Below are positions 1 to 64,000 of a stretch of 64,000 nucleotides of DNA, piece after piece; position 1 is the stretch's first letter, and every line of letters starts with the position of its first letter. Source of the stretch: Variovorax paradoxus (lineage in GTDB: Bacteria; Pseudomonadota; Gammaproteobacteria; Burkholderiales; Burkholderiaceae_C). The notes under the pieces were generated by a model, which ran no database searches, had not been told where the DNA came from, and saw nothing but the letters and a program-made list of their open reading frames with translations. The stretch covers positions 4,464,001-4,528,000 of the forward strand of contig NZ_JAUSXG010000001.1 of the NCBI RefSeq assembly GCF_030815855.1, given 5' to 3'. Both the position numbers and the translations under genes were made by a program.

Positions 1-1
1 C

Positions 2-130
2 GAAAAGCGGATGAGGGACGTGGTCTCGAAGTCCGGCATTCTGGTGCTTGCATCGCACTCGCCCGAGCTGATTGCCAAGGAGTGCAACCGCGTGATCCAC
101 CTCGAGCACGGACGGATCGTCGAGCGCTAG
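2..130 (+). CDS. ABC transporter ATP-binding protein, C-terminal end (Wzt-like polysaccharide exporter ATPase)
   Basis: Only the last 42 codons are in the window; the gene begins upstream. The visible residues hold an H-loop (switch histidine) in LASHSPELI, followed by CNRVIHLEHGRIVER, the usual end of an ABC nucleotide-binding domain. Ending right after this strand means there is no extra carbohydrate-binding domain of the kind some Wzt proteins carry. Next to a glycan locus, export of an undecaprenyl-linked polysaccharide is the likely role (inference). Its stop codon overlaps the end of the convergent glycosyltransferase by 4 bases. Confidence 0.75.
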   Translation, partial: EKRMRDVVSKSGILVLASHSPELIAKECNRVIHLEHGRIVER

Positions 131-2298
131 GGCAGATTCGTCGCCGGAGCACCGACACGCAAGGCACTGATCTCGTTCAAGCGGTCCGATATCCGCCGTC
201 CTGCTGCTCCCAGCGATAGGTTCTTCTCTGCACTCAGCTTGCCGCGGGCCCCAACTTCGCGAGCCCACTCTGGTTCGTCGTAGAGGCGGCGCATTAGCTT
301 CGCTGCGTGCTCAACCGAAGGCTCTGCCCATTCCAGATCCGCATCGTAGGGAGGAATGGGGCGTCCGACCTTCACACGCTCGTAGCACACAAGAAGGCTG
401 TTCTCGTCATTCATGAAATCCATGTTGCCCGAGAAGCCGGTCGCGATCACGGGCTTGCCCATCAGCATTGCTTCGGCCATCGTCAGGCCCAGACCTTCGC
501 TGCGATGAAGCGACACGTAGGCGTCGCACACATGCATGAGCGACAGCACTTCGTCGGAACTGAGAACCTGATCGATGATTGTGATGGACGGCATGTCGGC
601 TGCCGCCTCGCACAGTTCTCGGAACTGCTCAGGATGCCGATCGCCGAATGAGGTCTTGAGCACGAGTGTGACGGGCTCGCTGGCATCGAACGCCATCTTG
701 AATGCACGGATGAGCCCCATCGGATTCTTCCGTTCCATCACGCTCAGCATGTGAAAGGTGAACAGAAAGGTGAAGCGACTCTCATCCAGGTTGAAGTGCG
801 CACGTTCTCGAACCTGAAATGGTGCAAGAGTCACACCGGGAAAGAGTGTTCTGACCGGAACGGTCAATTGCTCTCGCAGGCCTCGCGCGATGAATTCTGT
901 GGCCGCCCACACTTCATCCACCTCTTGAGCATGAACCGTCCAAGAACTCGGGATCGAATCGAATTCCCAATACCAGTAGGCAATCCTGTAGGTACGTGGC
1001 ACCCGCTCAGCCAAGTCCGCGCGCGCGTAGGCATGGGGAAAAAACGGTTCGGGCTGAACATGGATGATGGTGATATCGCCAGTTTCCAGGCCGTCAAAGT
1101 GCACATGACGAGGATCGTCCCGCACGTCGGTGCGCACATCTCGAAGCGACGTGGCCGTGCCTGCAAGTCCGAGACCCTCGGTCATTGCTTCCACCGAAAC
1201 ACGCAGTCCCGAGGGATAGCAAAAATGTCCGATTACGTTCACTCGCGGCTGTAGCAATGCTGGAACAACAATGGTCGAATCCAGCGAAGCGCACCATTGC
1301 TGTGCCCCTGGCGACAATTCTGCGTCCAGGCTTGAGGTAAGCCATTGCAACATCGCCCGCGCCGCAGACACATCCGACAAGGCATTTGGATGCGCTGCTC
1401 GCCACGTGGGGCGTGCCCAATAAGCAATGCGGACTTGCAGCGCAGGTTCGTAGATGTCAGGCATCGCGGCAGGACCGGCCCATGCTGCTTCCGCACCGAA
1501 ACGTTCGATAAACCAGGCAGAAAACTCATCCCAAGCAAAGACTGTCAGCGCATCGGGAAAAAGCCGCTGCCACTCGGGCGTGAAAAGATATGCGCGAACC
1601 AGTTCGGCCTGCGGTGCTTCAGCAGCCTGGATGAACAGCCACCACACCTCTTCTATCTGAAGGTCGCCAAGCTCCATGCCGTGGTGTACGAACCACCTGA
1701 ACAAGCTCCGGGCGCCAGCGGGAGTCAGCCCGTGAGGCAACACCGTTCGGATCTCGTCATTTGCGAGGAAGAGTTGTCTCGCCCGGCCTCCAAAGTCGCT
1801 CGAGAAAAGCGCACCCAGATGTTGTTGCGCCTCGCTGTCCAGCCCCAGTTCTCGCTGGGTGCTTTCGTTCTGCAGCCACGCCAGAAATCCATCTTTCTGC
1901 GGTGCAGACAATGCCAGGGGAAAGCGCTCTCGAAGATCCGTGCGGGTGCGCAGCAAGTCGAGCACAAAGCGAGCTGCGGCCACGCGATCGCGAATCAACC
2001 GCACCTCCTGTAGCGGCCAGATCACCTCGCCTTCGGCGGCAGCGGATGCATCAAGCACGTCAGCAATGTTGCAAAGATCAAGGCCGTCGACACGGGCAGT
2101 ACCGCCTCCCCGGCGGGCGGCATCCAGCCTCGCACGCTCCTGCTCGATAAAAAGTGCCAATGCACGCGCACGCCTTTCACGGGCCGCGCCCTCCCTCAGC
2201 AAACGCAACCGCTCTGGCATGCGCCAAGGTGTGAGCAACCAGTACGCAAGCTTGGGAGCCCGGCGCGCATTTCGGCGCAAAGTGTCAAGCTTGGACAT
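127..2298 (-). CDS. Large glycosyltransferase with C-terminal GT4 (GT-B) domain
   Basis: A 723-residue protein. Residues ~470-710 form a GT-B retaining catalytic half of the GT4 family, with the E-x7-E region HRSEGLGLTMAEAMLMGKPV near residue 596 and a preceding FTFLFTFHMLS strand. The first ~330 residues are helical, with no motif I can name, and may be an extra binding or partner domain. GT4 enzymes transfer sugars from NDP-sugars to growing cytoplasmic glycans; donor and acceptor cannot be read from sequence. It is divergent from the FkbM gene and convergent with the ABC ATPase. No clear Shine-Dalgarno is seen before the ATG. Confidence 0.85.
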   Translation of the reverse strand: MSKLDTLRRNARRAPKLAYWLLTPWRMPERLRLLREGAARERRARALALFIEQERARLDAARRGGGTARVDGLDLCNIADVLDASAAAEGEVIWPLQEVRLIRDRVAAARFVLDLLRTRTDLRERFPLALSAPQKDGFLAWLQNESTQRELGLDSEAQQHLGALFSSDFGGRARQLFLANDEIRTVLPHGLTPAGARSLFRWFVHHGMELGDLQIEEVWWLFIQAAEAPQAELVRAYLFTPEWQRLFPDALTVFAWDEFSAWFIERFGAEAAWAGPAAMPDIYEPALQVRIAYWARPTWRAAHPNALSDVSAARAMLQWLTSSLDAELSPGAQQWCASLDSTIVVPALLQPRVNVIGHFCYPSGLRVSVEAMTEGLGLAGTATSLRDVRTDVRDDPRHVHFDGLETGDITIIHVQPEPFFPHAYARADLAERVPRTYRIAYWYWEFDSIPSSWTVHAQEVDEVWAATEFIARGLREQLTVPVRTLFPGVTLAPFQVRERAHFNLDESRFTFLFTFHMLSVMERKNPMGLIRAFKMAFDASEPVTLVLKTSFGDRHPEQFRELCEAAADMPSITIIDQVLSSDEVLSLMHVCDAYVSLHRSEGLGLTMAEAMLMGKPVIATGFSGNMDFMNDENSLLVCYERVKVGRPIPPYDADLEWAEPSVEHAAKLMRRLYDEPEWAREVGARGKLSAEKNLSLGAAGRRISDRLNEISALRVGAPATNLP

Positions 2299-2451
2299 CT
2301 ATGTTTACTTTCACTGCAAAACTTGTCTTTATCTTCATCGAGTTGGTCTTTGGGTAGAGCGGCATCATGCCAAGAATCCGCATTCCATCTTGTAAAATGC
2401 ATGAGAGATCCACGTTCTTTCAAGAAGAAGCAGACCACCCGCACGTTGCCC

Positions 2452-3783
2452 ATGACAGATGACACCAAGCCCGAAGTCTTCACTTCGTACGCACAAAATT
2501 TTGAAGATGTCGTGTTGTGGCGGGCGTTGAAGCATGTTCCCGTTGGCCTGTACATCGACATTGGCGCCCAGCACCCCGTGCTTGATTCCGTTAGCAAAGC
2601 TTTCTACGAACACGGCTGGCGCGGAATTCACGTGGAGCCAGTACCCCACTATGCGGCAATGATCCGGGAGGATCGCCCAGGCGAGCAGGTATTGCAGGTC
2701 GCGCTTTCGGAGCAGGAAGGCGTCATGGAACTGTACGTCATAGGCAACTCGGGACTCAGCACCGGGGTGAAAGCCTTTGCCGAGCTCCACCAGGAAAAAC
2801 ACGGATTCGCCCACGAGGTGATCCAGACGCCGGTGTTGACGATGAAGACGGCATTCGCGTCTTTGGCGGGCCGGGATGTGCACTGGCTCAAGATAGACGT
2901 GGAAGGCTTCGAGGAGCAGGTGCTTCGCGGCTGGGACAGCAAGACGCTGCGGCCATGGATCATCGTGATTGAAGCAACAGTTCCGATGTCGACCGAGCTT
3001 CGCTATGAAGGTGCCGACCGCGTGCTGGTTGATTCAGGCTATGAGTTCGCCTATTTCGACGGTTTGAACCGGTTTTATGTCGCAGCCGAGCATAGGGAAC
3101 TTGCGACGAAGCTGCAGGTTCCACCCAACGTGTTCGACGAAGCGCAGCTCAGCGGGCTGTCCGGGACCTGGTGCGTAGGTGCGGTTGCGCGCGTTCGCGC
3201 GGAGATGCAGGACGCCGTGAATCAGCTCTCTACGTTGCGAGATCAAGCCATCGCGAAGGTTCACCATGCTGAAGAGCGCGCGCTCCAGGCCGAGGCGAAG
3301 GCTGCCCAAGCCGAAGCAAAGGCTGCTCTGGTCGAGGCGCGCGTCGTTCAACTCAATGCCCAGACCGCCCAATCTGAAGCGCGTGCCAGCCAAGCTGATG
3401 TGCGCATGGGCCGCGCGGAGGAACGCGCCAAGCATCTGGAAGCTCGTGTCGCACTCGCAGAAGAACGTGCCCGCCTTGCTGAACGCACGCTGGGCCGCCG
3501 GCTCATTACCGCAGCCCGGGATGGTCGTTTGCTCGAGGGTGGCAAACGACGCGTGAAATCCGCGCTCCGCCTCTCAGCCACTGCAGTCAACCGTTCACCA
3601 GCGCTCGGCAAGGCCGCCAGATCGATCATCGGCCTCATCCCTCCGCTGAAGCGGCGACTGAGCGCGGTGCTTGCAACCGAATCCACGACAGTTGCAACCC
3701 CAGGCTCAGACACGCAATCGCCCGACACCCTCATCACCTTGCGTCAACTGGCGCAAAGCCAGCGCGGGCAGGAGAGCCCCTGA
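2452..3783 (+). CDS. FkbM-family methyltransferase with C-terminal coiled coil
   Basis: Residues 1-~215 are an FkbM (Methyltransf_21) SAM-dependent methyltransferase: the entry motif SYAQNFEDVVLWRAL, then DIGAQHPVLDS and WLKIDVEGFEEQVLRGW. From about residue 245 to 345 runs an Ala/Glu/Lys/Arg-rich heptad-like stretch with many AEAKAAQAEA-type repeats, a probable long coiled coil. The tail (~350-443) is basic. I chose ATG 2452 because the family begins just before SYAQNFED; in-frame ATGs at 2401 and 2323 would add an unconserved leader. The likely role is O-methylation of a glycan sugar, possibly at the chain end (inference). Its stop overlaps the start of the next gene (TGATG). Confidence 0.85.
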   Translation: MTDDTKPEVFTSYAQNFEDVVLWRALKHVPVGLYIDIGAQHPVLDSVSKAFYEHGWRGIHVEPVPHYAAMIREDRPGEQVLQVALSEQEGVMELYVIGNSGLSTGVKAFAELHQEKHGFAHEVIQTPVLTMKTAFASLAGRDVHWLKIDVEGFEEQVLRGWDSKTLRPWIIVIEATVPMSTELRYEGADRVLVDSGYEFAYFDGLNRFYVAAEHRELATKLQVPPNVFDEAQLSGLSGTWCVGAVARVRAEMQDAVNQLSTLRDQAIAKVHHAEERALQAEAKAAQAEAKAALVEARVVQLNAQTAQSEARASQADVRMGRAEERAKHLEARVALAEERARLAERTLGRRLITAARDGRLLEGGKRRVKSALRLSATAVNRSPALGKAARSIIGLIPPLKRRLSAVLATESTTVATPGSDTQSPDTLITLRQLAQSQRGQESP

Positions 3784-6700
3784 TGCGGATAGTGATCGAT
3801 CTTCAGGGGGCGCAATCCGTCGGCAGCAGAACACGAGGCATCGGGCGCTATTCGTCGTCCCTTGCCCAAGCGATGGCGACCCGCGCGGGTGGCCATGAAG
3901 TAGTGCTGGCTTTGAATGGGTGTTTCGCCGATGCGGTCGATGAAGTACGAGTTGCCTTCGACGGCTTGGTCGATCCGAAGAATGTTCACGTCTGGTACGC
4001 CGCCCCCGGATCGGTCAGTGCTCATGGCCGCCGCGCGCAAGAAAAGCTCTACGAGGCCTTCCTGAAAAGTTTGCGTCCCGACGTCGTGCATGTGGCCAGC
4101 CTGTTCGAAGGATTAGGCGATGCTTCTGTCACGAGCGTGGGCCGATTCGCAACCTTGCCGACAGCCGTCACGCTGTACGACCTCATTCCGCTGATCAATC
4201 CGCACCCCTATCTGGACGATGGAAGCGTTCGCGCGTGGTACATGGGAAAGGTCGAGGCGCTGCAACGGGCGAACATGTGGCTTGCCATTTCGGAATCGTC
4301 CCGCCAGGAAGGGATCACACAGCTCGATCTCGATCCGCAACGCTGCATCAACGTCTCGACTGCGGCGTACGACCACTTCCGGCAGACCGATGTCCCGGTA
4401 GAACGCCAACAGCAGCTGAAGACGCACTATGGACTCAACAAGCCGTTCGTGATGTACACGGGGGGCATCGATCACCGGAAAAACCTCGATGGACTGATCA
4501 AGGCCTTCGCGCTGCTACCTAGCGACGTGCGGCAAAGCCACCAGTTGGCCATCGTATGCTCCGCGCGGCCCGAGGATCGCAGTCGGCTGCTTGAATTGGG
4601 GCAGAGCCTGGGATTGGCCGATGATGGGGTGGTAGTCACGGGCTTTGTTCCCGAGCCGGACCTCGTAGACCTGTACAACCTGTGCAAGCTCTTCGTTTTT
4701 CCGTCATGGCACGAAGGATTTGGGCTGCCTGCGCTCGAGGCAATGCAGTGCGGCGCCGTTGTGATCGGCGCCAACACGTCGAGCTTGCCCGAGGTCATTG
4801 GCCGCGATGATGCCCTGTTCGATCCGCGCAACGAAGCAGCCATCGCGGCCAAGATAAATCAAGCGCTGACGGACCACGAATTTCGAGAAGACCTGGCCCA
4901 GCATGGACTCGCCCAGGCGAAGAAATTCTCGTGGGACGAGTCCGCGCGTCGAGCACTAGACGGCTTGGAGGCACTGCATGCCTCCACGCTGCGAAATGCA
5001 GCGCCGGCAGTGCACCGCCGCCAACCGCGACCACGACTCGCCTATGTGTCGCCGCTTCCGCCGGAACGCAGTGGTATCGCCGACTACAGTGCAGAGCTGC
5101 TGCCTGAGCTCTCCCGGCACTACGAAATCGACCTGATCACGCCTCTCTCGAATGTCGAGGACGCACGCTTGGGCGGCCGTTTCGCGGTACGCAGCATCGA
5201 TTGGTTTCGGCAGCATTCAGGCGAATTCGACCGTGTGTTGTATCACTTCGGCAATTCAGATCTTCACGAACACATGTTCGATCTGATTGCCGAAATCCCG
5301 GGGATCGTCGTCCTCCACGATTTTTTTCTGGGCAACATTCAAGCTCATCGCGAATTTGCCAGCCAGCGAGCCAACAGCTGGACTCAGGCCCTCTACGCGT
5401 CGCATGGCTATCCCGCCGTTGTCGACCGCTCCAAGGCAAACGAACTCGCCGACGTCGTCTTCAAGTACCCGTGCAATTTCGACGTTCTTCGTTTTGCCCA
5501 AGGGGTCATCGTTCACTCCGACCACTCGAAGAAACTGGCCAGTGCATGGCTCGGCAACGATGCGGCAACCGATTGGGCATTGATTCCTCTGCTCCGCACC
5601 TTGCCCGCGCCCTCCCCGGACCGCCGGGCAAGCGCACGTGCGGAACTGGGATTGAGCGAACCAGATGTCTTGGTGTGCGCGTTCGGCATGCTCGGGCCCA
5701 CCAAGCTCAACCATCGTCTGCTTCAGGCCTGGCTCTCGTCAAGTTTGGCCCGAGATGCCAGATGCAAGCTGGTTTTCGTTGGCGAGAACGACCAGGGCAC
5801 CTATGGCGCCCAAATCCAGCAAGATGTGCTGGCAACGCAAGGGCAAGTCACCATCACCGGATGGGCAGAGCAAGCAGTTTTCCAGCGCTACCTCCAAGCC
5901 GCTGACATTGCGGTTCAGCTGAGAACCCTGTCGCGCGGAGAAACCTCAGCGGCAGTGCTCGACGCAATGGCGAACGAGGTCGCGACCATCACGAATGCCA
6001 ATGGGTCCATGGCGGGCCTGCCAAGCGATGCGGTCCGGATGCTGCCGGATGATTTTTCGGATGCGGATCTGATCAAAGCACTCGAAGACCTGAGAGGCTC
6101 GGCCTCTGCACGCCTGGCGCTCGCAACGAACGGCCGGGCATTGATTCAGGCGGTGCATGCGCCCGAAACTTGCGCGCGCCAGTATGCTGGCGCAATCGAG
6201 ATTTTTGCTGCCAAGGCCATGCAGGGACGCGATGGCCTCATCAAAGCCATCGGCGAGAGCGATCGCCTGACGCCGGTCGAGCTTGCCGAGATGGCGCGAA
6301 GCATTACAGCCTCGCTGCCTTTGCCCGCTCCACGCCCCCAGCTCTTCGTGGACGTTTCAGAACTCGTTCGCCACGACTCCCGCAGCGGCATCCAGCGACT
6401 CGTGAAGTCATTGCTGCAGGCGCTTTTCGATTCCCCGCCTGAAGGCTATCGAATCGAGCCCGTTTATTCAGCTGCAGGGCAACAAGGCTACAAATACGCA
6501 CGCAGATTCACCCTTCAGTTCTTGCAATGCCCGCCAGAAAGCTTGCAGGACGAATGGATTGATGCGCGACGAGGCGACGTTTTCGTCGGCTTGGACCTCT
6601 CGCCGCAAATCGTTCCTGAGCAAGGAGATTTTTTCCGCCGACTGCGCCATTTGGGAGTGCAGGTCGACTTTGTGGTGTATGACCTTCTCCCCATCCTGCT

Positions 6701-7523
6701 CAGCTCGCGTTTTGCCCAGAACCTGAACGAAGGCCATGAGCGTTGGCTGCGGGCGGTTGCCGAGAACGACGGCGCCATCTGCATATCGCAGGCCGTGGCC
6801 GACGAATTGACGGACTGGCTGGCCCGCAACGTCCCGAGCTGCAACCTGGCCCGCTTCAAGATTCGGTCGTTCCATCTGGGTGCCGATCTCGCCTCGTCGC
6901 GGCCGACATCAGGCATGCCCCCCCAAGCGGTCGCCATTCTCGAGAACATTTCGGCGAGGCCGAGCTTTCTTATGGTTGGCACCCTCGAACCCCGCAAAGG
7001 GTACGAGCAGGTGCTGAAGGCGTTCGAGCATCTTTGGGCAAACCAGGAACTCCAGGCGAATCTCGTTATTGTGGGTAAACAGGGCTGGATGGTGGACGAC
7101 CTGGTCTCCCGTCTGCGCCAGCATCCGGAACTGGGAAAGCGCCTGTTCTGGCTTGAAGGCATCAGCGATGAATACCTCGAACGCGTCTATGCCGTGGGGG
7201 CATGCCTCATCGCGGCCTCCGAGGGCGAAGGATTTGGATTGCCACTGATCGAAGCTGCAAGACACGACACTCCCATCATTGCGCGCGATCTGCCGGTGTT
7301 TCGTGAAGTTGCGGGCTCCCACGCCCTCTACTTCAGCGGCGACGCCGCAGCCATCGCCCAGTCGGTCACTGAATGGCTCCTACTGTTCAGCCAAGGCCGC
7401 CATCCGTCATCCACGAAAATGCCGTATCTGACTTGGCAACAAAGTGCCGAGCAGTTCAAGGCCGCATTGCTCGAGGGGAACGCTGCGAGCGTGCGTCGAT
7501 CCGATGATCGGCACCTGCCGTAG
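3783..7523 (+). CDS. Tri-modular glycosyltransferase (three GT4-like modules in one chain)
   Basis: At 1246 residues this is about three times a normal GT4 enzyme. Module 1 (~1-405) starts IVIDLQGAQSVGSRTRGIGRYS and has HEGFGLPALEAMQCGA near 309. Module 2 (~415-815) starts RLAYVSPLPPERSGIADYS and looks degenerate in the catalytic half (RGETSAAVLDAMANE replaces the usual E-x7-E). Module 3 (~850-1246) starts LFVDVSELVRHDSRSGIQR and has SEGEGFGLPLIEAARHDTP near 1145. Modules 1 and 3 therefore look active; module 2 may be inactive or specialised. It overlaps FkbM by 1 nt, so the two are probably translationally coupled. Likely job: sequential addition of two or more sugars to the repeat unit (inference). 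Confidence 0.85.
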   Translation: MRIVIDLQGAQSVGSRTRGIGRYSSSLAQAMATRAGGHEVVLALNGCFADAVDEVRVAFDGLVDPKNVHVWYAAPGSVSAHGRRAQEKLYEAFLKSLRPDVVHVASLFEGLGDASVTSVGRFATLPTAVTLYDLIPLINPHPYLDDGSVRAWYMGKVEALQRANMWLAISESSRQEGITQLDLDPQRCINVSTAAYDHFRQTDVPVERQQQLKTHYGLNKPFVMYTGGIDHRKNLDGLIKAFALLPSDVRQSHQLAIVCSARPEDRSRLLELGQSLGLADDGVVVTGFVPEPDLVDLYNLCKLFVFPSWHEGFGLPALEAMQCGAVVIGANTSSLPEVIGRDDALFDPRNEAAIAAKINQALTDHEFREDLAQHGLAQAKKFSWDESARRALDGLEALHASTLRNAAPAVHRRQPRPRLAYVSPLPPERSGIADYSAELLPELSRHYEIDLITPLSNVEDARLGGRFAVRSIDWFRQHSGEFDRVLYHFGNSDLHEHMFDLIAEIPGIVVLHDFFLGNIQAHREFASQRANSWTQALYASHGYPAVVDRSKANELADVVFKYPCNFDVLRFAQGVIVHSDHSKKLASAWLGNDAATDWALIPLLRTLPAPSPDRRASARAELGLSEPDVLVCAFGMLGPTKLNHRLLQAWLSSSLARDARCKLVFVGENDQGTYGAQIQQDVLATQGQVTITGWAEQAVFQRYLQAADIAVQLRTLSRGETSAAVLDAMANEVATITNANGSMAGLPSDAVRMLPDDFSDADLIKALEDLRGSASARLALATNGRALIQAVHAPETCARQYAGAIEIFAAKAMQGRDGLIKAIGESDRLTPVELAEMARSITASLPLPAPRPQLFVDVSELVRHDSRSGIQRLVKSLLQALFDSPPEGYRIEPVYSAAGQQGYKYARRFTLQFLQCPPESLQDEWIDARRGDVFVGLDLSPQIVPEQGDFFRRLRHLGVQVDFVVYDLLPILLSSRFAQNLNEGHERWLRAVAENDGAICISQAVADELTDWLARNVPSCNLARFKIRSFHLGADLASSRPTSGMPPQAVAILENISARPSFLMVGTLEPRKGYEQVLKAFEHLWANQELQANLVIVGKQGWMVDDLVSRLRQHPELGKRLFWLEGISDEYLERVYAVGACLIAASEGEGFGLPLIEAARHDTPIIARDLPVFREVAGSHALYFSGDAAAIAQSVTEWLLLFSQGRHPSSTKMPYLTWQQSAEQFKAALLEGNAASVRRSDDRHLP

Positions 7524-9538
<2,015 letters not shown>

Positions 9539-9670
9539 CCCGGCGCTTGGCGCCAAGGGTGCTTCGATTGGACTCAGGGTTGCCGAGGTAGGGCGCGAAC
9601 ACTAGCCAAGACCGCAACAGGATCCTCCACCTCAATTTCCACGCTGACGCTCTCTATATTTTCTTCTCAC

Positions 9671-10771
9671 ATGCCGAGCACATCCACTGCCCAACTGCCG
9701 TTTGAACAAGCCCTTCAGTCGAAGAAGATCTTGGTGACCGGGCACACCGGTTTTACCGGCGGCTGGGCCTGCCTCTGGTTGCGCTCCATCGGATGCGACG
9801 TTTCAGGACTGGCACTTGCCCCCGACACGCAGCCGGCATTGTTCGAAGCGACCGGACTGGCACAGGATATTCCAACCATATTTGGTGATATCGCGGATCC
9901 TGACGTTGTCGACGATGCAGTGGCGCGCTTCCAGCCAGACCTGATTCTTCACTTGGCAGCTCAACCGCTGGTTCGCCGTGCCTATAGGGAGCCGGCGCGG
10001 ACATTCATGGTGAATGCGCAGGGAACCGCGCATGTTCTTGATTCTGCGAGACGCAACAAGAAGGTCAAAGGCGTGCTGTGCGTCACAACGGACAAGGTGT
10101 ACGCCAATAACGAATGGGTGTGGCCCTATCGTGAAGACGATGCGCTTGGCGGCAAAGACCCCTACAGCGCGTCTAAATCCGCCGCGGAGTTCGTGATCAA
10201 GAGCTTCGCGGCATCCTACCCCTGGGACAAAAGCGAGGGGCCGGCGGTAGCGATCGCACGCGGAGGCAACATTGTGGGCGGAGGAGACTGGTCGGAAGAC
10301 CGGCTTATCCCTGATTTTGTGAGGGCAGTAACAGAAGGCCGCGAACTGACCCTTCGCTACCCCGATGCAACACGTCCTTGGCAACACGTGCTCGCGCTGG
10401 TTCATGGTTACCTGCTGTTGATGGCCGGACTCATCTCAGCGGAGCCCAGCAAATTTGCCCAGGCTTGGAATCTTGGGCCATCTGATCATCGCGAGTACTC
10501 GGTACGTCAGGTCCTCGAACTCCTGGCTGCGCAATGGGAGCGCCCTCAGGTGGACTATCTGGACAACCCGCTCCCCGAAGCGCGGGCCCTTGCTCTCGAC
10601 AGCAGCAAAGCCCGGCATTTGCTTGGCTGGCAATCTCCCTGGGGAACAGAGCGCGTAATCGCGGAAACTGCAGCTTGGTATCGCGCCTACTATCGCAACC
10701 CCGCCGCCGCGCGCCAGCAAACCCTCGATCAGATCAACTCGCTGCGCGCAGAACTGATCGCCGCGCAATGA
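9671..10771 (+). CDS. rfbG: CDP-glucose 4,6-dehydratase
   Basis: 366 residues. Converts CDP-D-glucose to CDP-4-keto-6-deoxy-D-glucose, the entry point for CDP-linked 6-deoxy and 3,6-dideoxy hexoses. Signatures: VTGHTGFTGGWACLWL Rossmann motif, HLAAQPLVRRAYREP, TTDKVYANNEW, catalytic YxxxK in DPYSASKSAAE, and RGGNIVGGGDWSEDRLIPD, all characteristic of RfbG. A 132-base gap precedes it, so it may have its own promoter; a TATATT box lies about a dozen bases before the ATG, too close to be certain. It works with rfbF (12601). Confidence 0.95.
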   Translation: MPSTSTAQLPFEQALQSKKILVTGHTGFTGGWACLWLRSIGCDVSGLALAPDTQPALFEATGLAQDIPTIFGDIADPDVVDDAVARFQPDLILHLAAQPLVRRAYREPARTFMVNAQGTAHVLDSARRNKKVKGVLCVTTDKVYANNEWVWPYREDDALGGKDPYSASKSAAEFVIKSFAASYPWDKSEGPAVAIARGGNIVGGGDWSEDRLIPDFVRAVTEGRELTLRYPDATRPWQHVLALVHGYLLLMAGLISAEPSKFAQAWNLGPSDHREYSVRQVLELLAAQWERPQVDYLDNPLPEARALALDSSKARHLLGWQSPWGTERVIAETAAWYRAYYRNPAAARQQTLDQINSLRAELIAAQ

Positions 10772-11592
10772 ATATTGTGCTGGGTGCAAGAGGCCGCCTC
10801 GGAGCGGCTCTGATGGTCGAATTCAACGGCCAACGAGTGCTCGCGCCTGATCGCCATGTGTATGAAAACTGGTGGGAAGCCGACGCCGTGCCCAAGATCA
10901 GAAACTATCTGCTTGGACAAGGCGAAGACGTCGAGATGATCTTGATCGCCGCCGGCGTCATCGATCCTGCCGCTTCGCTACTGGAACACGACCGCGTCAA
11001 TCGTCTTCTCCCGCAACAGGTCATCCTCGCTGCGGCTTCATTGAACATCCGAGTCATCACCTTCGGAACAATGATGGAAGCCATCGCGCTGGATATGGGC
11101 CGCAGCGGCTACGTCGCCAGTAAGGCTGCGTTGGCGCGGTTTGTTGAGGAGCAATCGCGCATGCACGGCCACTCACTGCATCTTCGCGTTCACACCTTGT
11201 ATGGGGGCGGTCCGCCGGACCCCTTTATGTTCACCGGCCAAATGCTGACCGCCCTTAGGGATGGAACGCCATTCTTGATGTCACCCGGCGCTCAATTGCG
11301 TGAGTACCACCATGTCGAGGACGAAGCGCGAGCCATTGCCATCTTGGCACGCTCTCGCATCCACGGTGTAACCCAGATAGACCATGGCGATCCGATTTCG
11401 CTCGCGGAACTTGCGCAAACCACGTTCCGTGCACTCGGACGCGTCGATCTGCTGCGCATCGGTGCGCTTCCACAGCCCTCGCATGAAGTTCCCGATCTGC
11501 GCTTCGAGCGCATGCCGGCGTTGCGCGACCACTCCTTTCGCGACGTCAGAATAGCTATGCCGGACTATCTCGCCGACCACCTCCCGAGTTGA
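10768..11592 (+). CDS. Short NAD(P)-dependent sugar reductase (SDR fold), CDP-sugar pathway candidate
   Basis: 274 residues starting at an ATG that overlaps the rfbG stop (ATGA). The N-terminal nucleotide-binding loop is short (LGARGRLGAA), the central strand ends VITFGTMMEA, and the YxxxK is in GYVASKAAL. This fits a 4-ketosugar reductase or epimerase of the extended SDR superfamily, though it is more divergent than its neighbours. Tight coupling to rfbG suggests it acts on the CDP-4-keto-6-deoxyglucose product or a later intermediate (inference). The exact product is not predictable from sequence alone. Confidence 0.7.
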   Translation: MNIVLGARGRLGAALMVEFNGQRVLAPDRHVYENWWEADAVPKIRNYLLGQGEDVEMILIAAGVIDPAASLLEHDRVNRLLPQQVILAAASLNIRVITFGTMMEAIALDMGRSGYVASKAALARFVEEQSRMHGHSLHLRVHTLYGGGPPDPFMFTGQMLTALRDGTPFLMSPGAQLREYHHVEDEARAIAILARSRIHGVTQIDHGDPISLAELAQTTFRALGRVDLLRIGALPQPSHEVPDLRFERMPALRDHSFRDVRIAMPDYLADHLPS

Positions 11593-11601
11593 AAGCCGAA
11601 A

Positions 11602-12588
11602 TTGACGAGCAACGCAACGCCTCCTGAAGCACGCCACAAGCCGCTGGTTTCCCTGGCAATTCCCGTCCTCAACGAACAAGATAATCTTGACGCGTTGTAT
11701 GCCCGGTTGGATGCCCTGGGCAAAAAAATGGCAGATCGTTGCGACTTGGAGTTCGTTTTTTCCGACAATCACTCCAGCGATGCCACATGGGCCAAACTAG
11801 TGGAGTTGGCTCGGCTCGACCCTCGTGTACGTGCAATACGCTTCTCGAAAAATTTTGGTTTTCAGAGGTCGATTCTGGCCAACTACATGCACGCGCGTGG
11901 AGATGCAGTCATGCAGATCGACGCCGATTTGCAAGATCCTCCGGAATTGCTCCAAGAATTCTTCAAGCTTTGGCGAGCGGGATACCACGTGGTTTACGGC
12001 GTCAGGCGCAAACGGCAGGAGAGTGCGCTTCTTAATGGATTCCGAAGACTCGGCTACTGGTCGATCGATCTAATCAGCGATCATTCGATCCCGCGGGACG
12101 CCGGCGACTTTCGTTTGATAGATCGACGTGTCGTTCAAGCGTTGCTACAAATCAAGACAGCGAACCCATACTTGAGAGGCATGATCGCCAGTCTTGGCTT
12201 CAATCAGATTGGCGTCGATTACGAAAGGGACGCGCGGGTCGCAGGCCAGAGCAAGTTTGGCATCTCACGCCTCCTTCAATTGGGGTTCACTGCGGTCTTC
12301 AATCATTCCGCAGTGCCTTTGCGGCTCGCGTCGATGGCAGGGGTCACCATGCTGCTAGTCAGCATACTTGGAGCACTGTATTACCTCGTCCTACGCCTCC
12401 TGCACCCCGATCTGCCGCGAGGCTTGGCAAGCATTCATATCTTGGTCCTATTTGGAATCGGCTTGCAATCGTTGCTGCTTGGTATTGTTGGGGAGTATTT
12501 GCTTCGGATTTATCTTATTTTGCGAGGCGAGCCTGTTGCCATTGTGGAAAACAGTCTCAATTTTGAAAAGAACGATTTAAAACTTTAA
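11602..12588 (+). CDS. GT2 polyprenyl-phosphate glycosyltransferase (GtrB/DPM1-like) with two C-terminal TM helices
   Basis: 328 residues. The GT2 domain (~15-240) has LAIPVLNEQDNLDALY, a DNHSSDAT nucleotide-binding turn and the metal-binding DADLQDPPE near 113. It is followed by two hydrophobic segments (~238-265 and ~275-300). This architecture is that of bactoprenol-phosphate glucosyltransferases such as GtrB and of dolichol-phosphate mannose synthase. It would make undecaprenyl-phosphate-sugar on the inner membrane face. The start is TTG at 11602, giving MTSNATPP. The flippase-like and polytopic proteins downstream are plausible partners. Confidence 0.85.
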   Translation: MTSNATPPEARHKPLVSLAIPVLNEQDNLDALYARLDALGKKMADRCDLEFVFSDNHSSDATWAKLVELARLDPRVRAIRFSKNFGFQRSILANYMHARGDAVMQIDADLQDPPELLQEFFKLWRAGYHVVYGVRRKRQESALLNGFRRLGYWSIDLISDHSIPRDAGDFRLIDRRVVQALLQIKTANPYLRGMIASLGFNQIGVDYERDARVAGQSKFGISRLLQLGFTAVFNHSAVPLRLASMAGVTMLLVSILGALYYLVLRLLHPDLPRGLASIHILVLFGIGLQSLLLGIVGEYLLRIYLILRGEPVAIVENSLNFEKNDLKL

Positions 12589-12600
12589 CAAGGCAATCAA

Positions 12601-13377
12601 ATGAAGGCAGTAATCTTGGCTGGAGGTTTGGGCACGCGCATCGCCGAAGAATCGGATCATCGGCCAAAGCCCATGGTTGAAGTGGGGGGGCGCCCCCTGC
12701 TTTGGCACATCATGAAGAGCTATGCACACCACGGAATCAATGATTTCATCATCTGCCTCGGCTACAAGGGCTATGCGATCAAGGAATTCTTTTTCAACTA
12801 CCACAACCACACGGCAGACCTTGAAATCGACCTTAAGCACGGCACGCATAGAGTCTTGAATAGCCAAGCGGAGGACTGGCGTGTAACGTTGGTCGACACC
12901 GGGGCCGAAACCATGACTGGAGGGCGTCTCAAGAGAGTCGCACCTTACATCGGTGATGAGACTTTCTGCATGACATATGGTGACGGTCTGGCCGACATCG
13001 ACATCTCCAAAGAAATCGAATTCCATCGCCATCATGGAAAACTCGCGACGGTTGCGGCAGTTCAACCCCCGGGGCGGTTCGGAGTTCTCAACATCGACAA
13101 CGCTCAGAACGTCAGATCGTTCGAGGAGAAGCCGAGCGACGAAATCGGCTGGATCAACGGCGGCTTCTTCGTGCTGGAGCCTGAGGTCATCAAGTATGTG
13201 ACCGGTGATACAACGTCCTGGGAACGTGAACCTCTTCAGAATCTCGCGAAAGACGACCAACTCGCCGCCTTCGAGCATCACGGCTTTTGGCAACCTTGCG
13301 ACACGCTGAGGGACAAGCGCCAACTTGAGGCGCTTTGGGAAACAGGCCAGGCGCGCTGGCGAGTGTGGAATGGCTGA
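12601..13377 (+). CDS. rfbF: Glucose-1-phosphate cytidylyltransferase
   Basis: 258 residues, full family length. Makes CDP-D-glucose from CTP and glucose-1-phosphate. Signatures: nucleotidyltransferase loop MKAVILAGGLGTRIAEES, the PKPMVEVGGRPLLWHIMKSY segment and MTYGDGLADIDI metal-binding region, with GWINGGFFVLEPEV downstream. It supplies the substrate for rfbG, from which it is separated by a reductase and a GT2 gene. It overlaps the next gene by 8 nt. Confidence 0.95.
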   Translation: MKAVILAGGLGTRIAEESDHRPKPMVEVGGRPLLWHIMKSYAHHGINDFIICLGYKGYAIKEFFFNYHNHTADLEIDLKHGTHRVLNSQAEDWRVTLVDTGAETMTGGRLKRVAPYIGDETFCMTYGDGLADIDISKEIEFHRHHGKLATVAAVQPPGRFGVLNIDNAQNVRSFEEKPSDEIGWINGGFFVLEPEVIKYVTGDTTSWEREPLQNLAKDDQLAAFEHHGFWQPCDTLRDKRQLEALWETGQARWRVWNG

Positions 13378-14374
13378 CGGGCCCGCCCACGGTGGCAAAT
13401 GGGGAACATTAGCCTTGGGAATGCTGATTTCCATTGCATGTCTTGCATTCATCATCCACAAGATCAATTTCCAGGAAGTGCGCCTCGCTTTCCAGCGCTT
13501 TGAGTGGCGTTACTTCGCGCTGGGAATCGCATTCCTTAGCTTCGGCTATGCGATGCGGATACTGCGCTGGTCCAGGATATTAAATGCTGCCGGAGCTTCC
13601 GTCAGCTTTCGCCAGTGCGTTGCTCCGTTTTTAGGATCAATTGCGCTAAACAACGTGCTACCTCTCCGCTTGGGTGATCTCGTACGCGCGCTGGTCTTTC
13701 CGACATCTATTGGCGTGCCCCGCATGACGGCCACGAGTAGTCTTGTCATGGAGCGTTTGGTCGACCTCATGACCCTGCTGATCTGCTTGGCAGTCAGCTT
13801 GGCCATCAGTCACCATATTGCAGCGCCCGCTTGGCTCAAAGAGACGGCCGTGACGCTGGCCATCATTGGCACTATTGCACTGGTCGCGATCTTTCTTCTG
13901 AGCAGCGTGATCGCCATCCGCTTGACGGGCCACCAAAGCAAATTTCTTCAGGCGCTGGCCTCTTTACTAAAGAGCTTCGAGGCCATGTCTCGGCTGCCCG
14001 TGCTCGGCGCGCTCTTCGGCTTGTCGGTGCTTGTCTGGGCGGGCGAAGCGGGCCTGTTCTTCAGCTTGCTGCTGGGTTTTGGCCTCTCCGCGACCCCGAG
14101 CACAGCGGTGATCATCATGTCCATCGCCACCCTTGCCACGCTGGTGCCGTCTTCGCCGGGCTATGTCGGCCCCTTTCACTTGGCAGCGTTCGCAGGAGTC
14201 ACGCTCCTGGGTGGAACCAACGAGCAAGCCGCAAGCTTTGCTGTGTTATCACACCTCGGATTGTGGGTGCCAACGACCGTTGCAGGCGCGATAGCCATCG
14301 CATCCTCGCCTCGAATGTTCAGAGGCCTTCGCGGTATTCGAAAAAACGAAATGCCCCGAAACTCGCTTACTTGA
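13370..14374 (+). CDS. Flippase-like integral membrane protein (LPG synthase TM / UPF0104 family)
   Basis: 334 residues with about eight hydrophobic segments. The family hallmark is the N-terminal LALGMLISIACLAFIIHKINF helix followed by FRQCVAPFLGSIALNNVLPLRLGDLVRA and LVPSSPGYVGPFHLAAF. Members include the membrane half of lysylphosphatidylglycerol synthase and proteins suspected of flipping or modifying lipid-linked sugars. I chose ATG 13370, inside the end of rfbF, because it precedes the first helix with a short hydrophilic leader. Between a GtrB-like transferase and an oxidoreductase, a role in moving a polyprenyl-linked sugar is a reasonable inference. Confidence 0.8.
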   Translation: MADGPAHGGKWGTLALGMLISIACLAFIIHKINFQEVRLAFQRFEWRYFALGIAFLSFGYAMRILRWSRILNAAGASVSFRQCVAPFLGSIALNNVLPLRLGDLVRALVFPTSIGVPRMTATSSLVMERLVDLMTLLICLAVSLAISHHIAAPAWLKETAVTLAIIGTIALVAIFLLSSVIAIRLTGHQSKFLQALASLLKSFEAMSRLPVLGALFGLSVLVWAGEAGLFFSLLLGFGLSATPSTAVIIMSIATLATLVPSSPGYVGPFHLAAFAGVTLLGGTNEQAASFAVLSHLGLWVPTTVAGAIAIASSPRMFRGLRGIRKNEMPRNSLT

Positions 14375-14380
14375 GAATAT

Positions 14381-15703
14381 ATGAAAAATTACGATGTTGT
14401 GATTGTTGGCGGCGGCTTCACAGGCTTGACCGCAGCCTATTACCTCGCCAAAGCAGGGAAAAAAGTGCGCGTCGTGGAAGGCGATAATTCCCCAGGCGGC
14501 TTGGCGGGTACATTTGAATTCAGTGACGGCGTCAAGCTCGAAAAATTTTACCACCACTGGTTCAATAACGATGTGCACGTTCCAGCGCTCGTCAAGGAAC
14601 TGGGGATGGAAGGTGATGTGATCACACTGCCATCGCGGACGGGAATGTTTTTCAACGGCCGTATGTGGAAACTGTCGACGCCGATCGATCTACTGCGATT
14701 CACAGCACTCCCATTCATCGATCGAATTCGTCTCGGCCTTCTCGTTCTTCAGGTTCGTCGCGTAAAGGATTGGCGAACGATCGAGCACCTGAGCATTCGG
14801 GAATGGCTGGAACCGCTTTGCGGTAAAACAGTCTACCGCGTCGTTTGGGAACCCTTGATCAACTCCAAATTTTCGATCTTCGCAGAAACTGTGAATGCAG
14901 TATGGTTCTGGAAAAAATTGGTTCTTCGAGGGAGTACTCGCGACAAGAAAGGCGGAGAGGAATTGGCTTATTTCAAAGGTGGATTTGGACGCCTTGCCGA
15001 AGCACTGGTAACCGCCATCGAAAAAAGTGGCGGCGAAGTCAGCTTTAATCAAAAAGTTACCGACGTTGCAGTCGCGGGCGACAAAATCTCCTCCATCAAA
15101 ACTCCAACAGAGGAAATAGTAGGGCAAGAATTTTTATTCACTCCAGCATTCCCTATTATTTCAGAAATTTTCGAATCTTCAGGAAAATTCGAATGGCTGG
15201 ATCAGATGCGGCGCATCAAGTATCTCGGAAATATGTGTTTGGTTTTGCGCCTCAAGAAAAGCCTCTCAGACACCTATTGGCTCAACGTAAATGATCCAGG
15301 ATTTCCATTCGTTGGCGTGATCGAGCATACGAACTTTGACAGTCCAGAGAACTACAAAGGAAGCAGGATCGCCTTTTTGTCGCGGTATCTCGCCGTTGAA
15401 GACCCAGTGTGGAAATTCAGCGATCAAGAATATCTAAAGTTTGCCTCGTCTCACCTTCAACGCATGTTTCCCGAGTTCGACGAGAGCTGGGTTCTGGAGT
15501 ATCGCGTCTGGCGCTCTGAACACGCCCAACCGGTAACCGAACGCAATTATTCGTCATATGTGCCAGGCTCCGAGACACCTTTCGCGAATGCCACGATTTC
15601 AACCATGGCGCAAATCTATCCTGAGGACCGCGGCACCAACTACGCCATCCGCGAAGGTCAGCGCGTTAGTCGGAAACTCTTGGAGCAGCTGAGCTCCCAT
15701 TGA
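14381..15703 (+). CDS. FAD-dependent oxidoreductase, amine-oxidase/protoporphyrinogen-oxidase-like
   Basis: 440 residues. The N-terminal dinucleotide fold VVIVGGGFTGLTAAYYLAKAG, then RVVEGDNSPGGLAGTFEF, is typical of the flavin amine oxidase/COG1232 superfamily, which also contains UDP-galactopyranose mutase. Related genes occur in many glycan loci without an assigned reaction. Candidate roles are sugar-ring or polyprenyl-lipid chemistry (inference). The gene is clearly richer in A/T than those at either end of the window and uses AAA/AAT/TTT freely. It starts 6 bases after the previous stop. Confidence 0.8.
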   Translation: MKNYDVVIVGGGFTGLTAAYYLAKAGKKVRVVEGDNSPGGLAGTFEFSDGVKLEKFYHHWFNNDVHVPALVKELGMEGDVITLPSRTGMFFNGRMWKLSTPIDLLRFTALPFIDRIRLGLLVLQVRRVKDWRTIEHLSIREWLEPLCGKTVYRVVWEPLINSKFSIFAETVNAVWFWKKLVLRGSTRDKKGGEELAYFKGGFGRLAEALVTAIEKSGGEVSFNQKVTDVAVAGDKISSIKTPTEEIVGQEFLFTPAFPIISEIFESSGKFEWLDQMRRIKYLGNMCLVLRLKKSLSDTYWLNVNDPGFPFVGVIEHTNFDSPENYKGSRIAFLSRYLAVEDPVWKFSDQEYLKFASSHLQRMFPEFDESWVLEYRVWRSEHAQPVTERNYSSYVPGSETPFANATISTMAQIYPEDRGTNYAIREGQRVSRKLLEQLSSH

Positions 15704-15712
15704 AATCTGACG

Positions 15713-17659
15713 ATGCCACTTGAATCAATGCATCTCGAAAAGAGAAAGCACTCGCTCGCCGTGTATGCAGGGGCCATATTCGCCTGCGCCCTGCTTTTCA
15801 TTCCACTCTTTTATTTCCAGCCGCTCCGCGTAGGTGATGGCTCGGAATATTACGCTTTGTTCTTGGCAATCAGGGAAAATTCGCATACGTGGATGACCAC
15901 GTTTTCATGGAAGCTGTATGAAGACCTGATCGCCTCGAACAGCATTCGGGCATTGATTCCTCTGGATCCATTTCAGGATTTTTTCCCAGCACTAAAATTG
16001 GGAGCAACAGCCGATTTTAATCATTTTTGGGTTTACAGCCTGATTTCGGCCGGACTATCAAAAGGGCTTTCACTTTTCGGCATTCATGCCGGAATTCACC
16101 AGTCCTTTCTGATTCAGCACGCGCTTCTCTTTATGGCAGCGATTCTTGTCGCCGTGCGCGCGTCTGGGCAAAGAGGCTTTTACGCTGCGATACTTCTCAC
16201 CCTGAGCTCACCGATTATCTGGTTTGCAGACAAGGTGCATACCGAGTTTTTTACGTACTGCCTTGTTTTATGCTGCGTCATTCTGGTGCAGAAGCGTTCA
16301 TTCATGTGGGGTGCACTTTGCCTTTCAATTGCATCCACTCAAAACCCTTCATTTGCGCTTCTTGCATTTGCACTTTTAGTTTTTCGCCTGATCGAGTGGC
16401 GGCGTCGGCCATTTGACTTCTTGGAGCTGGGCGCCCTGGTGGCGACATGCATTATTGTTTTGATGCATCCGGCATACTATTACTTCCGCTTTGGCGTTCT
16501 AACACCTCAAATGCTAGCCGGCGGGGCGAAAATTGGCGTCAATCTATCTCTCTTCTATGTATGGTTGATTGACCCTGACGTTGGGCTTTTACCCAACTGG
16601 CCAGCAGGGTTGGTTTTGATTGGATCAGGCATCTACTATTTAAGAAAGAAATATTGGCTGCGACCGAATGGGGCTTTGCTCTTGTTCGTACTTTTGTATC
16701 TTGCGGTCAATCTTTTTGCACAATCCTCCACAACCAACATCAATTCTGGCGCAACACCAGGGTTGGCGCGCTATGCACTTTGGTACATCCCGCTCTTCTA
16801 TCCGTTGATGCTGGGGCTTGTTGATCGAGTAGCAGTTGCACCCATCATCTGGCGTGTCGTAGCAGGAGGACTTTTCGTTGTTTACCTCGCCGCCAATGTA
16901 TGGGCATACGACCCGCGACAGGGCGAGCGCTACGAAACACCGTCGCCGGTTTCAAGCTTTGTGCAGCGCCACCTGTCGTGGCTCTACAACCCGCCTGCCG
17001 AGGTATTTGCAGAACGATTCTCGAGGCAGGGCGAAAACGCCACGCAGGTGTACGCGGTGCTTGGGCCTTCTTGTGAAAAGGTACTGGTCATTCCAGGCAA
17101 TGATCCTTCGCAGATCGCGCAGTCCAGCGAGTGCCTGCTGGATCCTGAAAAATTGCGTGCGGCCATCGCCAAAATACCTCCTGCCGTGAAAGATGCTCAC
17201 TACATTCACTTGGGCAACGCCGTAAAGGAGATGAGGCTTGCAGCCCCTGCAGAGTACCAAACGCGCGCCAGCCAGAGTGGTGCTCAATTGCTGGGCCAGG
17301 GATGGCATTCACCTGAAAGCTGGGGCGTTTGGGCCGCGGACACCTCAGGCAAGCTGAAGGTGCCGTGCCTCGCAGCAGAGAACTTCAAGGTCCGTCTTAC
17401 TCTCGTCGCCCTAGAGGTCCCAGGCCAAGCGCCATCTGTTGCGAAGGTCCGCGTAGGTGGCGATACCCTGTGGGCGGGCGCACTTCGAGGTGCACCTACG
17501 GATGTGGTCATTGAACTGAAGAAATCTGCTTGCCAAATGGAAACGCAAGTTGCGATGATTTCACTGGAAGTTGAACGCCTGCATTCGGCGAGCTCGTTCA
17601 GTCAGTCCAAGGACACCCGGAACCTTGGTATCGGGTTGATTGGACTTTCCTACCCCTGA
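15713..17659 (+). CDS. Polytopic membrane protein with C-terminal soluble GWH-PE-WG domain (putative membrane glycosyltransferase)
   Basis: 648 residues. About ten hydrophobic helices occupy ~15-405, with short loops such as GDGSEYYALFLAIRENS after the first helix, reminiscent of GT-C-type transferases. The C-terminal ~230 residues are soluble, presumably periplasmic. They end with a domain beginning GWHSPESWGVWA (~529) and closing NLGIGLIGLSY. The same domain ends the protein at 34723-36366. A lipid-linked-sugar glycosyltransferase acting outside the inner membrane is inferred. This is the last gene of the + strand run and is strongly A/T-rich in its first two thirds. Confidence 0.7.
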   Translation: MPLESMHLEKRKHSLAVYAGAIFACALLFIPLFYFQPLRVGDGSEYYALFLAIRENSHTWMTTFSWKLYEDLIASNSIRALIPLDPFQDFFPALKLGATADFNHFWVYSLISAGLSKGLSLFGIHAGIHQSFLIQHALLFMAAILVAVRASGQRGFYAAILLTLSSPIIWFADKVHTEFFTYCLVLCCVILVQKRSFMWGALCLSIASTQNPSFALLAFALLVFRLIEWRRRPFDFLELGALVATCIIVLMHPAYYYFRFGVLTPQMLAGGAKIGVNLSLFYVWLIDPDVGLLPNWPAGLVLIGSGIYYLRKKYWLRPNGALLLFVLLYLAVNLFAQSSTTNINSGATPGLARYALWYIPLFYPLMLGLVDRVAVAPIIWRVVAGGLFVVYLAANVWAYDPRQGERYETPSPVSSFVQRHLSWLYNPPAEVFAERFSRQGENATQVYAVLGPSCEKVLVIPGNDPSQIAQSSECLLDPEKLRAAIAKIPPAVKDAHYIHLGNAVKEMRLAAPAEYQTRASQSGAQLLGQGWHSPESWGVWAADTSGKLKVPCLAAENFKVRLTLVALEVPGQAPSVAKVRVGGDTLWAGALRGAPTDVVIELKKSACQMETQVAMISLEVERLHSASSFSQSKDTRNLGIGLIGLSYP

Positions 17660-17693
17660 ACGATCAACGCTGATTTGCCCGCAGAAGTCGCCG

Positions 17694-18242
17694 TCAATCG
17701 AAGACTTCTGCATCGGCAAGCTTGACGCCTTGCATGTCTTTCGCGGACAAGATGGGCGCAACGCCCAAGTCAGGCCACTCTATTTGCAGGGCGCTGTCGT
17801 TCCAAGCAATGCATCGCTCATGCACTGGAGCGTAGTAATCGGTTGCCTTGTAGAGAAACTCGGCAAACTCACTTAGCACAAGAAACGCATGTGCGAACCC
17901 TGCGGGCACCCACAACTGCTTGTGGTTGCTCTCGCTGAGCTCAACGCCAACCCATTGCCCGAAGGTGGGCGAGGATTTTCGGATGTCCACGGCGACATCG
18001 AATACTGTGCCACGCACGGCTCGCACGAGCTTTCCTTGTGTTTGCTGAATTTGATAGTGCAAGCCACGTAGCACGCCCTTCACCGACCGGGAATGATTGT
18101 CCTGAACAAAGTCGACATGTCCGCCAATGGCTTCATCGAACGCCTTTTGATTGAAGCTTTCATAGAAAAAGCCGCGTTCGTCACCGAACACTTTCGGCTC
18201 GATTACGACGACTTCGGGAATGGTTGTAGGCGTAGATTTCAT
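17694..18242 (-). CDS. rfbC: dTDP-4-dehydrorhamnose 3,5-epimerase
   Basis: 182 residues, the normal length of RmlC/RfbC cupins. Epimerises C3 and C5 of dTDP-4-keto-6-deoxyglucose on the way to dTDP-L-rhamnose. Diagnostic segments: EPKVFGDERGFFYESFN, the catalytic His region VLRGLHYQ, VRGTVFDVAVDIRKSSPTFG, VPAGFAHAFLVLSE and YKATDYYAP. It is the last gene of the long - strand run that begins with rfbB, separated from rfbA by six genes. It converges on the + strand operon with only 34 bases between stops. Confidence 0.95.
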   Translation of the reverse strand: MKSTPTTIPEVVVIEPKVFGDERGFFYESFNQKAFDEAIGGHVDFVQDNHSRSVKGVLRGLHYQIQQTQGKLVRAVRGTVFDVAVDIRKSSPTFGQWVGVELSESNHKQLWVPAGFAHAFLVLSEFAEFLYKATDYYAPVHERCIAWNDSALQIEWPDLGVAPILSAKDMQGVKLADAEVFD

Positions 18243-18268
18243 AACGACAACGGTAGAGTTTGATCTGC

Positions 18269-19009
18269 TCAGGCGACTCGCCGGAGGTAGCCATCGGGTG
18301 CGACGCTGATCAGCAACTTGCTGTCAACGCTGCGATCAATTTCGAACAAAGAACCATGCGTCTTGAGAAACTCATGCACGGCTGTTTTGGGGTTGTCCCC
18401 TGGGCCCCAGGGGCGATCGGGGAAGAAACTGGCGGGCAAGTCTTCGACGATTGTGTCGAATACCACGCAGTAACTACCGACCGATACCATCGGCGCGTAA
18501 GCCTTCAGTTCGTCGAGGACATGTGCATGAGTGTGATTGCTGTCGAGACAAACAAGAACACTCTTCTTGCCCAGCCCCTCGCGCTGGACTGCCGCGATGA
18601 TATCGGGCGCGATGCTCGAGCCCTCGAGCATTGAAATGCGCTTCGCCATCGGGTGCTCCTCAATGGCGCGCCGGTTGTGAGCGCGAATGTCGATGTCAAC
18701 GCCCACCACTTTCGCATTGGTAGGCCCACCGCATGCAGCGTTCAGCTCCAGCATGGCGGCAGAGAAGATCAAAGATCCGCCGTGCGCTATTCCTGTTTCG
18801 ATGATCAGGTCAGGCTGAACGCGCCAGATGATCTCCTGCATTGCCACCATGTCTTGCGGATACTGAATGATCGGTCGCCCCATCCAGGAAAAGTTGTAGG
18901 AGTAGCCGGCGCTGATGGAAGAGTTCATCAGCGCCTTGGCATCAGCCTGCAGCGCGGCGTTGCTTTCGTTGGCGGCGACGCGGGCCGCGACTTCAGCTTC
19001 AAATGTCAT
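18269..19009 (-). CDS. CmcI / rhamnosyl O-methyltransferase-family protein
   Basis: 246 residues. Matches the cephalosporin hydroxylase (CmcI) family, whose characterised relatives include sugar O-methyltransferases. Visible features: QYPQDMVAMQEIIWRVQPDLIIETGIAHGGS (SAM-binding strand and Gly loop, given here only as an anchor), GVDIDIRAHN with the acidic metal/SAM residue, and LDSNHTHAHVLDELKAY. A sugar O-methyltransferase is the best guess in this context. It overlaps the upstream methyltransferase gene by 11 nt. Confidence 0.75.
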   Translation of the reverse strand: MTFEAEVAARVAANESNAALQADAKALMNSSISAGYSYNFSWMGRPIIQYPQDMVAMQEIIWRVQPDLIIETGIAHGGSLIFSAAMLELNAACGGPTNAKVVGVDIDIRAHNRRAIEEHPMAKRISMLEGSSIAPDIIAAVQREGLGKKSVLVCLDSNHTHAHVLDELKAYAPMVSVGSYCVVFDTIVEDLPASFFPDRPWGPGDNPKTAVHEFLKTHGSLFEIDRSVDSKLLISVAPDGYLRRVA

Positions 19010-20066
19010 TCTGGTCTACCTTCACAAGACGGAATTTTCCTCGAGACTGCTCGAGGATTTCGTCGAAATAGTTGGAGTTCATTACAAATACGAGCACGTC
19101 GGCAGGCAATGTCTCGAGTGCGGTTTGTGGCGAAACTATTCGCAAGCCTGTACCCGCCATATGGCGGTTTTGCTTGACCGGGTTGATATCTATCGCGATG
19201 TCGAAGGCGATGCCGGCATGACCTAGATGATGCGCAAAGATTACACCCTTGGACGATGCGCCCCAGATAGCTTTGGGGCCCGAAGTGGCGCTGGCAACCA
19301 CCCTGCCGCGTTCAACTCCGGCCAGAAAGTCGCTTGGCAATTCAACTTGGTCTCGAGCGTCAGTAACCGGGGGGCGCAATGTTGCCAGATCGGCCACAAC
19401 GTACAGATACTGCCCACCGAAGACATGGCCCTGCTCGTGGACGGTCGCGAACATCCGTTGGAAATCGGACGCACGAAAATAATTGACGTGTTCGTAGAAG
19501 ATGTCGAACCACGCTCTGCGTGCGCGAATCCAGTCGAAGCACGGGACCTCGATATAGATTTTTCCCTGCCCGCCATTGGCAGCCGCAATGGACCGAAGAA
19601 AGCTCACCGGATCCTGGATGTGCTCGAGAACGTGGCGCAGAACGAGCGCATCGGCTGAAAGCCCAAGACCCGGCGAAAACGCCGCCTTGATCACATGAGG
19701 GCTGTCCCCTTCATACGCCGGATCGATGCCTGTTGCTTCATACCCGGCTTCGCGAAGATGGTTCAGAAAGTAGCCCTTGCCGCAGCCAACCTCGATCACA
19801 GAACGATGCGTGAAGTGTCGCCCGATGATGGAGAGAACGACCTCCAGGTGCTCACGAAAAACACCAGAGCAAGCCTGCTCATTCTGATAGTCCGCATCGT
19901 AGGCAAGCAGCGAAGAGTCGAAGGCTGTGTTAAACACCAGTCCACTTACAGCGTCCTGGACAAGCATCATGTCCCCTGTGGGCGACTCCCTGCCGGCCAG
20001 CGCGGAATCGTAGACACGGTTCTGGAGGACGGGCAATCGCTCGATGTGCAACAACCTGCGCTGCAT
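18999..20066 (-). CDS. Class I SAM-dependent methyltransferase
   Basis: 355 residues from the ATG that overlaps the preceding stop as TGATG; longer upstream in-frame starts would lie inside the neighbouring gene. The SAM-binding core is VIEVGCGKGYFLNHLREAG, with a Methyltransf_23-like LRHVLEHIQDPVSFLR post-motif and FEHVNYF-type region (FYEHVNYFRASDF). The C-terminal part has a second Rossmann-like WGASSKGVIFAHHL, as in the bidomain sugar methyltransferases (Methyltransf_14 type). It may therefore be a sugar C- or O-methyltransferase related to the protein at 20908-22134 but without its Zn-Cys N terminus. Confidence 0.75.
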   Translation of the reverse strand: MQRRLLHIERLPVLQNRVYDSALAGRESPTGDMMLVQDAVSGLVFNTAFDSSLLAYDADYQNEQACSGVFREHLEVVLSIIGRHFTHRSVIEVGCGKGYFLNHLREAGYEATGIDPAYEGDSPHVIKAAFSPGLGLSADALVLRHVLEHIQDPVSFLRSIAAANGGQGKIYIEVPCFDWIRARRAWFDIFYEHVNYFRASDFQRMFATVHEQGHVFGGQYLYVVADLATLRPPVTDARDQVELPSDFLAGVERGRVVASATSGPKAIWGASSKGVIFAHHLGHAGIAFDIAIDINPVKQNRHMAGTGLRIVSPQTALETLPADVLVFVMNSNYFDEILEQSRGKFRLVKVDQNDI

Positions 20067-20911
20067 CACTCGCCTCCCAGGAGTTGCCTTAGCTTGGCAT
20101 TTCGCCCCCAGAACGCCATGGGCTCGTATGACGGATAGGGAAAGTGTCCCAGCACGAGCTTCGCCGATATCCGATGAGCGTCTCGCCATTCCTCGACGAG
20201 GGATCGCACGGACCTGGGTTTGCCGGAACACACATTGACAATACCTGCACCGGGCGCATTCCTGGCCAATGCCGCGAGATAGCGCGCTACATCGCGCACA
20301 TGCAGGTAGTCGCGAAGCTGCTCGCCTGCGGACATGCGGAACTCGGCATCACCACGCGCGCCGGCAGCCATCAATTGGCTGTACAAAGATGTAGGAGCTT
20401 GCCCATCTCCATACATGTAGAACAGTCTTGCCCAAGTCAGAGCGAGGCCTGTTTCGGCAGCCAGAAACTCGAGCTCACGACGCAACGTATCCTTGGCAAA
20501 ACCATACGGATTGCGGGGGTCTGCCAGCAACGCCTCGTCGAGCTCGCCAGTGCGCATGCCGTATTCGAAGCAGGTGCCAGCACACACAAGGGACCGTAGG
20601 CCACTGGTCGCGAGCAGACGAAGAAACTGGTATTGCTCACCTAGGTGCGTCTCGAAGTGATGCAGCGACTGATAGTTTGGCAGGCCGCTCCAGGCCAGGT
20701 GGATCAACACGTCGGGTTCACCGAGCACTCTGTATGCGTTCGACGGCGGCCGCGTCAGATCGATGGAGGCATGCGCGACGCCGTTGGGCAGCCATGACAG
20801 GTCCTGCGTTTGACGCGACACCGCTACAACCTGGTCTTGGCCTGCAGTCGCAAGCACGCCCAGCACATGCCGACCGATAAATCCACTGGCGCCAGTGACC
20901 GCGATCTTCAT
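20066..20911 (-). CDS. NAD-dependent epimerase/dehydratase, 4-ketosugar reductase candidate
   Basis: 281 residues starting MKIAVTGASGFIGRHV; ATG 20911 overlaps the upstream stop as ATGA. The extended SDR signature includes HLAWSGLPNYQS, AGTCFEYGM and YxxxK in NPYGFAKDTL. Placed between two sugar methyltransferases and near a RfbC-like cupin, it is a good candidate for the 4-ketoreductase finishing a branched 6-deoxy sugar (inference). The C terminus (SYEPMAFWGRNAKLRQLLG) is typical of this group. Confidence 0.8.
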   Translation of the reverse strand: MKIAVTGASGFIGRHVLGVLATAGQDQVVAVSRQTQDLSWLPNGVAHASIDLTRPPSNAYRVLGEPDVLIHLAWSGLPNYQSLHHFETHLGEQYQFLRLLATSGLRSLVCAGTCFEYGMRTGELDEALLADPRNPYGFAKDTLRRELEFLAAETGLALTWARLFYMYGDGQAPTSLYSQLMAAGARGDAEFRMSAGEQLRDYLHVRDVARYLAALARNAPGAGIVNVCSGKPRSVRSLVEEWRDAHRISAKLVLGHFPYPSYEPMAFWGRNAKLRQLLGGE

Positions 20912-22134
20912 GAGATTCGGATCTGGGGAATAGCGCAGACGAACTGGCCTCCCCAATCTCGGACATAAGAAAGCTGGCTCATCACCTCCGCCTTGAGGTT
21001 CCACGGCAAGATGAGTACGTAGTCGGGTTTCTCACGCTTCAGCTGCTCCTCGCTGACGATCGGGATCCGACTTCCCGGGAGGTAGAGTCCCTGCTTGGAG
21101 GGATTGCGATCCACGACCCAAGGCAGCAATCCCGCGCGCACGCCGGCGTAGTTGAGCAAGGTATTGCCTTTGGCTGCCGCGCCATAGGCGCCCACGCGCT
21201 TGCCAGACCGCCTGGCTTCGATCAAGAACGTCATCAGCCCATCGCGAATATCGTCCGCACGTGCTTGAAAACCAGCGTAATAGGCGGGCGTCTCCACGCC
21301 TGCGTCTGCTTCGACGCGCAGAAGCCGCCCGACGCTTTCTTCCTCGCGACGCCTTCCGGTGTCGAGCCGTTGCGCGTAGAGGCGCAGACTCCCACCATGC
21401 GTGCCGAGTTCTGTGACGTCAAAGATCCCGAGGCCGTTCGATTCGAAGAGCCGACGCACGGTTGCCAACGAAAGATACGAAAAGTGCTCGTGATAAATCG
21501 TGTCGAACTGGCATTCTTCGATCAAGCGCATCAGATGAGGGAACTCGAACGTGGCCACGCCTTGGGGCTTCAACAACTTCGCAAAACCGGCGACGAAATC
21601 GTTGACATCGGGAACGTGCGCAAGGACGTTGTTGGCCACAGTCAGGTCGGCGGCTCTGCCATCGGCAACAAGTTCTTCCGCCAGAGCCACACCGAAGAAT
21701 TTCTCGACAATTTCAAGCCCCTTGGCACGCGCCGCACGCGCTGTACTCGCGGTCGGCTCCACACCAAGGCACGGGATCCCTGCTTCCCGGACGTACTGCA
21801 ACAAATAGCCATCGTTTGCCGCAATCTCAACGACATGCGATTCCGACGAGAGGGCAAACCGCTGCACAACTTCAGCGACATAACGGCGGCTGTGTGCAAG
21901 CCAGCTTGTCGAATAGGAACTGAAATACGCATAGTCGCTGGAAAACAGCTCCGCATAGTGCGCATAGTCATCCGTCTGGATCAACCAGCACTTCGTGCAG
22001 GTCAACACACGCAGCGGATACCACTGTTCAGGCGCAGAGAGCTGGGGCAAGCGAAGATACGCGTTCGAGGGAGGCGATGTTCCCAAATCCATCAACTGCA
22101 GCGAAAGGCCTGAATGACAGTGGCGGCATTTCAT
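20908..22134 (-). CDS. Sugar C-methyltransferase (TylCIII/NovU/TcaB9-like) with zinc-binding N terminus
   Basis: 408 residues in the three-part layout of C3-methyltransferases acting on NDP-4-ketosugars. Part 1 is an N-terminal Zn module with CRHC and CTKC. Part 2 is the SAM core VVEIAANDGYLLQYVREAG. The active-site stretch FPHLMRLIEECQFDTIYHEHFSYLS carries the Tyr/His pair, then ELGTHGGSLRLYAQR. Part 3 is a C-terminal Rossmann-like domain with GAYGAAAKGNTLLNY. ATG 22134 is preferred because GGAA lies 6 bases upstream; ATG 22146 would overlap the previous gene. It should place a methyl on C3 of a 4-keto-6-deoxyhexose; whether the nucleotide is CDP, dTDP or GDP is not readable. Confidence 0.85.
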   Translation of the reverse strand: MKCRHCHSGLSLQLMDLGTSPPSNAYLRLPQLSAPEQWYPLRVLTCTKCWLIQTDDYAHYAELFSSDYAYFSSYSTSWLAHSRRYVAEVVQRFALSSESHVVEIAANDGYLLQYVREAGIPCLGVEPTASTARAARAKGLEIVEKFFGVALAEELVADGRAADLTVANNVLAHVPDVNDFVAGFAKLLKPQGVATFEFPHLMRLIEECQFDTIYHEHFSYLSLATVRRLFESNGLGIFDVTELGTHGGSLRLYAQRLDTGRRREEESVGRLLRVEADAGVETPAYYAGFQARADDIRDGLMTFLIEARRSGKRVGAYGAAAKGNTLLNYAGVRAGLLPWVVDRNPSKQGLYLPGSRIPIVSEEQLKREKPDYVLILPWNLKAEVMSQLSYVRDWGGQFVCAIPQIRIS

Positions 22135-22135
22135 T

Positions 22136-22690
22136 TCAGATTCCATCGAAATCGTTCGTTAAATGAGGATGCGCTGCGTCGCGAGGTGACAACTCGGTCA
22201 GCTCCAGCGGCCACGCAATGGCAAGCTTTGGATCAGTAGGGCTCAGCCCCCCTTCCGCAGATTGAGCATAAGGAACCGAATGGAGGTATAGCAACTCGAC
22301 GTCATCTACCAGGGTTTGAAAGCCATGCGCAAACCCTTGGGGAATCAGCAAGCTGCGGTCGTTGTCGGCAGTAAGGATTTCAGCGTGCCATTGAAGGAAT
22401 GTTGGCGAGTCCTTCCGCAAGTCGACTGCAACGTCAAACACCTCTCCTCGCAAACAACTCACGAATTTGTCTTCTGAGTGAGGCGGAAACTGAAAGTGCA
22501 TGCCACGCACGGAGCCGCGGCGCTTCGTCAAGGTGTGATTGATTTGAGAAATGGGCCGAAGGAAGCCTGCAGTTGCAATTTCATCAGCGCAAAAGAATCG
22601 GCTGAAGAATCCGCGCGAATCTTCGACTTTCCGCCGCTGCACGACGTGAAGCCCATTCAAACTTGTATCTCGAATGGAAAACCTAGCCAT
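22136..22690 (-). CDS. RfbC-like sugar epimerase (second cupin paralogue)
   Basis: 184 residues. Cupin of the dTDP-4-dehydrorhamnose 3,5-epimerase family: VVQRRKVEDSRGFFSRFF, catalytic His in SVRGMHFQFPP, LRGEVFDVAVDLRKDSPTF, IPQGFAHGFQTL. It differs from the 17694 rfbC at the Tyr loop (LLYLHSVPY here against FLYKATDYY). With a full rml set present, this copy probably serves the branched-sugar pathway, for example as a 3- or 5-epimerase. ATG 22690 is chosen over an upstream TTG because AGG sits 7 bases before it. Confidence 0.8.
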   Translation of the reverse strand: MARFSIRDTSLNGLHVVQRRKVEDSRGFFSRFFCADEIATAGFLRPISQINHTLTKRRGSVRGMHFQFPPHSEDKFVSCLRGEVFDVAVDLRKDSPTFLQWHAEILTADNDRSLLIPQGFAHGFQTLVDDVELLYLHSVPYAQSAEGGLSPTDPKLAIAWPLELTELSPRDAAHPHLTNDFDGI

Positions 22691-22807
22691 GCAAGCGCCT
22701 ATCTTTTCGTGAGACAAATTTTCCGGCCGCCGGGCATGCCGCGATGCTTATCGACGGTTGTCGTTGATATCGCAATCAATTGCAAGCCAGCAAGTGTTTC
22801 AAACGCG

Positions 22808-24262
22808 CTAAACGGCAGTGGGCGGCTTGCGAAACAGGTCGATCATCTTGCGCAACACTCGCTTTGGCACGTAGCGCAGCGAGCCTGCATGGCGCGCCTG
22901 GCCCAACTGATGCTCCAGTTGCGCGCAAACTTCCTGCAAAGCCAATACCTGCCTGTTCGCATCAGCGGCGCTGCTCGCGGCTTGGCGCCGCACTTGCTCG
23001 ACCTCGTGCTCCGCGCGCGCGACCTTTTCCTGTTCCGCCCAGACATGGGCATACACGTCGACCAAGGCCGGCACGTCGAAAGGAATCTCCTTTTCGCCGA
23101 TACCTAGCAGCGAAGCCACCAATCCGGCCGCATGCGAGACATCTTTGATGTCAAAGGGCGCAACATCCAGGCTCAACGTCGCACCATCGAAACCGAAGCG
23201 CCGGGGTCGAAAGGTGTGCAAGGGTGCCGGGGGCAGACTGGGCGCCTCGTCATCAAACCACTTCAGCAGTTCCGGACTGTCTGCAATCGAAGCCCGAATG
23301 ATCTGGCGTACGCGCTCCCGCTCTTCAGGATCGGTGTCCGGGATCGCTCCGAGGCAGCGCTCCACGAAAAGCTTGCGGTCGAACACCAGCACTTCGTCAC
23401 GCGGAAAGAGCGCATCCTTTGCATGCAGAAAAGAGTCCGCGATATGGACGGGCCCGAGAATCGTCTTTTCAGGCACTTGCGGATGGTGGACATAGCCGAA
23501 TGCTTCATTCAACCGCGAGAAATCGCTGGCTACCGCGGTTTGCTTTTCCTTCATAAGGGTCGCCACCCCGTTGCTTGCATGAGAGAGCCCGGCAATGCTC
23601 ATCGGCACACTGACCGACACGTACGTCCCTACAAGATAGCCAAAGCCGAAGGCCGAGTAGATATCGGGGTAGATATTTAGAAATACACGACCAGCCGTTG
23701 CGCGATGCTGCTCGATCAGGTCCCGATGAATCACGGAGCAATAGATCATCGGCAGGGAATCGGTCCCGGCCTCGAACCGCATCACCTTCGCGATCTGCGC
23801 CCTTCCATCAACCTCGGCAACAGTACGAAAAAGGGGCAGGATGAGAAGGTTTGCCTCGCCCTCTACGCCGATCGTCGGCCAGGTGTAGATGCAGCGCTGC
23901 CATCGAATGGCCTTCGCACCAGTGCGCGATGCCAGGCGATCCAGTTCGCGCAATGCATAGGGCATAAGGCCGTCGTCATCACCCAGTACCGTAACGTACT
24001 CGCCTCGCGCCTCATTCAGGCCACGCTCCCAGTTGGCGCTCATCGCCAGCGGACGATCGGAAGGCAGGTGGCGAATTCTGGGCGAATTCACCGCCTCTAC
24101 GATTGCAGCCACCTCCGCCGCGGCCACGGGATCGCTGTTATCGCAAACGATGATCTCGTAGTCGTCGAAATCCTGGTCGAGACAAGTCTTCAATGCGTGT
24201 CGCAATGTCTCCGGGCGATTGCGCGTCGGAACAACAACACTGAAGCGTGGTCGCTTTGTCAT
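22808..24262 (-). CDS. Glycosyltransferase family 2 with C-terminal coiled coil
   Basis: 484 residues. The GT-A domain starts RFSVVVPTRNRPETLRHALK, with IIVCDNSDP and the metal-binding GDDDG near residue 93. Residues ~420-470 are Ala/Glu/Gln-rich with heptad character (ARAEHEVEQVRRQAASSA) and may be a coiled coil before a basic tail. The ATG at 24262 directly precedes the domain; the in-frame GTG at 24274 is less likely. It probably adds one sugar of the repeat unit, and a rhamnosyltransferase would suit the neighbouring rfb genes (inference). Confidence 0.8.
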   Translation of the reverse strand: MTKRPRFSVVVPTRNRPETLRHALKTCLDQDFDDYEIIVCDNSDPVAAAEVAAIVEAVNSPRIRHLPSDRPLAMSANWERGLNEARGEYVTVLGDDDGLMPYALRELDRLASRTGAKAIRWQRCIYTWPTIGVEGEANLLILPLFRTVAEVDGRAQIAKVMRFEAGTDSLPMIYCSVIHRDLIEQHRATAGRVFLNIYPDIYSAFGFGYLVGTYVSVSVPMSIAGLSHASNGVATLMKEKQTAVASDFSRLNEAFGYVHHPQVPEKTILGPVHIADSFLHAKDALFPRDEVLVFDRKLFVERCLGAIPDTDPEERERVRQIIRASIADSPELLKWFDDEAPSLPPAPLHTFRPRRFGFDGATLSLDVAPFDIKDVSHAAGLVASLLGIGEKEIPFDVPALVDVYAHVWAEQEKVARAEHEVEQVRRQAASSAADANRQVLALQEVCAQLEHQLGQARHAGSLRYVPKRVLRKMIDLFRKPPTAV

Positions 24263-24297
24263 TGCAAGTTGCACTTCCAGGGAGGTGCGCGTTTCAC

Positions 24298-25188
24298 TTA
24301 AGAACGCACCTCGTCCTTAAGCAGATGCCGCAGATACTTTCCGTAGCCACTCTTCTCCAGGGGAACCGCTAGCTTTTCCAGTTGTTCGGTGGTGATGAAC
24401 CCGTTGCGCCAAGCGATCTCCTCAGGACAAGCAATCTTCAGCCCCTGGCGATGTTCCAGTGTCGCGATGAACTGGCCGGCTTCGAGCAGGCTCTCGTGCG
24501 TGCCCGTGTCCAGCCAGGCATAGCCGCGCTGCATGATCTGCACATTTAGCTGATCGCGGTCGAGGTAGGCCTGATTGACCGCAGTGATCTCCAGTTCACC
24601 GCGCGCACTCGGCTTTACGGACTTGGCAATCTCGACGACCTGGTTGTCGTAGAAGTACAGCCCCGTGACGGCGTAGCTGCTCTTGGGCTCGAGCGGCTTC
24701 TCCTCGATGCTGCTGGCCTTGCCCTGCGCATCGAAGGCCACCACACCATAACGCTCGGGGTCGTGCACGTGGTAGGCGAACACGGTGGCGCCGGAAGGCT
24801 TCGAATCGGCATCGCTCAGCAGGTGCGCGAAGTCGTGGCCATAAAAGATGTTGTCGCCCAACACCAACGCACTCGGGTCATTGCCCACGAACTTGTCGCC
24901 GATGATGAACGCCTGCGCCAGGCCATCGGGACTCGGCTGCACCGCATACTGCAGGTTGATGCCCCACTGGCTGCCGTCGCCCAGCAGTTGCTGGAAGCGC
25001 GGCGTGTCCTGCGGCGTGCTGATGATCAGGATGTCGCGCATGCCGCCGAGCATCAGCGTGCTGAGCGGGTAATAGATCATCGGCTTGTCGTACACCGGCA
25101 GCAGCTGCTTGCTGAGCGCGAGCGTGGCGGGGTGCAGGCGGGTGCCCGATCCGCCGGCCAGGATGATGCCCTTGCGTTGTGTCGTCAT
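24298..25188 (-). CDS. rfbA: Glucose-1-phosphate thymidylyltransferase
   Basis: 296 residues, standard RmlA length. Makes dTDP-glucose from dTTP and glucose-1-phosphate. Signatures: [21 protein letters not shown] loop, [31 protein letters not shown] and [19 protein letters not shown]. It lies 22 bases after rfbD in the order rfbB-rfbD-rfbA. Codon use is GC-rich like the chromosome flanks, unlike many neighbours. Confidence 0.97.
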
Positions 25189-25210
25189 TGCTTGTTCTCG
25201 TGTAGATCGT

Positions 25211-26101
25211 TCAGAGCGTTTCGCGCAGCATGCGGGCCACGCCTTGCTGCCAGCGCGGCAGTACCAGCCCGAAGGTCGTTTGCAGCTTGGTGGTGTTCAG
25301 GCGCGAGTTGTTCGGCCGCGTGGCCGGCGTCGGGAAGGCACTCGTGGGCACGGCCTCGACTTGCTCGGGGCCGGCCTTGAGTTCCACGCCCGCTTGGCGC
25401 GCTTGTTCGAGCACGAAGCGCGCATAGCCGCACCAGGTGGTCTCCCCACCGGCCACCGCGTGGTACAGGCCCGCCTTGCCAGGGTCTTGCAAGGTGGCGC
25501 GGATCGCATGCGCCGTGACATCGGCCAGCAGCTCGGCACCGGTCGGGGCACCGAACTGATCGTCGATGACGGTCAGCTTGTCGCGCTCCTTGGCCAGCCG
25601 CAGCATGGTCTTGGCGAAGTTGCCGCCGCGCGCGGCGTACACCCAGCTGGTGCGCAAGATCAGGTGCCTGGCGCAGTGCCGGGCCACCAGCTGCTCGCCT
25701 TCGAGCTTGGTGCGACCGTACACGCTGAGCGGGCCGGTGGCGTCGTCTTCCTGCCAGGGCGTGGTTCCACTGCCGTCGAAGACGTAATCGGTGGAGTAAT
25801 GCACCATGAGCGCGCCGATCTGCTCGGCGGCCTCGGCCACCACGCCGGGCGAGGTGGCGTTGAGCTTGCGCGCGAACTCGGGCTCGCTCTCGGCCTTGTC
25901 CACGGCCGTGTGGGCCGCGGCATTGACGATGACGTCAGGCCGTACCTTGAGCACGGTCTCGGCCAGCTGTTCGGGGCGGCTGAAGTCGGCGTTCAAATCG
26001 GTGCTGTCGAAATCGAGCGCGACCAGTTCACCCAGCGGCGCGAGGCTGCGCTGCAGCTCCCAGCCGACCTGTCCGCCCTTGCCCAGCAGCAGCAGCTTCA
26101 T
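25211..26101 (-). CDS. rfbD: dTDP-4-dehydrorhamnose reductase
   Basis: 296 residues from ATG 26101, which overlaps the rfbB stop as ATGA. Final step of dTDP-L-rhamnose synthesis. Signatures: [42 protein letters not shown], YxxxK in [11 protein letters not shown] and [17 protein letters not shown]. The longer open frame upstream is within rfbB and is not the start. Confidence 0.96.
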
Positions 26102-27186
26102 GCGGTGGCCTTGGCCGCAGGCGCGGGTGCGGCGTCGTATTGCTTCTCGACCCATTCGCGGTAGGCCCCGCTTTGCACGTTGCGCACCCATTCGCCGTTC
26201 GCGAGGTACCACTCGACCGTCTTGCGGATGCCGCTGTCGAAGGTTTCGGCGGGCTTCCAGCCGAGTTCGCGTTCGAGCTTGCGCGCGTCGATGGCGTAGC
26301 GCCGATCGTGGCCGGGGCGGTCGGTGACGTAGCTGATCTGTTCCTTGTAGGGCTGGCCGTCGGCGCGCGGGCGCAGTTCGTCGAGCAGCGCACAGACGGT
26401 GTGGACGATCTCGATGTTGGGTTTTTCGTTCCAGCCGCCGACGTTGTAGGTTTCGGCGAGCCGGCCGGCTTCGAGCACGCGGCGGATGGCGCTGCAGTGG
26501 TCCTTCACGTAGAGCCAGTCGCGCACCTGCATGCCGTCGCCGTACACGGGCAGCGGCTTGCCGGCCAGGGCGTTGACGATCATCAGGGGGATGAGCTTCT
26601 CGGGGAAGTGGAACGGGCCGTAGTTGTTGGAGCAGTTGGTGGTGACGACCGGCAGGCCGTAGGTGTGGTGCCAGGCGCGCACGAGGTGGTCGCTGGCAGC
26701 CTTGCTGGCCGAGTAGGGGCTGTTGGGCTCGTACTTGTGCTCCTCGGTGAAGGCGGGGTCGGTCTTGGAGAGGGAGCCGTAGACCTCGTCGGTGGACACG
26801 TGCAGGAAGCGGAAGGCGGCCTTCTGCTCGGCCGGCAGCGCGCTCCAGTGGCCGCGCACGGATTCGAGCAGGCGGAAGGTGCCGAGCACGTTGGTCTGCA
26901 CGAAGTCCTCGGGGCCGTGGATGGAGCGGTCCACATGGGACTCGGCCGCGAAGTTCAGGACGGCCCGGGGCTTGTGCTCGGCCAGGAGGCGATCGACCAG
27001 GGCGCTGTCGCCGATGTCGCCCTGCACGAAGATGTGGTTCGGGTTGCCCTTGAGCGACGCGAGCGTCTCGAGGTTGCCGGCGTAGGTCAGCTTGTCGAGG
27101 TTGACGACGGGCTCGTCGCTTTGCGCGAGCCAGTCGAGTACGAAGTTGGCGCCAATGAAGCCCGCGCCGCCGGTTACCAGGATCAT
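26098..27186 (-). CDS. rfbB: dTDP-glucose 4,6-dehydratase
   Basis: 362 residues. Converts dTDP-D-glucose to dTDP-4-keto-6-deoxyglucose. Signatures: [47 protein letters not shown], YxxxK in [16 protein letters not shown], and [17 protein letters not shown]. It is the first gene of the long - strand run down to rfbC. A possible extended -10 promoter lies about 50 bases upstream. Confidence 0.97.
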
Positions 27187-27236
27187 GAGGTCCCCTGTTG
27201 TTGTCGAACGATCGCCCTCTGGCGAATGAACAGACG

Positions 27237-27245
27237 ATTATCCCA
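27237..27245 (-). promoter_or_regulatory. Possible extended -10 promoter for the rfb run
   Basis: On the - strand this reads TGGGATAAT: an extended TG-N motif directly before GATAAT (5 of 6 to TATAAT), about 50 bases before the rfbB ATG. No good -35 is visible at 17 bases, which extended -10 promoters can lack. It lies in the divergent space shared with the dadA riboswitch promoter. Confidence 0.4.
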
Positions 27246-27273
27246 TTGCCCCCCGCCGGGGCCAGAGCCGGGG

Positions 27274-27302
27274 TTGGCGCGCCCGCGAGCCCCGCCTACA
27301 AT
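27274..27302 (+). promoter_or_regulatory. Sigma70 promoter of the glycine riboswitch-dadA unit
   Basis: -35 TTGGCG (27274-27279), 17-base spacer, -10 TACAAT (27297-27302). The predicted transcription start, ~27309, falls just before the first aptamer, which strongly supports this promoter. Confidence 0.7.
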
Positions 27303-27308
27303 CGCCCC

Positions 27309-27526
27309 TCTGCAGGAGAGCGGGCAACCCCGGTTGCCCTACCGAAGGCGCAAACTCCCATAAACGCTCAGGTCGGCCCGACGAAGTTCCCGAAACTTCG
27401 GCAAGGGGCTTGTACTGCACCAACTGATATGCCGTCTGGAGAGTCATCACTTCGTGTGATGCACCGAAGGAGCAAACCCGTTGCGGGCGCAACGGGTGAA
27501 TCTCTCAGGTACCGAGGACAGGGGGA
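27309..27526 (+). ncRNA. Tandem glycine riboswitch (gcvT-type, two aptamers)
   Basis: Two copies of the glycine aptamer core are visible. Aptamer 1: GGAGAG, a hairpin GGGCAAC/GTTGCCC (27322-27339), ACCGAAGG, GCAAAC and GCTCAGGT ending 27373. Aptamer 2: GGAGAG, hairpin CATCAC/GTGATG, ACCGAAGGAGCAA, a perfect 9-bp stem ACCCGTTGC/GCAACGGGT (27476-27497) and CTCTCAGGTACCGAGGACAG. These match the conserved core of the two-aptamer glycine riboswitch, which senses glycine and usually controls gcv or glycine transport genes. Here it leads dadA. The stretch between the aptamers is long and holds an extra 7-bp hairpin CGAAGTT/AACTTCG (27382-27400). TGCAG (27311-27315) can pair with CTGCA (27415-27419) to close the first aptamer around it. 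Confidence 0.88.
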
Positions 27527-27529
27527 GCG

Positions 27530-27576
27530 GCAACTTGGACGGCGGCGTCCGGTTGCTTGCTATCTATCCGATAGCA
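27530..27576 (+). promoter_or_regulatory. Two hairpins after the riboswitch (candidate expression platform)
   Basis: Hairpin A: GCAAC-TT-GGAC / GTCC-G-GTTGC (27530-27556). Hairpin B: TGCTATC / GATAGCA with loop TATCC (27558-27576). Neither is followed by a T-run, so this is not an obvious intrinsic terminator. The dadA Shine-Dalgarno AAAGG (27609-27613) is 33 bases further on. Control could act on translation or on Rho-dependent termination (inference). Confidence 0.5.
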
Positions 27577-27621
27577 CGCCTACCCCGCCGTTCAAGCGCT
27601 TCAACCTCAAAGGTACTTGAA

Positions 27622-28929
27622 ATGCGCGTGATCGTTCTCGGCGCCGGCTTGCTCGGCGTGACCTCGGCTTATTACCTCCAGCAACTCGGCCACGAAGTGA
27701 CCGTCGTCGACCGGCAGGCCACCCCCGCCGCCGAAACCAGCTTCGCCAACGGCGGGCAGATCTCGGTCAGCCACGCCGAACCCTGGGCCAATCCGAGTGC
27801 ACCGCTCAAGGTGCTGCAATGGCTGGGCAAGGAAGACGCCCCGCTGCTTTTCCGCATACGCGCCGACATGCGCCAATGGCTCTGGGGGCTGCAGTTCCTG
27901 CGCGAATGCACGCCCGCCCGTACGAAGCACAACATCGAGCAGATCGTGCGCCTCGGCACCTACAGCCGCGAAGTGCTGCAGCAGTTGCGCCGCGATACCG
28001 GCATCGATTACGACCAACGCACACAGGGCATCCTGCACTTCTACACAACGCAAAAGGAATTCGACGGCGCGCTCGAGCCCGCCGAGCAGATGCGCGCGCT
28101 CGGCTGCGAACGGCAGGTGATCTCCGCGGACGAAGCCGTGAAGATCGAGCCCGCCCTTGCCCATATCCGCCCGCAGTTGGCCGGCGCCACCTACACCGCG
28201 GAGGACGAATCGGGCGATGCAAACCTCTTCGCACGTGAGCTGGCAAGCCTCGCAGCTGCGGCCGGCGTGAAGTTCCTCATGAGCCACACGGTGACTGCTC
28301 TGCGAGAAGCCGGCGGCAACATCGACCACGTGGAAGCCACCGACAACGAAGGCCGCTTCCAGCGCATTCGCGGCGACGCCTTCGTGCTTGCGATGGGTTC
28401 GTTGAGCCCGCTTTATGCGGCGCCGTTGGACATTCGCCTGCCGATCTACCCGGCGAAAGGCTACTCGGTCACGCTGCCCGTGAAGGACGCCTCCAAGGCG
28501 CACCAGGTTTCGCTGACCGACGACGAGTTCAAGCTCGTGTTCTCGCGCTACACCTCCGAATCAGGCGACCGCCTGCGCATTGCCGGCACGGCCGAGCTCA
28601 ACGGCTACGACCGCGATTTGAACCGCGTGCGCTGCGAAGCGATCGTACGGCGCGTCGAACAACTCTTTCCCGGCGCCGGCGACATCACGCAAGCGCAGTT
28701 CTGGGCCGGCCTGCGCCCCGCGACACCCAGCAATGTGCCGCTGATCGGCAAGACGAAGCTGCCGAATCTGTACCTGAACACAGGCCACGGCACGCTCGGC
28801 TGGACGCACGCCTGCGGCTCGGGCAAGTCGATTGCGCGGATCGTGAGCGGGCTTGCGCCTGAAATCGATTTCGTGTTCACCGGCATGCCGGCTTCGCGGC
28901 CGCGGATGCCGCAACCCGCACTGGGTTAG
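27622..28929 (+). CDS. dadA: D-amino-acid dehydrogenase, DadA-type FAD oxidoreductase
   Basis: 435 residues. DAO-fold flavoprotein that deaminates D-amino acids to 2-oxo acids, passing electrons to the quinone pool. Signatures: MRVIVLGAGLLGVTSAYYL FAD loop, VVDRQATPAAETSFANGGQI, the DadA-specific SHAEPWANPSAPLKVLQWL, and C-terminal GARPATPSNVPLIG-like and NTGHGTLGWTHACGSGK. ATG 27622 has AAAGG 8 bases upstream. The leader is a glycine riboswitch, so glycine itself may be a substrate or its level the inducing signal (inference). The gene seems unrelated to the glycan genes on both sides. Confidence 0.93.
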   Translation: MRVIVLGAGLLGVTSAYYLQQLGHEVTVVDRQATPAAETSFANGGQISVSHAEPWANPSAPLKVLQWLGKEDAPLLFRIRADMRQWLWGLQFLRECTPARTKHNIEQIVRLGTYSREVLQQLRRDTGIDYDQRTQGILHFYTTQKEFDGALEPAEQMRALGCERQVISADEAVKIEPALAHIRPQLAGATYTAEDESGDANLFARELASLAAAAGVKFLMSHTVTALREAGGNIDHVEATDNEGRFQRIRGDAFVLAMGSLSPLYAAPLDIRLPIYPAKGYSVTLPVKDASKAHQVSLTDDEFKLVFSRYTSESGDRLRIAGTAELNGYDRDLNRVRCEAIVRRVEQLFPGAGDITQAQFWAGLRPATPSNVPLIGKTKLPNLYLNTGHGTLGWTHACGSGKSIARIVSGLAPEIDFVFTGMPASRPRMPQPALG

Positions 28930-28963
28930 CTCACTCGCGAAACTGCCGCCGGCATCTACGATT

Positions 28964-28983
28964 CGAGCATGAGGCAATGCTCG
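28964..28983. terminator. Small hairpin between convergent dadA and the membrane-protein gene
   Basis: CGAGCAT / ATGCTCG with loop GAGGCA, a perfect 7-bp stem placed between two convergent stops. It could stop transcription from either side but has no T-run on either strand. Confidence 0.35.
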
Positions 28984-29009
28984 GGATGCCAGCGCCTGTC
29001 GAACTGTCC

Positions 29010-30581
29010 TTACTTGCGAACGAACACCCAGACGGACCGCCCCTGCTCATCCGTATAAACAGGCCGTCCGGAGAACGCCTGGTCGCCCTGCAGCAATTTG
29101 AGCAAAGGTGCCTGAAACTTCACGCCCGGAAAATTGAATCCGAGTGCCTGCCCTTTCATGCCGGGTTCACTCAAGATGATCACATCCGAAACGGCAACAC
29201 CTTTAAGGAACAGGTCCCAGGAATTCCACGTATCAGCCCAGATGAAATTGCGGGCCACCCCCTGCTGGCGCGCAAGAAAATCCAGGGTGCCGGCATAGAC
29301 AGGGCCCGGCACGGTGACCAGGGCTGTCTTTGCATTGCCAGAGGCAAAAGCCCGGAGCACCTCGGGGAAGACCGCCCGACTCGCCTTGTCGGTAGTCGCC
29401 ATCGCCGGGTCTGCCTGCTGGATCATGCCGGCGCGCGGCACCCATTGCGTAGCAAAGACCAAGGCGCCTAACACTGGCAGGAGCTTTCGACGGACACGGA
29501 TGTGAATCACGATTTGCCCGAGGCACCAGACTGTAATCGCAACGATCGTCCCGTAGAGGATGCTGCCGATCATCATCGTCTTCATCTGGCTTGCGGTCAC
29601 GATGGCGTAGGCCGCGAGCGCTGCGACGGCCATGCCCGCCAGCCCGCACAGCGACCGCTTGTCCCGAACGCGAATCAAGACGCAAACGCAAATTGCAAAA
29701 ATGGGCACCATCCAGTACCAGACCCATCCGAGCATCGAGGTTCCGGCGCCTCTGTTCAGATAGAACGTCAAGTGCTCGAGCAACGAAGCCTGCACACCCC
29801 ACACGCCAATGTCCGAGCCCATGACCGTACGGATGTAAGCGAGGATCTCCAAGCCGTTCGTTACGGCATAGGGAGTGATGAATAGCACGGCACCGATGGC
29901 CACGAGCACCAGTGCGCGGACGAAAAGCCTGGTCGACCACCTGCGCTGCAAGATCAGAGTCAGGGCCGTCTGCGTCACCAAGCCGACACCCAGCACGACG
30001 ATCGTAGCTGGAGCGGCTGTCGGCTTTGCAAGCACAGCGGCACCGAACAGCAGCCCCAACCCGAGCAGGCGCGAAGTGCGCAAGAGCGTGACGTCGACAG
30101 AAGCAGTCAGCGCCAAGGAAAATCCAACCAGCAATCCCCAGGCCGGGTCTGGCCGAAACTCCGCGACCAAGCTGCCGAGAATTGGCGTCGCGAGTAGCGC
30201 TAGAACGATTCCGATCTGGCCGTAGTTGCCGGACTTTCGAAGCACCAACAGCGCGAGTCCGACGATCACGAACACCCAGCTTGCGTTGAGAAGATACGCC
30301 CCCCATACCGCCCCCCCACTCATCATGAGCCCGAAGGTCGCAGACAGCGTGTTGAAAGGAGAGTGCGCCGGCAACGAGAAAAAGCTGGCCGCAAAGCCTA
30401 TCAAGCCCGAGCGCTCGAGCACCTCGAGCCTCTTCAAGCCATCGATCAAGTAGACAACGTCGTCGTAGATCGGAACGATCGCCAAGCGCCCGCTGCGCTG
30501 CAGGTAGCCCATCACGGCGAGCACATGAAACAGGCAGGCGAAGCCAATCACGCACAGCGTTATTTTTTTCTGTCGGGACAT
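29010..30581 (-). CDS. Polytopic membrane protein, GT39/ArnT-like (putative membrane glycosyltransferase)
   Basis: 523 residues with about eleven hydrophobic helices starting at residue 8. After the first helix comes IVPIYDDVVYLIDGLKRLE, an acidic loop like the Asp/Glu pair after TM1 in GT-C enzymes that use polyprenyl-phosphate sugars. The C-terminal ~120 residues are soluble. No close family is recognised; the call rests on topology and context. It is last in the - strand glycosyltransferase run (33405 to 29010). It would act on the periplasmic side and modify the polysaccharide or lipid A (inference). Confidence 0.6.
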   Translation of the reverse strand: MSRQKKITLCVIGFACLFHVLAVMGYLQRSGRLAIVPIYDDVVYLIDGLKRLEVLERSGLIGFAASFFSLPAHSPFNTLSATFGLMMSGGAVWGAYLLNASWVFVIVGLALLVLRKSGNYGQIGIVLALLATPILGSLVAEFRPDPAWGLLVGFSLALTASVDVTLLRTSRLLGLGLLFGAAVLAKPTAAPATIVVLGVGLVTQTALTLILQRRWSTRLFVRALVLVAIGAVLFITPYAVTNGLEILAYIRTVMGSDIGVWGVQASLLEHLTFYLNRGAGTSMLGWVWYWMVPIFAICVCVLIRVRDKRSLCGLAGMAVAALAAYAIVTASQMKTMMIGSILYGTIVAITVWCLGQIVIHIRVRRKLLPVLGALVFATQWVPRAGMIQQADPAMATTDKASRAVFPEVLRAFASGNAKTALVTVPGPVYAGTLDFLARQQGVARNFIWADTWNSWDLFLKGVAVSDVIILSEPGMKGQALGFNFPGVKFQAPLLKLLQGDQAFSGRPVYTDEQGRSVWVFVRK

Positions 30582-30696
30582 TCGGAAAGGCTCGGTACGT
30601 TAGATTGAATTCGGCAAAAGCACGGGCGACGGAGGCATTGAGTGCATTTGCACCGCCGCAAACGGGAGAAGGTTGCGGCAACCAGCGGCACGCAGC

Positions 30697-31842
30697 TCAG
30701 GCCAGAACATCCACATCGCCCTGCAGTGCCCGTAGTTCGGTCCACTTGTCGTAGAAGGCCTTGAACTTGCCAGTGCGCCCATCGGCCGCAATTCGCTGGG
30801 CCACACGAGAAATATCATGCGAGAAGGACTCCCAGCGGAATTGGCTTGCCTGAGCCAGGCCCGCATCGATCAACTGGGTACGAACCGTATCCTGCCGGAC
30901 GGCGTTGAGCGCCTCGACCATCTCTGGAACCGAGAACCCTCCGATCGTCAGTGCGGCGGTTCCCGTGACTTCAGGAAGTGAACCATGGGCGGTTGAAATC
31001 ACTGGGCATCCGCAGCTCATCGCTTCAGCCACGGGCAGGCCGAATCCCTCATATAGCGATGGATAAACAAGTGCGGTGGCCCCGCTGTAGGCAATTGCCA
31101 GACTCTCGTCGTCCAGGTCGAGTTGGATGATCTTGTGCCCACCCGACTCCGACGCCTCCACGTTTTTCTCGCCTCCCACACATAGCACGTCGAAATCGAC
31201 CTTCCGCATGGTCTTTACCGCATCGAAGAACAGACTCGCATTCTTGTAGTTCTTATGCTGGGCACGGGAACCGACAAAAATATAGTACGGACGATTCAAC
31301 CCGGTCTTGCGCCTGAAGGCGGCGATGGCTGATTCATCGGCTCGCTTGAACACAGCAGGCTCGATCCCGCAATGAGCAACCGTCGTCGACTCCGGGTCGA
31401 GTTCGGGGTAGTAGTTCAGCAGATCCTTGCGCGTGTTGTGCGAAATGCAGACGTGCCGGCGCGCGTGGGCAATTGCGATCTCCTTTTCGCGCCAGTCTCG
31501 CTGGGTCAAGTCGAAACCAAGCCGCTCGGGAATCATGTCGTAGACGAGCAAGATCGACGGCGTCTGCAGCGGCGTCGTGTAGTAGGTCGAAGCGAACACC
31601 GACGCGTCGTAGTGACGGCACACCTTCTCGAGCAGAACGGAGTCATGCGCGTTGAACTTCGACTTGTACGAAGGAAACGGGACGACCTCGACGCCCGCGA
31701 TATCTATGTCGATGCCGCCGCGGTCAAGCAGCACGATGGGCATGTCAAGTTCCGCAGCAAGGCGCGGCAATACCGCCCGCCAGACACGAGCGATACCAGA
31801 CTGCGCCAGCTGGAAGAAGACTCCATCAATCACCAATGCCAT
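30697..31842 (-). CDS. Glycosyltransferase family 4 (mannosyltransferase-like)
   Basis: 381 residues. GT-B fold: N-terminal LVIDGVFFQLAQSGIARVWR (glycine/arginine acceptor loop), DMIPERLGF, and the C-terminal half with FVGSRAQHKNYKN and the E-x7-E region SLYEGFGLPVAEAMSCGCP. The opening resembles module 3 of the large fused enzyme at 3783-7523. It starts 3 bases after the upstream GT gene ends, so they form one transcription unit. Sugar specificity is unknown. Confidence 0.85.
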   Translation of the reverse strand: MALVIDGVFFQLAQSGIARVWRAVLPRLAAELDMPIVLLDRGGIDIDIAGVEVVPFPSYKSKFNAHDSVLLEKVCRHYDASVFASTYYTTPLQTPSILLVYDMIPERLGFDLTQRDWREKEIAIAHARRHVCISHNTRKDLLNYYPELDPESTTVAHCGIEPAVFKRADESAIAAFRRKTGLNRPYYIFVGSRAQHKNYKNASLFFDAVKTMRKVDFDVLCVGGEKNVEASESGGHKIIQLDLDDESLAIAYSGATALVYPSLYEGFGLPVAEAMSCGCPVISTAHGSLPEVTGTAALTIGGFSVPEMVEALNAVRQDTVRTQLIDAGLAQASQFRWESFSHDISRVAQRIAADGRTGKFKAFYDKWTELRALQGDVDVLA

Positions 31843-31845
31843 GAC

Positions 31846-33405
31846 TTATTTCTTTGCTGGAGTGTTTTTACGGGAAGCAATGGAGCACAAACGCATTGCA
31901 CGCTGCGAAGCTGCATAACGCCAGTCTTCAGTGCCGCGTTCGCTTTCGCTCACTTCGATCGAAGCTCCCATGGCGCGTGACGCTTCCGCCAGGAAGTCTT
32001 CATCGGAACAAAGCAGCCTGGGCGAGATGAGAGTGCGCCCATGCAACTGAGTGACCTGCTTGCCCTCTTCGTGGCCGCGCGTATTGGGCTGGGTCGACAG
32101 ACCTTCAGGATTGACGAAGTAGACAACGTGCGGATCGTTGATCTTGTAGAACACCTTGCCAGCTCCCACACAGCGAAGCCAGAAGTCGTAGTCGCCGGCC
32201 GACCGATAGCTTGCATCGAAGAACCCGACGTCGTCGTGAATCGATCTGCGCCACATGGGCGCGTTGTGCGGAGAGTTGGACCGCATGAGGTTGTATGGCG
32301 TAACAACCGGAACGTCGCTCTTGACGCCGACCGCAGCAGTCTTCGCGATGCTGGCCTTCCCGTCGAACGAATAGTAGAAATCCTGATACGCCACGTCGAC
32401 GAAAGGAAATTTCTCGAGTATTTCGACTTGGCGTTCGAATGAGTCGTGTCGCCGCAGATCGTCCAGATTGGTATTGGTGATGTACTTCCCGCGGGCCATC
32501 TTTACCCCGAGGTTCCACGCCTCGTAGATTCCGATGCGGGTGGATGCTCTGTGATAAACGATATTTGGAAAGCGTTTCATGTACGAGGAAATCACCTCGT
32601 ATTCGTTCTCGGGAGAATCTGCGTCGATGATGATGAGTTCGCAGCACGCTGAGAAAATCGTCTGGGAGGTGATGTTCTCCATGAACTGCTCGATGTAATC
32701 CCCGCCGCGGTACAGGCTTGCGACGGCTGAAACAAGGATTTCATTGCTGTTCCGGGGAAAGGCCAAGCTTCGATAGGCCTTGATCTTGATTTCCTCGACC
32801 GGCTCTGCGATTGCATCCGCTCGCTTCTGCCAGTCTTTGACATTAATCAGCTTGCCCGTACCCATCACATCGCAGACATCCGGATTGAACACCGGCCCCT
32901 GCTTGCCGAGCACTTCGTTCGCTCTCTGGATAAAAAGAGAGGTAAGAATGACATCTCGCCCCAAATGCTGCTGGCTGATCCTGTGGTCCCAGTGGGCAAT
33001 TTCCGCCGCCATAGCGCCGCGCCCAAGAATTGAGTCGTATGCGAACTGGATCAGCTTGCCGTTGGGCACGTCCGGCAGCAAACAGCCGGGCGCGCCCAAT
33101 TGCTTTGCCTCGGGAGAAGTGGAGACGGCATTGACGAGCCCTGCAACGCTCATTTGCCCTCTGACAACCGCGTTTGTCCAGTGCACCCGCTCATCCAGAC
33201 TCGGAGTCCGGTGAAGCGCCAATTCGTAGATTCGAATCACCAGGGCTTCAATGCTCTCGGCCGATTCCGAGTGCGCACCGGAAGCTCTCGCGGATCCGGG
33301 CGCCCCCGAGGGCTCCATCAAGATCCAACGGCAAAGCCTCAAAACCCGGCGCAACCAATCAGGCAAGTGGGTAGTCAACTGCAATCGAACTCCTCGCTCA
33401 TTCAA
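31846..33405 (-). CDS. Glycosyltransferase family 2 with N-terminal DUF4214-like domain
   Basis: 519 residues. Residues ~50-170 resemble DUF4214 (IYELALHRTPSLDERVHW, SPEAKQLG), a helical domain common on surface-glycan and S-layer proteins. Residues ~210-460 are a GT-A domain: LVSAVASLYRGGDYIEQFME, LIIIDADSPENEYEV, NTNLDDLRRHDSF (acidic metal site). The best start is TTG at 33405 with AAGAG just upstream; no in-frame ATG precedes the conserved region. Function is transfer of a sugar to the glycan; donor unknown. Confidence 0.75.
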   Translation of the reverse strand: MNERGVRLQLTTHLPDWLRRVLRLCRWILMEPSGAPGSARASGAHSESAESIEALVIRIYELALHRTPSLDERVHWTNAVVRGQMSVAGLVNAVSTSPEAKQLGAPGCLLPDVPNGKLIQFAYDSILGRGAMAAEIAHWDHRISQQHLGRDVILTSLFIQRANEVLGKQGPVFNPDVCDVMGTGKLINVKDWQKRADAIAEPVEEIKIKAYRSLAFPRNSNEILVSAVASLYRGGDYIEQFMENITSQTIFSACCELIIIDADSPENEYEVISSYMKRFPNIVYHRASTRIGIYEAWNLGVKMARGKYITNTNLDDLRRHDSFERQVEILEKFPFVDVAYQDFYYSFDGKASIAKTAAVGVKSDVPVVTPYNLMRSNSPHNAPMWRRSIHDDVGFFDASYRSAGDYDFWLRCVGAGKVFYKINDPHVVYFVNPEGLSTQPNTRGHEEGKQVTQLHGRTLISPRLLCSDEDFLAEASRAMGASIEVSESERGTEDWRYAASQRAMRLCSIASRKNTPAKK

Positions 33406-33630
33406 ACTCTTAACTCATGAAGAAGCACGGACAAACGCCCCGCGCCGAGACACAACTGAGCCCATGCATTCCCGTGGACAAGTACCAGGGAAGGGATATG
33501 CAAGCATGTTGGCGCAGCACGAAGCTCTGCCGTGTCTGCGAAATCGGCATGAAGCGTAACTATTGCACTTCATCCATCAGACGGGCGACTGCATCCCGCC
33601 AGGGATGCAGGCAGAGAAACAGGCCTCAGT

Positions 33631-34569
33631 TCAACGCTGCGTAGTCAAAAAAGCGTCGTAGGCTTTGCGGATGCCGTCTTCCAAGCTGTGCTTGGCTGTC
33701 CAACCCAACTCCGCAAGCTTCGACCCATCCAGCAGCTTTCGCGGCGTTCCGTCCGGCTTGGTATGGTCGAACACCAAGTCGCCCTTGAACCCCACGATGC
33801 CCGCGATGAGTTCGGCAAGTCCTCGGATTGAAACTTCCTGAGAAGAGCCGACATTCACATGCTCGTCGCCCGAATACTCTTTCATCAGAAACACGCATGC
33901 GTCGGCCAGATCGTCCACGTACATGAATTCACGCAGTGGCGTTCCGGACCCCCAGATCGTCACCGTGGGATCGCCGGCTTCGCGCGCGATGTGCATCTTT
34001 CGCAGCAGTGCGGGCAGGACGTGGCTCGTCTGCAGATCGAAGTTGTCACCGGGGCCGTACAGGTTTGTAGGCATGGCAGAAATCATGTCGTCGCCGTGCT
34101 GACGGCGAAAAGCCTGGCAGAGCTTGATTCCGGCAATTTTTGCCACGGCGTACCACTCGTTGGTAGGTTCGAGAGGCCCGGTCAACAGCGCGCTTTCGGG
34201 CATGGGCTGCGGCGCAAATTTGGGATAGATGCACGAAGAACCCAGAAACAGCACCTTCTCCATCTTGTTTTCGTGCGCACTCTTGATGACGTTCGAGGCA
34301 ATCATCAAGTTGTCGTAGATGAAATCAGCTGGCAATGAGACATTTGCCATGATTCCTCCTACTTTGGCTGCTGCAATGATGACCGCATCCGGACGATTGG
34401 CCTGTACCCAACGATTGACCGCCGTCGCGTCACGCAAATCGAGTTCGCCGCTGCCTGCAACCAGCGTCGTGCACTTTTCACTCTGCAGCCGTCGAACCAG
34501 TGCTGAGCCGACCATTCCGCGATGACCGGCGACCCAGACGCGCTTGCCTTCCAGTTTGTAATTTGTCAC
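33631..34569 (-). CDS. fcl: GDP-L-fucose synthase (GDP-4-keto-6-deoxymannose 3,5-epimerase-4-reductase)
   Basis: 312 residues. Signatures: VWVAGHRGMVGSALVRRL, IIAAAKVGGIMANVSLPADF, FLGSSCIYPKFAPQPM, YxxxK in EWYAVAKIAGIKLCQAF and MPTNLYGPGDNFD. Uses the Gmd product made at 7623, so the same precursor feeds both this enzyme and the rmd-like one. I chose GTG 34569, which has a strong GGAGG six bases upstream; an upstream in-frame GTG (34596) lacks one. A 225-base gap without recognisable genes separates it from the next gene. Confidence 0.93.
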   Translation of the reverse strand: MTNYKLEGKRVWVAGHRGMVGSALVRRLQSEKCTTLVAGSGELDLRDATAVNRWVQANRPDAVIIAAAKVGGIMANVSLPADFIYDNLMIASNVIKSAHENKMEKVLFLGSSCIYPKFAPQPMPESALLTGPLEPTNEWYAVAKIAGIKLCQAFRRQHGDDMISAMPTNLYGPGDNFDLQTSHVLPALLRKMHIAREAGDPTVTIWGSGTPLREFMYVDDLADACVFLMKEYSGDEHVNVGSSQEVSIRGLAELIAGIVGFKGDLVFDHTKPDGTPRKLLDGSKLAELGWTAKHSLEDGIRKAYDAFLTTQR

Positions 34570-34722
34570 AAATTCCTCCGCACGAGCCTTTGACACGCAA
34601 ATGACAGATCGTACGCGAAGTCACCCTAGGCCCTCCTTCGGTCGGGCAAGCGAATGCAAGCGGAGAAACTGCGTGCATTCGCATTCCAGCAACCAGCGGC
34701 GCGCTGCATCGACATCGGCACG

Positions 34723-36366
34723 TCACGGCAATGCGTTTGCCGCTTCCTTACATGCAATACCGTCGCACTTGGCGTACACGATGTCGCCGCGGGAGGCATC
34801 CAGAACATCGACCTTCAACGAATGAAGCCCGAAGCCCAGCTGCCGGCAATCTGTGCTGTCGGATACGTCACAGGGACGGAACGCGCCCTTGACCAAGAAC
34901 TCGGCTGTCAACAAAGGCCGGGAACGTAGTTCATCACTGTCCAGATCGCAGGCAAAGACCATCCGCGTCTCGCTGTCCCGAGCGAGTTCGCACTTGTTGC
35001 CATTGATTCGAAGCTCTATTGCAAACGGATCAGCCCCGCTCGGCGGACAGCGCGTACCAGTCACAGTGATTCGCACCCTTCCGTGCTCAGGAAGATTGGC
35101 CGTATCAAGCATAAGCAAAACGGAGGCGAGTTCCTCTGAACTCCAAGCGCCCCAAGGTTCAGGTTCATGCCAACCATTGCTCAATGCCGCCGCGTACGAG
35201 CCGGCGTTTCCAAAATGAACTACCTCGTCCAAGGCCACTTTCGGGCATGACCTTAATCCTTCCGCGTCCAGCTGAAGGCCCCATCGCATTCCAAATGCTT
35301 GGTCAATGGCATTCGGGTCGGCAGTCGACACAGCCTCGGCATATCGCCGCTTGGGGATCAAGAACGCTGGCAGATAGGATCGCCCAAACACATCCTTCAT
35401 CACCCGCAACGAAGCGACCTCGCTTCCCACCGGAAACCAGCCAGAGCAGTCAGCGGGAAGAAGCGCAGGATTGTTCCTGTCCTGCTCAGCGACTCTCTCA
35501 GCGCGCTGGCCGAAGTACTCTGCCTCAGTCAGGGCGCCGGAAGAAATTCCGCTGAAAAATGCAACATTTTCGGCACACAGCATGACGTAGATGTTGTTGC
35601 CCACCATCGCCGAGTTCGGTATTTTTTTCGCTAGGCCATCCAGCAGTTCAGTGCCGGGTTGGCATGGGTGAGGCTTGATGGCCAAGACGTCCACCGAGGC
35701 GGCCAAGGCGGCAACTCTTTCAACGACATCTCGCGGCCGGACGAGCCGCCCGTTGCTCACGAGAGCCAAATCCACGTCTGTCTGGCCCAGGAAAACCCCG
35801 ACCCGGGCATCGGGAGAAAACAGCGCGTTACCTCCTCGCCTCGAAAACAGCGCCTTCATTCCGATGGCCGCATTTCGGAATGTCTCGTCAGGCACGGCGA
35901 TTTGAGAAAGGATGGTGGCAATTCTCTTGCTGTTGGTTCGCATGCCCAAATGCAGATGGCGAGCAAATCGCAGCGGGTGCACCTCCACGTCAATGAACGT
36001 CGCGTTGCAGGCGCTGATGTGATTCAGCAGCGAAGGAGGCAGTCCCCACCCGATGACAAGACTCTTTTTGCCGAGCCTCAAGGTTTTCAGCTCGTCGAGC
36101 GCAGGCCCCAGGTTGGCAATGGCAGCACTCGCCCAACCAGCCGTGGTGTGCGGTAAGCCCAGGAGATCCATTAAGGATCTGACGGGAAGCCGGCCGCCAC
36201 TCGAGATGGGATGCTCTTCTCGCACCGCGATCCCGGAGGCTTGGCACGCGGAATAAAAAAGGCCCCGAAGAAAACGTCGGTTGATCGGATGAGATTGCAG
36301 CCCATTCTCTTCAGACCGAAAGAAGTCGTCCAAGAAAACGACTTCGTTAAACGCAAGGTGGCTCAT
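34723..36366 (-). CDS. Capsule-synthesis-like protein with C-terminal GWH-PE-WG domain
   Basis: 547 residues from ATG 36366 (a TTG 15 bases upstream is also open). Residues ~80-320 resemble capsule polysaccharide synthesis proteins of the KpsC/KpsS kind: SLVIGWGLPPS, LFSPDARVGVFLGQTDVDL, the characteristic AIKPHPCQPGTE and a serine-rich FFSGISSGAL. Residues ~395-540 form a separate domain beginning NGWHEPEPWGAWSS and closing LGFGLHSLKVDVL. It matches in pattern the tail of the membrane protein at 15713-17659. Exact reaction unknown; a glycosyltransferase is plausible. Confidence 0.6.
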   Translation of the reverse strand: MSHLAFNEVVFLDDFFRSEENGLQSHPINRRFLRGLFYSACQASGIAVREEHPISSGGRLPVRSLMDLLGLPHTTAGWASAAIANLGPALDELKTLRLGKKSLVIGWGLPPSLLNHISACNATFIDVEVHPLRFARHLHLGMRTNSKRIATILSQIAVPDETFRNAAIGMKALFSRRGGNALFSPDARVGVFLGQTDVDLALVSNGRLVRPRDVVERVAALAASVDVLAIKPHPCQPGTELLDGLAKKIPNSAMVGNNIYVMLCAENVAFFSGISSGALTEAEYFGQRAERVAEQDRNNPALLPADCSGWFPVGSEVASLRVMKDVFGRSYLPAFLIPKRRYAEAVSTADPNAIDQAFGMRWGLQLDAEGLRSCPKVALDEVVHFGNAGSYAAALSNGWHEPEPWGAWSSEELASVLLMLDTANLPEHGRVRITVTGTRCPPSGADPFAIELRINGNKCELARDSETRMVFACDLDSDELRSRPLLTAEFLVKGAFRPCDVSDSTDCRQLGFGLHSLKVDVLDASRGDIVYAKCDGIACKEAANALP

Positions 36367-36640
36367 CGAAACGAAAGGCAATTGAGGCGGCGCGTGCGAG
36401 GCTGCAGCATTTTTTTAAAACAAAAGTTCAATCCATCGCCGACGCTTTCGATCAGCGCCCCAATAGATTTGCTTCTGTTTGCATTATGACAATGTGATTA
36501 CAACAGGAAATCACTGTTATCACTTTGCGTCTTGGACAGTCGCGACGCTCCTAGCACCTTGCCAGCGCCCACAGCAAGGCAACCGGGCCGGTGCGCCCGG
36601 GATCGGAACGCCCGGACGGGCGCGCCCTTCCCCCCGTCGG
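36367..36640. other. Locus boundary: A/T-rich promoter region then GC-rich hairpin DNA
   Basis: No gene is seen here. Bases ~36400-36540 are A/T-rich and probably hold the promoter of the 36366 gene; on the - strand a CATAAT box lies near 36485-36490. Bases 36609-36622 form an inverted repeat CGCCC-GGAC-GGGCG just past the FIST stop, without a T-run. Composition changes sharply at ~36550, marking the right edge of the glycan locus. Confidence 0.5.
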
Positions 36641-37921
36641 TTAGTCCGCCGCGGTAAACACCGTCAGCACACCCGTATACCCATACAGATGGTGCCGAGC
36701 AATCTCCCCCGCCGCAAAGAACCCGACCAGCGGCACGTCGCCCAGCGCGTGCCGCACGATCTGCAGCTCGGCGCCCGGCGCGCCGAAGTGCGGCCCGCCG
36801 CGCCCTGAGCAGCTCACGTACACGGCCCCTGCAATGCGGCGCGCGGGGTGCGGCGCTGCCTCGGCCTCCCCGGCCGCCACGGCGCGCGCGGTGGCCAGCG
36901 TCTGCTCCTCGGGCTCCAGCTCTTCGCGGATTTCCGCGCAGATGCGCATCAGGTCGGCGCGCGCGGCTTGCGCGTTGCGCCGGCAGAAGGTCAGCCGCAT
37001 GCCGGCTTCGGTCGCCTCGGCAATGGCGATGCCGCGCCGCGTCGGGTCCAGGCCGATGATGTGGCGCACCAGCACGTCCGCGCCCAGGTCGCCGGTGCGG
37101 CGGATGCCGTCGCTGCCGGCGTCGGCAAGGCCTACCAGCGTGGCGCGCACGGCATCGATGGCTTCCTGCGGCCGCTCGAGCGACACCTGCAGTTCGGCCA
37201 ACAGCACGTCGAGCGCGGGTTCGCCGTCGAGCTTGAGCACCAGATTGCCGTCGGCCTCGGTGATCTCGCGCTCGCGTCCCGCGCCCGCTCGCAGCGGCTG
37301 GCAGCCTTGCGTGACGCGCGACACCAGCCGCACGCCCTCGCCGAACACCACGCCCGACAAGCCGCCCGAGAACACGCCGCCCGCGGCGCCGTGGCCGCGG
37401 ATGTTGCCGTTGCCGCCGACCGCGAACTGCAGCGCCCCCGCGCGGCCCGACGACAGTCCACCGAACAGATAGCCGGTGTCGGTGCGGCCCGCCATCTCGC
37501 CGATCAGCTCCGTCAGGTCCGGCGTGGCGGGATCCGCGTGCACCAGCGCCGTATGAGCCTCGAAGCCGCTCATTTCCGAGTTGCCGAGCGGCGCCACGCC
37601 GGAGAACACGCGGTATTGGTCGCTCGGCAGCGCGCAAAGCATCAGGCTCAGGCCGGGCTCGTCGAAATACTCGGCGTTGTTGGCCGATACGCCGATGCCG
37701 ACCGTGCCGGACCAATCGGTGACCTCGGGAAGCTCGGCGCTCAGGTGGTCGAGAATGTCTTGCGCGTCCGACGCATAGTGGTCGGTGATGTAGAGCAGCC
37801 CGAGCGTCGGCGCCGGCGCGTAGTCGGGCAGCGCCATCTGGGCGCGCAACTGGGCCAGCACGAGGCCGGCCGCCATGCGCCATTGCGGATGGGTGGCATG
37901 GCCGGAGGGAAACAACTTCAT
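36641..37921 (-). CDS. FIST N/C-domain sensory protein
   Basis: 426 residues from ATG 37921. FIST_N (~30-230) then FIST_C (~240-400) are proposed small-ligand sensory domains. Visible landmarks are TDWSGTVGIGVSANNAEYF and LFGGLSSGRAGALQFAVGG in the N domain. The C domain ends with CSGRGGPHFGAPGAE and VGFFAAGEIARHHLYGYTG, the typical closing motif. No output domain is fused, so partners are unknown. The reading frame continues upstream through phaM but the match to the family starts here. Confidence 0.88.
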   Translation of the reverse strand: MKLFPSGHATHPQWRMAAGLVLAQLRAQMALPDYAPAPTLGLLYITDHYASDAQDILDHLSAELPEVTDWSGTVGIGVSANNAEYFDEPGLSLMLCALPSDQYRVFSGVAPLGNSEMSGFEAHTALVHADPATPDLTELIGEMAGRTDTGYLFGGLSSGRAGALQFAVGGNGNIRGHGAAGGVFSGGLSGVVFGEGVRLVSRVTQGCQPLRAGAGREREITEADGNLVLKLDGEPALDVLLAELQVSLERPQEAIDAVRATLVGLADAGSDGIRRTGDLGADVLVRHIIGLDPTRRGIAIAEATEAGMRLTFCRRNAQAARADLMRICAEIREELEPEEQTLATARAVAAGEAEAAPHPARRIAGAVYVSCSGRGGPHFGAPGAELQIVRHALGDVPLVGFFAAGEIARHHLYGYTGVLTVFTAAD

Positions 37922-37968
37922 GATGCGTGCCAGCCCGTTCTCTTCAAGATGTGTGTGTAGGTATGACG

Positions 37969-38718
37969 TCAGCGTCGGCCGGTCGCTCGCTTGCGCGCAG
38001 CGGCCGGGGTCTTCTTCTTGGCGGCCGGTGCCGCGGCCGCTTTTCTCGCAGCGGACTTTGGAGCCGCAGAAGCCGCGGCGGGCTTGCCCATGGCCTGGCC
38101 CACCACGTCGGCCAGTGGCTGGGCCATGGCGGGCACCTTGAGCTGGGCCGCATCCTGCAGCGCCGAACTGGCGATCTGCTGAAACTGCTCGGTCAGCGAG
38201 CCCCACCATTGCATCGGATCGACCACGCCGCCGTTGCTGCCCGATGCCGCAGCAGCGGCAGACGCCGGCTTGCTGCGCGATTTTTTCGCGGGCGCAGGGG
38301 CTTCTTCAGGCGCCTCGGCACGCGGCTCGAGCGGTGCAGCTTCCTCCGGTGCCGGCGCAGAAGCAGGCGCCATCGCCGCCGCCTGCTTGGTGAACGCGCT
38401 GGCGATATCTTCCATCCGCACGTTCATGCCGCGCAAGGTCGAAAGTGTCATCTTTTGCACTTCGAGCGCCTGGATGGTGGCCTTGAGCGCATGGCCGTTC
38501 TGTTCGAGCCAGTACTGCACCGTCTTGAGTTCCTGGATGCGTTTGTCGACCTCTTCCACGCTCAGCGTCGGCGCCACCCAGCTCGCGAGGCTCGGCAAAC
38601 CCGGCACCGCGCTCGCGGCGCCGCCCGAACCGGCGGCGGCACCGCCCGCGAGGTTCTTCAGAAAGTCGAATCCGGGGACGAATTGGCTGAAGTCGAAGGG
38701 TTGGCTGGCGTTGCTCAT
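37969..38718 (-). CDS. phaM: PhaM-type polyhydroxyalkanoate granule regulator
   Basis: 249 residues. The N-terminal ~100 residues (FDFSQFVPGFDFLKNLAGG, LSVEEVDKRIQELKTVQYWL, ALKATIQALEVQKMTLSTL) match PhaM, a PHB synthase activator that also binds DNA and places granules on the nucleoid. The C-terminal half is Ala/Pro-rich and ends in a Lys/Arg-rich DNA-binding tail (AARKAAAAPAAKKKTPAAARK), as in the Ralstonia protein. It is probably co-transcribed with the FIST gene 47 bases downstream. Its presence supports a PHB-storing betaproteobacterium. Confidence 0.88.
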   Translation of the reverse strand: MSNASQPFDFSQFVPGFDFLKNLAGGAAAGSGGAASAVPGLPSLASWVAPTLSVEEVDKRIQELKTVQYWLEQNGHALKATIQALEVQKMTLSTLRGMNVRMEDIASAFTKQAAAMAPASAPAPEEAAPLEPRAEAPEEAPAPAKKSRSKPASAAAAASGSNGGVVDPMQWWGSLTEQFQQIASSALQDAAQLKVPAMAQPLADVVGQAMGKPAAASAAPKSAARKAAAAPAAKKKTPAAARKRATGRR

Positions 38719-38816
38719 GCACGGGTCTCCGGGTTGGGTTTTCTTGTGTTGCCAGCTTACTCCAAGGCACCGTCATTTTGGGCCGACTGCCCCTCCCGTT
38801 TGCCTGTCAAGAGCCG

Positions 38817-40232
38817 TCAGAGTTCCGCGCGAACCTTGCTGAACACCTTCCAGAAAGCCGCGTCCTGCGAGGTCGCGAAATTGATGCGCATCAGGGTGCT
38901 CGGCGGCCGCCGCGCATGGAACAGCGAGCCCGGGGCGAGCAGGTAGCCCTGGTCGAGCATGCGCTGCGTGAGCGCGTCGGTGTCGACCCCGGTATCGACC
39001 CAGCCGAACAGGCCCGCCGGCTCCGACGCAAACGTGCAGCCGTGCGCCATGGCGAGCTTGACCGCGCGGCCGCGCGCACCGTCGAGCCGGACGCGGATGC
39101 GTTCGGCATGCCGGCGCAGCTGGCCCTGGTCGATGCACCACGACAGCGCCCGCTCGAACAGCGCCGGCGTGGTCAGCGTGGCCAGCAGCTTGGTTTCGAG
39201 CAGCCGCTCGTGCAGTTCCGGCGAGGCGGCCAGGAAACCGATGCGCCAGTTGGGCGCCAGGATCTTCGCGAACCCGCTGACGTAGATGGTGCGCTGCAGC
39301 CCGTCGAGCGCGCAGAGCCGCGTGGCGTGCTCGGGCGCGAGGTGGCTGTAGGTGTCGTCTTCGACGATGTGAAAGTCGTATTCATTCGCCAGCTTCAGCA
39401 CCCGGTGCGCACTGCCCGGCGTCAGGCTGTAGCCGGTCGGGTTGTGCAGCACGCTCACGCTCACGAAGAGCTTGGGGCTGTGCAGCGCGCAGTACTGCGC
39501 CATCACCTCCAGGTCGGGTCCGTCGGCGCGGCGCGGCACCGGCAGGATGCGCATGCCCAGCGCCTCGAGCCGCGCGAATTCGAGCGCCCACCCGGGCTCC
39601 TCGACCATCACCGGATCGCCCGCGCGCAGCAGCGTGCGGCTCACGATGTCCAGCGCATGCGTGGCGCCCACCGTGGTCACGATCTGGCCGGGCGCGGCGG
39701 GCACGTTGATGCCCATGAGCTTGTTCGACAGGCTGCGGCGCAGCGCGGCGTCGCCGGCGGGCTCGCCGTACTGGAGCGAGAGCTCCTGCAGCGCCGCTGT
39801 ACTGGTCACGCGGCGCACGGCCGTCGGCATGAAGGTCGACGACATCCAGTCCGGCGGAAACACGCCCATGCCCGGCTGCGGCTTGTCGCTCGGCCGGTGG
39901 AACATGCTGCGAATCAGCGAGCTCGCGTCGGCCGGAACACGCGAGGCCGTCATCGGGGCGACCATGGGGGCTGCGTTGGGCGGGCGCCCATCCTGCGCGG
40001 GCGCCGAATCGCGCACGTAGAACCCGCGCTGCCGGCGCGCCTCGACAAGGCCCTGCGCCAGCAGCTGGTCGTAGGCGGCCACCACCGTGTAGGGGCTCAC
40101 GCCCTGCTGGCGCGCGCACTCGCGCACCGAGGGCAGGCGCGCACCGGGCGGCAGCAAACGGGTGCGGATGCGCTCGGCCAGCCGGTCGGCCAATTGCCCC
40201 GTGAGCGACTGGGTGGAGGTTCGTGTCAGCAT
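38817..40232 (-). CDS. MocR-type transcriptional regulator (GntR wHTH + PLP aminotransferase-like domain)
   Basis: 471 residues from ATG 40232. Residues ~5-75 are a GntR-type winged helix (LADRLAERIRTRLLPPGARLPSVREC, GVSPYTVVAAYDQLLAQG). Residues ~120-470 are a fold-I aminotransferase domain with the PLP lysine in VSGFAKILAPNWRIGF. MocR proteins sense an amine or PLP-linked ligand. This gene is divergent from a LysE exporter operon and almost certainly controls it, probably also itself, through repeats at 40262-40311. Confidence 0.92.
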   Translation of the reverse strand: MLTRTSTQSLTGQLADRLAERIRTRLLPPGARLPSVRECARQQGVSPYTVVAAYDQLLAQGLVEARRQRGFYVRDSAPAQDGRPPNAAPMVAPMTASRVPADASSLIRSMFHRPSDKPQPGMGVFPPDWMSSTFMPTAVRRVTSTAALQELSLQYGEPAGDAALRRSLSNKLMGINVPAAPGQIVTTVGATHALDIVSRTLLRAGDPVMVEEPGWALEFARLEALGMRILPVPRRADGPDLEVMAQYCALHSPKLFVSVSVLHNPTGYSLTPGSAHRVLKLANEYDFHIVEDDTYSHLAPEHATRLCALDGLQRTIYVSGFAKILAPNWRIGFLAASPELHERLLETKLLATLTTPALFERALSWCIDQGQLRRHAERIRVRLDGARGRAVKLAMAHGCTFASEPAGLFGWVDTGVDTDALTQRMLDQGYLLAPGSLFHARRPPSTLMRINFATSQDAAFWKVFSKVRAEL

Positions 40233-40261
40233 CGGTGCCGGCCTGTGTGTCGAAGAGGAAG

Positions 40262-40311
40262 CCAATACAGTTTTCGCGTATGTTCGATCATCTGTACTGG
40301 AACTGTAATGG
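40262..40311. promoter_or_regulatory. Candidate MocR operator: direct and inverted ACTGTA-type repeats
   Basis: In the 101-base divergent space: CCAATACAGTT (40262-40272), TCTGTACTGG (40291-40300) and AACTGTAATGG (40301-40311). The last two are adjacent near-direct repeats about one helical turn apart; the first is the inverted form of the last, with one mismatch. Tandem sites of this kind are usual for MocR regulators. The last repeat overlaps a possible -10 just upstream of the LysE gene. Confidence 0.55.
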
Positions 40312-40333
40312 TCCAAAGTTTAGAGTGTATGCA

Positions 40334-40933
40334 ATGAACTGGCAAGAATTCACCGCGCTGCTGGTGCTGGCCACGGCGATGAGTTTTTCGCCCGGTCCCA
40401 ACACCACGCTTTCCACCGCCCTCGCGGCCAACGGCGGCCTGCCGCGCGCCATGCGCTTCGTGATCGCCGTTCCGGTCGGCTGGACACTGCTGCTGGTGCT
40501 GTGCGCGGCCGGCATCGGCGCGCTGGTGGTGGCGGTGCCTTCGCTGCGCCTGGCCATCAAGGCAGTGGGCGTGGGCTACCTGCTGTGGCTCGCCTACAAG
40601 CTCAGCGGCAGCGGCACGCTCGGCCGCGCGGACGGCGCCAGCCTGAACGTCGGTTTCGGCCAGGGCGTGATGCTTCAGTTCGTCAACATCAAGGCCTGGC
40701 TGCTCGCGCTCACGCTGGTGGCCGGCTGGATCGCGGGGCAGCCCGATCAGCTCGGCCGATTCGCCATCGTCGCGCCGGTGATGCTGGTCTACGCCTTCGT
40801 CAGCAACTTCACCTATGCGCTGGCCGGCGCGCTGCTGCGCGAATGGCTCTCCAAGGGCAAGCGCCTGCTGTGGTTCAACCGTGCGATGGCCCTGGTGCTG
40901 GTGCTCACGGCCTGGTGGATGCTGGGCGTATGA
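40334..40933 (+). CDS. LysE/RhtB-family amino-acid exporter (first copy)
   Basis: 199 residues, six hydrophobic helices. The family motif SFSPGPNTTLS follows helix 1, and LQFVNIKAWLLAL is the second conserved loop. Exports small amino acids or their derivatives from the cytoplasm. ATG 40334 is chosen just before helix 1. It is the first gene after the MocR operator and probably the direct target. Confidence 0.9.
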   Translation: MNWQEFTALLVLATAMSFSPGPNTTLSTALAANGGLPRAMRFVIAVPVGWTLLLVLCAAGIGALVVAVPSLRLAIKAVGVGYLLWLAYKLSGSGTLGRADGASLNVGFGQGVMLQFVNIKAWLLALTLVAGWIAGQPDQLGRFAIVAPVMLVYAFVSNFTYALAGALLREWLSKGKRLLWFNRAMALVLVLTAWWMLGV

Positions 40934-40994
40934 GCGCCGCGCCGGGCCGCCCCGAGCAAGCTCGCACCGCAGTGCGAAGCACGGAGGTCATCCA

Positions 40995-41951
40995 ATGAGC
41001 ACCAGGCTCAACATCAAGGACGAAACGCTCGGCATGTGGCTCGGCGTGATCGGCGTGGCGCTGTTCGCGGTCACCCTGCCGATGACGCGGCTGGCCACCG
41101 GCACGCAAGGCGCGCCGCAGCTTTCGCCCTGGTTCGTCACGCTCGGCCGCGCCGCGCTGGCCGGCATTCTCTCGACGATCTTCCTGCTCGCCACCCGCTC
41201 GCCGCGGCCCGCGCCGCATCAGTGGAAACCCCTCGGCATGGCGGTGCTCGGCAACGTGGTCGGCTATCCGCTGCTGCTGGGCTACGCCCTGCGAGTGGTC
41301 ACGGCCAGCCACGCGGCAGTCGTGACGGCGCTCCTGCCCCTCGTGACCGCAGCGGTCGCAGCCTGGGTGCTGCACCAGCGCGCGCGGCTCGGCTTCTGGC
41401 TCTGCGCCACGGCCGGCAGCGTGCTGGTCGTGCTGTTCTCGCTGCTGCGCGCCAGCCAGAACGGCCACGGCTTCGGTTTCGAATGGGCCGACCTGCTGCT
41501 GGTCGGCGCGGTGGTCGCGGCTTCGTTCGGCTACATCTATGGCGCGCAAGTCACGCCCTCGCTCGGCGCCGAGCGCGTGATCTGCTGGGTCTGCGTGATG
41601 GCGCTGCCCGTCACGCTGCCCGCCACGCTGGCTTTGTGGCCGCAGGAACCCATCGCTACATCGGCTTGGCTGGGCTTCGTCTATGTCGGCGTGTTCTCGA
41701 TGTGGATCGGCTTCTTCGCCTGGTACCGCGGCCTGGTATTGGGCGGCGCGCTGCGCGTGAGCCAGACGCAGCTGCTGCAACCCTTTCTGTCGATCCTCGC
41801 GTCCATTCCCATCCTCGGCGAGCCGCTCGACGTGGTCACGCTGGGCTTTGCCATCGCCGTGGTCTGCACGGTGGTGCTCGGCAAGCGCCTTTCGCAGCCG
41901 CAGCCCGCGCTTGCCGTTCCGCCGCGCGCAGTGCGGGCCGAACAATCCTGA
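40995..41951 (+). CDS. EamA/DMT-superfamily transporter
   Basis: 318 residues with ten hydrophobic helices in two EamA repeats (first ~13-140, second ~165-300). Landmarks: LFAVTLPMTRLATG, RAALAGILS, and WIGFFAWYRGLVLGGALRVSQTQLL near the end, the standard EamA closing helix region. Exports metabolites or amino acids. 61 bases after the first LysE gene. Confidence 0.9.
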   Translation: MSTRLNIKDETLGMWLGVIGVALFAVTLPMTRLATGTQGAPQLSPWFVTLGRAALAGILSTIFLLATRSPRPAPHQWKPLGMAVLGNVVGYPLLLGYALRVVTASHAAVVTALLPLVTAAVAAWVLHQRARLGFWLCATAGSVLVVLFSLLRASQNGHGFGFEWADLLLVGAVVAASFGYIYGAQVTPSLGAERVICWVCVMALPVTLPATLALWPQEPIATSAWLGFVYVGVFSMWIGFFAWYRGLVLGGALRVSQTQLLQPFLSILASIPILGEPLDVVTLGFAIAVVCTVVLGKRLSQPQPALAVPPRAVRAEQS

Positions 41952-41988
41952 AATCGCCTCTCACCCCACCCGCCTGAAAGAAGAACCC

Positions 41989-43191
41989 ATGAACTGGAAA
42001 CTCGCCGCCCGCGCCGCCAAGATGAATCCGTCGGTGCTGCGTGAAATCCTCAAGGTCACCGAGCGCCCCGGCATCATCAGCCTGGCCGGCGGCCTGCCTT
42101 CGCCGAAGACCTTCCCGATCCAGGCCTTTGCCGACGCCTGCGCCGAGGTGCTGCACAACGACGGCCAGGCGGCCCTGCAATACGCCGCGAGCGAAGGCTA
42201 TGCGCCGCTGCGCCAGGCCGTGGCCGACATGCTGCCTTGGAACGTCGATCCCGCGCAGGTGCTCATCACCACCGGCTCGCAACAGGGCCTCGACCTCGTG
42301 GCCAAGGTGCTGCTCGACCCGGGTAGCAAGGTGCTGGTCGAAACGCCCACTTATCTCGGCGCGCTGCAGGCCTTCGGCCCGATGGAGCCGCAGCCCGTGA
42401 GCGTGGCCAGCGACGAAGAAGGCGTGATCGTCGAAGACCTGGTGGCCAAGGCAAAGGATGGGCGCTTCGTCTACCTGCTGCCCAACTTCCAGAACCCCAC
42501 TGGCCGCACCATGACCGAAGCGCGCCGCGCTGCCGTGTCCGCTGCCGCAACCGCCGCGGGCCTGCCGATCGTCGAGGACAACCCCTACGGCGAACTGTGG
42601 TTCGACGAAGCGCCGCCGCTGCCGCTGACCGCACGCAACCCCGAAGGCTGCATCTACCTGGGCTCGTTCTCGAAGGTGCTCGCTCCCGGGCTGCGCCTGG
42701 GCTTCCTGGTCGCGCCCAAAGCCATCTATCCCAAGCTGCTGCAAGCCAAGCAGGCGGTCGACCTGCACACGCCGATCTTCACGCAGCGCATGGTCTCGGC
42801 GGTGATGAAAGACAACTTCCTGGATCGCCACGTGCCCACCATCCGCGCGCTCTACAAGCGCCAGCGCGACGCGATGATGGCCGCGCTCACGCGCGAGATG
42901 GCCGGGCTGGACGTGAAGTTCAACGCGCCGAAGGGCGGCATGTTCCTGTGGGCGCGGCTGCCCGAAGGCATCGACACGGTCGCGCTGCTGCCCAAGGCGG
43001 TGGAGCGCAACGTGGCCTTCGTTCCGGGTGCGCCGTTCTATGCCGGCGAGGGCGATCCGCGCACGCTGCGCCTGTCGTTCGTGACCGCCAGCGTCGAGGA
43101 AATCGACATCGCCATTGCTGCGCTGGCCCTGACGCTGCGCGAGGAATTGGCGCTGCTCGCCGAACGCAAGCTCGCGGCCGAGCCGGTCTGA
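41989..43191 (+). CDS. PLP-dependent aminotransferase (AAT fold I; 2-aminoadipate/MocR-like class)
   Basis: 400 residues. Signatures: RPGIISLAGGLPSPKTFP, LQYAASEGYAPLRQAV, ITTGSQQGLDLVAKVLLDPG, PNFQNPTGRTM and the PLP lysine in LGSFSKVLAPGLRLGFL. It resembles LysN/2-aminoadipate and aromatic aminotransferases; it is not fused to a DNA-binding domain. Lies in the exporter operon, so it likely shapes the pool of the exported amino acid (inference). Substrate unknown. Confidence 0.9.
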   Translation: MNWKLAARAAKMNPSVLREILKVTERPGIISLAGGLPSPKTFPIQAFADACAEVLHNDGQAALQYAASEGYAPLRQAVADMLPWNVDPAQVLITTGSQQGLDLVAKVLLDPGSKVLVETPTYLGALQAFGPMEPQPVSVASDEEGVIVEDLVAKAKDGRFVYLLPNFQNPTGRTMTEARRAAVSAAATAAGLPIVEDNPYGELWFDEAPPLPLTARNPEGCIYLGSFSKVLAPGLRLGFLVAPKAIYPKLLQAKQAVDLHTPIFTQRMVSAVMKDNFLDRHVPTIRALYKRQRDAMMAALTREMAGLDVKFNAPKGGMFLWARLPEGIDTVALLPKAVERNVAFVPGAPFYAGEGDPRTLRLSFVTASVEEIDIAIAALALTLREELALLAERKLAAEPV

Positions 43192-43215
43192 GCCACGACG
43201 CAAAGGCACTTCACC

Positions 43216-43848
43216 ATGCACATCGCCATACTTACTTTCGACGGCTTCAACGAGCTCGATTCGCTGATCGCGCTCGGGGTGCTCAACCGCATCAAGAAGC
43301 CGGGCTGGCGCGTGACGCTGGCCGCGCCGAGCGCCACGGTCACCTCGATGAACGGCGTCACCGTGCATGCGAGTTCCACGCTCGAAGCGGCCGCCGACGC
43401 CGAGGCGGTGCTCGTGGGCAGCGGCATCCGCACGCGCGAAGTCGCGGCCGACCCCGCCATCATGGGCGTGCTGCGCCGGCTCGACGCCACGCGGCAGCTG
43501 ATCGGCGCGCAGTGCTCGGGCACCCTGCTGCTGGCCAAGCTGGGCCTCTTGGGCGCGGTGCCTGCCTGCACCGACCTCACGACCAAACCCTGGGTGCAGG
43601 AAGCCGGCGTCGAGGTACTCAACCAGCCTTTCTTCGCCAAGGGCAACGTGGCGACGGCCGGCGGCTGCCTCTCGGCGCCATACCTCGCGGCCTGGCTCAT
43701 CGCGCGCAGCGAAGGCGTCGAGGCCGCAAGGAGCGCGCTGCACTACGTCGCGCCGGTGGGTGAAAAAGACGACTACGTGGCGCGCGCGATGCGCAACATC
43801 GAGCCGTACCTTCCGCAAGTCGCGGCAACCGCCGCCGCGGCGGCCTGA
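43216..43848 (+). CDS. DJ-1/PfpI-family protein
   Basis: 210 residues. Class I glutamine-amidotransferase-like fold with nucleophile elbow GAQCSGTLLLA (Cys ~99) after AIMGVLRRLDATRQL, opening MHIAILTFDGFNELD and closing ARSALHYVAPVGEKDDYV. Related proteins are chaperones, isocyanide hydratases and glyoxalases III. Reaction not predictable. Position fits a detoxification or amine metabolism role. Confidence 0.88.
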   Translation: MHIAILTFDGFNELDSLIALGVLNRIKKPGWRVTLAAPSATVTSMNGVTVHASSTLEAAADAEAVLVGSGIRTREVAADPAIMGVLRRLDATRQLIGAQCSGTLLLAKLGLLGAVPACTDLTTKPWVQEAGVEVLNQPFFAKGNVATAGGCLSAPYLAAWLIARSEGVEAARSALHYVAPVGEKDDYVARAMRNIEPYLPQVAATAAAAA

Positions 43849-43871
43849 AAGACGCATTGCAGGTTCACGCC

Positions 43872-44543
43872 ATGATCAGCCTCGCCACGCTCGCGCTCTT
43901 CGTTCTGGCCGTGCTGGCCCTGTTCCTGTCGCCCGGACCGAACATGGCCTTCGTGCTCTCGCACGGCGTGGCCCACGGGCCGCGCGGCGGCTTCGCGGCG
44001 GCGCTCGGCATCTCGTCGGCCGACCTGGTGCACACGCTCTTCGCGGCTAGCGGCGTCACGGCGCTGGTGGCGGCCTGGCCACCTTCGTTCGACCTGCTGC
44101 GCTATGCGGGGGTGCTGTACCTGCTGTGGCTCGCGGCGCAGGCCGTTCGCAGCGGCGGCGGCCTCCCCACCGGTGCGCGTGCGCAACCGTCCGCCTTCTC
44201 GCGCATCGTGCGCATGGCCTTTCTCAACAACCTCGTCAATCCGAAGGCGCTGCTGTTCTTCATGGTGTTCCTGCCGCAGTTCGTCGACCCCGCGCGCGGC
44301 AGCGTGCCCTTGCAACTGGTGCAGCTCGGCGTCATGCTGTCGGTAGCCGCGCTCGCGTTCAATACGCTGCTCGGCGCATGCAGCGGACAGGTCGGCCGCT
44401 GGCTGCAGCGCCGCCCGGGGGCTGAAAAGTTCCAGCGCGGCGTGCTGGCCCTGGTAATGGCCGGCCTGGCCATCCGCCTGCTGCTGCTCGACCGTCCTTC
44501 CGTGCCGTCCGCCCTGTCCGCCACACCTGTCCAAGGAAGCTGA
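43872..44543 (+). CDS. LysE/RhtB-family exporter (second copy)
   Basis: 223 residues from ATG 43872. Helix 1 ends FLSPGPNMAFVLSHGVAHGPRGG, the classic motif, and FLNNLVNPKALLFFMVFLPQFVDP is the second hallmark. Closer in pattern to the third copy (46823) than to the first. 23 bases after the DJ-1 gene. Confidence 0.92.
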   Translation: MISLATLALFVLAVLALFLSPGPNMAFVLSHGVAHGPRGGFAAALGISSADLVHTLFAASGVTALVAAWPPSFDLLRYAGVLYLLWLAAQAVRSGGGLPTGARAQPSAFSRIVRMAFLNNLVNPKALLFFMVFLPQFVDPARGSVPLQLVQLGVMLSVAALAFNTLLGACSGQVGRWLQRRPGAEKFQRGVLALVMAGLAIRLLLLDRPSVPSALSATPVQGS

Positions 44544-44547
44544 ACAC

Positions 44548-45189
44548 ATGCTCAATATCTGGGGCCGCATCAGTTCGATCAATGTGCGCAAGGTCGTCTG
44601 GTGCGCGCAGGAACTCGGGCTCGACTTTCAACGCACCGAAGCTGGCGGCCGGTTCGGCGTGGTGCAGACGCCCGAATACCTGGCGCTCAACCCGAATGCG
44701 ATGGTGCCCACCATCGACGACGGCGAAGGCAGCGAGCGCGTCACGCTCTGGGAATCGAACGTGATCGTGCGCTACCTGTGCGCCAAGCACTCGCATGGCA
44801 AGTGCTACCCGAGCGAATTGCCTGCGCGCTTCGACGCCGAGCGCTGGATGGACTGGCAGCAGACCACGCTCAACCGCGCGAGCCGCGACGCCTTCGTGCA
44901 ATGGATTCGCACGCTGCCGGCCGAACGCGACCCAGCACTGATCGCGGCATCGGTCCACGCGAGCGAGGCCCTGTTCGCCCTCCTCGACGCGCACCTTGCG
45001 CGACAGCCCTTCATGGCCGGCGACCGCTTCACGATGGCCGACATTCCCATCGGCTGCGAAGCGCATCGCTGGTTCGGCCTGCCGCCGGCCGAATACCAGC
45101 GCCCCAGTTGGCCGAACCTCGAACGCTGGTACGGCGAAATGATCTCCCGTCCGGGCACGCGCGGCGTGCTCGATCTCCCGCTCGAATGA
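44548..45189 (+). CDS. Glutathione S-transferase family protein
   Basis: 213 residues. Thioredoxin-like N domain (MLNIWGRISSINVRKVVWC, ALNPNAMVPTIDDG, LWESNVIVRYL) and helical C domain (ALFALLDAHLARQPFMAGDRFTMADI). The catalytic position is Ser/Asn (GRISSINV) as in beta/theta-like bacterial GSTs. Cytoplasmic conjugation or detoxification. Overlaps phzF-like by 4 nt. Confidence 0.9.
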   Translation: MLNIWGRISSINVRKVVWCAQELGLDFQRTEAGGRFGVVQTPEYLALNPNAMVPTIDDGEGSERVTLWESNVIVRYLCAKHSHGKCYPSELPARFDAERWMDWQQTTLNRASRDAFVQWIRTLPAERDPALIAASVHASEALFALLDAHLARQPFMAGDRFTMADIPIGCEAHRWFGLPPAEYQRPSWPNLERWYGEMISRPGTRGVLDLPLE

Positions 45190-46112
45190 CACGCATGAAA
45201 TCCCGCCCGTTCAAACAAGTCGACGTCTTCACCGCAACGCCCTACCTCGGCAACCCGCTCGCCGTGGTGCTCGACGGCAGCGGCCTCGACGATGCCGAGA
45301 TGCAGCGCTTTGCGCAGTGGACCAACCTGTCCGAAACCACCTTCCTGCTGCCGCCGACCGAGCCCACGGCCGACTACCGCGTGCGCATCTTCACGCCGGG
45401 TGGCGAACTGCCCTTTGCCGGCCATCCCACCATCGGCAGCTGCCATGCCTGGCTGCAGGCCGGCGGCAAGCCGAAGGCGGCGGGCCGGGTCGTGCAGCAG
45501 TGCGCGGCCGGCCTGGTGCCGCTGCGGCGCGAAGGCGAGCGCTTGGCTTTCTCGGCCCCGCCGCTCAAGCGCAGCGCGCCCAGTCCCACCTTGCTGGCCA
45601 AGGTGGCGGGCGCGCTCGGCCTCAAGGCACAGCAGATCGTTGCGGCCCAGGTGCTCGACAACGGTCCGGTCTGGTTCGGCCTGCTGCTCAGCGATGCGGA
45701 CACCGTGCTGCGGCTCGTGCCCGACCATCGCATGCTCAAGGAGCTGGGCGTCAAGGCCGGCGTCGCGGGCGTGCCCGCGGTGGAGGGCTCGTCGATGCTG
45801 ATCGGCCGGTCGAACCGGGAGGCGCGCGCCTTCGGCGGCAAGGCCGCGGCCGAGGGCAGCCCGAAAATCGATCTCGAGGTGCGCGCTTTCGCGGCGCCCA
45901 TCGGTGTCGAAGAAGACCCCGTCACCGGCAGCCTCAACGCCAGCCTCGCCGAGTGGCTGATCGCCGACGGCCACATGCCCGCGCGCTACGTGGCTGCGCA
46001 GGGCCAGTGCCTCGGACGCGCCGGCCTCGTGTACATCGAGCGCGACGGCGACGGCATGGTGTGGGTCGGCGGCGATGCCGTGACCTGCGTCGACGGCCAG
46101 GTCACGCTGTAA
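45186..46112 (+). CDS. PhzF-family isomerase/epimerase
   Basis: 308 residues; ATG 45186 overlaps the GST stop as ATGA, with a second in-frame ATG at 45195. Two related halves: PFKQVDVFTATPYLGNPLAVVL and FAAPIGVEEDPVTGSLNASLAEWL. The catalytic Glu is in NLSETTFLLP, with the substrate loop GGELPFAGHPTIGS. PhzF acts in phenazine synthesis, but isolated homologues like this one have unknown substrates. No phenazine genes are nearby. Confidence 0.92.
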   Translation: MTRMKSRPFKQVDVFTATPYLGNPLAVVLDGSGLDDAEMQRFAQWTNLSETTFLLPPTEPTADYRVRIFTPGGELPFAGHPTIGSCHAWLQAGGKPKAAGRVVQQCAAGLVPLRREGERLAFSAPPLKRSAPSPTLLAKVAGALGLKAQQIVAAQVLDNGPVWFGLLLSDADTVLRLVPDHRMLKELGVKAGVAGVPAVEGSSMLIGRSNREARAFGGKAAAEGSPKIDLEVRAFAAPIGVEEDPVTGSLNASLAEWLIADGHMPARYVAAQGQCLGRAGLVYIERDGDGMVWVGGDAVTCVDGQVTL

Positions 46113-46124
46113 GGGCAAGGCACC

Positions 46125-46817
46125 ATGCGCGCGCAGCTCGACCACCTGGTGATCGCCGCCGCCTCGCTGGCCGAAGGCGTGGCGTGGTGCGAGGCCACGC
46201 TGGGCGTCGTGCCCGGCCCCGGCGGCGCGCATCCGCTGATGGGCACGCACAACCGGCTGCTGAACATTGCGAGCGACGCGTTTCCCCAGGCCTACCTGGA
46301 AATCATCGCGATCGAGCCGGGTAAGCGGCCGTCTCGCCGCGGTACGCGGCGCTGGTTCGACCTCGACGATGCGGTGCTGCAGGCGGGCCTCGCGCGGCGC
46401 GGACCGCGGCTGGTGCACTTCGTGGCGCGCGTGCCCGACGCCCAGGCCGCGCTCCAGGCGCTGGCGCACGAGGAACGCGCGCACATCGATCGCGGCCATC
46501 TGCTCGAAGCCTCGCGCGACACGCCCGCCGGCCGGCTCGAATGGCAGATCACCGTGCGCGACGACGGCCAGCGGCTCTTCTACGGCGCGCTGCCCACGCT
46601 GATCCAGTGGGGCCCCGTGCATCCCACCGATGCCATGCCCGCCTCGGGATTGGCGATGCGATCGCTGCAGGTCACACATCCCCGCGCGGCCGACCTGTCG
46701 GCGGCGCTGTCGGCCATCGGCATGGCCGACATGGCCGTGCAACCCGGCGCACCCAACCTCGTGGCCGTGCTCGACACGCCCCGAGGCCCCGTCACGCTTC
46801 AATCCGAAGGGCTTTGA
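46125..46817 (+). CDS. VOC-superfamily (glyoxalase-like domain) protein
   Basis: 230 residues, opening LDHLVIAAASLAEGVAWCEATLG with the metal-ligand His and the repeat IQWGPVHPTDAMPASGL later. Fits the Glyoxalase_3-type domain. Substrate unknown. Starts 12 bases after the PhzF stop and ends 5 bases before the third LysE start, so it belongs to the operon. Confidence 0.85.
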   Translation: MRAQLDHLVIAAASLAEGVAWCEATLGVVPGPGGAHPLMGTHNRLLNIASDAFPQAYLEIIAIEPGKRPSRRGTRRWFDLDDAVLQAGLARRGPRLVHFVARVPDAQAALQALAHEERAHIDRGHLLEASRDTPAGRLEWQITVRDDGQRLFYGALPTLIQWGPVHPTDAMPASGLAMRSLQVTHPRAADLSAALSAIGMADMAVQPGAPNLVAVLDTPRGPVTLQSEGL

Positions 46818-46822
46818 CCGAC

Positions 46823-47455
46823 ATGCTGACCTTGACCGAAATCGCCTGGTTCGCGCTGGCCTCGCTGCTGCTGGCGCTCACGCCGGGGCCGAACATGATC
46901 TATTGCGTGTCGCGCACGCTCATCCAGGGCCGCCGCGCGGGACTGATTTCGCTGGGCGGCGTGCTGATGGCCTTCCTGGCGCATCTGTTCGCCGCCGCGC
47001 TCGGGCTCACCGCCCTGCTGCTGGCCGTGCCGCTCGCGTTCGACGCGATCCGGCTCGCGGGTGCGGCTTACTTGATGTGGCTCGCATGGCAGGCCGTCAG
47101 GCCCGGCGGCAATGCGCCCTTCGAGGCGCGTGCGCTGCCGGCCGATCCGCCGGGCAAGCTGTTTCGCATGGGGTTCCTCACCAACCTGCTGAACCCGAAG
47201 GTCGCGATGTTCTATCTCTCGTTCTTTCCGCAGTTCATTCATCCCGAGCGCGGCTCGGTGCTGCTGCAGAGCATGCAGCTGGGCGTCGCGCAAATGGCCA
47301 GCAGCGCGGTGGTCAACACCGTGATGATCCTCGGCGCCGCGAGCATCACGGCCGTGCTCTCGCAAAGCGCCGGCTGGCTGCGCGCGCAGCGCTACGTCAT
47401 GGGCAGCGTGCTGGCCGCGCTCGCGGTGCGCGTCGCGCTGACGGAACGCAAGTGA
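46823..47455 (+). CDS. LysE/RhtB-family exporter (third copy)
   Basis: 210 residues. Motifs LLALTPGPNMIYCVSRTLIQGRRAG and FLTNLLNPKVAMFYLSFFPQFIHPERGS. Six hydrophobic helices. Last gene of the operon; the following 272 bases contain the Fur-controlled promoter of the receptor. Confidence 0.92.
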   Translation: MLTLTEIAWFALASLLLALTPGPNMIYCVSRTLIQGRRAGLISLGGVLMAFLAHLFAAALGLTALLLAVPLAFDAIRLAGAAYLMWLAWQAVRPGGNAPFEARALPADPPGKLFRMGFLTNLLNPKVAMFYLSFFPQFIHPERGSVLLQSMQLGVAQMASSAVVNTVMILGAASITAVLSQSAGWLRAQRYVMGSVLAALAVRVALTERK

Positions 47456-47497
47456 ACAGAATCCGCCGAGCAATCCACCGTCGCTCCTTTGCAACAG

Positions 47498-47529
47498 ATG
47501 CGAACGAATCGCATTTAGTTCTTTAGAAT
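47498..47529 (+). promoter_or_regulatory. Fur box overlapping the promoter of the siderophore receptor
   Basis: A perfect inverted repeat ATGCGA-ACGAA-TCGCAT (47498-47514) in the pattern of betaproteobacterial Fur boxes. A -10-like TAGAAT sits at 47524-47529 and the box covers its -35 position. Iron-bound Fur would block initiation. Supported by the receptor gene downstream. Confidence 0.65.
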
Positions 47530-47569
47530 TCAGCCCGCCGCATCCAGCGGCCGTCTTTTGGTATTGCCC

Positions 47570-47591
47570 GCGGGCCGACATTTCGGTCCGC
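47570..47591 (+). other. 5'-leader hairpin before the siderophore receptor
   Basis: GCGGGCCGA / TCGGTCCGC with loop CATT: nine pairs including one G-T. About 140 bases before the ATG in a ~190-base leader. No T-run follows. Function unknown. Confidence 0.4.
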
Positions 47592-47727
47592 GCGAGCCAA
47601 ACGCCTCACCCAGATTTTCTTCAAGGCAAGGCACCGCTTTGCTCCTCGTCTCCTGTGGCGAAGAGCAAGGCTGTGCGCGGCTGCCCGTGCGCGATTTTCG
47701 ATACCTACAAAAACGGAACCGTGCGAC

Positions 47728-49908
47728 ATGAAGCCTTCTTCTCAAAACAACCCTGGCCCGCGCCAGCTCTGGCCCCTGTCTCTGCTGGCCGGCGCCGCGT
47801 TTGCGTCGCTGTCGGGCGCCGCCCTCGCGCAAAGCGCGTCGAGTGCCGAAGGAGGCACGCTGCCCGCGGTGAACGTCAGCGCCGAAGAGGAGAAAGGCTA
47901 CTCGCCATCGTCCGGCAGCACCGCCACCAAGAGCAGCGCGCCGCTGCGGGACGTTCCGCAGGCCATCAACGTGCTGTCCGAACAACTGCTGCGCGACCAG
48001 GGTGCGGTCTCGATGCAGGACGCCCTGCGCAACGCACCGGGCGTGAGCTTCAACCATGGCGACGGCCAGCGCGACCAGGTCGTGATCCGCGGCTTCAGCG
48101 CCATTTCCGACTGGTTCGTCGACGGCGTGCGCGACGACGCGCTGTACTTCCGCGACCTGTCCGACACCGAGCGCATCGAGGTGCTCAAGGGTCCGGCGGC
48201 CGTGCTCTACGGCCGCGGCTCCTCGGGCGGACTGATCAACCGCGTGACCAAGAAACCGGTGTTCGACCGCCCTTTCGGAGAAGTCTCGGTAGGCCTGGGC
48301 AGCCATGACTACAAGCGCGCCACGGCCGACCTGAACACGCCCATCGGCGAGAACATGGCATTCCGCCTGAACGTGGCACGCGAGAAGTCCGACAGCTACC
48401 GCGACCAGCAGTTCACCGACCGCTACAACATCGCGCCCTCGCTCGCGATCAAGTTCACGCCGCAGACCGACCTGCTGCTGCAGTACACGACCCTGCGCGA
48501 CCAGCGCCTGACCGACTTCGGGATTCCGGCGCTCAACGGCCGCCCGGTCGACGTGCCCATCGGCGCGTACTACGGCTCCGCACATGGCCGGCGCGACGAC
48601 ACCGTGACCAGCCAGGTGCAGACCTTCACCGCCACGTTGAACCACCGCTTCAGCGATGCGCTCAGCCTGCGCAACACCACGCGCTACTCGAGCTACCACC
48701 TCGACCGCAACAACACCCTGCCCAGCGGCACCACCGACCCGGTGCGCCTCACGGTCGGACGCACGCGCGGCTTCGTCGACCGCGACGAGAGCGGCTGGTT
48801 CAACCAGACCGACCTGACCTGGCGCAACGAGCTCGGCGGCTTCAAGCAGGAGTGGCTGGTCGGCGCCGAGTTCGGCGTGCAACGCAAGCGCCTGTACACC
48901 GTCTCCTCGGCCACCGGAGCCCAGCGGGTGAGCCTTTTCAACCCGGTGGCGGACCCGCTGCCGATTCCCGTCGCGAGCTATCTCGCGGACAGCGCGATCC
49001 CGAGCAACAGCGAGTTCAACACCGCGGCGCTGTACTTCCAGGACCAGATCACGCTGGCGCCGCAATGGAAGGCGCTGCTCGGCGGACGCTACGACGTGTT
49101 CAAGCAGGACACGAGCTTCGAGCGCAAGCTCGCGCCGCTGGAGCGCACCGACCGCAAGTTCAGCCCGCGCGCCGGCCTGGTGTGGCAGCCCGACGCCGTG
49201 CAGTCCTACTACGTGTCGTACAGCCGCTCGTTCCAGCCCTCGGGCGAGAACTTTGCGCTGTCTGCCAGCAACCTCGACAACGCGCCCGAGATCACGGCCA
49301 ACAAGGAGATCGGCGCGAAGTTCGACCTGCTGGACGGCAACCTGAATTTCACGACCGCGCTGTTCAACCTGGAGCGCTCCGGCATCAAGAACACCGACCC
49401 GAACAACCCGCGCCGACAGATCAACGTCGGCACGCAGCGCACCAACGGCCTGGAGCTCGCGCTCAACGGCCGCCTGCCCGGCCGCTGGGACGTGAGCGCA
49501 GGCTATGCGTACCTCGACGCCAAGATGACGAAGTCGCTCGCCACCGTGAGCTCGCTGCAGCTGCCGGTGGGCGCCGCGATTCCCCTGCAGGGCAAGACCG
49601 CCGCGCTCACGCCGCGCCACTCGGCGTTCGTGTGGGCCATGAAGGACCTCGGCCATGGCTTCAGCGCCGGCGGCGGCCTGAACTACGTCAGCGCGCGCTA
49701 TGCCTCGCTGAGCAATCTCGTGACGCTGCCTTCCTACCTGACCGCCGACCTCGCGGCGAGCTACAAGACCGAGCGCTACGAGATCGCGCTCAACCTGAAG
49801 AACATCGCGAATCGCAAGTACTACATCTCGGCGCACGGCAGCGTGGACAACCTGATCCTGCCGGGACCGGGCCGCGAAGTGCAGCTGACGCTGCGCGCGA
49901 AGTTCTAG
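47728..49908 (+). CDS. TonB-dependent siderophore receptor (catecholate-type, Fiu-like)
   Basis: 726 residues. A signal peptide (~1-35) ends in ALAQSASS. The plug domain (~60-170) has PLRDVPQAINVLSEQLLRDQ, GVSFNHGDGQRDQVVIRGFSA and VEVLKGPAA-like IEVLKGPAAVLYGRGSSGGLINRV. A 22-strand-type barrel ends RKYYISAHGSVDNLI and REVQLTLRAKF with a terminal Phe. It imports ferric siderophores across the outer membrane using TonB/ExbBD energy; Fiu relatives take monomeric catecholates. Upstream Fur box supports iron control. Its stop overlaps the convergent DUF305 gene. Confidence 0.94.
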   Translation: MKPSSQNNPGPRQLWPLSLLAGAAFASLSGAALAQSASSAEGGTLPAVNVSAEEEKGYSPSSGSTATKSSAPLRDVPQAINVLSEQLLRDQGAVSMQDALRNAPGVSFNHGDGQRDQVVIRGFSAISDWFVDGVRDDALYFRDLSDTERIEVLKGPAAVLYGRGSSGGLINRVTKKPVFDRPFGEVSVGLGSHDYKRATADLNTPIGENMAFRLNVAREKSDSYRDQQFTDRYNIAPSLAIKFTPQTDLLLQYTTLRDQRLTDFGIPALNGRPVDVPIGAYYGSAHGRRDDTVTSQVQTFTATLNHRFSDALSLRNTTRYSSYHLDRNNTLPSGTTDPVRLTVGRTRGFVDRDESGWFNQTDLTWRNELGGFKQEWLVGAEFGVQRKRLYTVSSATGAQRVSLFNPVADPLPIPVASYLADSAIPSNSEFNTAALYFQDQITLAPQWKALLGGRYDVFKQDTSFERKLAPLERTDRKFSPRAGLVWQPDAVQSYYVSYSRSFQPSGENFALSASNLDNAPEITANKEIGAKFDLLDGNLNFTTALFNLERSGIKNTDPNNPRRQINVGTQRTNGLELALNGRLPGRWDVSAGYAYLDAKMTKSLATVSSLQLPVGAAIPLQGKTAALTPRHSAFVWAMKDLGHGFSAGGGLNYVSARYASLSNLVTLPSYLTADLAASYKTERYEIALNLKNIANRKYYISAHGSVDNLILPGPGREVQLTLRAKF

Positions 49909-50405
49909 GTGCCAGCGAGCCCCGGCGCAGCGAGTCTCTTCCGGATGGCATTCATCTGTTCGATCTCGCCGCGTTGAGAGCTTGAAATCTGCTGGCACAG
50001 CTTCACCAGCTCGGGATCTTTCAGTTGGGCTTCGCGGCACATGAGGATTGCGCCCGAGTGATGCGGCACCATCGAGGCGATGAACTGGCCATCGCCTATC
50101 AGGCTCTGCTGCCGCGTACCTGCCAGGGCGGCGACAAACAGCACCGCGAGCCCGACCTGGAGTGCGCCGTTGAGCGCCTTGCTGCGGTACATCCCCCGCA
50201 TCGTTGCCAGCATGATGATCCCCATGGGCGCCACCATGGTGAGCGCCATGTAGAACATGTTGAGGTTGTTCCGGAAGTCGCCCCAGCCGTCGATCATGGA
50301 AAACATCACGAAGTACATGACGATGAGGCTGAGCAGCATGTTCACCGCAAACATCATGTAGGGGTGCGTGCCCCCGTGCTGCGGGGCATGGCCTTGACGT
50401 TCCAT
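49905..50405 (-). CDS. DUF305 membrane protein
   Basis: 166 residues from ATG 50405, which has AGGAGAA six bases upstream. Three hydrophobic helices (~20-42, ~50-75, ~85-105), then the DUF305 motif FIASMVPHHSGAILMCREA and LCQQISSSQRGEIEQM. DUF305 proteins are often found near copper or metal-handling genes; function unproven. The His-His motif may bind metal (inference). Confidence 0.88.
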   Translation of the reverse strand: MERQGHAPQHGGTHPYMMFAVNMLLSLIVMYFVMFSMIDGWGDFRNNLNMFYMALTMVAPMGIIMLATMRGMYRSKALNGALQVGLAVLFVAALAGTRQQSLIGDGQFIASMVPHHSGAILMCREAQLKDPELVKLCQQISSSQRGEIEQMNAIRKRLAAPGLAGT

Positions 50406-50536
50406 CGCGTTCTCCTTGTCCTGGGAGCTGAGTGACCGGACGGATATGTTCGGCTCTTGGCAAGCCCCTTCCGCGTGCGCGGAATTCACGCCTCCCGCGA
50501 CCGCACCCGAGCCGATCGGGGGCTCGCGTGCGAAGC

Positions 50537-51364
50537 TCAGGGCAAGGGCTGCGTGTTGGCCGTGTCCAGCGGCAGGCGCGACACCTCGGCCAGCAACAAC
50601 GCAAGCTGCTGCGCGGCCGCGTCAATCACCGCCTGGCCGCGTGGCGCGGTCGCGGCCGCTGCATTGCCGGCCGCGCCCTCTGCGTTGTAGTCCTCCATGG
50701 CCCAGCCCAGCTTGGCGCTCTTGCCGTTGCCGAGAATCGCGTAGTCGGCCGCGCGCTGTTCGGAGGTGGAGCGGAAGTTCCTCGCCTCGCCCATGCGCAC
50801 CTGCTGCGGCGCCAGCGCCAGCATCATCGAGGTTTCGATATCGCCCGCATGCACGCCGAAGCGGTGCTCGTCGGCACCGAACTGCGCGCCCGCAGCGCCC
50901 AGCGGAAGATTGAACCAGCTCACGCTGTAGACGATGAGCCCGTGCGCCGCGCGCAGCTCGCGCGCCACGATGTCCATCGCACCCACATGACCGCCGTGCG
51001 CATTGAACAGCACCAGCTTCTTCACGCCGGCGCGCGCCACGCCGGCGCCGATTTCCTTCCACATGCGGATCACGGTCTCGGCCGACAGCGAGAGCGTGCC
51101 CGCAAAGCGCGCGTGCTCGGGGCTCAGGCCGATCTGCTGGGTGGGCAGGAACAGCACGGGCAACGCGGCCGGCAGCAGCGGCAGCGCCGCGGCCACGATG
51201 CCGTCGGCCAGAACGGTGTCCACGCCCAGCGGCAGATGGGGCCCGTGCTGCTCGGTGGCGCCGAGCGGCAACACCGCGACGGTCGCTGCCACATCGAGCG
51301 CCGCGAAGTCGCGCGTCGTCAGTTGAGACCAGTGGCGGGGCAGGGATACAGGGGATGCGTTCAT
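50537..51364 (-). CDS. Creatininase-family protein
   Basis: 275 residues. Metal-dependent amidohydrolase-like fold: LPLGATEQHGPHLPLGVDT (Glu/His metal ligands), NAHGGHVGAMDIVARELR and HRFGVHAGDIETSMMLALAP. Family members act on creatinine or on lactam/formamide substrates such as FAPy; substrate here unknown. Stands alone, divergent from the SDR gene by 81 bases. Confidence 0.9.
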   Translation of the reverse strand: MNASPVSLPRHWSQLTTRDFAALDVAATVAVLPLGATEQHGPHLPLGVDTVLADGIVAAALPLLPAALPVLFLPTQQIGLSPEHARFAGTLSLSAETVIRMWKEIGAGVARAGVKKLVLFNAHGGHVGAMDIVARELRAAHGLIVYSVSWFNLPLGAAGAQFGADEHRFGVHAGDIETSMMLALAPQQVRMGEARNFRSTSEQRAADYAILGNGKSAKLGWAMEDYNAEGAAGNAAAATAPRGQAVIDAAAQQLALLLAEVSRLPLDTANTQPLP

Positions 51365-51445
51365 CCGCCGATCTTAGAGCGGTGATTCAATCCACGCGAC
51401 CCCGCCACCGCACGGCTTTTTTCTTCACGACACAAGGACTCTCAC

Positions 51446-52243
51446 ATGGATCTCCAGCTCCAGGACCGGCACGTTCTCATCACCGGCGGCAGCAAGGGCA
51501 TCGGCCTGGCCTGCGCGCTGGGCTTCCTGCGCGAGGGCGCGCGCGTGAGCCTTGTCTCGCGCGATCTGCAGAACCTGGAGCAGGGCCGCAAGACGCTGGT
51601 CGAGGCGTTTGCACAGGCCGACGGCCGGGTCTCGGTGCATGCCGCCGACCTCAAGAATCCCGCAAGCGCCGTGGCCGCGCTCGATACGGCCGAGCAGGCC
51701 TTCGGCCCGGTCGACGTGCTGGTGAATTCCGCCGGCGCCGCGCGCCGCACGCCGCCCGACGAATTGAACGCCGCCGCCTGGCACGACGCGATGGACGCCA
51801 AGTACTTCACCTACATCCACATGATCGATCCGGTGGTCAAGCGCATGGGCCAACGCGGCCAGGGAGCCATCGTCAACGTGATTGGCCAGGGCGGCAAGGT
51901 GGCGAGCCCGGTTCACATGGCGGGCGGCGCGGCCAACGCGGCGCTGATGCTGGTGAGCGCCGGCATGGCCGCGGCCTATGCGGCCAAGGGCGTGCGCGTG
52001 AACGCAGTGAACCCCGGCCTCACGCTGACCGAACGGCTGCAGGAAGGCATGAAGGCGGATGCAAAGCTGCAAGGCATCGGCAGCGACGAGGCGTTGCAGC
52101 GCGCCAAGGCAAGGCTGCCGCTCGGGCGCATTGCGGCGCCTGAAGAAATTGCGAACGCAGTCGTGTTTCTCGCGTCGCCGAAGGCGAGCTACATCACCGG
52201 CGCCATCGTGGCGATGGACGGCGCCGTCACGCCCATGATCTAA
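51446..52243 (+). CDS. Classical SDR-family oxidoreductase
   Basis: 265 residues. NAD(P)-binding VLITGGSKGIGLACALGFLREGA, NSAGAARRTPPDE, and C-terminal PEEIANAVVFLASPKASYITGAIVAMDGAVTP. The usual YxxxK is not present: the region reads GQGGKVASPVHMAGGAANAALM, so the catalytic Tyr and Lys are replaced by His/Met and Ala/Asn. It may be catalytically altered or use another residue. Overlaps the convergent LysR stop by 4 bases. Confidence 0.85.
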   Translation: MDLQLQDRHVLITGGSKGIGLACALGFLREGARVSLVSRDLQNLEQGRKTLVEAFAQADGRVSVHAADLKNPASAVAALDTAEQAFGPVDVLVNSAGAARRTPPDELNAAAWHDAMDAKYFTYIHMIDPVVKRMGQRGQGAIVNVIGQGGKVASPVHMAGGAANAALMLVSAGMAAAYAAKGVRVNAVNPGLTLTERLQEGMKADAKLQGIGSDEALQRAKARLPLGRIAAPEEIANAVVFLASPKASYITGAIVAMDGAVTPMI

Positions 52244-53151
52244 GCCACGGGCGCCGTCAGCGCGTCGAACTTCGCGGCCAGGAAGTCCACCAGCGCCCTC
52301 ACGCGCGCCGGCACGAAGCGGCCGCTCGGCATCAGTGCGTGCAGCGGATAGGGCTCGGTGTCCCACTCGGGCAGCAGGTGCACCAGCCGGCCGGCCGCGG
52401 TGTCGTTGCGCACGTCGAGCGCCGACTTCAGCGTGATGCCGTAGCCCGCCACCGCCCACTCGCGCGCGAGCGAGGCATCGTCCACGCTGCGGTCGCCTTT
52501 CACGCGCACTTCGGTCCATTGGCCGTTCTGCGCGAAGCGCCAGGTGCGGTGGCGGCGCCCCCCGCGGTCGAAGGTGAGGCAGTTGTGGTGCACCAGGTCT
52601 TGCGGCGTCGTCGGTGCGCCATGGCGGCGCAGATAGCCGGGCGACGCAGTGAGCAACGGGCTGGTCATGGCAAACGGCCGCGCCACCAGCCGCGAATCGG
52701 CCAGCGCCCCGTAGCGCAGCGCCACGTCGACCTCGTCGCGGGTCACGTCCAGCAGCCGGTCGCCGACGGACAGCGACAGCTGCACGCCCGGATGCAACGC
52801 AAGGAATTCATCGAACCAGGGCAGCAGCGTGCTGCGCGTGAGGTCCGACGGGGCGGCCACGCGCAGGGTGCCGACCAGCTCGCCGCGGTCGGCCGTGACC
52901 AGCGATTCACCCTCGTCCAGCAGCTCGAAGGCGCGCACCGCGTAGTCGAGCAGCGTCTGGCCCTGCGATGTCAGGCGCATGGCGCGGGTCGAGCGCTCGA
53001 ACAGCCGCGCGCCGAGCTGCGTTTCCAGCCGCTTGAGCGTGGCGCTGGCGGCGGCGGGCGTCATGCCCAGGGCGTGCGCCGCCGCGGTGAGCGTGCCGCC
53101 GCGCGCGGTCTGCACCAGCACCTGCAGGTCCGAGAGATTTTCAATCTTCAT
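52240..53151 (-). CDS. LysR-family transcriptional regulator
   Basis: 303 residues. N-terminal HTH (DLQVLVQTARGGTLTAAAHALGMTPAAASATLKRLE) then the periplasmic-binding-like effector domain (~90-295). Resembles the CrgA/DsdC-like group with LTFDRGGRRHRTWRF. Divergent from the zinc-type dehydrogenase 86 bases away, which it probably regulates; effector unknown. Confidence 0.92.
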   Translation of the reverse strand: MKIENLSDLQVLVQTARGGTLTAAAHALGMTPAAASATLKRLETQLGARLFERSTRAMRLTSQGQTLLDYAVRAFELLDEGESLVTADRGELVGTLRVAAPSDLTRSTLLPWFDEFLALHPGVQLSLSVGDRLLDVTRDEVDVALRYGALADSRLVARPFAMTSPLLTASPGYLRRHGAPTTPQDLVHHNCLTFDRGGRRHRTWRFAQNGQWTEVRVKGDRSVDDASLAREWAVAGYGITLKSALDVRNDTAAGRLVHLLPEWDTEPYPLHALMPSGRFVPARVRALVDFLAAKFDALTAPVA

Positions 53152-53237
53152 TTGAAAGTGTTGCTGATTCAGGCGGTCTTATCAATTTTCGGTTGCCATC
53201 CTACAGTCGAGCCATCATTCAAGAAAGGTCCTTCGAA

Positions 53238-54248
53238 ATGAAAGCCATCGGCTACTACCAATCCCTTGCCATCGACCACCTCGAGTCGCTGCAGGACATC
53301 GAACTGCCCGCGCCCGCGGTCGGCCCGCGCGACCTGCTGGTGCGCGTGAAGGCCATCTCGGTCAATCCGGTCGACACCAAGGTCCGCAAGAACATGGCGC
53401 CCGAGGCCGGCCAGGCCAAGGTGCTGGGCTGGGACGCCGCGGGCACGGTCGAGGCCATCGGCGCCGGGGTGAAGAACTTCAAGGTCGGCGACCGCGTGTA
53501 CTACGCCGGCTCGATCATGCGGCCCGGCACCAGTTCCGAACTGCACGCGGTCGACGAGCGCATCGCGGCCCTGGCGCCCACCAGCCTCGACGATGCCCAG
53601 GCCGCCGCGCTGCCGCTGACCACCATCACTGCCTACGAGCTGCTGTTCGACCGCCTCAAGGTGCTGAAGGGCGGTGGCGCGGGGCAGACGCTGCTCGTCA
53701 CCGGCGGCGCCGGCGGCGTGGGGTCGATCCTGATCCAGCTCGCGCGCCAGCTCACGCAGCTGCGCGTGGTGGCCACGGCCTCGCGCGCCGAGACGCGGGC
53801 CTGGTGCCTGGCGCTCGGTGCGCATGCGGTCATCGACCATTCGAAGCCGCTCGCGGTCGAGCTCAAGGCCGCGGGCATCGGCGAGGTCGACATGGTCGCG
53901 AGCCTCACGCAGACCGGCCAGCACTATGCGCAGATCATCGAAAGCCTCAAGCCCCAGGGCCAGCTCGCGGTGATCGACGACCTGCCGACGCTCGACGCGA
54001 TGCCGCTCAAGACCAAGTGCATCTCGCTGCATTGGGAAATGATGTTCACGCGCTCGCGCTTCGAAACGCCGGACATCGCCGAGCAGGGCGCGCTGCTGGC
54101 CGAGGTGGCGGCGCTGGTCGATTCAGGCCGCATCCGCACCACCGCGAATGCCAGCTTCGGAACCATCAACGCCGCGAACCTCAGGAAGGCGCATGCGCTG
54201 ATCGAGAGCGGCACCGCGCAGGGCAAGGTGGTGCTCGCGGGGTTCTGA
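53238..54248 (+). CDS. Zinc-type alcohol dehydrogenase-like / quinone oxidoreductase (MDR family)
   Basis: 336 residues from ATG 53238. MDR fold: GWDAAGTVEAIGAGVKNFKVGDRVYYAG, TAYELLFDRL, and LLVTGGAGGVGSILIQLARQL. No structural-zinc cysteine cluster is visible, which favours the quinone-reductase (QOR/YhdH/ZADH_1) branch. Reduces quinones or enals with NADPH. Likely controlled by the adjacent LysR. Confidence 0.9.
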   Translation: MKAIGYYQSLAIDHLESLQDIELPAPAVGPRDLLVRVKAISVNPVDTKVRKNMAPEAGQAKVLGWDAAGTVEAIGAGVKNFKVGDRVYYAGSIMRPGTSSELHAVDERIAALAPTSLDDAQAAALPLTTITAYELLFDRLKVLKGGGAGQTLLVTGGAGGVGSILIQLARQLTQLRVVATASRAETRAWCLALGAHAVIDHSKPLAVELKAAGIGEVDMVASLTQTGQHYAQIIESLKPQGQLAVIDDLPTLDAMPLKTKCISLHWEMMFTRSRFETPDIAEQGALLAEVAALVDSGRIRTTANASFGTINAANLRKAHALIESGTAQGKVVLAGF

Positions 54249-54273
54249 ACACCATCTGCGCACAATCGGCCGC

Positions 54274-54849
54274 ATGGCCGACCGTATCACCCAACCTCCG
54301 ATCGAATTCGAAACGTCGCGCCTTCGGTTGCGGCAATGGCGCGAGAGCGATCGCTCGCCCTTTGCCGCGCTTGCTGCCGATCCTGAAGTCATGGCGTTCC
54401 TGCTGCCGGTTCCCACGCGGGCCGACAGCGACGCATTGGTCGAGCGCTTCAAGACGCGCATCGACGAGAACGGCTGGGGCTTCTGGGCCGTCGAGCACAA
54501 GGACTCGGGCGAATTTGCCGGCTTCACCGGCCTCAACGTGCCGGTGGCCACGCTGCCCTTCTCGCCCTGCGTGGAGATCGGCTGGCGCTTCGCAAGAAAG
54601 TGGTGGGGCCAGGGGCTCGCGAGCGAGGCTGCGCGCGGCGCGCTGCAGGCCGGCTTCGAACGGCTCGGCTTCGACGAGATCGTGGCGTTCACGGCCGTCG
54701 GCAACCTTCGGTCGGCAGCCGTGATGGAACGCATCGGCATGCATGAAGACACGGCCGGCGCCTTCGACCATCCGGCCGTGCCCGAGGGCCACGCGCTGCG
54801 CCGGCATCGGCTTTACCGCATCGGCCGCCCTCCGCAACAACGCCGATAA
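54274..54849 (+). CDS. GNAT-family N-acetyltransferase (RimJ/RimL-like)
   Basis: 191 residues. Opens IEFETSRLRLRQWRESDRSPFAAL; acetyl-CoA site in EIGWRFARKWWGQGLASEAA; closes VGNLRSAAVMERIGMHEDT. Acetylates an amine; the RimJ-like pattern suggests a protein N terminus or a small molecule. 25 bases after the dehydrogenase. Confidence 0.9.
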   Translation: MADRITQPPIEFETSRLRLRQWRESDRSPFAALAADPEVMAFLLPVPTRADSDALVERFKTRIDENGWGFWAVEHKDSGEFAGFTGLNVPVATLPFSPCVEIGWRFARKWWGQGLASEAARGALQAGFERLGFDEIVAFTAVGNLRSAAVMERIGMHEDTAGAFDHPAVPEGHALRRHRLYRIGRPPQQRR

Positions 54850-54868
54850 CCGCGAACGGCGCTGGCCG

Positions 54869-56245
54869 CTACTGCGCGGCCGACACGCGCCAGACCGCGT
54901 TGCCCACGTCGTCGGCCACCAGCAGCGCGCCGCTCTTGTCGAGTGCCACCCCGACCGGCCGGCCCTGCGCCTTTTCGTCGGCCGAGAGAAAACCGGTCAG
55001 CACATCGACCGGCGGGCCGCTCGGCTTGCCACTGGTGAACGGCACGAACACCACCTTGTAGCCGGACTTGGGCTTGCGGTTCCACGAGCCGTGCTCGCCG
55101 ACGAAGGCGCCGCTCGCAAATTTGGAAGGCATGCCGCGGCCGTCCGAAAAGACAAGGCCGAGGGGCGCGACATGCGAGCCGAGCGCGTAGTCGGGCGCAA
55201 TGGCCTTGGCGACCATTTCAGGGTTCGGCGGAGTGACGCGCGTGTCCACATGGCCGCCGTAATAGCTCCAGGGCCAACCGTAGAAGGCGCCCTCCTTCAC
55301 GGAGGTCAGGTAGTCCGGCACCAGGTCGCTGCCGATTTCGTCGCGCTCGTTGACCACGGTCCACAGCGCCTTGGTCTCGGGGTGCCACGCCAGGCCGTTG
55401 GGGTTCCGCAGGCCGCTTGCGAACAGGCGCTTCTCGCCGCTCTTCACATCGACCTCCCAGATGGCGGCACGGCCTTCTTCGGCGGCGAGTCCGTTCTCGC
55501 CGATGTTGCTGTTGGAGCCGACGGTGACATAGAGCTTGGAGCCCTCCGCATTGGCGATCACGTTCTTGGTCCAGTGGTGGTTGATGCCCGCGGGCAGCGG
55601 CGTGACCACGGTGGGCGCCGCGCTGGCCGAGGTCTGGCCTTCGGTGTAGGGCACCTTGACGAGCGCATCGGCATTGGCAATGAAAAGCTCGTTGCCGACC
55701 AGCGCCATGCCATAGGGCGAGCTCAGGCTCGACAGGAACACCTGCTTCACTTCGGCCGCGCCGTCTCCGTCGGCATCGCGCAGCAGCGTGATGCGGTTGG
55801 GGCTGGGCACGCCGGCACCGGCGCGGCTCATGACCTTGTCCATGACCCACTTGCGGATCTTGGCCATCGGGCCGCTGCCGCCGTCGCTGCTGCCCTCGGG
55901 CTTGGGCGGTTTGTTGCTTTCGGCCACCAGCATGTCGCCATTGGGCAGCGTATAGACCCAGCGCGGGTGGTCCAGGCCGCGCGCCAGCGCCTGCACGCGC
56001 AAGCCCGCGGCGGGCTTTGGGGCGGCCGCATCGGCCCACCCGACGGCGGTGGCCACGTTGACGGTGGGAATCAGCGTCTTGTGGGGCTCGGCCAGTTGCG
56101 GGCGCGGCCCGGTCGTGGCTTCGGGCGCCACCTTGGCGGCTTCGCCGCAGCCGGCCAGCGCCAGTGCGGCGGTCAGCGCGGCGGCCGTTGCGGCCGTGGA
56201 GGCCGTCGAGGCCCGCGAGGAAATGGCGATGTCCGGTACCTTCAT
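54869..56245 (-). CDS. L-sorbosone dehydrogenase-like lipoprotein (PQQ/beta-propeller sugar dehydrogenase)
   Basis: 458 residues from ATG 56245. The signal peptide ends in the lipobox LALAGC, so Cys ~34 should be lipid-modified. The six-bladed propeller has repeats such as [58 protein letters not shown] and [18 protein letters not shown]. Periplasmic oxidation of sugar or aldose; true substrate unknown. Divergent from the AlaX gene. Confidence 0.88.
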
Positions 56246-56380
56246 TCGCTCTCCTTGGTTGGCGCGGCATACGGGCCGCCTCCGGACAAATCTTGCGGAC
56301 GGCTCCGACATGGGCTGTCGGCCATGGGCGCTTTTTGGCGTGGGCGCACCTCATTCACGCATCACCGCTACCATCGCCGC

Positions 56381-57130
56381 ATGACCGACGACCTGTTCCG
56401 CGCCGACGCCTACCTGCGCACCTGCGAAGCCCGCATCCTGCGCACCGACGAGGCCGGCATCGTGCTGGACCGCACCGTGTTCTATCCGCTGGGTGGCGGG
56501 CAGGCCGGCGACGCCGGCGTGCTGGCGCTGGCCGACGGGCGCGAAGTGGTCATTGCCGACACCCGCAAGGCGAAGGACGAGGAAGGCCAGCCGACCGGCG
56601 AATTCGTTCATGTGCCGGCGCCCGGCCAGGCCGAACTCCTCGCCACGCTGGAACCCGGCAGCGCCGTGACCGCGCGTCTCGATTGGGAGCGCCGCCACCG
56701 GCTGATGCGCTTTCACACGGCCAGCCACCTGCTGTGCCATCTGGTGCCGGTGCCGGTGAACGGCTGCTCGATCACGCCCGACTACGCGCGCATCGACTTC
56801 CACATGACCGATCCGCTCGACAAGGAAGCACTGACCGCCGGCCTCGCGCGGCTGGTGCAAGCGGCCCACCCGCTGACCGTGGGCGCGATCACCGACGAAG
56901 AACTCGACGCCAACCCGGCGCTCGTGAAGAGCATGAGCGTGCAGCCGCCGCGCGGCACGGGCACGGTGCGCACCATCCGCATCGGCGGCGAGGGAGACGC
57001 GCAGATCGACTTCCAGCCCTGCGGCGGCACGCATGTTGCAAACACCGCAGAGATTGGCGCGGTGATGGTCACCAAGATCGAGAAAAAGAGCGCCAACAGC
57101 CGCCGCGTGGTGCTGGGCTGGGCCGCTTGA
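56381..57130 (+). CDS. alaX: AlaX-type alanyl-tRNA editing protein
   Basis: 249 residues. Stand-alone editing domain related to AlaRS: VFYPLGGGQAGDAGVL, the zinc-binding HxxxH in FHTASHLLCHL and CxxxH in CGGTHVANTAEIG. Hydrolyses Ser- or Gly-tRNA-Ala. ATG 56381 starts MTDDLFRADAYL, the conserved beginning. Confidence 0.94.
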   Translation: MTDDLFRADAYLRTCEARILRTDEAGIVLDRTVFYPLGGGQAGDAGVLALADGREVVIADTRKAKDEEGQPTGEFVHVPAPGQAELLATLEPGSAVTARLDWERRHRLMRFHTASHLLCHLVPVPVNGCSITPDYARIDFHMTDPLDKEALTAGLARLVQAAHPLTVGAITDEELDANPALVKSMSVQPPRGTGTVRTIRIGGEGDAQIDFQPCGGTHVANTAEIGAVMVTKIEKKSANSRRVVLGWAA

Positions 57131-57182
57131 GCGACCGAACCGCCCGGAACTTCGCATCGCCCGCCCGCTCCGACTGATCGGC

Positions 57183-59414
57183 ATGATCTTCTCCCGCATT
57201 CATTTCTTAGCTACGTTTCTGGTAGCAACCGCCGCAGCCTGCATGCCGGCTGCCGCACAATTGGCCTCCAAACCGGGGGCGGTCGTCACCACCCCCCACG
57301 TGCGCGCCGAACTGGTCGCGCACGCGCCCGAAGGCGTGGCGCCTGGCGCACCGGTCTGGGTCGGACTGCAAATCACCCATCAGCCCGAGTGGCACACCTA
57401 TTGGAAGAACGCCGGCGATTCCGGCCTGCCCACCGAATTGAACTGGACGCTGCCGCCGGGCGTGTCGACGGGCGACATCGCGTGGCCGGTGCCCAGGAAG
57501 ATCCCGGTCGGCAACCTGGCCAACTATGGGTACGAAGGCACGGTGCTGCTGCCGGTGCCTCTCGAGGTGTCGAGCAATTTCAAGCCGCCGCTGGCCTCGC
57601 TTGGCATCGGCTCCGGCGCATCGGCGCTCGACATCCGGCTCAAGGCCACCTGGCTGGTGTGCCGCAAGGAATGCATCCCCGAGGAGGGCGAGTTCACGCT
57701 GGCCCTGCCGCTGCAGGGCTCGACCGCGCTGCACAAGGCCGAGTTCGATGCGGCCCAGGCCGCGCAGCCGCAGCCGCTCGACAAGCCCGGCACCGTGGAA
57801 GTCAGCGGCAACAACCTGCAGGTGCGGCTCGAAGGCCTGCCCGCTGCCGTCCAGGGCAAGACCCTTGGCTTCTTCCCCGAAACGCCCGAGCTGATCCGCA
57901 CCGCGGCGGTGTCGGGCAAGGACTGGACGCAAAGCTGGCAGGGCGGCGCCTGGACCGCCACGCTTCCGCTGGCCGATCAGCGCAGCGCCAGTCCCACGAC
58001 CTTGCCGCTGGTGGTCGCTTTGGCCGAAGCCGACCGGCAGCCGGGCCAGCCGATCGCCTGGCGTGCCGAGGCGCCGGTCAGCGGCACCTGGCCGGCGGCC
58101 GCCGTGCCGCGCGCCGAGGTTTCGCCCGCGCTGCAGGCCGCGCTCGCCGCCAATGCAGCAAATGCCGCCGCATCCATCTCGCCCGCGGAGCTGCCGGCCC
58201 AACCCGCCGGCACCTTCATCGTCGCGTTGCTGGGCGCCGTGCTCGGCGGCCTGCTGCTCAACCTCATGCCTTGCGTGTTCCCGATCCTGGCCATCAAGGT
58301 GCTGGGCTTCGCGCGCCAGGCGGGCAACCGCAGCGCGCACCGCAAGGCCGGGCTGGCCTACACCGCGGGCGTGATGCTCTCGTTTCTCGCACTGGGCGGC
58401 GCCATGCTCGCACTGCGCGCGGCAGGCGCCCAGCTCGGCTGGGGCTTCCAGCTCCAGTCGCCGGCCGTGGTGGCCGCGCTGGCGGCGCTCTTCACGCTGA
58501 TCGGGCTCAACCTGGCGGGCGTGTTCGAGTTCGGCCGCGCGGCACCGTCTTCCGTGTGCTCGGCGCAGGCGAAGCACCCGATTGCCAACGACTTCCTGTC
58601 GGGCGTGCTGGCGGTGGTGATCGCTTCGCCCTGTACCGCACCGTTCATGGGCGTTTCGCTCGGCTTTGCCATCGGGCTTCCTGCGACCCAGGCGCTGCTG
58701 CTGTTCGCCGCGCTGGGCCTCGGCCTGGCGCTGCCGTACCTGGTGGCGGGCTTCGTTCCGGCGATTGCGCGCCTGCTGCCCAGGCCCGGCCCGTGGATGG
58801 GCACGTTGCGCCGTCTGCTGGCGTTCCCGATGTTCGCCACCGTGGCCTGGCTGGTCTGGGTGCTGGGCCAGCAAAGCGGCATCGACGGCGTGGGCACGCT
58901 GCTCGCGCTGCTGGTGTGCATGGCGGCCATCGTCTGGGCGCTGACGCTGCGCGGACGCACGCGGCTGGTCATTGCCGCAGTGCTGGTCGCCTTTACCGCG
59001 GTGCTCACCGCGGCCATCGGGCGCAATGTGCTGCAGACGGTAGAGCCGGCCCGGCTCGCATCATCGAGTGCCGGCCAGCGCTGGCAGCCCTGGTCGGCCG
59101 AACGCGTGGCCGAGCTCATGGGCGCGGGACAGCCGGTGTTCATCGATTTCACGGCCGCCTGGTGCGTGACCTGCCAGTACAACAAGAAGGCCACGCTCGC
59201 CGATGCCGAGGTGCTGGCCGATTTCGACGGCAAGAAGGTCGCGATGCTGCGCGCCGACTGGACGCGCCGCGACCCCGCCATCACGGCCGCCCTGACCTCG
59301 CTCGGGCGCAGCGGCGTGCCGCTGTATGTGCTGCAGGCGCCCGGCAAGCCGCCGGTCGTCCTGACCGAAATCCTGGGCAAGAACGAGGTGCGCGCCGCGC
59401 TGGCCGCGCTTTGA
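57183..59414 (+). CDS. Thiol:disulfide interchange protein, ScsB/DsbD family
   Basis: 743 residues. Signal peptide (~1-25, ends AAAQ), a periplasmic N domain with HTYWKNAGDSGLPTELNW and two Cys in TWLVCRKECIPEEGEF (~160-166). The membrane core (~350-620) has eight helices carrying the redox Cys in LNLMPCVFPILAIK and VIASPCTAPFMG. The C-terminal thioredoxin domain has FTAAWCVTCQYNKK. Carries electrons from cytoplasmic thioredoxin to periplasmic partners. The WHTYWKNAGDSG type N domain is that of ScsB-like proteins rather than classical DsbD. Upstream of a redoxin, probably its partner. Confidence 0.92.
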   Translation: MIFSRIHFLATFLVATAAACMPAAAQLASKPGAVVTTPHVRAELVAHAPEGVAPGAPVWVGLQITHQPEWHTYWKNAGDSGLPTELNWTLPPGVSTGDIAWPVPRKIPVGNLANYGYEGTVLLPVPLEVSSNFKPPLASLGIGSGASALDIRLKATWLVCRKECIPEEGEFTLALPLQGSTALHKAEFDAAQAAQPQPLDKPGTVEVSGNNLQVRLEGLPAAVQGKTLGFFPETPELIRTAAVSGKDWTQSWQGGAWTATLPLADQRSASPTTLPLVVALAEADRQPGQPIAWRAEAPVSGTWPAAAVPRAEVSPALQAALAANAANAAASISPAELPAQPAGTFIVALLGAVLGGLLLNLMPCVFPILAIKVLGFARQAGNRSAHRKAGLAYTAGVMLSFLALGGAMLALRAAGAQLGWGFQLQSPAVVAALAALFTLIGLNLAGVFEFGRAAPSSVCSAQAKHPIANDFLSGVLAVVIASPCTAPFMGVSLGFAIGLPATQALLLFAALGLGLALPYLVAGFVPAIARLLPRPGPWMGTLRRLLAFPMFATVAWLVWVLGQQSGIDGVGTLLALLVCMAAIVWALTLRGRTRLVIAAVLVAFTAVLTAAIGRNVLQTVEPARLASSSAGQRWQPWSAERVAELMGAGQPVFIDFTAAWCVTCQYNKKATLADAEVLADFDGKKVAMLRADWTRRDPAITAALTSLGRSGVPLYVLQAPGKPPVVLTEILGKNEVRAALAAL

Positions 59415-59422
59415 CCCCCGGC

Positions 59423-59439
59423 GTGACATGGGTTGTCAC
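59423..59439. promoter_or_regulatory. Inverted repeat between the DsbD-like and redoxin genes
   Basis: GTGACA-TGGGT-TGTCAC, a perfect 6-bp inverted repeat 68 bases before the redoxin ATG. TTGTCA could act as a -35 but no good -10 follows at proper spacing. May bind a dimeric regulator (unidentified). Confidence 0.4.
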
Positions 59440-59506
59440 ATGCACTTGAGCAAAGCGCTCTAAGCTGTCGCCGTTATTCGTTTTTCTTTTGGAGTTCAAG
59501 CTGGCC

Positions 59507-60199
59507 ATGTCACTTTCGCCATCGTCCGACTCGCGTTCCATTCGTGCCGCGCGCCATGCCCGCGCCGCGCTCAGCCGCGCCTCGCGCCGCGCCGTCGTGG
59601 CGGCCGCCGTGGCGCTCGGCGCTACCTTCCTGATCGGCAACAACGCCTTCGCAGCGCCTGCGGTGGGCCAGCAGGCGCCCGACTTCGTGGCGGTGGACAC
59701 CCGCGGCGCCAAGCACAAGCTGTCCGACTTCGCGGGCAAGTTCGTGGTGCTCGAGTGGACCAACCCGGGCTGCCCCTTCGTGCGCAAGCACTACAACAGC
59801 GGCAACATGCCCGCCACGCAGAAGGCCGCCACGGCCCAGGGCGTGGTCTGGCTGTCGGTCAACTCCACCGAGCGCGCGGCCAGCGACTACCTGCAGCCCG
59901 CCGCACTCGACACGTGGATGAAAACGCAAAAGGCGGCGCCCACCGCGGTGCTGATGGACGAAGACGGCGTCATCGGCCAGGCCTACGGCGCGCGCACCAC
60001 GCCGCACATCTTCATCATCGATCCCAAGGGCATGCTGGTGTACGCGGGCGGCATCGACAGCATTGCGTCGGCCCGGCCCGACGACATCAAGACCGCGACC
60101 AACTACGTGAACCAGGCGCTCGGCGAAGCCTTCGGCGGCAAGCCGATTTCGGCCGCATCGACGCGGCCCTACGGCTGCTCGGTGAAATACAAGAGCTGA
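59507..60199 (+). CDS. Periplasmic redoxin (thioredoxin-fold, single-Cys PGCPF motif)
   Basis: 230 residues from ATG 59507, with GGAG 12 bases upstream. A long basic leader ([18 protein letters not shown]) then a hydrophobic segment ending NAFAAP predicts export; the twin Arg might suit Tat. The AhpC/TSA-Redoxin domain has [15 protein letters not shown] and [14 protein letters not shown]; only one Cys at the CxxC position. [20 protein letters not shown] carries the cis-Pro. Partner of the upstream ScsB-like reductase is likely. Confidence 0.88.
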
Positions 60200-60299
60200 A
60201 GAAGCCGCCAATGACAGGTACCTGACCACGGCGGTCAGGCGGCGGTCGGGAACCCCGGCCTACCCTTGGACGAACTACATCGCCCAAGGGGACAACGAG

Positions 60300-61664
60300 A
60301 TGAATCCTGCGCACTCCGCCGCGCAATCGGGCACGGCCGCCCACGCCTCTTCAGGCATTGCCGCTTCTTCTGCTGCTTCCTCCTCCTCCTCGAAATTCGC
60401 CACCGTGCTTCGCGTGACGGGCGGCAATTTCATGGAGATGTTCGACTTCTTCCTGTTCGGCTTCTACGCCACGCAGATCTCGAAGGCCTTCTTTCCGGCC
60501 GGCGACGAGTTCGCCTCGCTGATGCTGACCTTCATGACCTTCGGCGCGGGCTTCCTGATGCGGCCGCTGGGCGCGATCTTTCTCGGCGCGTATGTCGACC
60601 GAGTGGGCCGCCGCAAGGGGCTGATCGTCACGCTTGCGCTGATGGCGCTCGGCACGCTGCTCATCGCCTGCGTGCCGGCCTACGCCACCATCGGCTTTGT
60701 GGCGCCGCTGCTGGTGCTGGTCGGACGGCTGCTGCAGGGCTTCTCGGCCGGCGTGGAACTCGGCGGCGTCTCGGTCTACCTGTCGGAAATGGCCACGCCG
60801 GGACGCAAGGGCTTCTACGTGAGCTGGCAGTCGGCCAGCCAGCAGGTGGCGATCATCGTGGCGGCAGCGCTCGGCTACTGGCTCAACGTGACCTTCACCT
60901 CGCAGGAGATCGGCGACTTCTACTGGCGCATTCCGTTTTTCGTGGGCTGCCTGATCGTGCCGGTGCTCTTCATCATCCGCCGCTCGCTGCAGGAGACCGA
61001 GGAGTTCATGGCGCGCAAGCACCGCCCGGATGCGCGCGAGATCTTCCAGTCGATGATCGCCAACTGGGGCCTCGTGGTCGCCGGGATGATGCTGGTGTCG
61101 ATGACCACCGTGTCGTTCTACCTGATCACGGTCTACACGCCCACGTTCGGCAAGTCGGTGCTGCACCTGAGCACGACCGATGCGCTCGTCGTCACGCTGT
61201 GCGTGGCGATTTCGAACTTCATCTGGCTGCCGGTCATGGGCGCGCTGTCCGATCGCGTGGGGCGCAAGCCGCTGCTGATCCTGTTCACGGCGCTGACGAT
61301 CCTCACCGCCTACCCGTCGCTCAAGTGGCTGGTGGGTGCGCCGAGTTTCGCGCGCATGCTCGAGGTCGAGCTGTGGTTGTCGTTCCTCTACGCGAGCTAC
61401 AACGGCGCGATGGTGGTGGCGCTCACCGAGGTGATGCCGGTCAATGTGCGCACAGCAGGCTTTTCACTGGCCTACAGCCTGGCGACGGCGCTGTTCGGCG
61501 GTTTCACGCCGGCCATTGCCACGGGGCTGATCGAAATGACCGGTGACAAGGGCGCGCCGGGGCTGTGGATGACGGCGGCCGCTGCCTGCGGGCTGATCGC
61601 CACGCTGGTGCTGTATCGGCGCCAGGTGAATCCGGCGGATTCGGTGCGGGTGCCGGTGGTTTGA
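60300..61664 (+). CDS. MHS-type MFS transporter (citrate/tricarballylate:proton symporter-like)
   Basis: 454 residues, twelve hydrophobic helices from ~40. Signatures: [40 protein letters not shown] (MFS motif A), [34 protein letters not shown]. Resembles CitA/TcuC. The first ~30 residues are Ala/Ser-rich and unconserved. Substrate could be another small carboxylate. Confidence 0.88.
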
Positions 61665-61718
61665 TTTCGGTTGGTTCTCACTCGGCCCTGTAGGTCCGGG
61701 GCGGCGCTCCCGCCGACG

Positions 61719-61742
61719 GGGTACCTTGCTCCGCGAATGTCC
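61719..61742 (+). repeat. 24-bp motif, left copy (inverted partner at 63128-63151)
   Basis: GGGTAC, five bases, then TCCGCGAATGTCC. The reverse complement of 63128-63151 reads GGGTAC-N5-TCCGCGAATGTCC with identical spacing. The 61665-61890 stretch holding this copy has no convincing gene. Confidence 0.7.
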
Positions 61743-61890
61743 TCCGGCCAGCGGCCTCCCCCTTGATTTCGCTGCGCAAGGCACCCCATCGACGGGAGCG
61801 TTATGCGCAGCAGTTGTTGATCGGCCAGCACAAGCGCCGCGTCCATGGTGCACAGGGCATCGGGTGCTCCCCGCAGCGAAATAAAGGAGG

Positions 61891-63112
61891 GGCGGGCTCA
61901 ATCCGTCGATGCAACACTTCAACGACGAATCGAGGTGTTAATTGACGAAGAGCACAGGTCAGCGAGTTCATCCGTCGGCTGCGCAGCAGCGGCAGATATG
62001 GGATCGATGGAAGCAAGGCGAGCGGATCGCCGAGATCGCCATGGCGTTGAGACGCCCGGTGCCCTCGATACAGACGTGGATCGGCAAGGCAGGCGGCTTT
62101 GCCCCTCGAGAGTGCCATCGCGCGCCTGGCGCCTTGACGCTGCGCGAGCGCGAGGAGATCTCGCGTGGACTCTCGACGGGCGAGTCGATACGCTTGATCG
62201 CGGCGCGGCTGTCCCGCAGTCCCAGTACCGTCTCGCGAGAGATCCAGCGCAATGGGGGACATGCCCGATATCGCGCGATCAGTGCCGACGAAGCGGCCTG
62301 GCACAGGGCCAAGAGGCCCCAGTGCTGTCACCTGCAGCGCCACCCCGCGCTTGCGCTGGAAGTCGCTGGCAAGCTCAGACTGTGCTGGTCGCCCGAGCAG
62401 ATTTCGGGATGGCTCAAGCGCCAGTTCCCCGAAGATGGCGGAATGAACGTCTCGCACGAAACGATTTACAGAACGCTTTTCGTCCAGGCCCGTGGTGCCC
62501 TCAAGAAGGAGCTGACGGCCTATCTTCGAGAGCACACCAGGATGCGGCGACCCCGTGTGCAGTCGCCCCCGCCTGGGCCCTATCGCATCAAGGACCTGGT
62601 CTCCATCAGCCAGCGTCCGCCGCAGGCCAATGACCGCGCGGTGCCGGGCCACTGGGAAGGCGACTTGCTGTTCGGAACGCTCAACTGCCAGGTCGCAACG
62701 CTGGTGGAGCGCCATTCGCGTTACCTCATCCTGGTCAAGGTGGACGGCAAGGACACCAACAGCGTGGTTGCAGCCTTGAGCCGTCAGGTCAAGAGATTGC
62801 CTGCGGGGCTGATGAAGACCCTGACCTGGGACCGGGGCAGCGAGATGGCCGCTCACCGCAAGTTCTCCATGGCAACCGATGTGGATGTGTACTTCTGCGA
62901 CCCACAGAGTCCGTGGCAGCGTGGCTCCAACGAGAACACCAATCGGCTGCTTCGCCAGTACCTGCCCAAGGGCAAGGACTTCTCTCACCTCACGCAGGCC
63001 CAGTTCGATCGCATCGCCAATGAAATGAACGGTCGACCAAGACAGACACTTGGCTTTGCCAACCCTGCTGAGGTACTCTGGCAGGCCGTTGCATCGACGG
63101 GTTGAGCCCGCC
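61891..63112 (+). mobile_element. IS30-family insertion sequence, complete
   Basis: Terminal inverted repeats at 61891-61915 and 63088-63112 are identical at 24 of 25 bases, starting GGCGGGCTCAA. They enclose one transposase gene whose stop lies inside the right repeat. The flanking bases are GG on both sides, compatible with a 2-bp target duplication, which IS30 elements typically make as 2-3 bp. The element is ~1.2 kb, normal for the family, and looks intact. Confidence 0.88.
61942..63105 (+). CDS. IS30-family transposase
   Basis: 387 residues. N-terminal HTH ([23 protein letters not shown]) and second HTH-like [20 protein letters not shown] domain with [13 protein letters not shown] (first Asp region), [11 protein letters not shown] (second Asp) and [19 protein letters not shown] (Glu), the IS30 DDE layout. 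The start is TTG at 61942, directly after an in-frame TAA, so no earlier start is possible. All catalytic residues are present. Confidence 0.93.
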
Positions 63113-63127
63113 GGAGCCGAAGGCGGG

Positions 63128-63151
63128 GGACATTCGCGGAGGGGAGTACCC
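63128..63151 (-). repeat. 24-bp motif, right copy (inverted partner at 61719-61742)
   Basis: GGACATTCGCGGA (63128-63140), five bases, then GTACCC (63146-63151): the exact inverse of the left copy in its 19 fixed positions. Lies 16 bases outside the IS30 right end. Confidence 0.7.
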
Positions 63152-63168
63152 GGTGGCCTGTGCACGCG

Positions 63169-63240
63169 CCCTGAACAACAGCACCCCGAACAACAGCGCC
63201 CCCAACAAAAGCGCCTCAAACAAGAGCCCCCGAACAGCGG
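63169..63240 (+). repeat. Imperfect 15-bp tandem repeat upstream of hemE
   Basis: Units: 63169-63183, 63184-63198, 63199-63213, 63214-63228 and a partial fifth. The consensus is near CCCCGAACAACAGCG, drifting to AACAAAAGCG and AACAAGAGCC. It sits 42 bases before the hemE ATG and may vary in copy number. Confidence 0.75.
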
Positions 63241-63281
63241 CACTCGAAGAGAAAGCCCAGTCCCCCTGCGACAATCGGGCA

Positions 63282-64000
63282 ATGCCTTTCGCCCCATTGC
63301 AAAACGACACTTTCCTGCGGGCCTGCTGGCGCCAGGCCACCGATCACACCCCCGTCTGGCTCATGCGCCAGGCCGGACGCTACCTGCCCGAGTACGTGGC
63401 CACCCGCGCCAAGGCCGGCAGCTTCATGGGGCTGGCGACCAACACCGACTACGCCACCGAAGTCACGCTGCAGCCGCTCGCGCGCTATCCGCTCGATGCG
63501 GCCATTCTTTTTTCCGACATCCTCACGGTGCCTGACGCCATGGGCCTGGGCCTCTCGTTCGAGGCCGGCGAAGGCCCCCGCTTCGCGCGCCCGGTGCGCG
63601 ACGAAGCCGCCGTTTCGGCGCTCGAAGTGCCCGACATGGCCAAGCTGCGCTACGTGTTCGACGCCGTGGCGTCGATCCGCAAGGCGCTCGACGGACGCGT
63701 ACCCCTCATCGGCTTTTCGGGCAGCCCCTGGACGCTGGCCTGCTACATGGTCGAAGGCGCAGGTTCCAGCGACTACCGCCTCGTGAAGAGCATGCTCTAC
63801 AGCCGCCCCGACCTGATGCACCGCCTGCTCGCGGTCAACGCCGATTCCGTGGCCACCTACCTCAATGCACAGATCGACGCCGGCGCGCAGGCCGTGATGA
63901 TTTTCGACAGCTGGGGCGGCGTGCTGGCCGACGGCGCGTTCCAGGAATTCAGCCTCGCTTACACAGCCCGCGTATTGGCCGGCCTGAAGCGCACCGGCGC
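63282..64000 (+). CDS. hemE: Uroporphyrinogen decarboxylase, 5' part
   Basis: The first 239 codons are in the window; the gene runs off the right edge. Decarboxylates uroporphyrinogen III to coproporphyrinogen III in haem synthesis. Signatures: [44 protein letters not shown] and IFDSWGGVL. The ATG 63282 places [16 protein letters not shown] at the N terminus, as in relatives. Confidence 0.96.

Follow-up and report, generated by a model that had tools for sequence, protein, structure and literature searches.

The question raised by this locus is why a gene for a D-amino acid dehydrogenase should stand behind a sensor for glycine. The window, that is, the whole stretch of 64,000 nucleotides analyzed herein, is part of a genome of 5.95 Mb, and its closest named relatives by the DadA protein, among the best 80 of 580 relatives, belong to Variovorax. 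On the forward strand, a promoter-like site, TTGGCG-17-TACAAT (27274..27302), with 9 of 12 consensus matches, is followed by glycine aptamer 1 (27303..27419), glycine aptamer 2 (27426..27531), a hairpin (27530..27556), and a dadA-family gene of 435 amino acids (27622..28929; ATG at 27622 and stop at 28929), which matches both PRK00711 and Pfam DAO PF01266 and is referred to as type A. A Shine-Dalgarno-like AAAGG (27609..27613), as read from the sequence, is located 8 nt before the ATG, and is partly paired in the predicted fold of the leader. The promoter-like site is the sole one of its kind in the 601 bases scanned (0.1 +/- 0.3 in shuffled sequences), and a site with at least 8 of 12 matches was found within 70 nt 5' of aptamer 1 in 42 of the 76 type A leaders parsed, the window included. 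The in-line order of promoter-like site, two aptamers and dadA, as described in the first-pass annotation, was confirmed, and the arrangement is kept in relatives (see below). The reading that we favor, with a probability of about 0.6, is that the tandem RF00504 element functions as an ON switch for glycine oxidation by a DadA-family enzyme, where we infer the ligand, the direction of switching, the substrate and the electron acceptor from sequence comparison.

The match of both aptamer cores to the glycine riboswitch covariance model, as expected from the first-pass annotation, was established for one of the two. Aptamer 2 (27426-27531) scored 57.0 bits against RF00504 (E 4e-9; gathering cutoff 32), and is the sole Rfam match at the gathering score in the whole window, while aptamer 1 (27303-27393) stayed just below the cutoff at 30.9 bits (E 2.5e-4 in a 501-base scan). 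Matches to D12-methyl (E 0.15) and mir-555 (E 0.44) in the leader scan were set aside as chance. The same unevenness was observed upon RF00504 scanning of the whole genomes of ten relatives (E up to 1; between 120 and 150 scored candidates in each genome): in the dadA leader, aptamer 2 exceeded the cutoff in all ten (47.4-57.8 bits), and aptamer 1 in five (L013, L018, L031, L036 and L087; 35.8-42.5 bits), the number of relatives with both aptamers above the cutoff being five. Aptamer 1 was below the cutoff in two relatives (L044, 27.1 bits; L051, 31.0 bits), and had no RF00504 listing at E up to 1 in three (L047, L058 and L071).

Based on comparison of the 76 leaders, P1 of aptamer 1 was redrawn as pairing of TGCAG (27311-27315) with CTGCA (27415-27419). 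In the window, a gap of 38 nt (27374..27411) separates the P3 3' strand, CTCAGGT, from the proposed P1 3' strand, GTACTGCA. Among the 76 leaders, 28 have a gap of 3 nt, two of 4 nt and 41 of 17-62 nt at this place, and the P1 motif was not found in five. An insertion as the reason for the low score of aptamer 1 was considered and dropped, because leaders lacking the insertion score no better: four leaders with gaps of 17-60 nt (L013, L018, L031 and L036) pass the cutoff, and of those with a 3-nt gap, L047, L058 and L071 are unlisted and L051 stays at 31.0 bits. With the insertion removed as a cause, more weight fell on the reading that aptamer 1 is a ghost, in which glycine is bound by aptamer 2 alone and aptamer 1 serves as structural support. 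To this reading we assign a chance slightly under one half. It is consistent with the score below the cutoff in the window, the passing of aptamer 1 in five of ten relatives against ten of ten for aptamer 2, and the proposed P1 3' strand, GTACTGCA, which is devoid of the usual GGAC; against it stands the core of aptamer 1, CCGAAGGCGCAA...CTCAGGT, which is nearly invariant in relatives having the leader. Aptamer 1 of this lineage, weak yet kept, may be a candidate ghost.

The direction of switching was approached through the sequence 3' of aptamer 2. The hairpin GCAAC...GTTGC (27530..27556; -15.2 kcal/mol), a proposed terminator, begins within the final two bases of aptamer 2 P1. A hairpin with this start and with an arm closing by five pairs was found in 51 of the 76 leaders (11.6% in shuffled sequences), and its arms change together, as in GCAAC/GTTGC, GCAGC/GCTGC and GCATC/GGTGC; in an alignment of 26 leaders, a single pair is changed on both sides. 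At least five T in the nine positions after the hairpin were counted in 39 of 76 leaders, a figure that carries no chance rate. The window itself has a weak T tract (TTGCTATCTA, with T at 5 of 9 positions), and the consensus scan lists no terminator in the window leader. A terminator-like hairpin with T tract was observed in L115, L160, L161, L026, L027, L031, L033 and L035, and in short leaders, for example those of L053 and L071, the hairpin extends to the ribosome site. Predicted folds of the 76 leaders pair the GGAC/GGGG strand with the downstream strand at a mean probability of 0.59, but as the folded sequence runs from CTCAGGT onward, it lacks the P1 5' strand, which therefore could not compete in these folds.

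Taken together, glycine binding would stabilize aptamer 2 P1, which would compete with the hairpin starting in its own 3' strand, so that expression would be ON when glycine is plentiful; the competing hairpin would act as a terminator in several relatives and as a ribosome-site hairpin in some short leaders. The hairpin arrangement would be the layout of a glycine-ON switch, a direction that we infer from the modeled pairing. Repression of dadA by glycine, as in an OFF switch, would have a parallel in glycine uptake genes, which are described, in the part of PMC6944388 consulted, as turned down under glycine riboswitches. The dadA gene is, however, catabolic, and the alternative hairpin overlaps a strand of the ligand-bound P1, as would be expected for an ON layout; an OFF switch is thus regarded as highly improbable.

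The sensor and the gene were then compared among relatives, using as the type A set the best 80 of 580 protein relatives in named genomes (82-94% identical). By the tandem test (two cores plus two CTCAGG motifs upstream), 74 of these 80 were positive. Within 600 nt upstream, no tandem was found in five loci of the 80 (L062, L080, L081, L085 and L092, without any motif), and a stricter motif count adds a sixth miss, L090. Since all six are situated inside type A in the tree, they were interpreted as losses. The arrangement is kept in many Comamonadaceae and Sphaerotilaceae, and is present in several further families. Type A genes with the tandem elsewhere were found through the riboswitch (L096, L111, L112, L115 and L121) and through the protein (L160 and L161); the former five and L093, having been found by the riboswitch, are uninformative on frequency. 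As judged by this sequence comparison, the link of riboswitch and dadA is old.

The neighborhood of the gene is a different matter. The upstream neighbor of the window dadA is rmlB (TIGR01181, 505.8 bits against a cutoff of 365.1), pointing away, and the next long open reading frame downstream is on the opposite strand. The first-pass annotation had placed the unit within a glycan locus, a tie that did not hold because neighboring genes vary between species. RmlB/RmlD-like clusters (C6 and C12) were detected at at least eight and at least four of the 80 loci, respectively, both counts being lower bounds as only the longest open reading frame of either strand, often the antisense one, was kept. 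At other loci, an amidohydrolase-like cluster (C8) lies upstream instead. The glycan-locus link was rejected: rmlB adjoins dadA in the window but such neighbors are not conserved, which argues that gene and riboswitch travel together and that the glycan locus is a bystander. The amidohydrolase-like open reading frame was seen upstream of the riboswitch-dadA unit in L049, L053, L056, L065 and L076 (TIGR01891 in L076); enzymes of this kind could release glycine from acyl-glycines.

The position of dadA among glycine riboswitch targets was examined at two levels. The genome carrying the window also contains the usual tandem glycine riboswitch before gcvT-gcvH-gcvP. Across the order, RF00504 was present in 32 of 60 genomes, and among the 29 loci fetched besides our own, 22 stand before gcv genes, six before a DadA-family gene and one before glyA (L095); two of the genomes with RF00504 matches, G008 and G015, contributed no locus to these 29. 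The six DadA-family targets comprise five of type A, from four families, and one of type B (see below). In three of the 22 gcv loci a lipA-like gene stands first; a lipoyl-synthase-like gene followed by gcvT was seen after the riboswitch in L102 (lipA confirmed) and, by eye, in L094 and L116. Within another family (f7), RF00504 was present in 20 of 46 genomes, and all 29 fetched loci, some of which are two halves of one tandem, are located before gcvT except L141; none of these 29 loci from the 46 genomes has dadA as the target. In L141 (genome G497), the riboswitch pair precedes an open reading frame that resembles a small secreted protein and matched no NCBIfam model at E 1e-20. The dadA gene is a riboswitch target in some families. 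Further tandem glycine riboswitches were noted at G884:C15:177114-177323 (genome of L031) and G881:C14:56680-56879 (genome of L047).

Which DadA proteins carry the riboswitch was analyzed by family models, identity and phylogeny. The window protein passes the PRK00711 D-amino acid dehydrogenase cutoff (495 bits against 383), the only subfamily cutoff that it passes, and E. coli DadA falls in the same subfamily; its score against Pfam DAO PF01266 is 234.6 bits. Membership in ThiO glycine oxidase was rejected (TIGR02352, 114.4 bits against 250.8), and the score against PRK12409 remained at 328 bits against a cutoff of 494. The latter is the family of type B, represented by L202 (748 bits), which is 36-38% identical to type A. 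In a set of 21 genomes inferred to be Cupriavidus from an 81% DNA match of their genus to the C. metallidurans megaplasmid, type A was detected at E up to 1e-70 in two (L160 and L161), both with the tandem motif, and type B at the same threshold in nine, all nine with the tandem motif. L093, found by the riboswitch, is also of type B, with 75% identity to L202. No tandem was found in 23 loci of E. coli-type DadA (21 inferred Cupriavidus loci, L007 and E. coli) or in the 21 loci read of other DadA paralogs. The riboswitch is restricted to particular DadA types, among them A and B. The genome carrying the window has its own E. coli-type DadA (L007; G000:C1:704776-705999), 62% identical to that of E. 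coli and devoid of the riboswitch; next to it is an Lrp-like gene (198 bits, under the Lrp cutoff of 233).

In a first tree, type A (starred) was supported at 99/97 and type B at 100/100, both falling together on one side of a branch that is very short (93/70). A second tree, which had fewer rows and a simpler model and included the paralog type D, separated A and D by a 98.5/99 branch from type B, which was placed with classical DadA and the other paralogs. Type B is on a long branch in both trees, and the riboswitch may have been gained either once or twice. Types A and B agree at 30 alignment columns where classical DadA differs, but since many of these are common to other paralogs, no conclusion on the active site was drawn. 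In nine of the 80 loci (L026, L027, L029, L031, L032, L033, L035, L040 and L048), another riboswitch-dadA unit lies immediately upstream, with an aptamer 1 that looks degenerate in L035 and L040. The DadA of this upstream unit is of type D, 39-45% identical, without the ETSFANGGQ stretch near the start, and in the tree joins, by a long branch, the type A genes of Comamonadaceae; in L031 it scores 219 bits, under the DadA cutoff of 383.

A clue to function was obtained from type B. The published reverse check primer for C. necator dadA6, dadA6-rev, has a site, with one or two mismatches, 1.18-1.25 kb upstream of type B in four of the nine type B loci (L202; L203, which equals L212; L207; and L208), the other five being without the site, and 60 shuffled primers gave no match in the same 53 loci. 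The partner primer, dadA6-for, was not found near any type B locus nor in 398 genomes of the family of the window; its match in G836 (L159, inferred Cupriavidus) was discarded as chance, as no dadA is there. Plasmid records yielded only relatives with less than 60% identity, and no Cupriavidus name was included among the 120 protein matches listed. The primer evidence places type B as the probable counterpart of C. necator dadA6, through one of two primers and in inferred Cupriavidus genomes rather than C. necator itself. In the part of PMC11879842 consulted, dadA6 is called a glycine oxidase, and an engineered C. necator from which it had been deleted improved in neither growth rate nor yield, indicating that dadA6 is not a large sink in that strain; in the consulted part of PMC12421819, glycine oxidase is described as contributing substantially in engineered C. 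necator.

The probable correspondence of the riboswitch-bearing type B to dadA6 is one reason for favoring glycine oxidation by the window DadA, and the proposal of the first-pass annotation that a glycine-controlled DadA oxidizes glycine gains support from this comparison, since the other DadA type that this riboswitch precedes corresponds to the one called glycine oxidase. Counting against a glycine role, the window DadA shares no more than 37% identity with type B and is within the E. coli DadA subfamily, PRK00711. It could be instead a true D-amino acid dehydrogenase for D-alanine or D-serine, for which glycine excess is the signal: excess glycine would disturb the D-alanine metabolism of the cell wall, or accompany a surplus of serine or alanine, and the riboswitch would turn on D-amino acid removal. 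The PRK00711 cutoff is passed by both the window DadA and E. coli DadA, and the latter, according to the consulted part of PMC9436414, has a kcat/KM of 5.71 per M per s for D-serine against 0.275 for glycine, and a KM for glycine above 500 mM. With E. coli DadA so poor on glycine, type A, if it oxidizes glycine, must differ from it. An E. coli-type DadA without riboswitch (L007) is, however, already present in this genome, and the DadA types that bear the riboswitch are two and distinct, the dadA6 type being one, whereas none of the 23 classical loci read has it. A role in D-amino acid removal is accordingly judged unlikely, though less so than the OFF switch, and the window enzyme is most likely, on these sequence grounds, a glycine dehydrogenase. 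It would be FAD-dependent and probably quinone-linked, converting glycine to glyoxylate and ammonia, and the glyoxylate could be used by glyoxylate carboligase and malate synthase. Both are encoded in the genome of the window (glyoxylate carboligase, 1158 bits against 711; malate synthase G, 1196 against 989), so that glyoxylate has outlets. The DadA route would thus run in parallel with glycine cleavage, the operon for which is under a riboswitch of its own.

A possible pairing between the two aptamers bears on how a weak aptamer 1 might still act. Loop L3b of aptamer 1 contains CTCCC (27355..27359), complementary to GGGAG (27523..27527), a stretch of the aptamer 2 P1 3' strand that by eye has no partner in the 5' strand and is proposed as the L3b partner. 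L3b is likewise, in many leaders of gcvT and of dadA types A and B, complementary to the strand just 3' of aptamer 2 P1, with variants such as CTCCC/GGGAG, CGCCCC/GGGGCG, TCACCC/GGGTGA and ATCCC/GGGAT; L128, L133 and L134 pair by CCC/GGG alone. Own pairs were more stable than swapped pairs (-9.92 against -8.99 kcal/mol, p 0.0035) over 31 lineages, a set that includes close kin (L128 and L134; L160 and L161; L202 and L093) and is what remains of 34 after removal of L096 (mis-parsed), L061 and L078, the last of which fitted badly (rank 31) so that its removal helps the result. Three controls were negative (p 0.74-0.96). The covariation is seen when gcvT and other targets are taken by themselves (p 0.006, n=23), but the eight dadA lineages by themselves do not reach significance (p = 0.36). 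A pairing of this kind between the two aptamers is a possible feature of the tandem glycine riboswitches of Burkholderiales. In structural work, P3b of aptamer 1 contacts P1 of aptamer 2; we know of no base pairing described at this contact.

A wider proposal can be put forward tentatively, at somewhat less than even odds. The riboswitch would mark hidden glycine dehydrogenases among DadA annotations, belonging to no fewer than two types (A and B) that are deeply separated, and these would form a second branch from glycine to glyoxylate beside the cleavage system in parts of Burkholderiales, the label of D-amino acid dehydrogenase being wrong for them; in addition, L3b of aptamer 1 would in these leaders pair just 3' of aptamer 2 P1, where the terminator or sequestering hairpin has its first strand, and a poorly glycine-binding aptamer 1 could in this way still influence the output directly. 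If true, a vague annotation becomes a testable function, the riboswitch telling which DadA homologs meet glycine, and the handling of glycine excess besides the cleavage system is explained. The proposal is also of relevance to the engineering of formate and glycine metabolism in Cupriavidus; dadA6 has been removed there as a candidate glycine sink, with no gain in the strain concerned.

In the literature searched, no glycine riboswitch paired with dadA or a D-amino acid dehydrogenase was found, and the present case is that of a known riboswitch class on a target for which no description was found there. Twelve groups of glycine-metabolism genes under glycine riboswitches are described in the consulted part of Sun 2013 (PMC3766115), and dadA may already be among them. 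With the RF00504 element of gcvT operons, the dadA leader shares the Rfam family, the tandem order and the core motifs, but differs in the target and in the weaker aptamer 1, the proposed P1 3' strand of which is without GGAC. E. coli DadA shares the PRK00711 subfamily with the window enzyme at 40% identity, but its gene has no glycine riboswitch motif and adjoins dadX, and the enzyme is very poor on glycine in vitro. ThiO glycine oxidase belongs to the same wider family of FAD oxidoreductases, with the window protein below the ThiO cutoff. A parallel in regulation is DadA6 of C. necator, also of the DadA family, the locus type of which bears a tandem glycine riboswitch in the inferred Cupriavidus genomes, although the DadA6 type is 37% identical to the window enzyme and belongs to PRK12409 (L202) in place of PRK00711.
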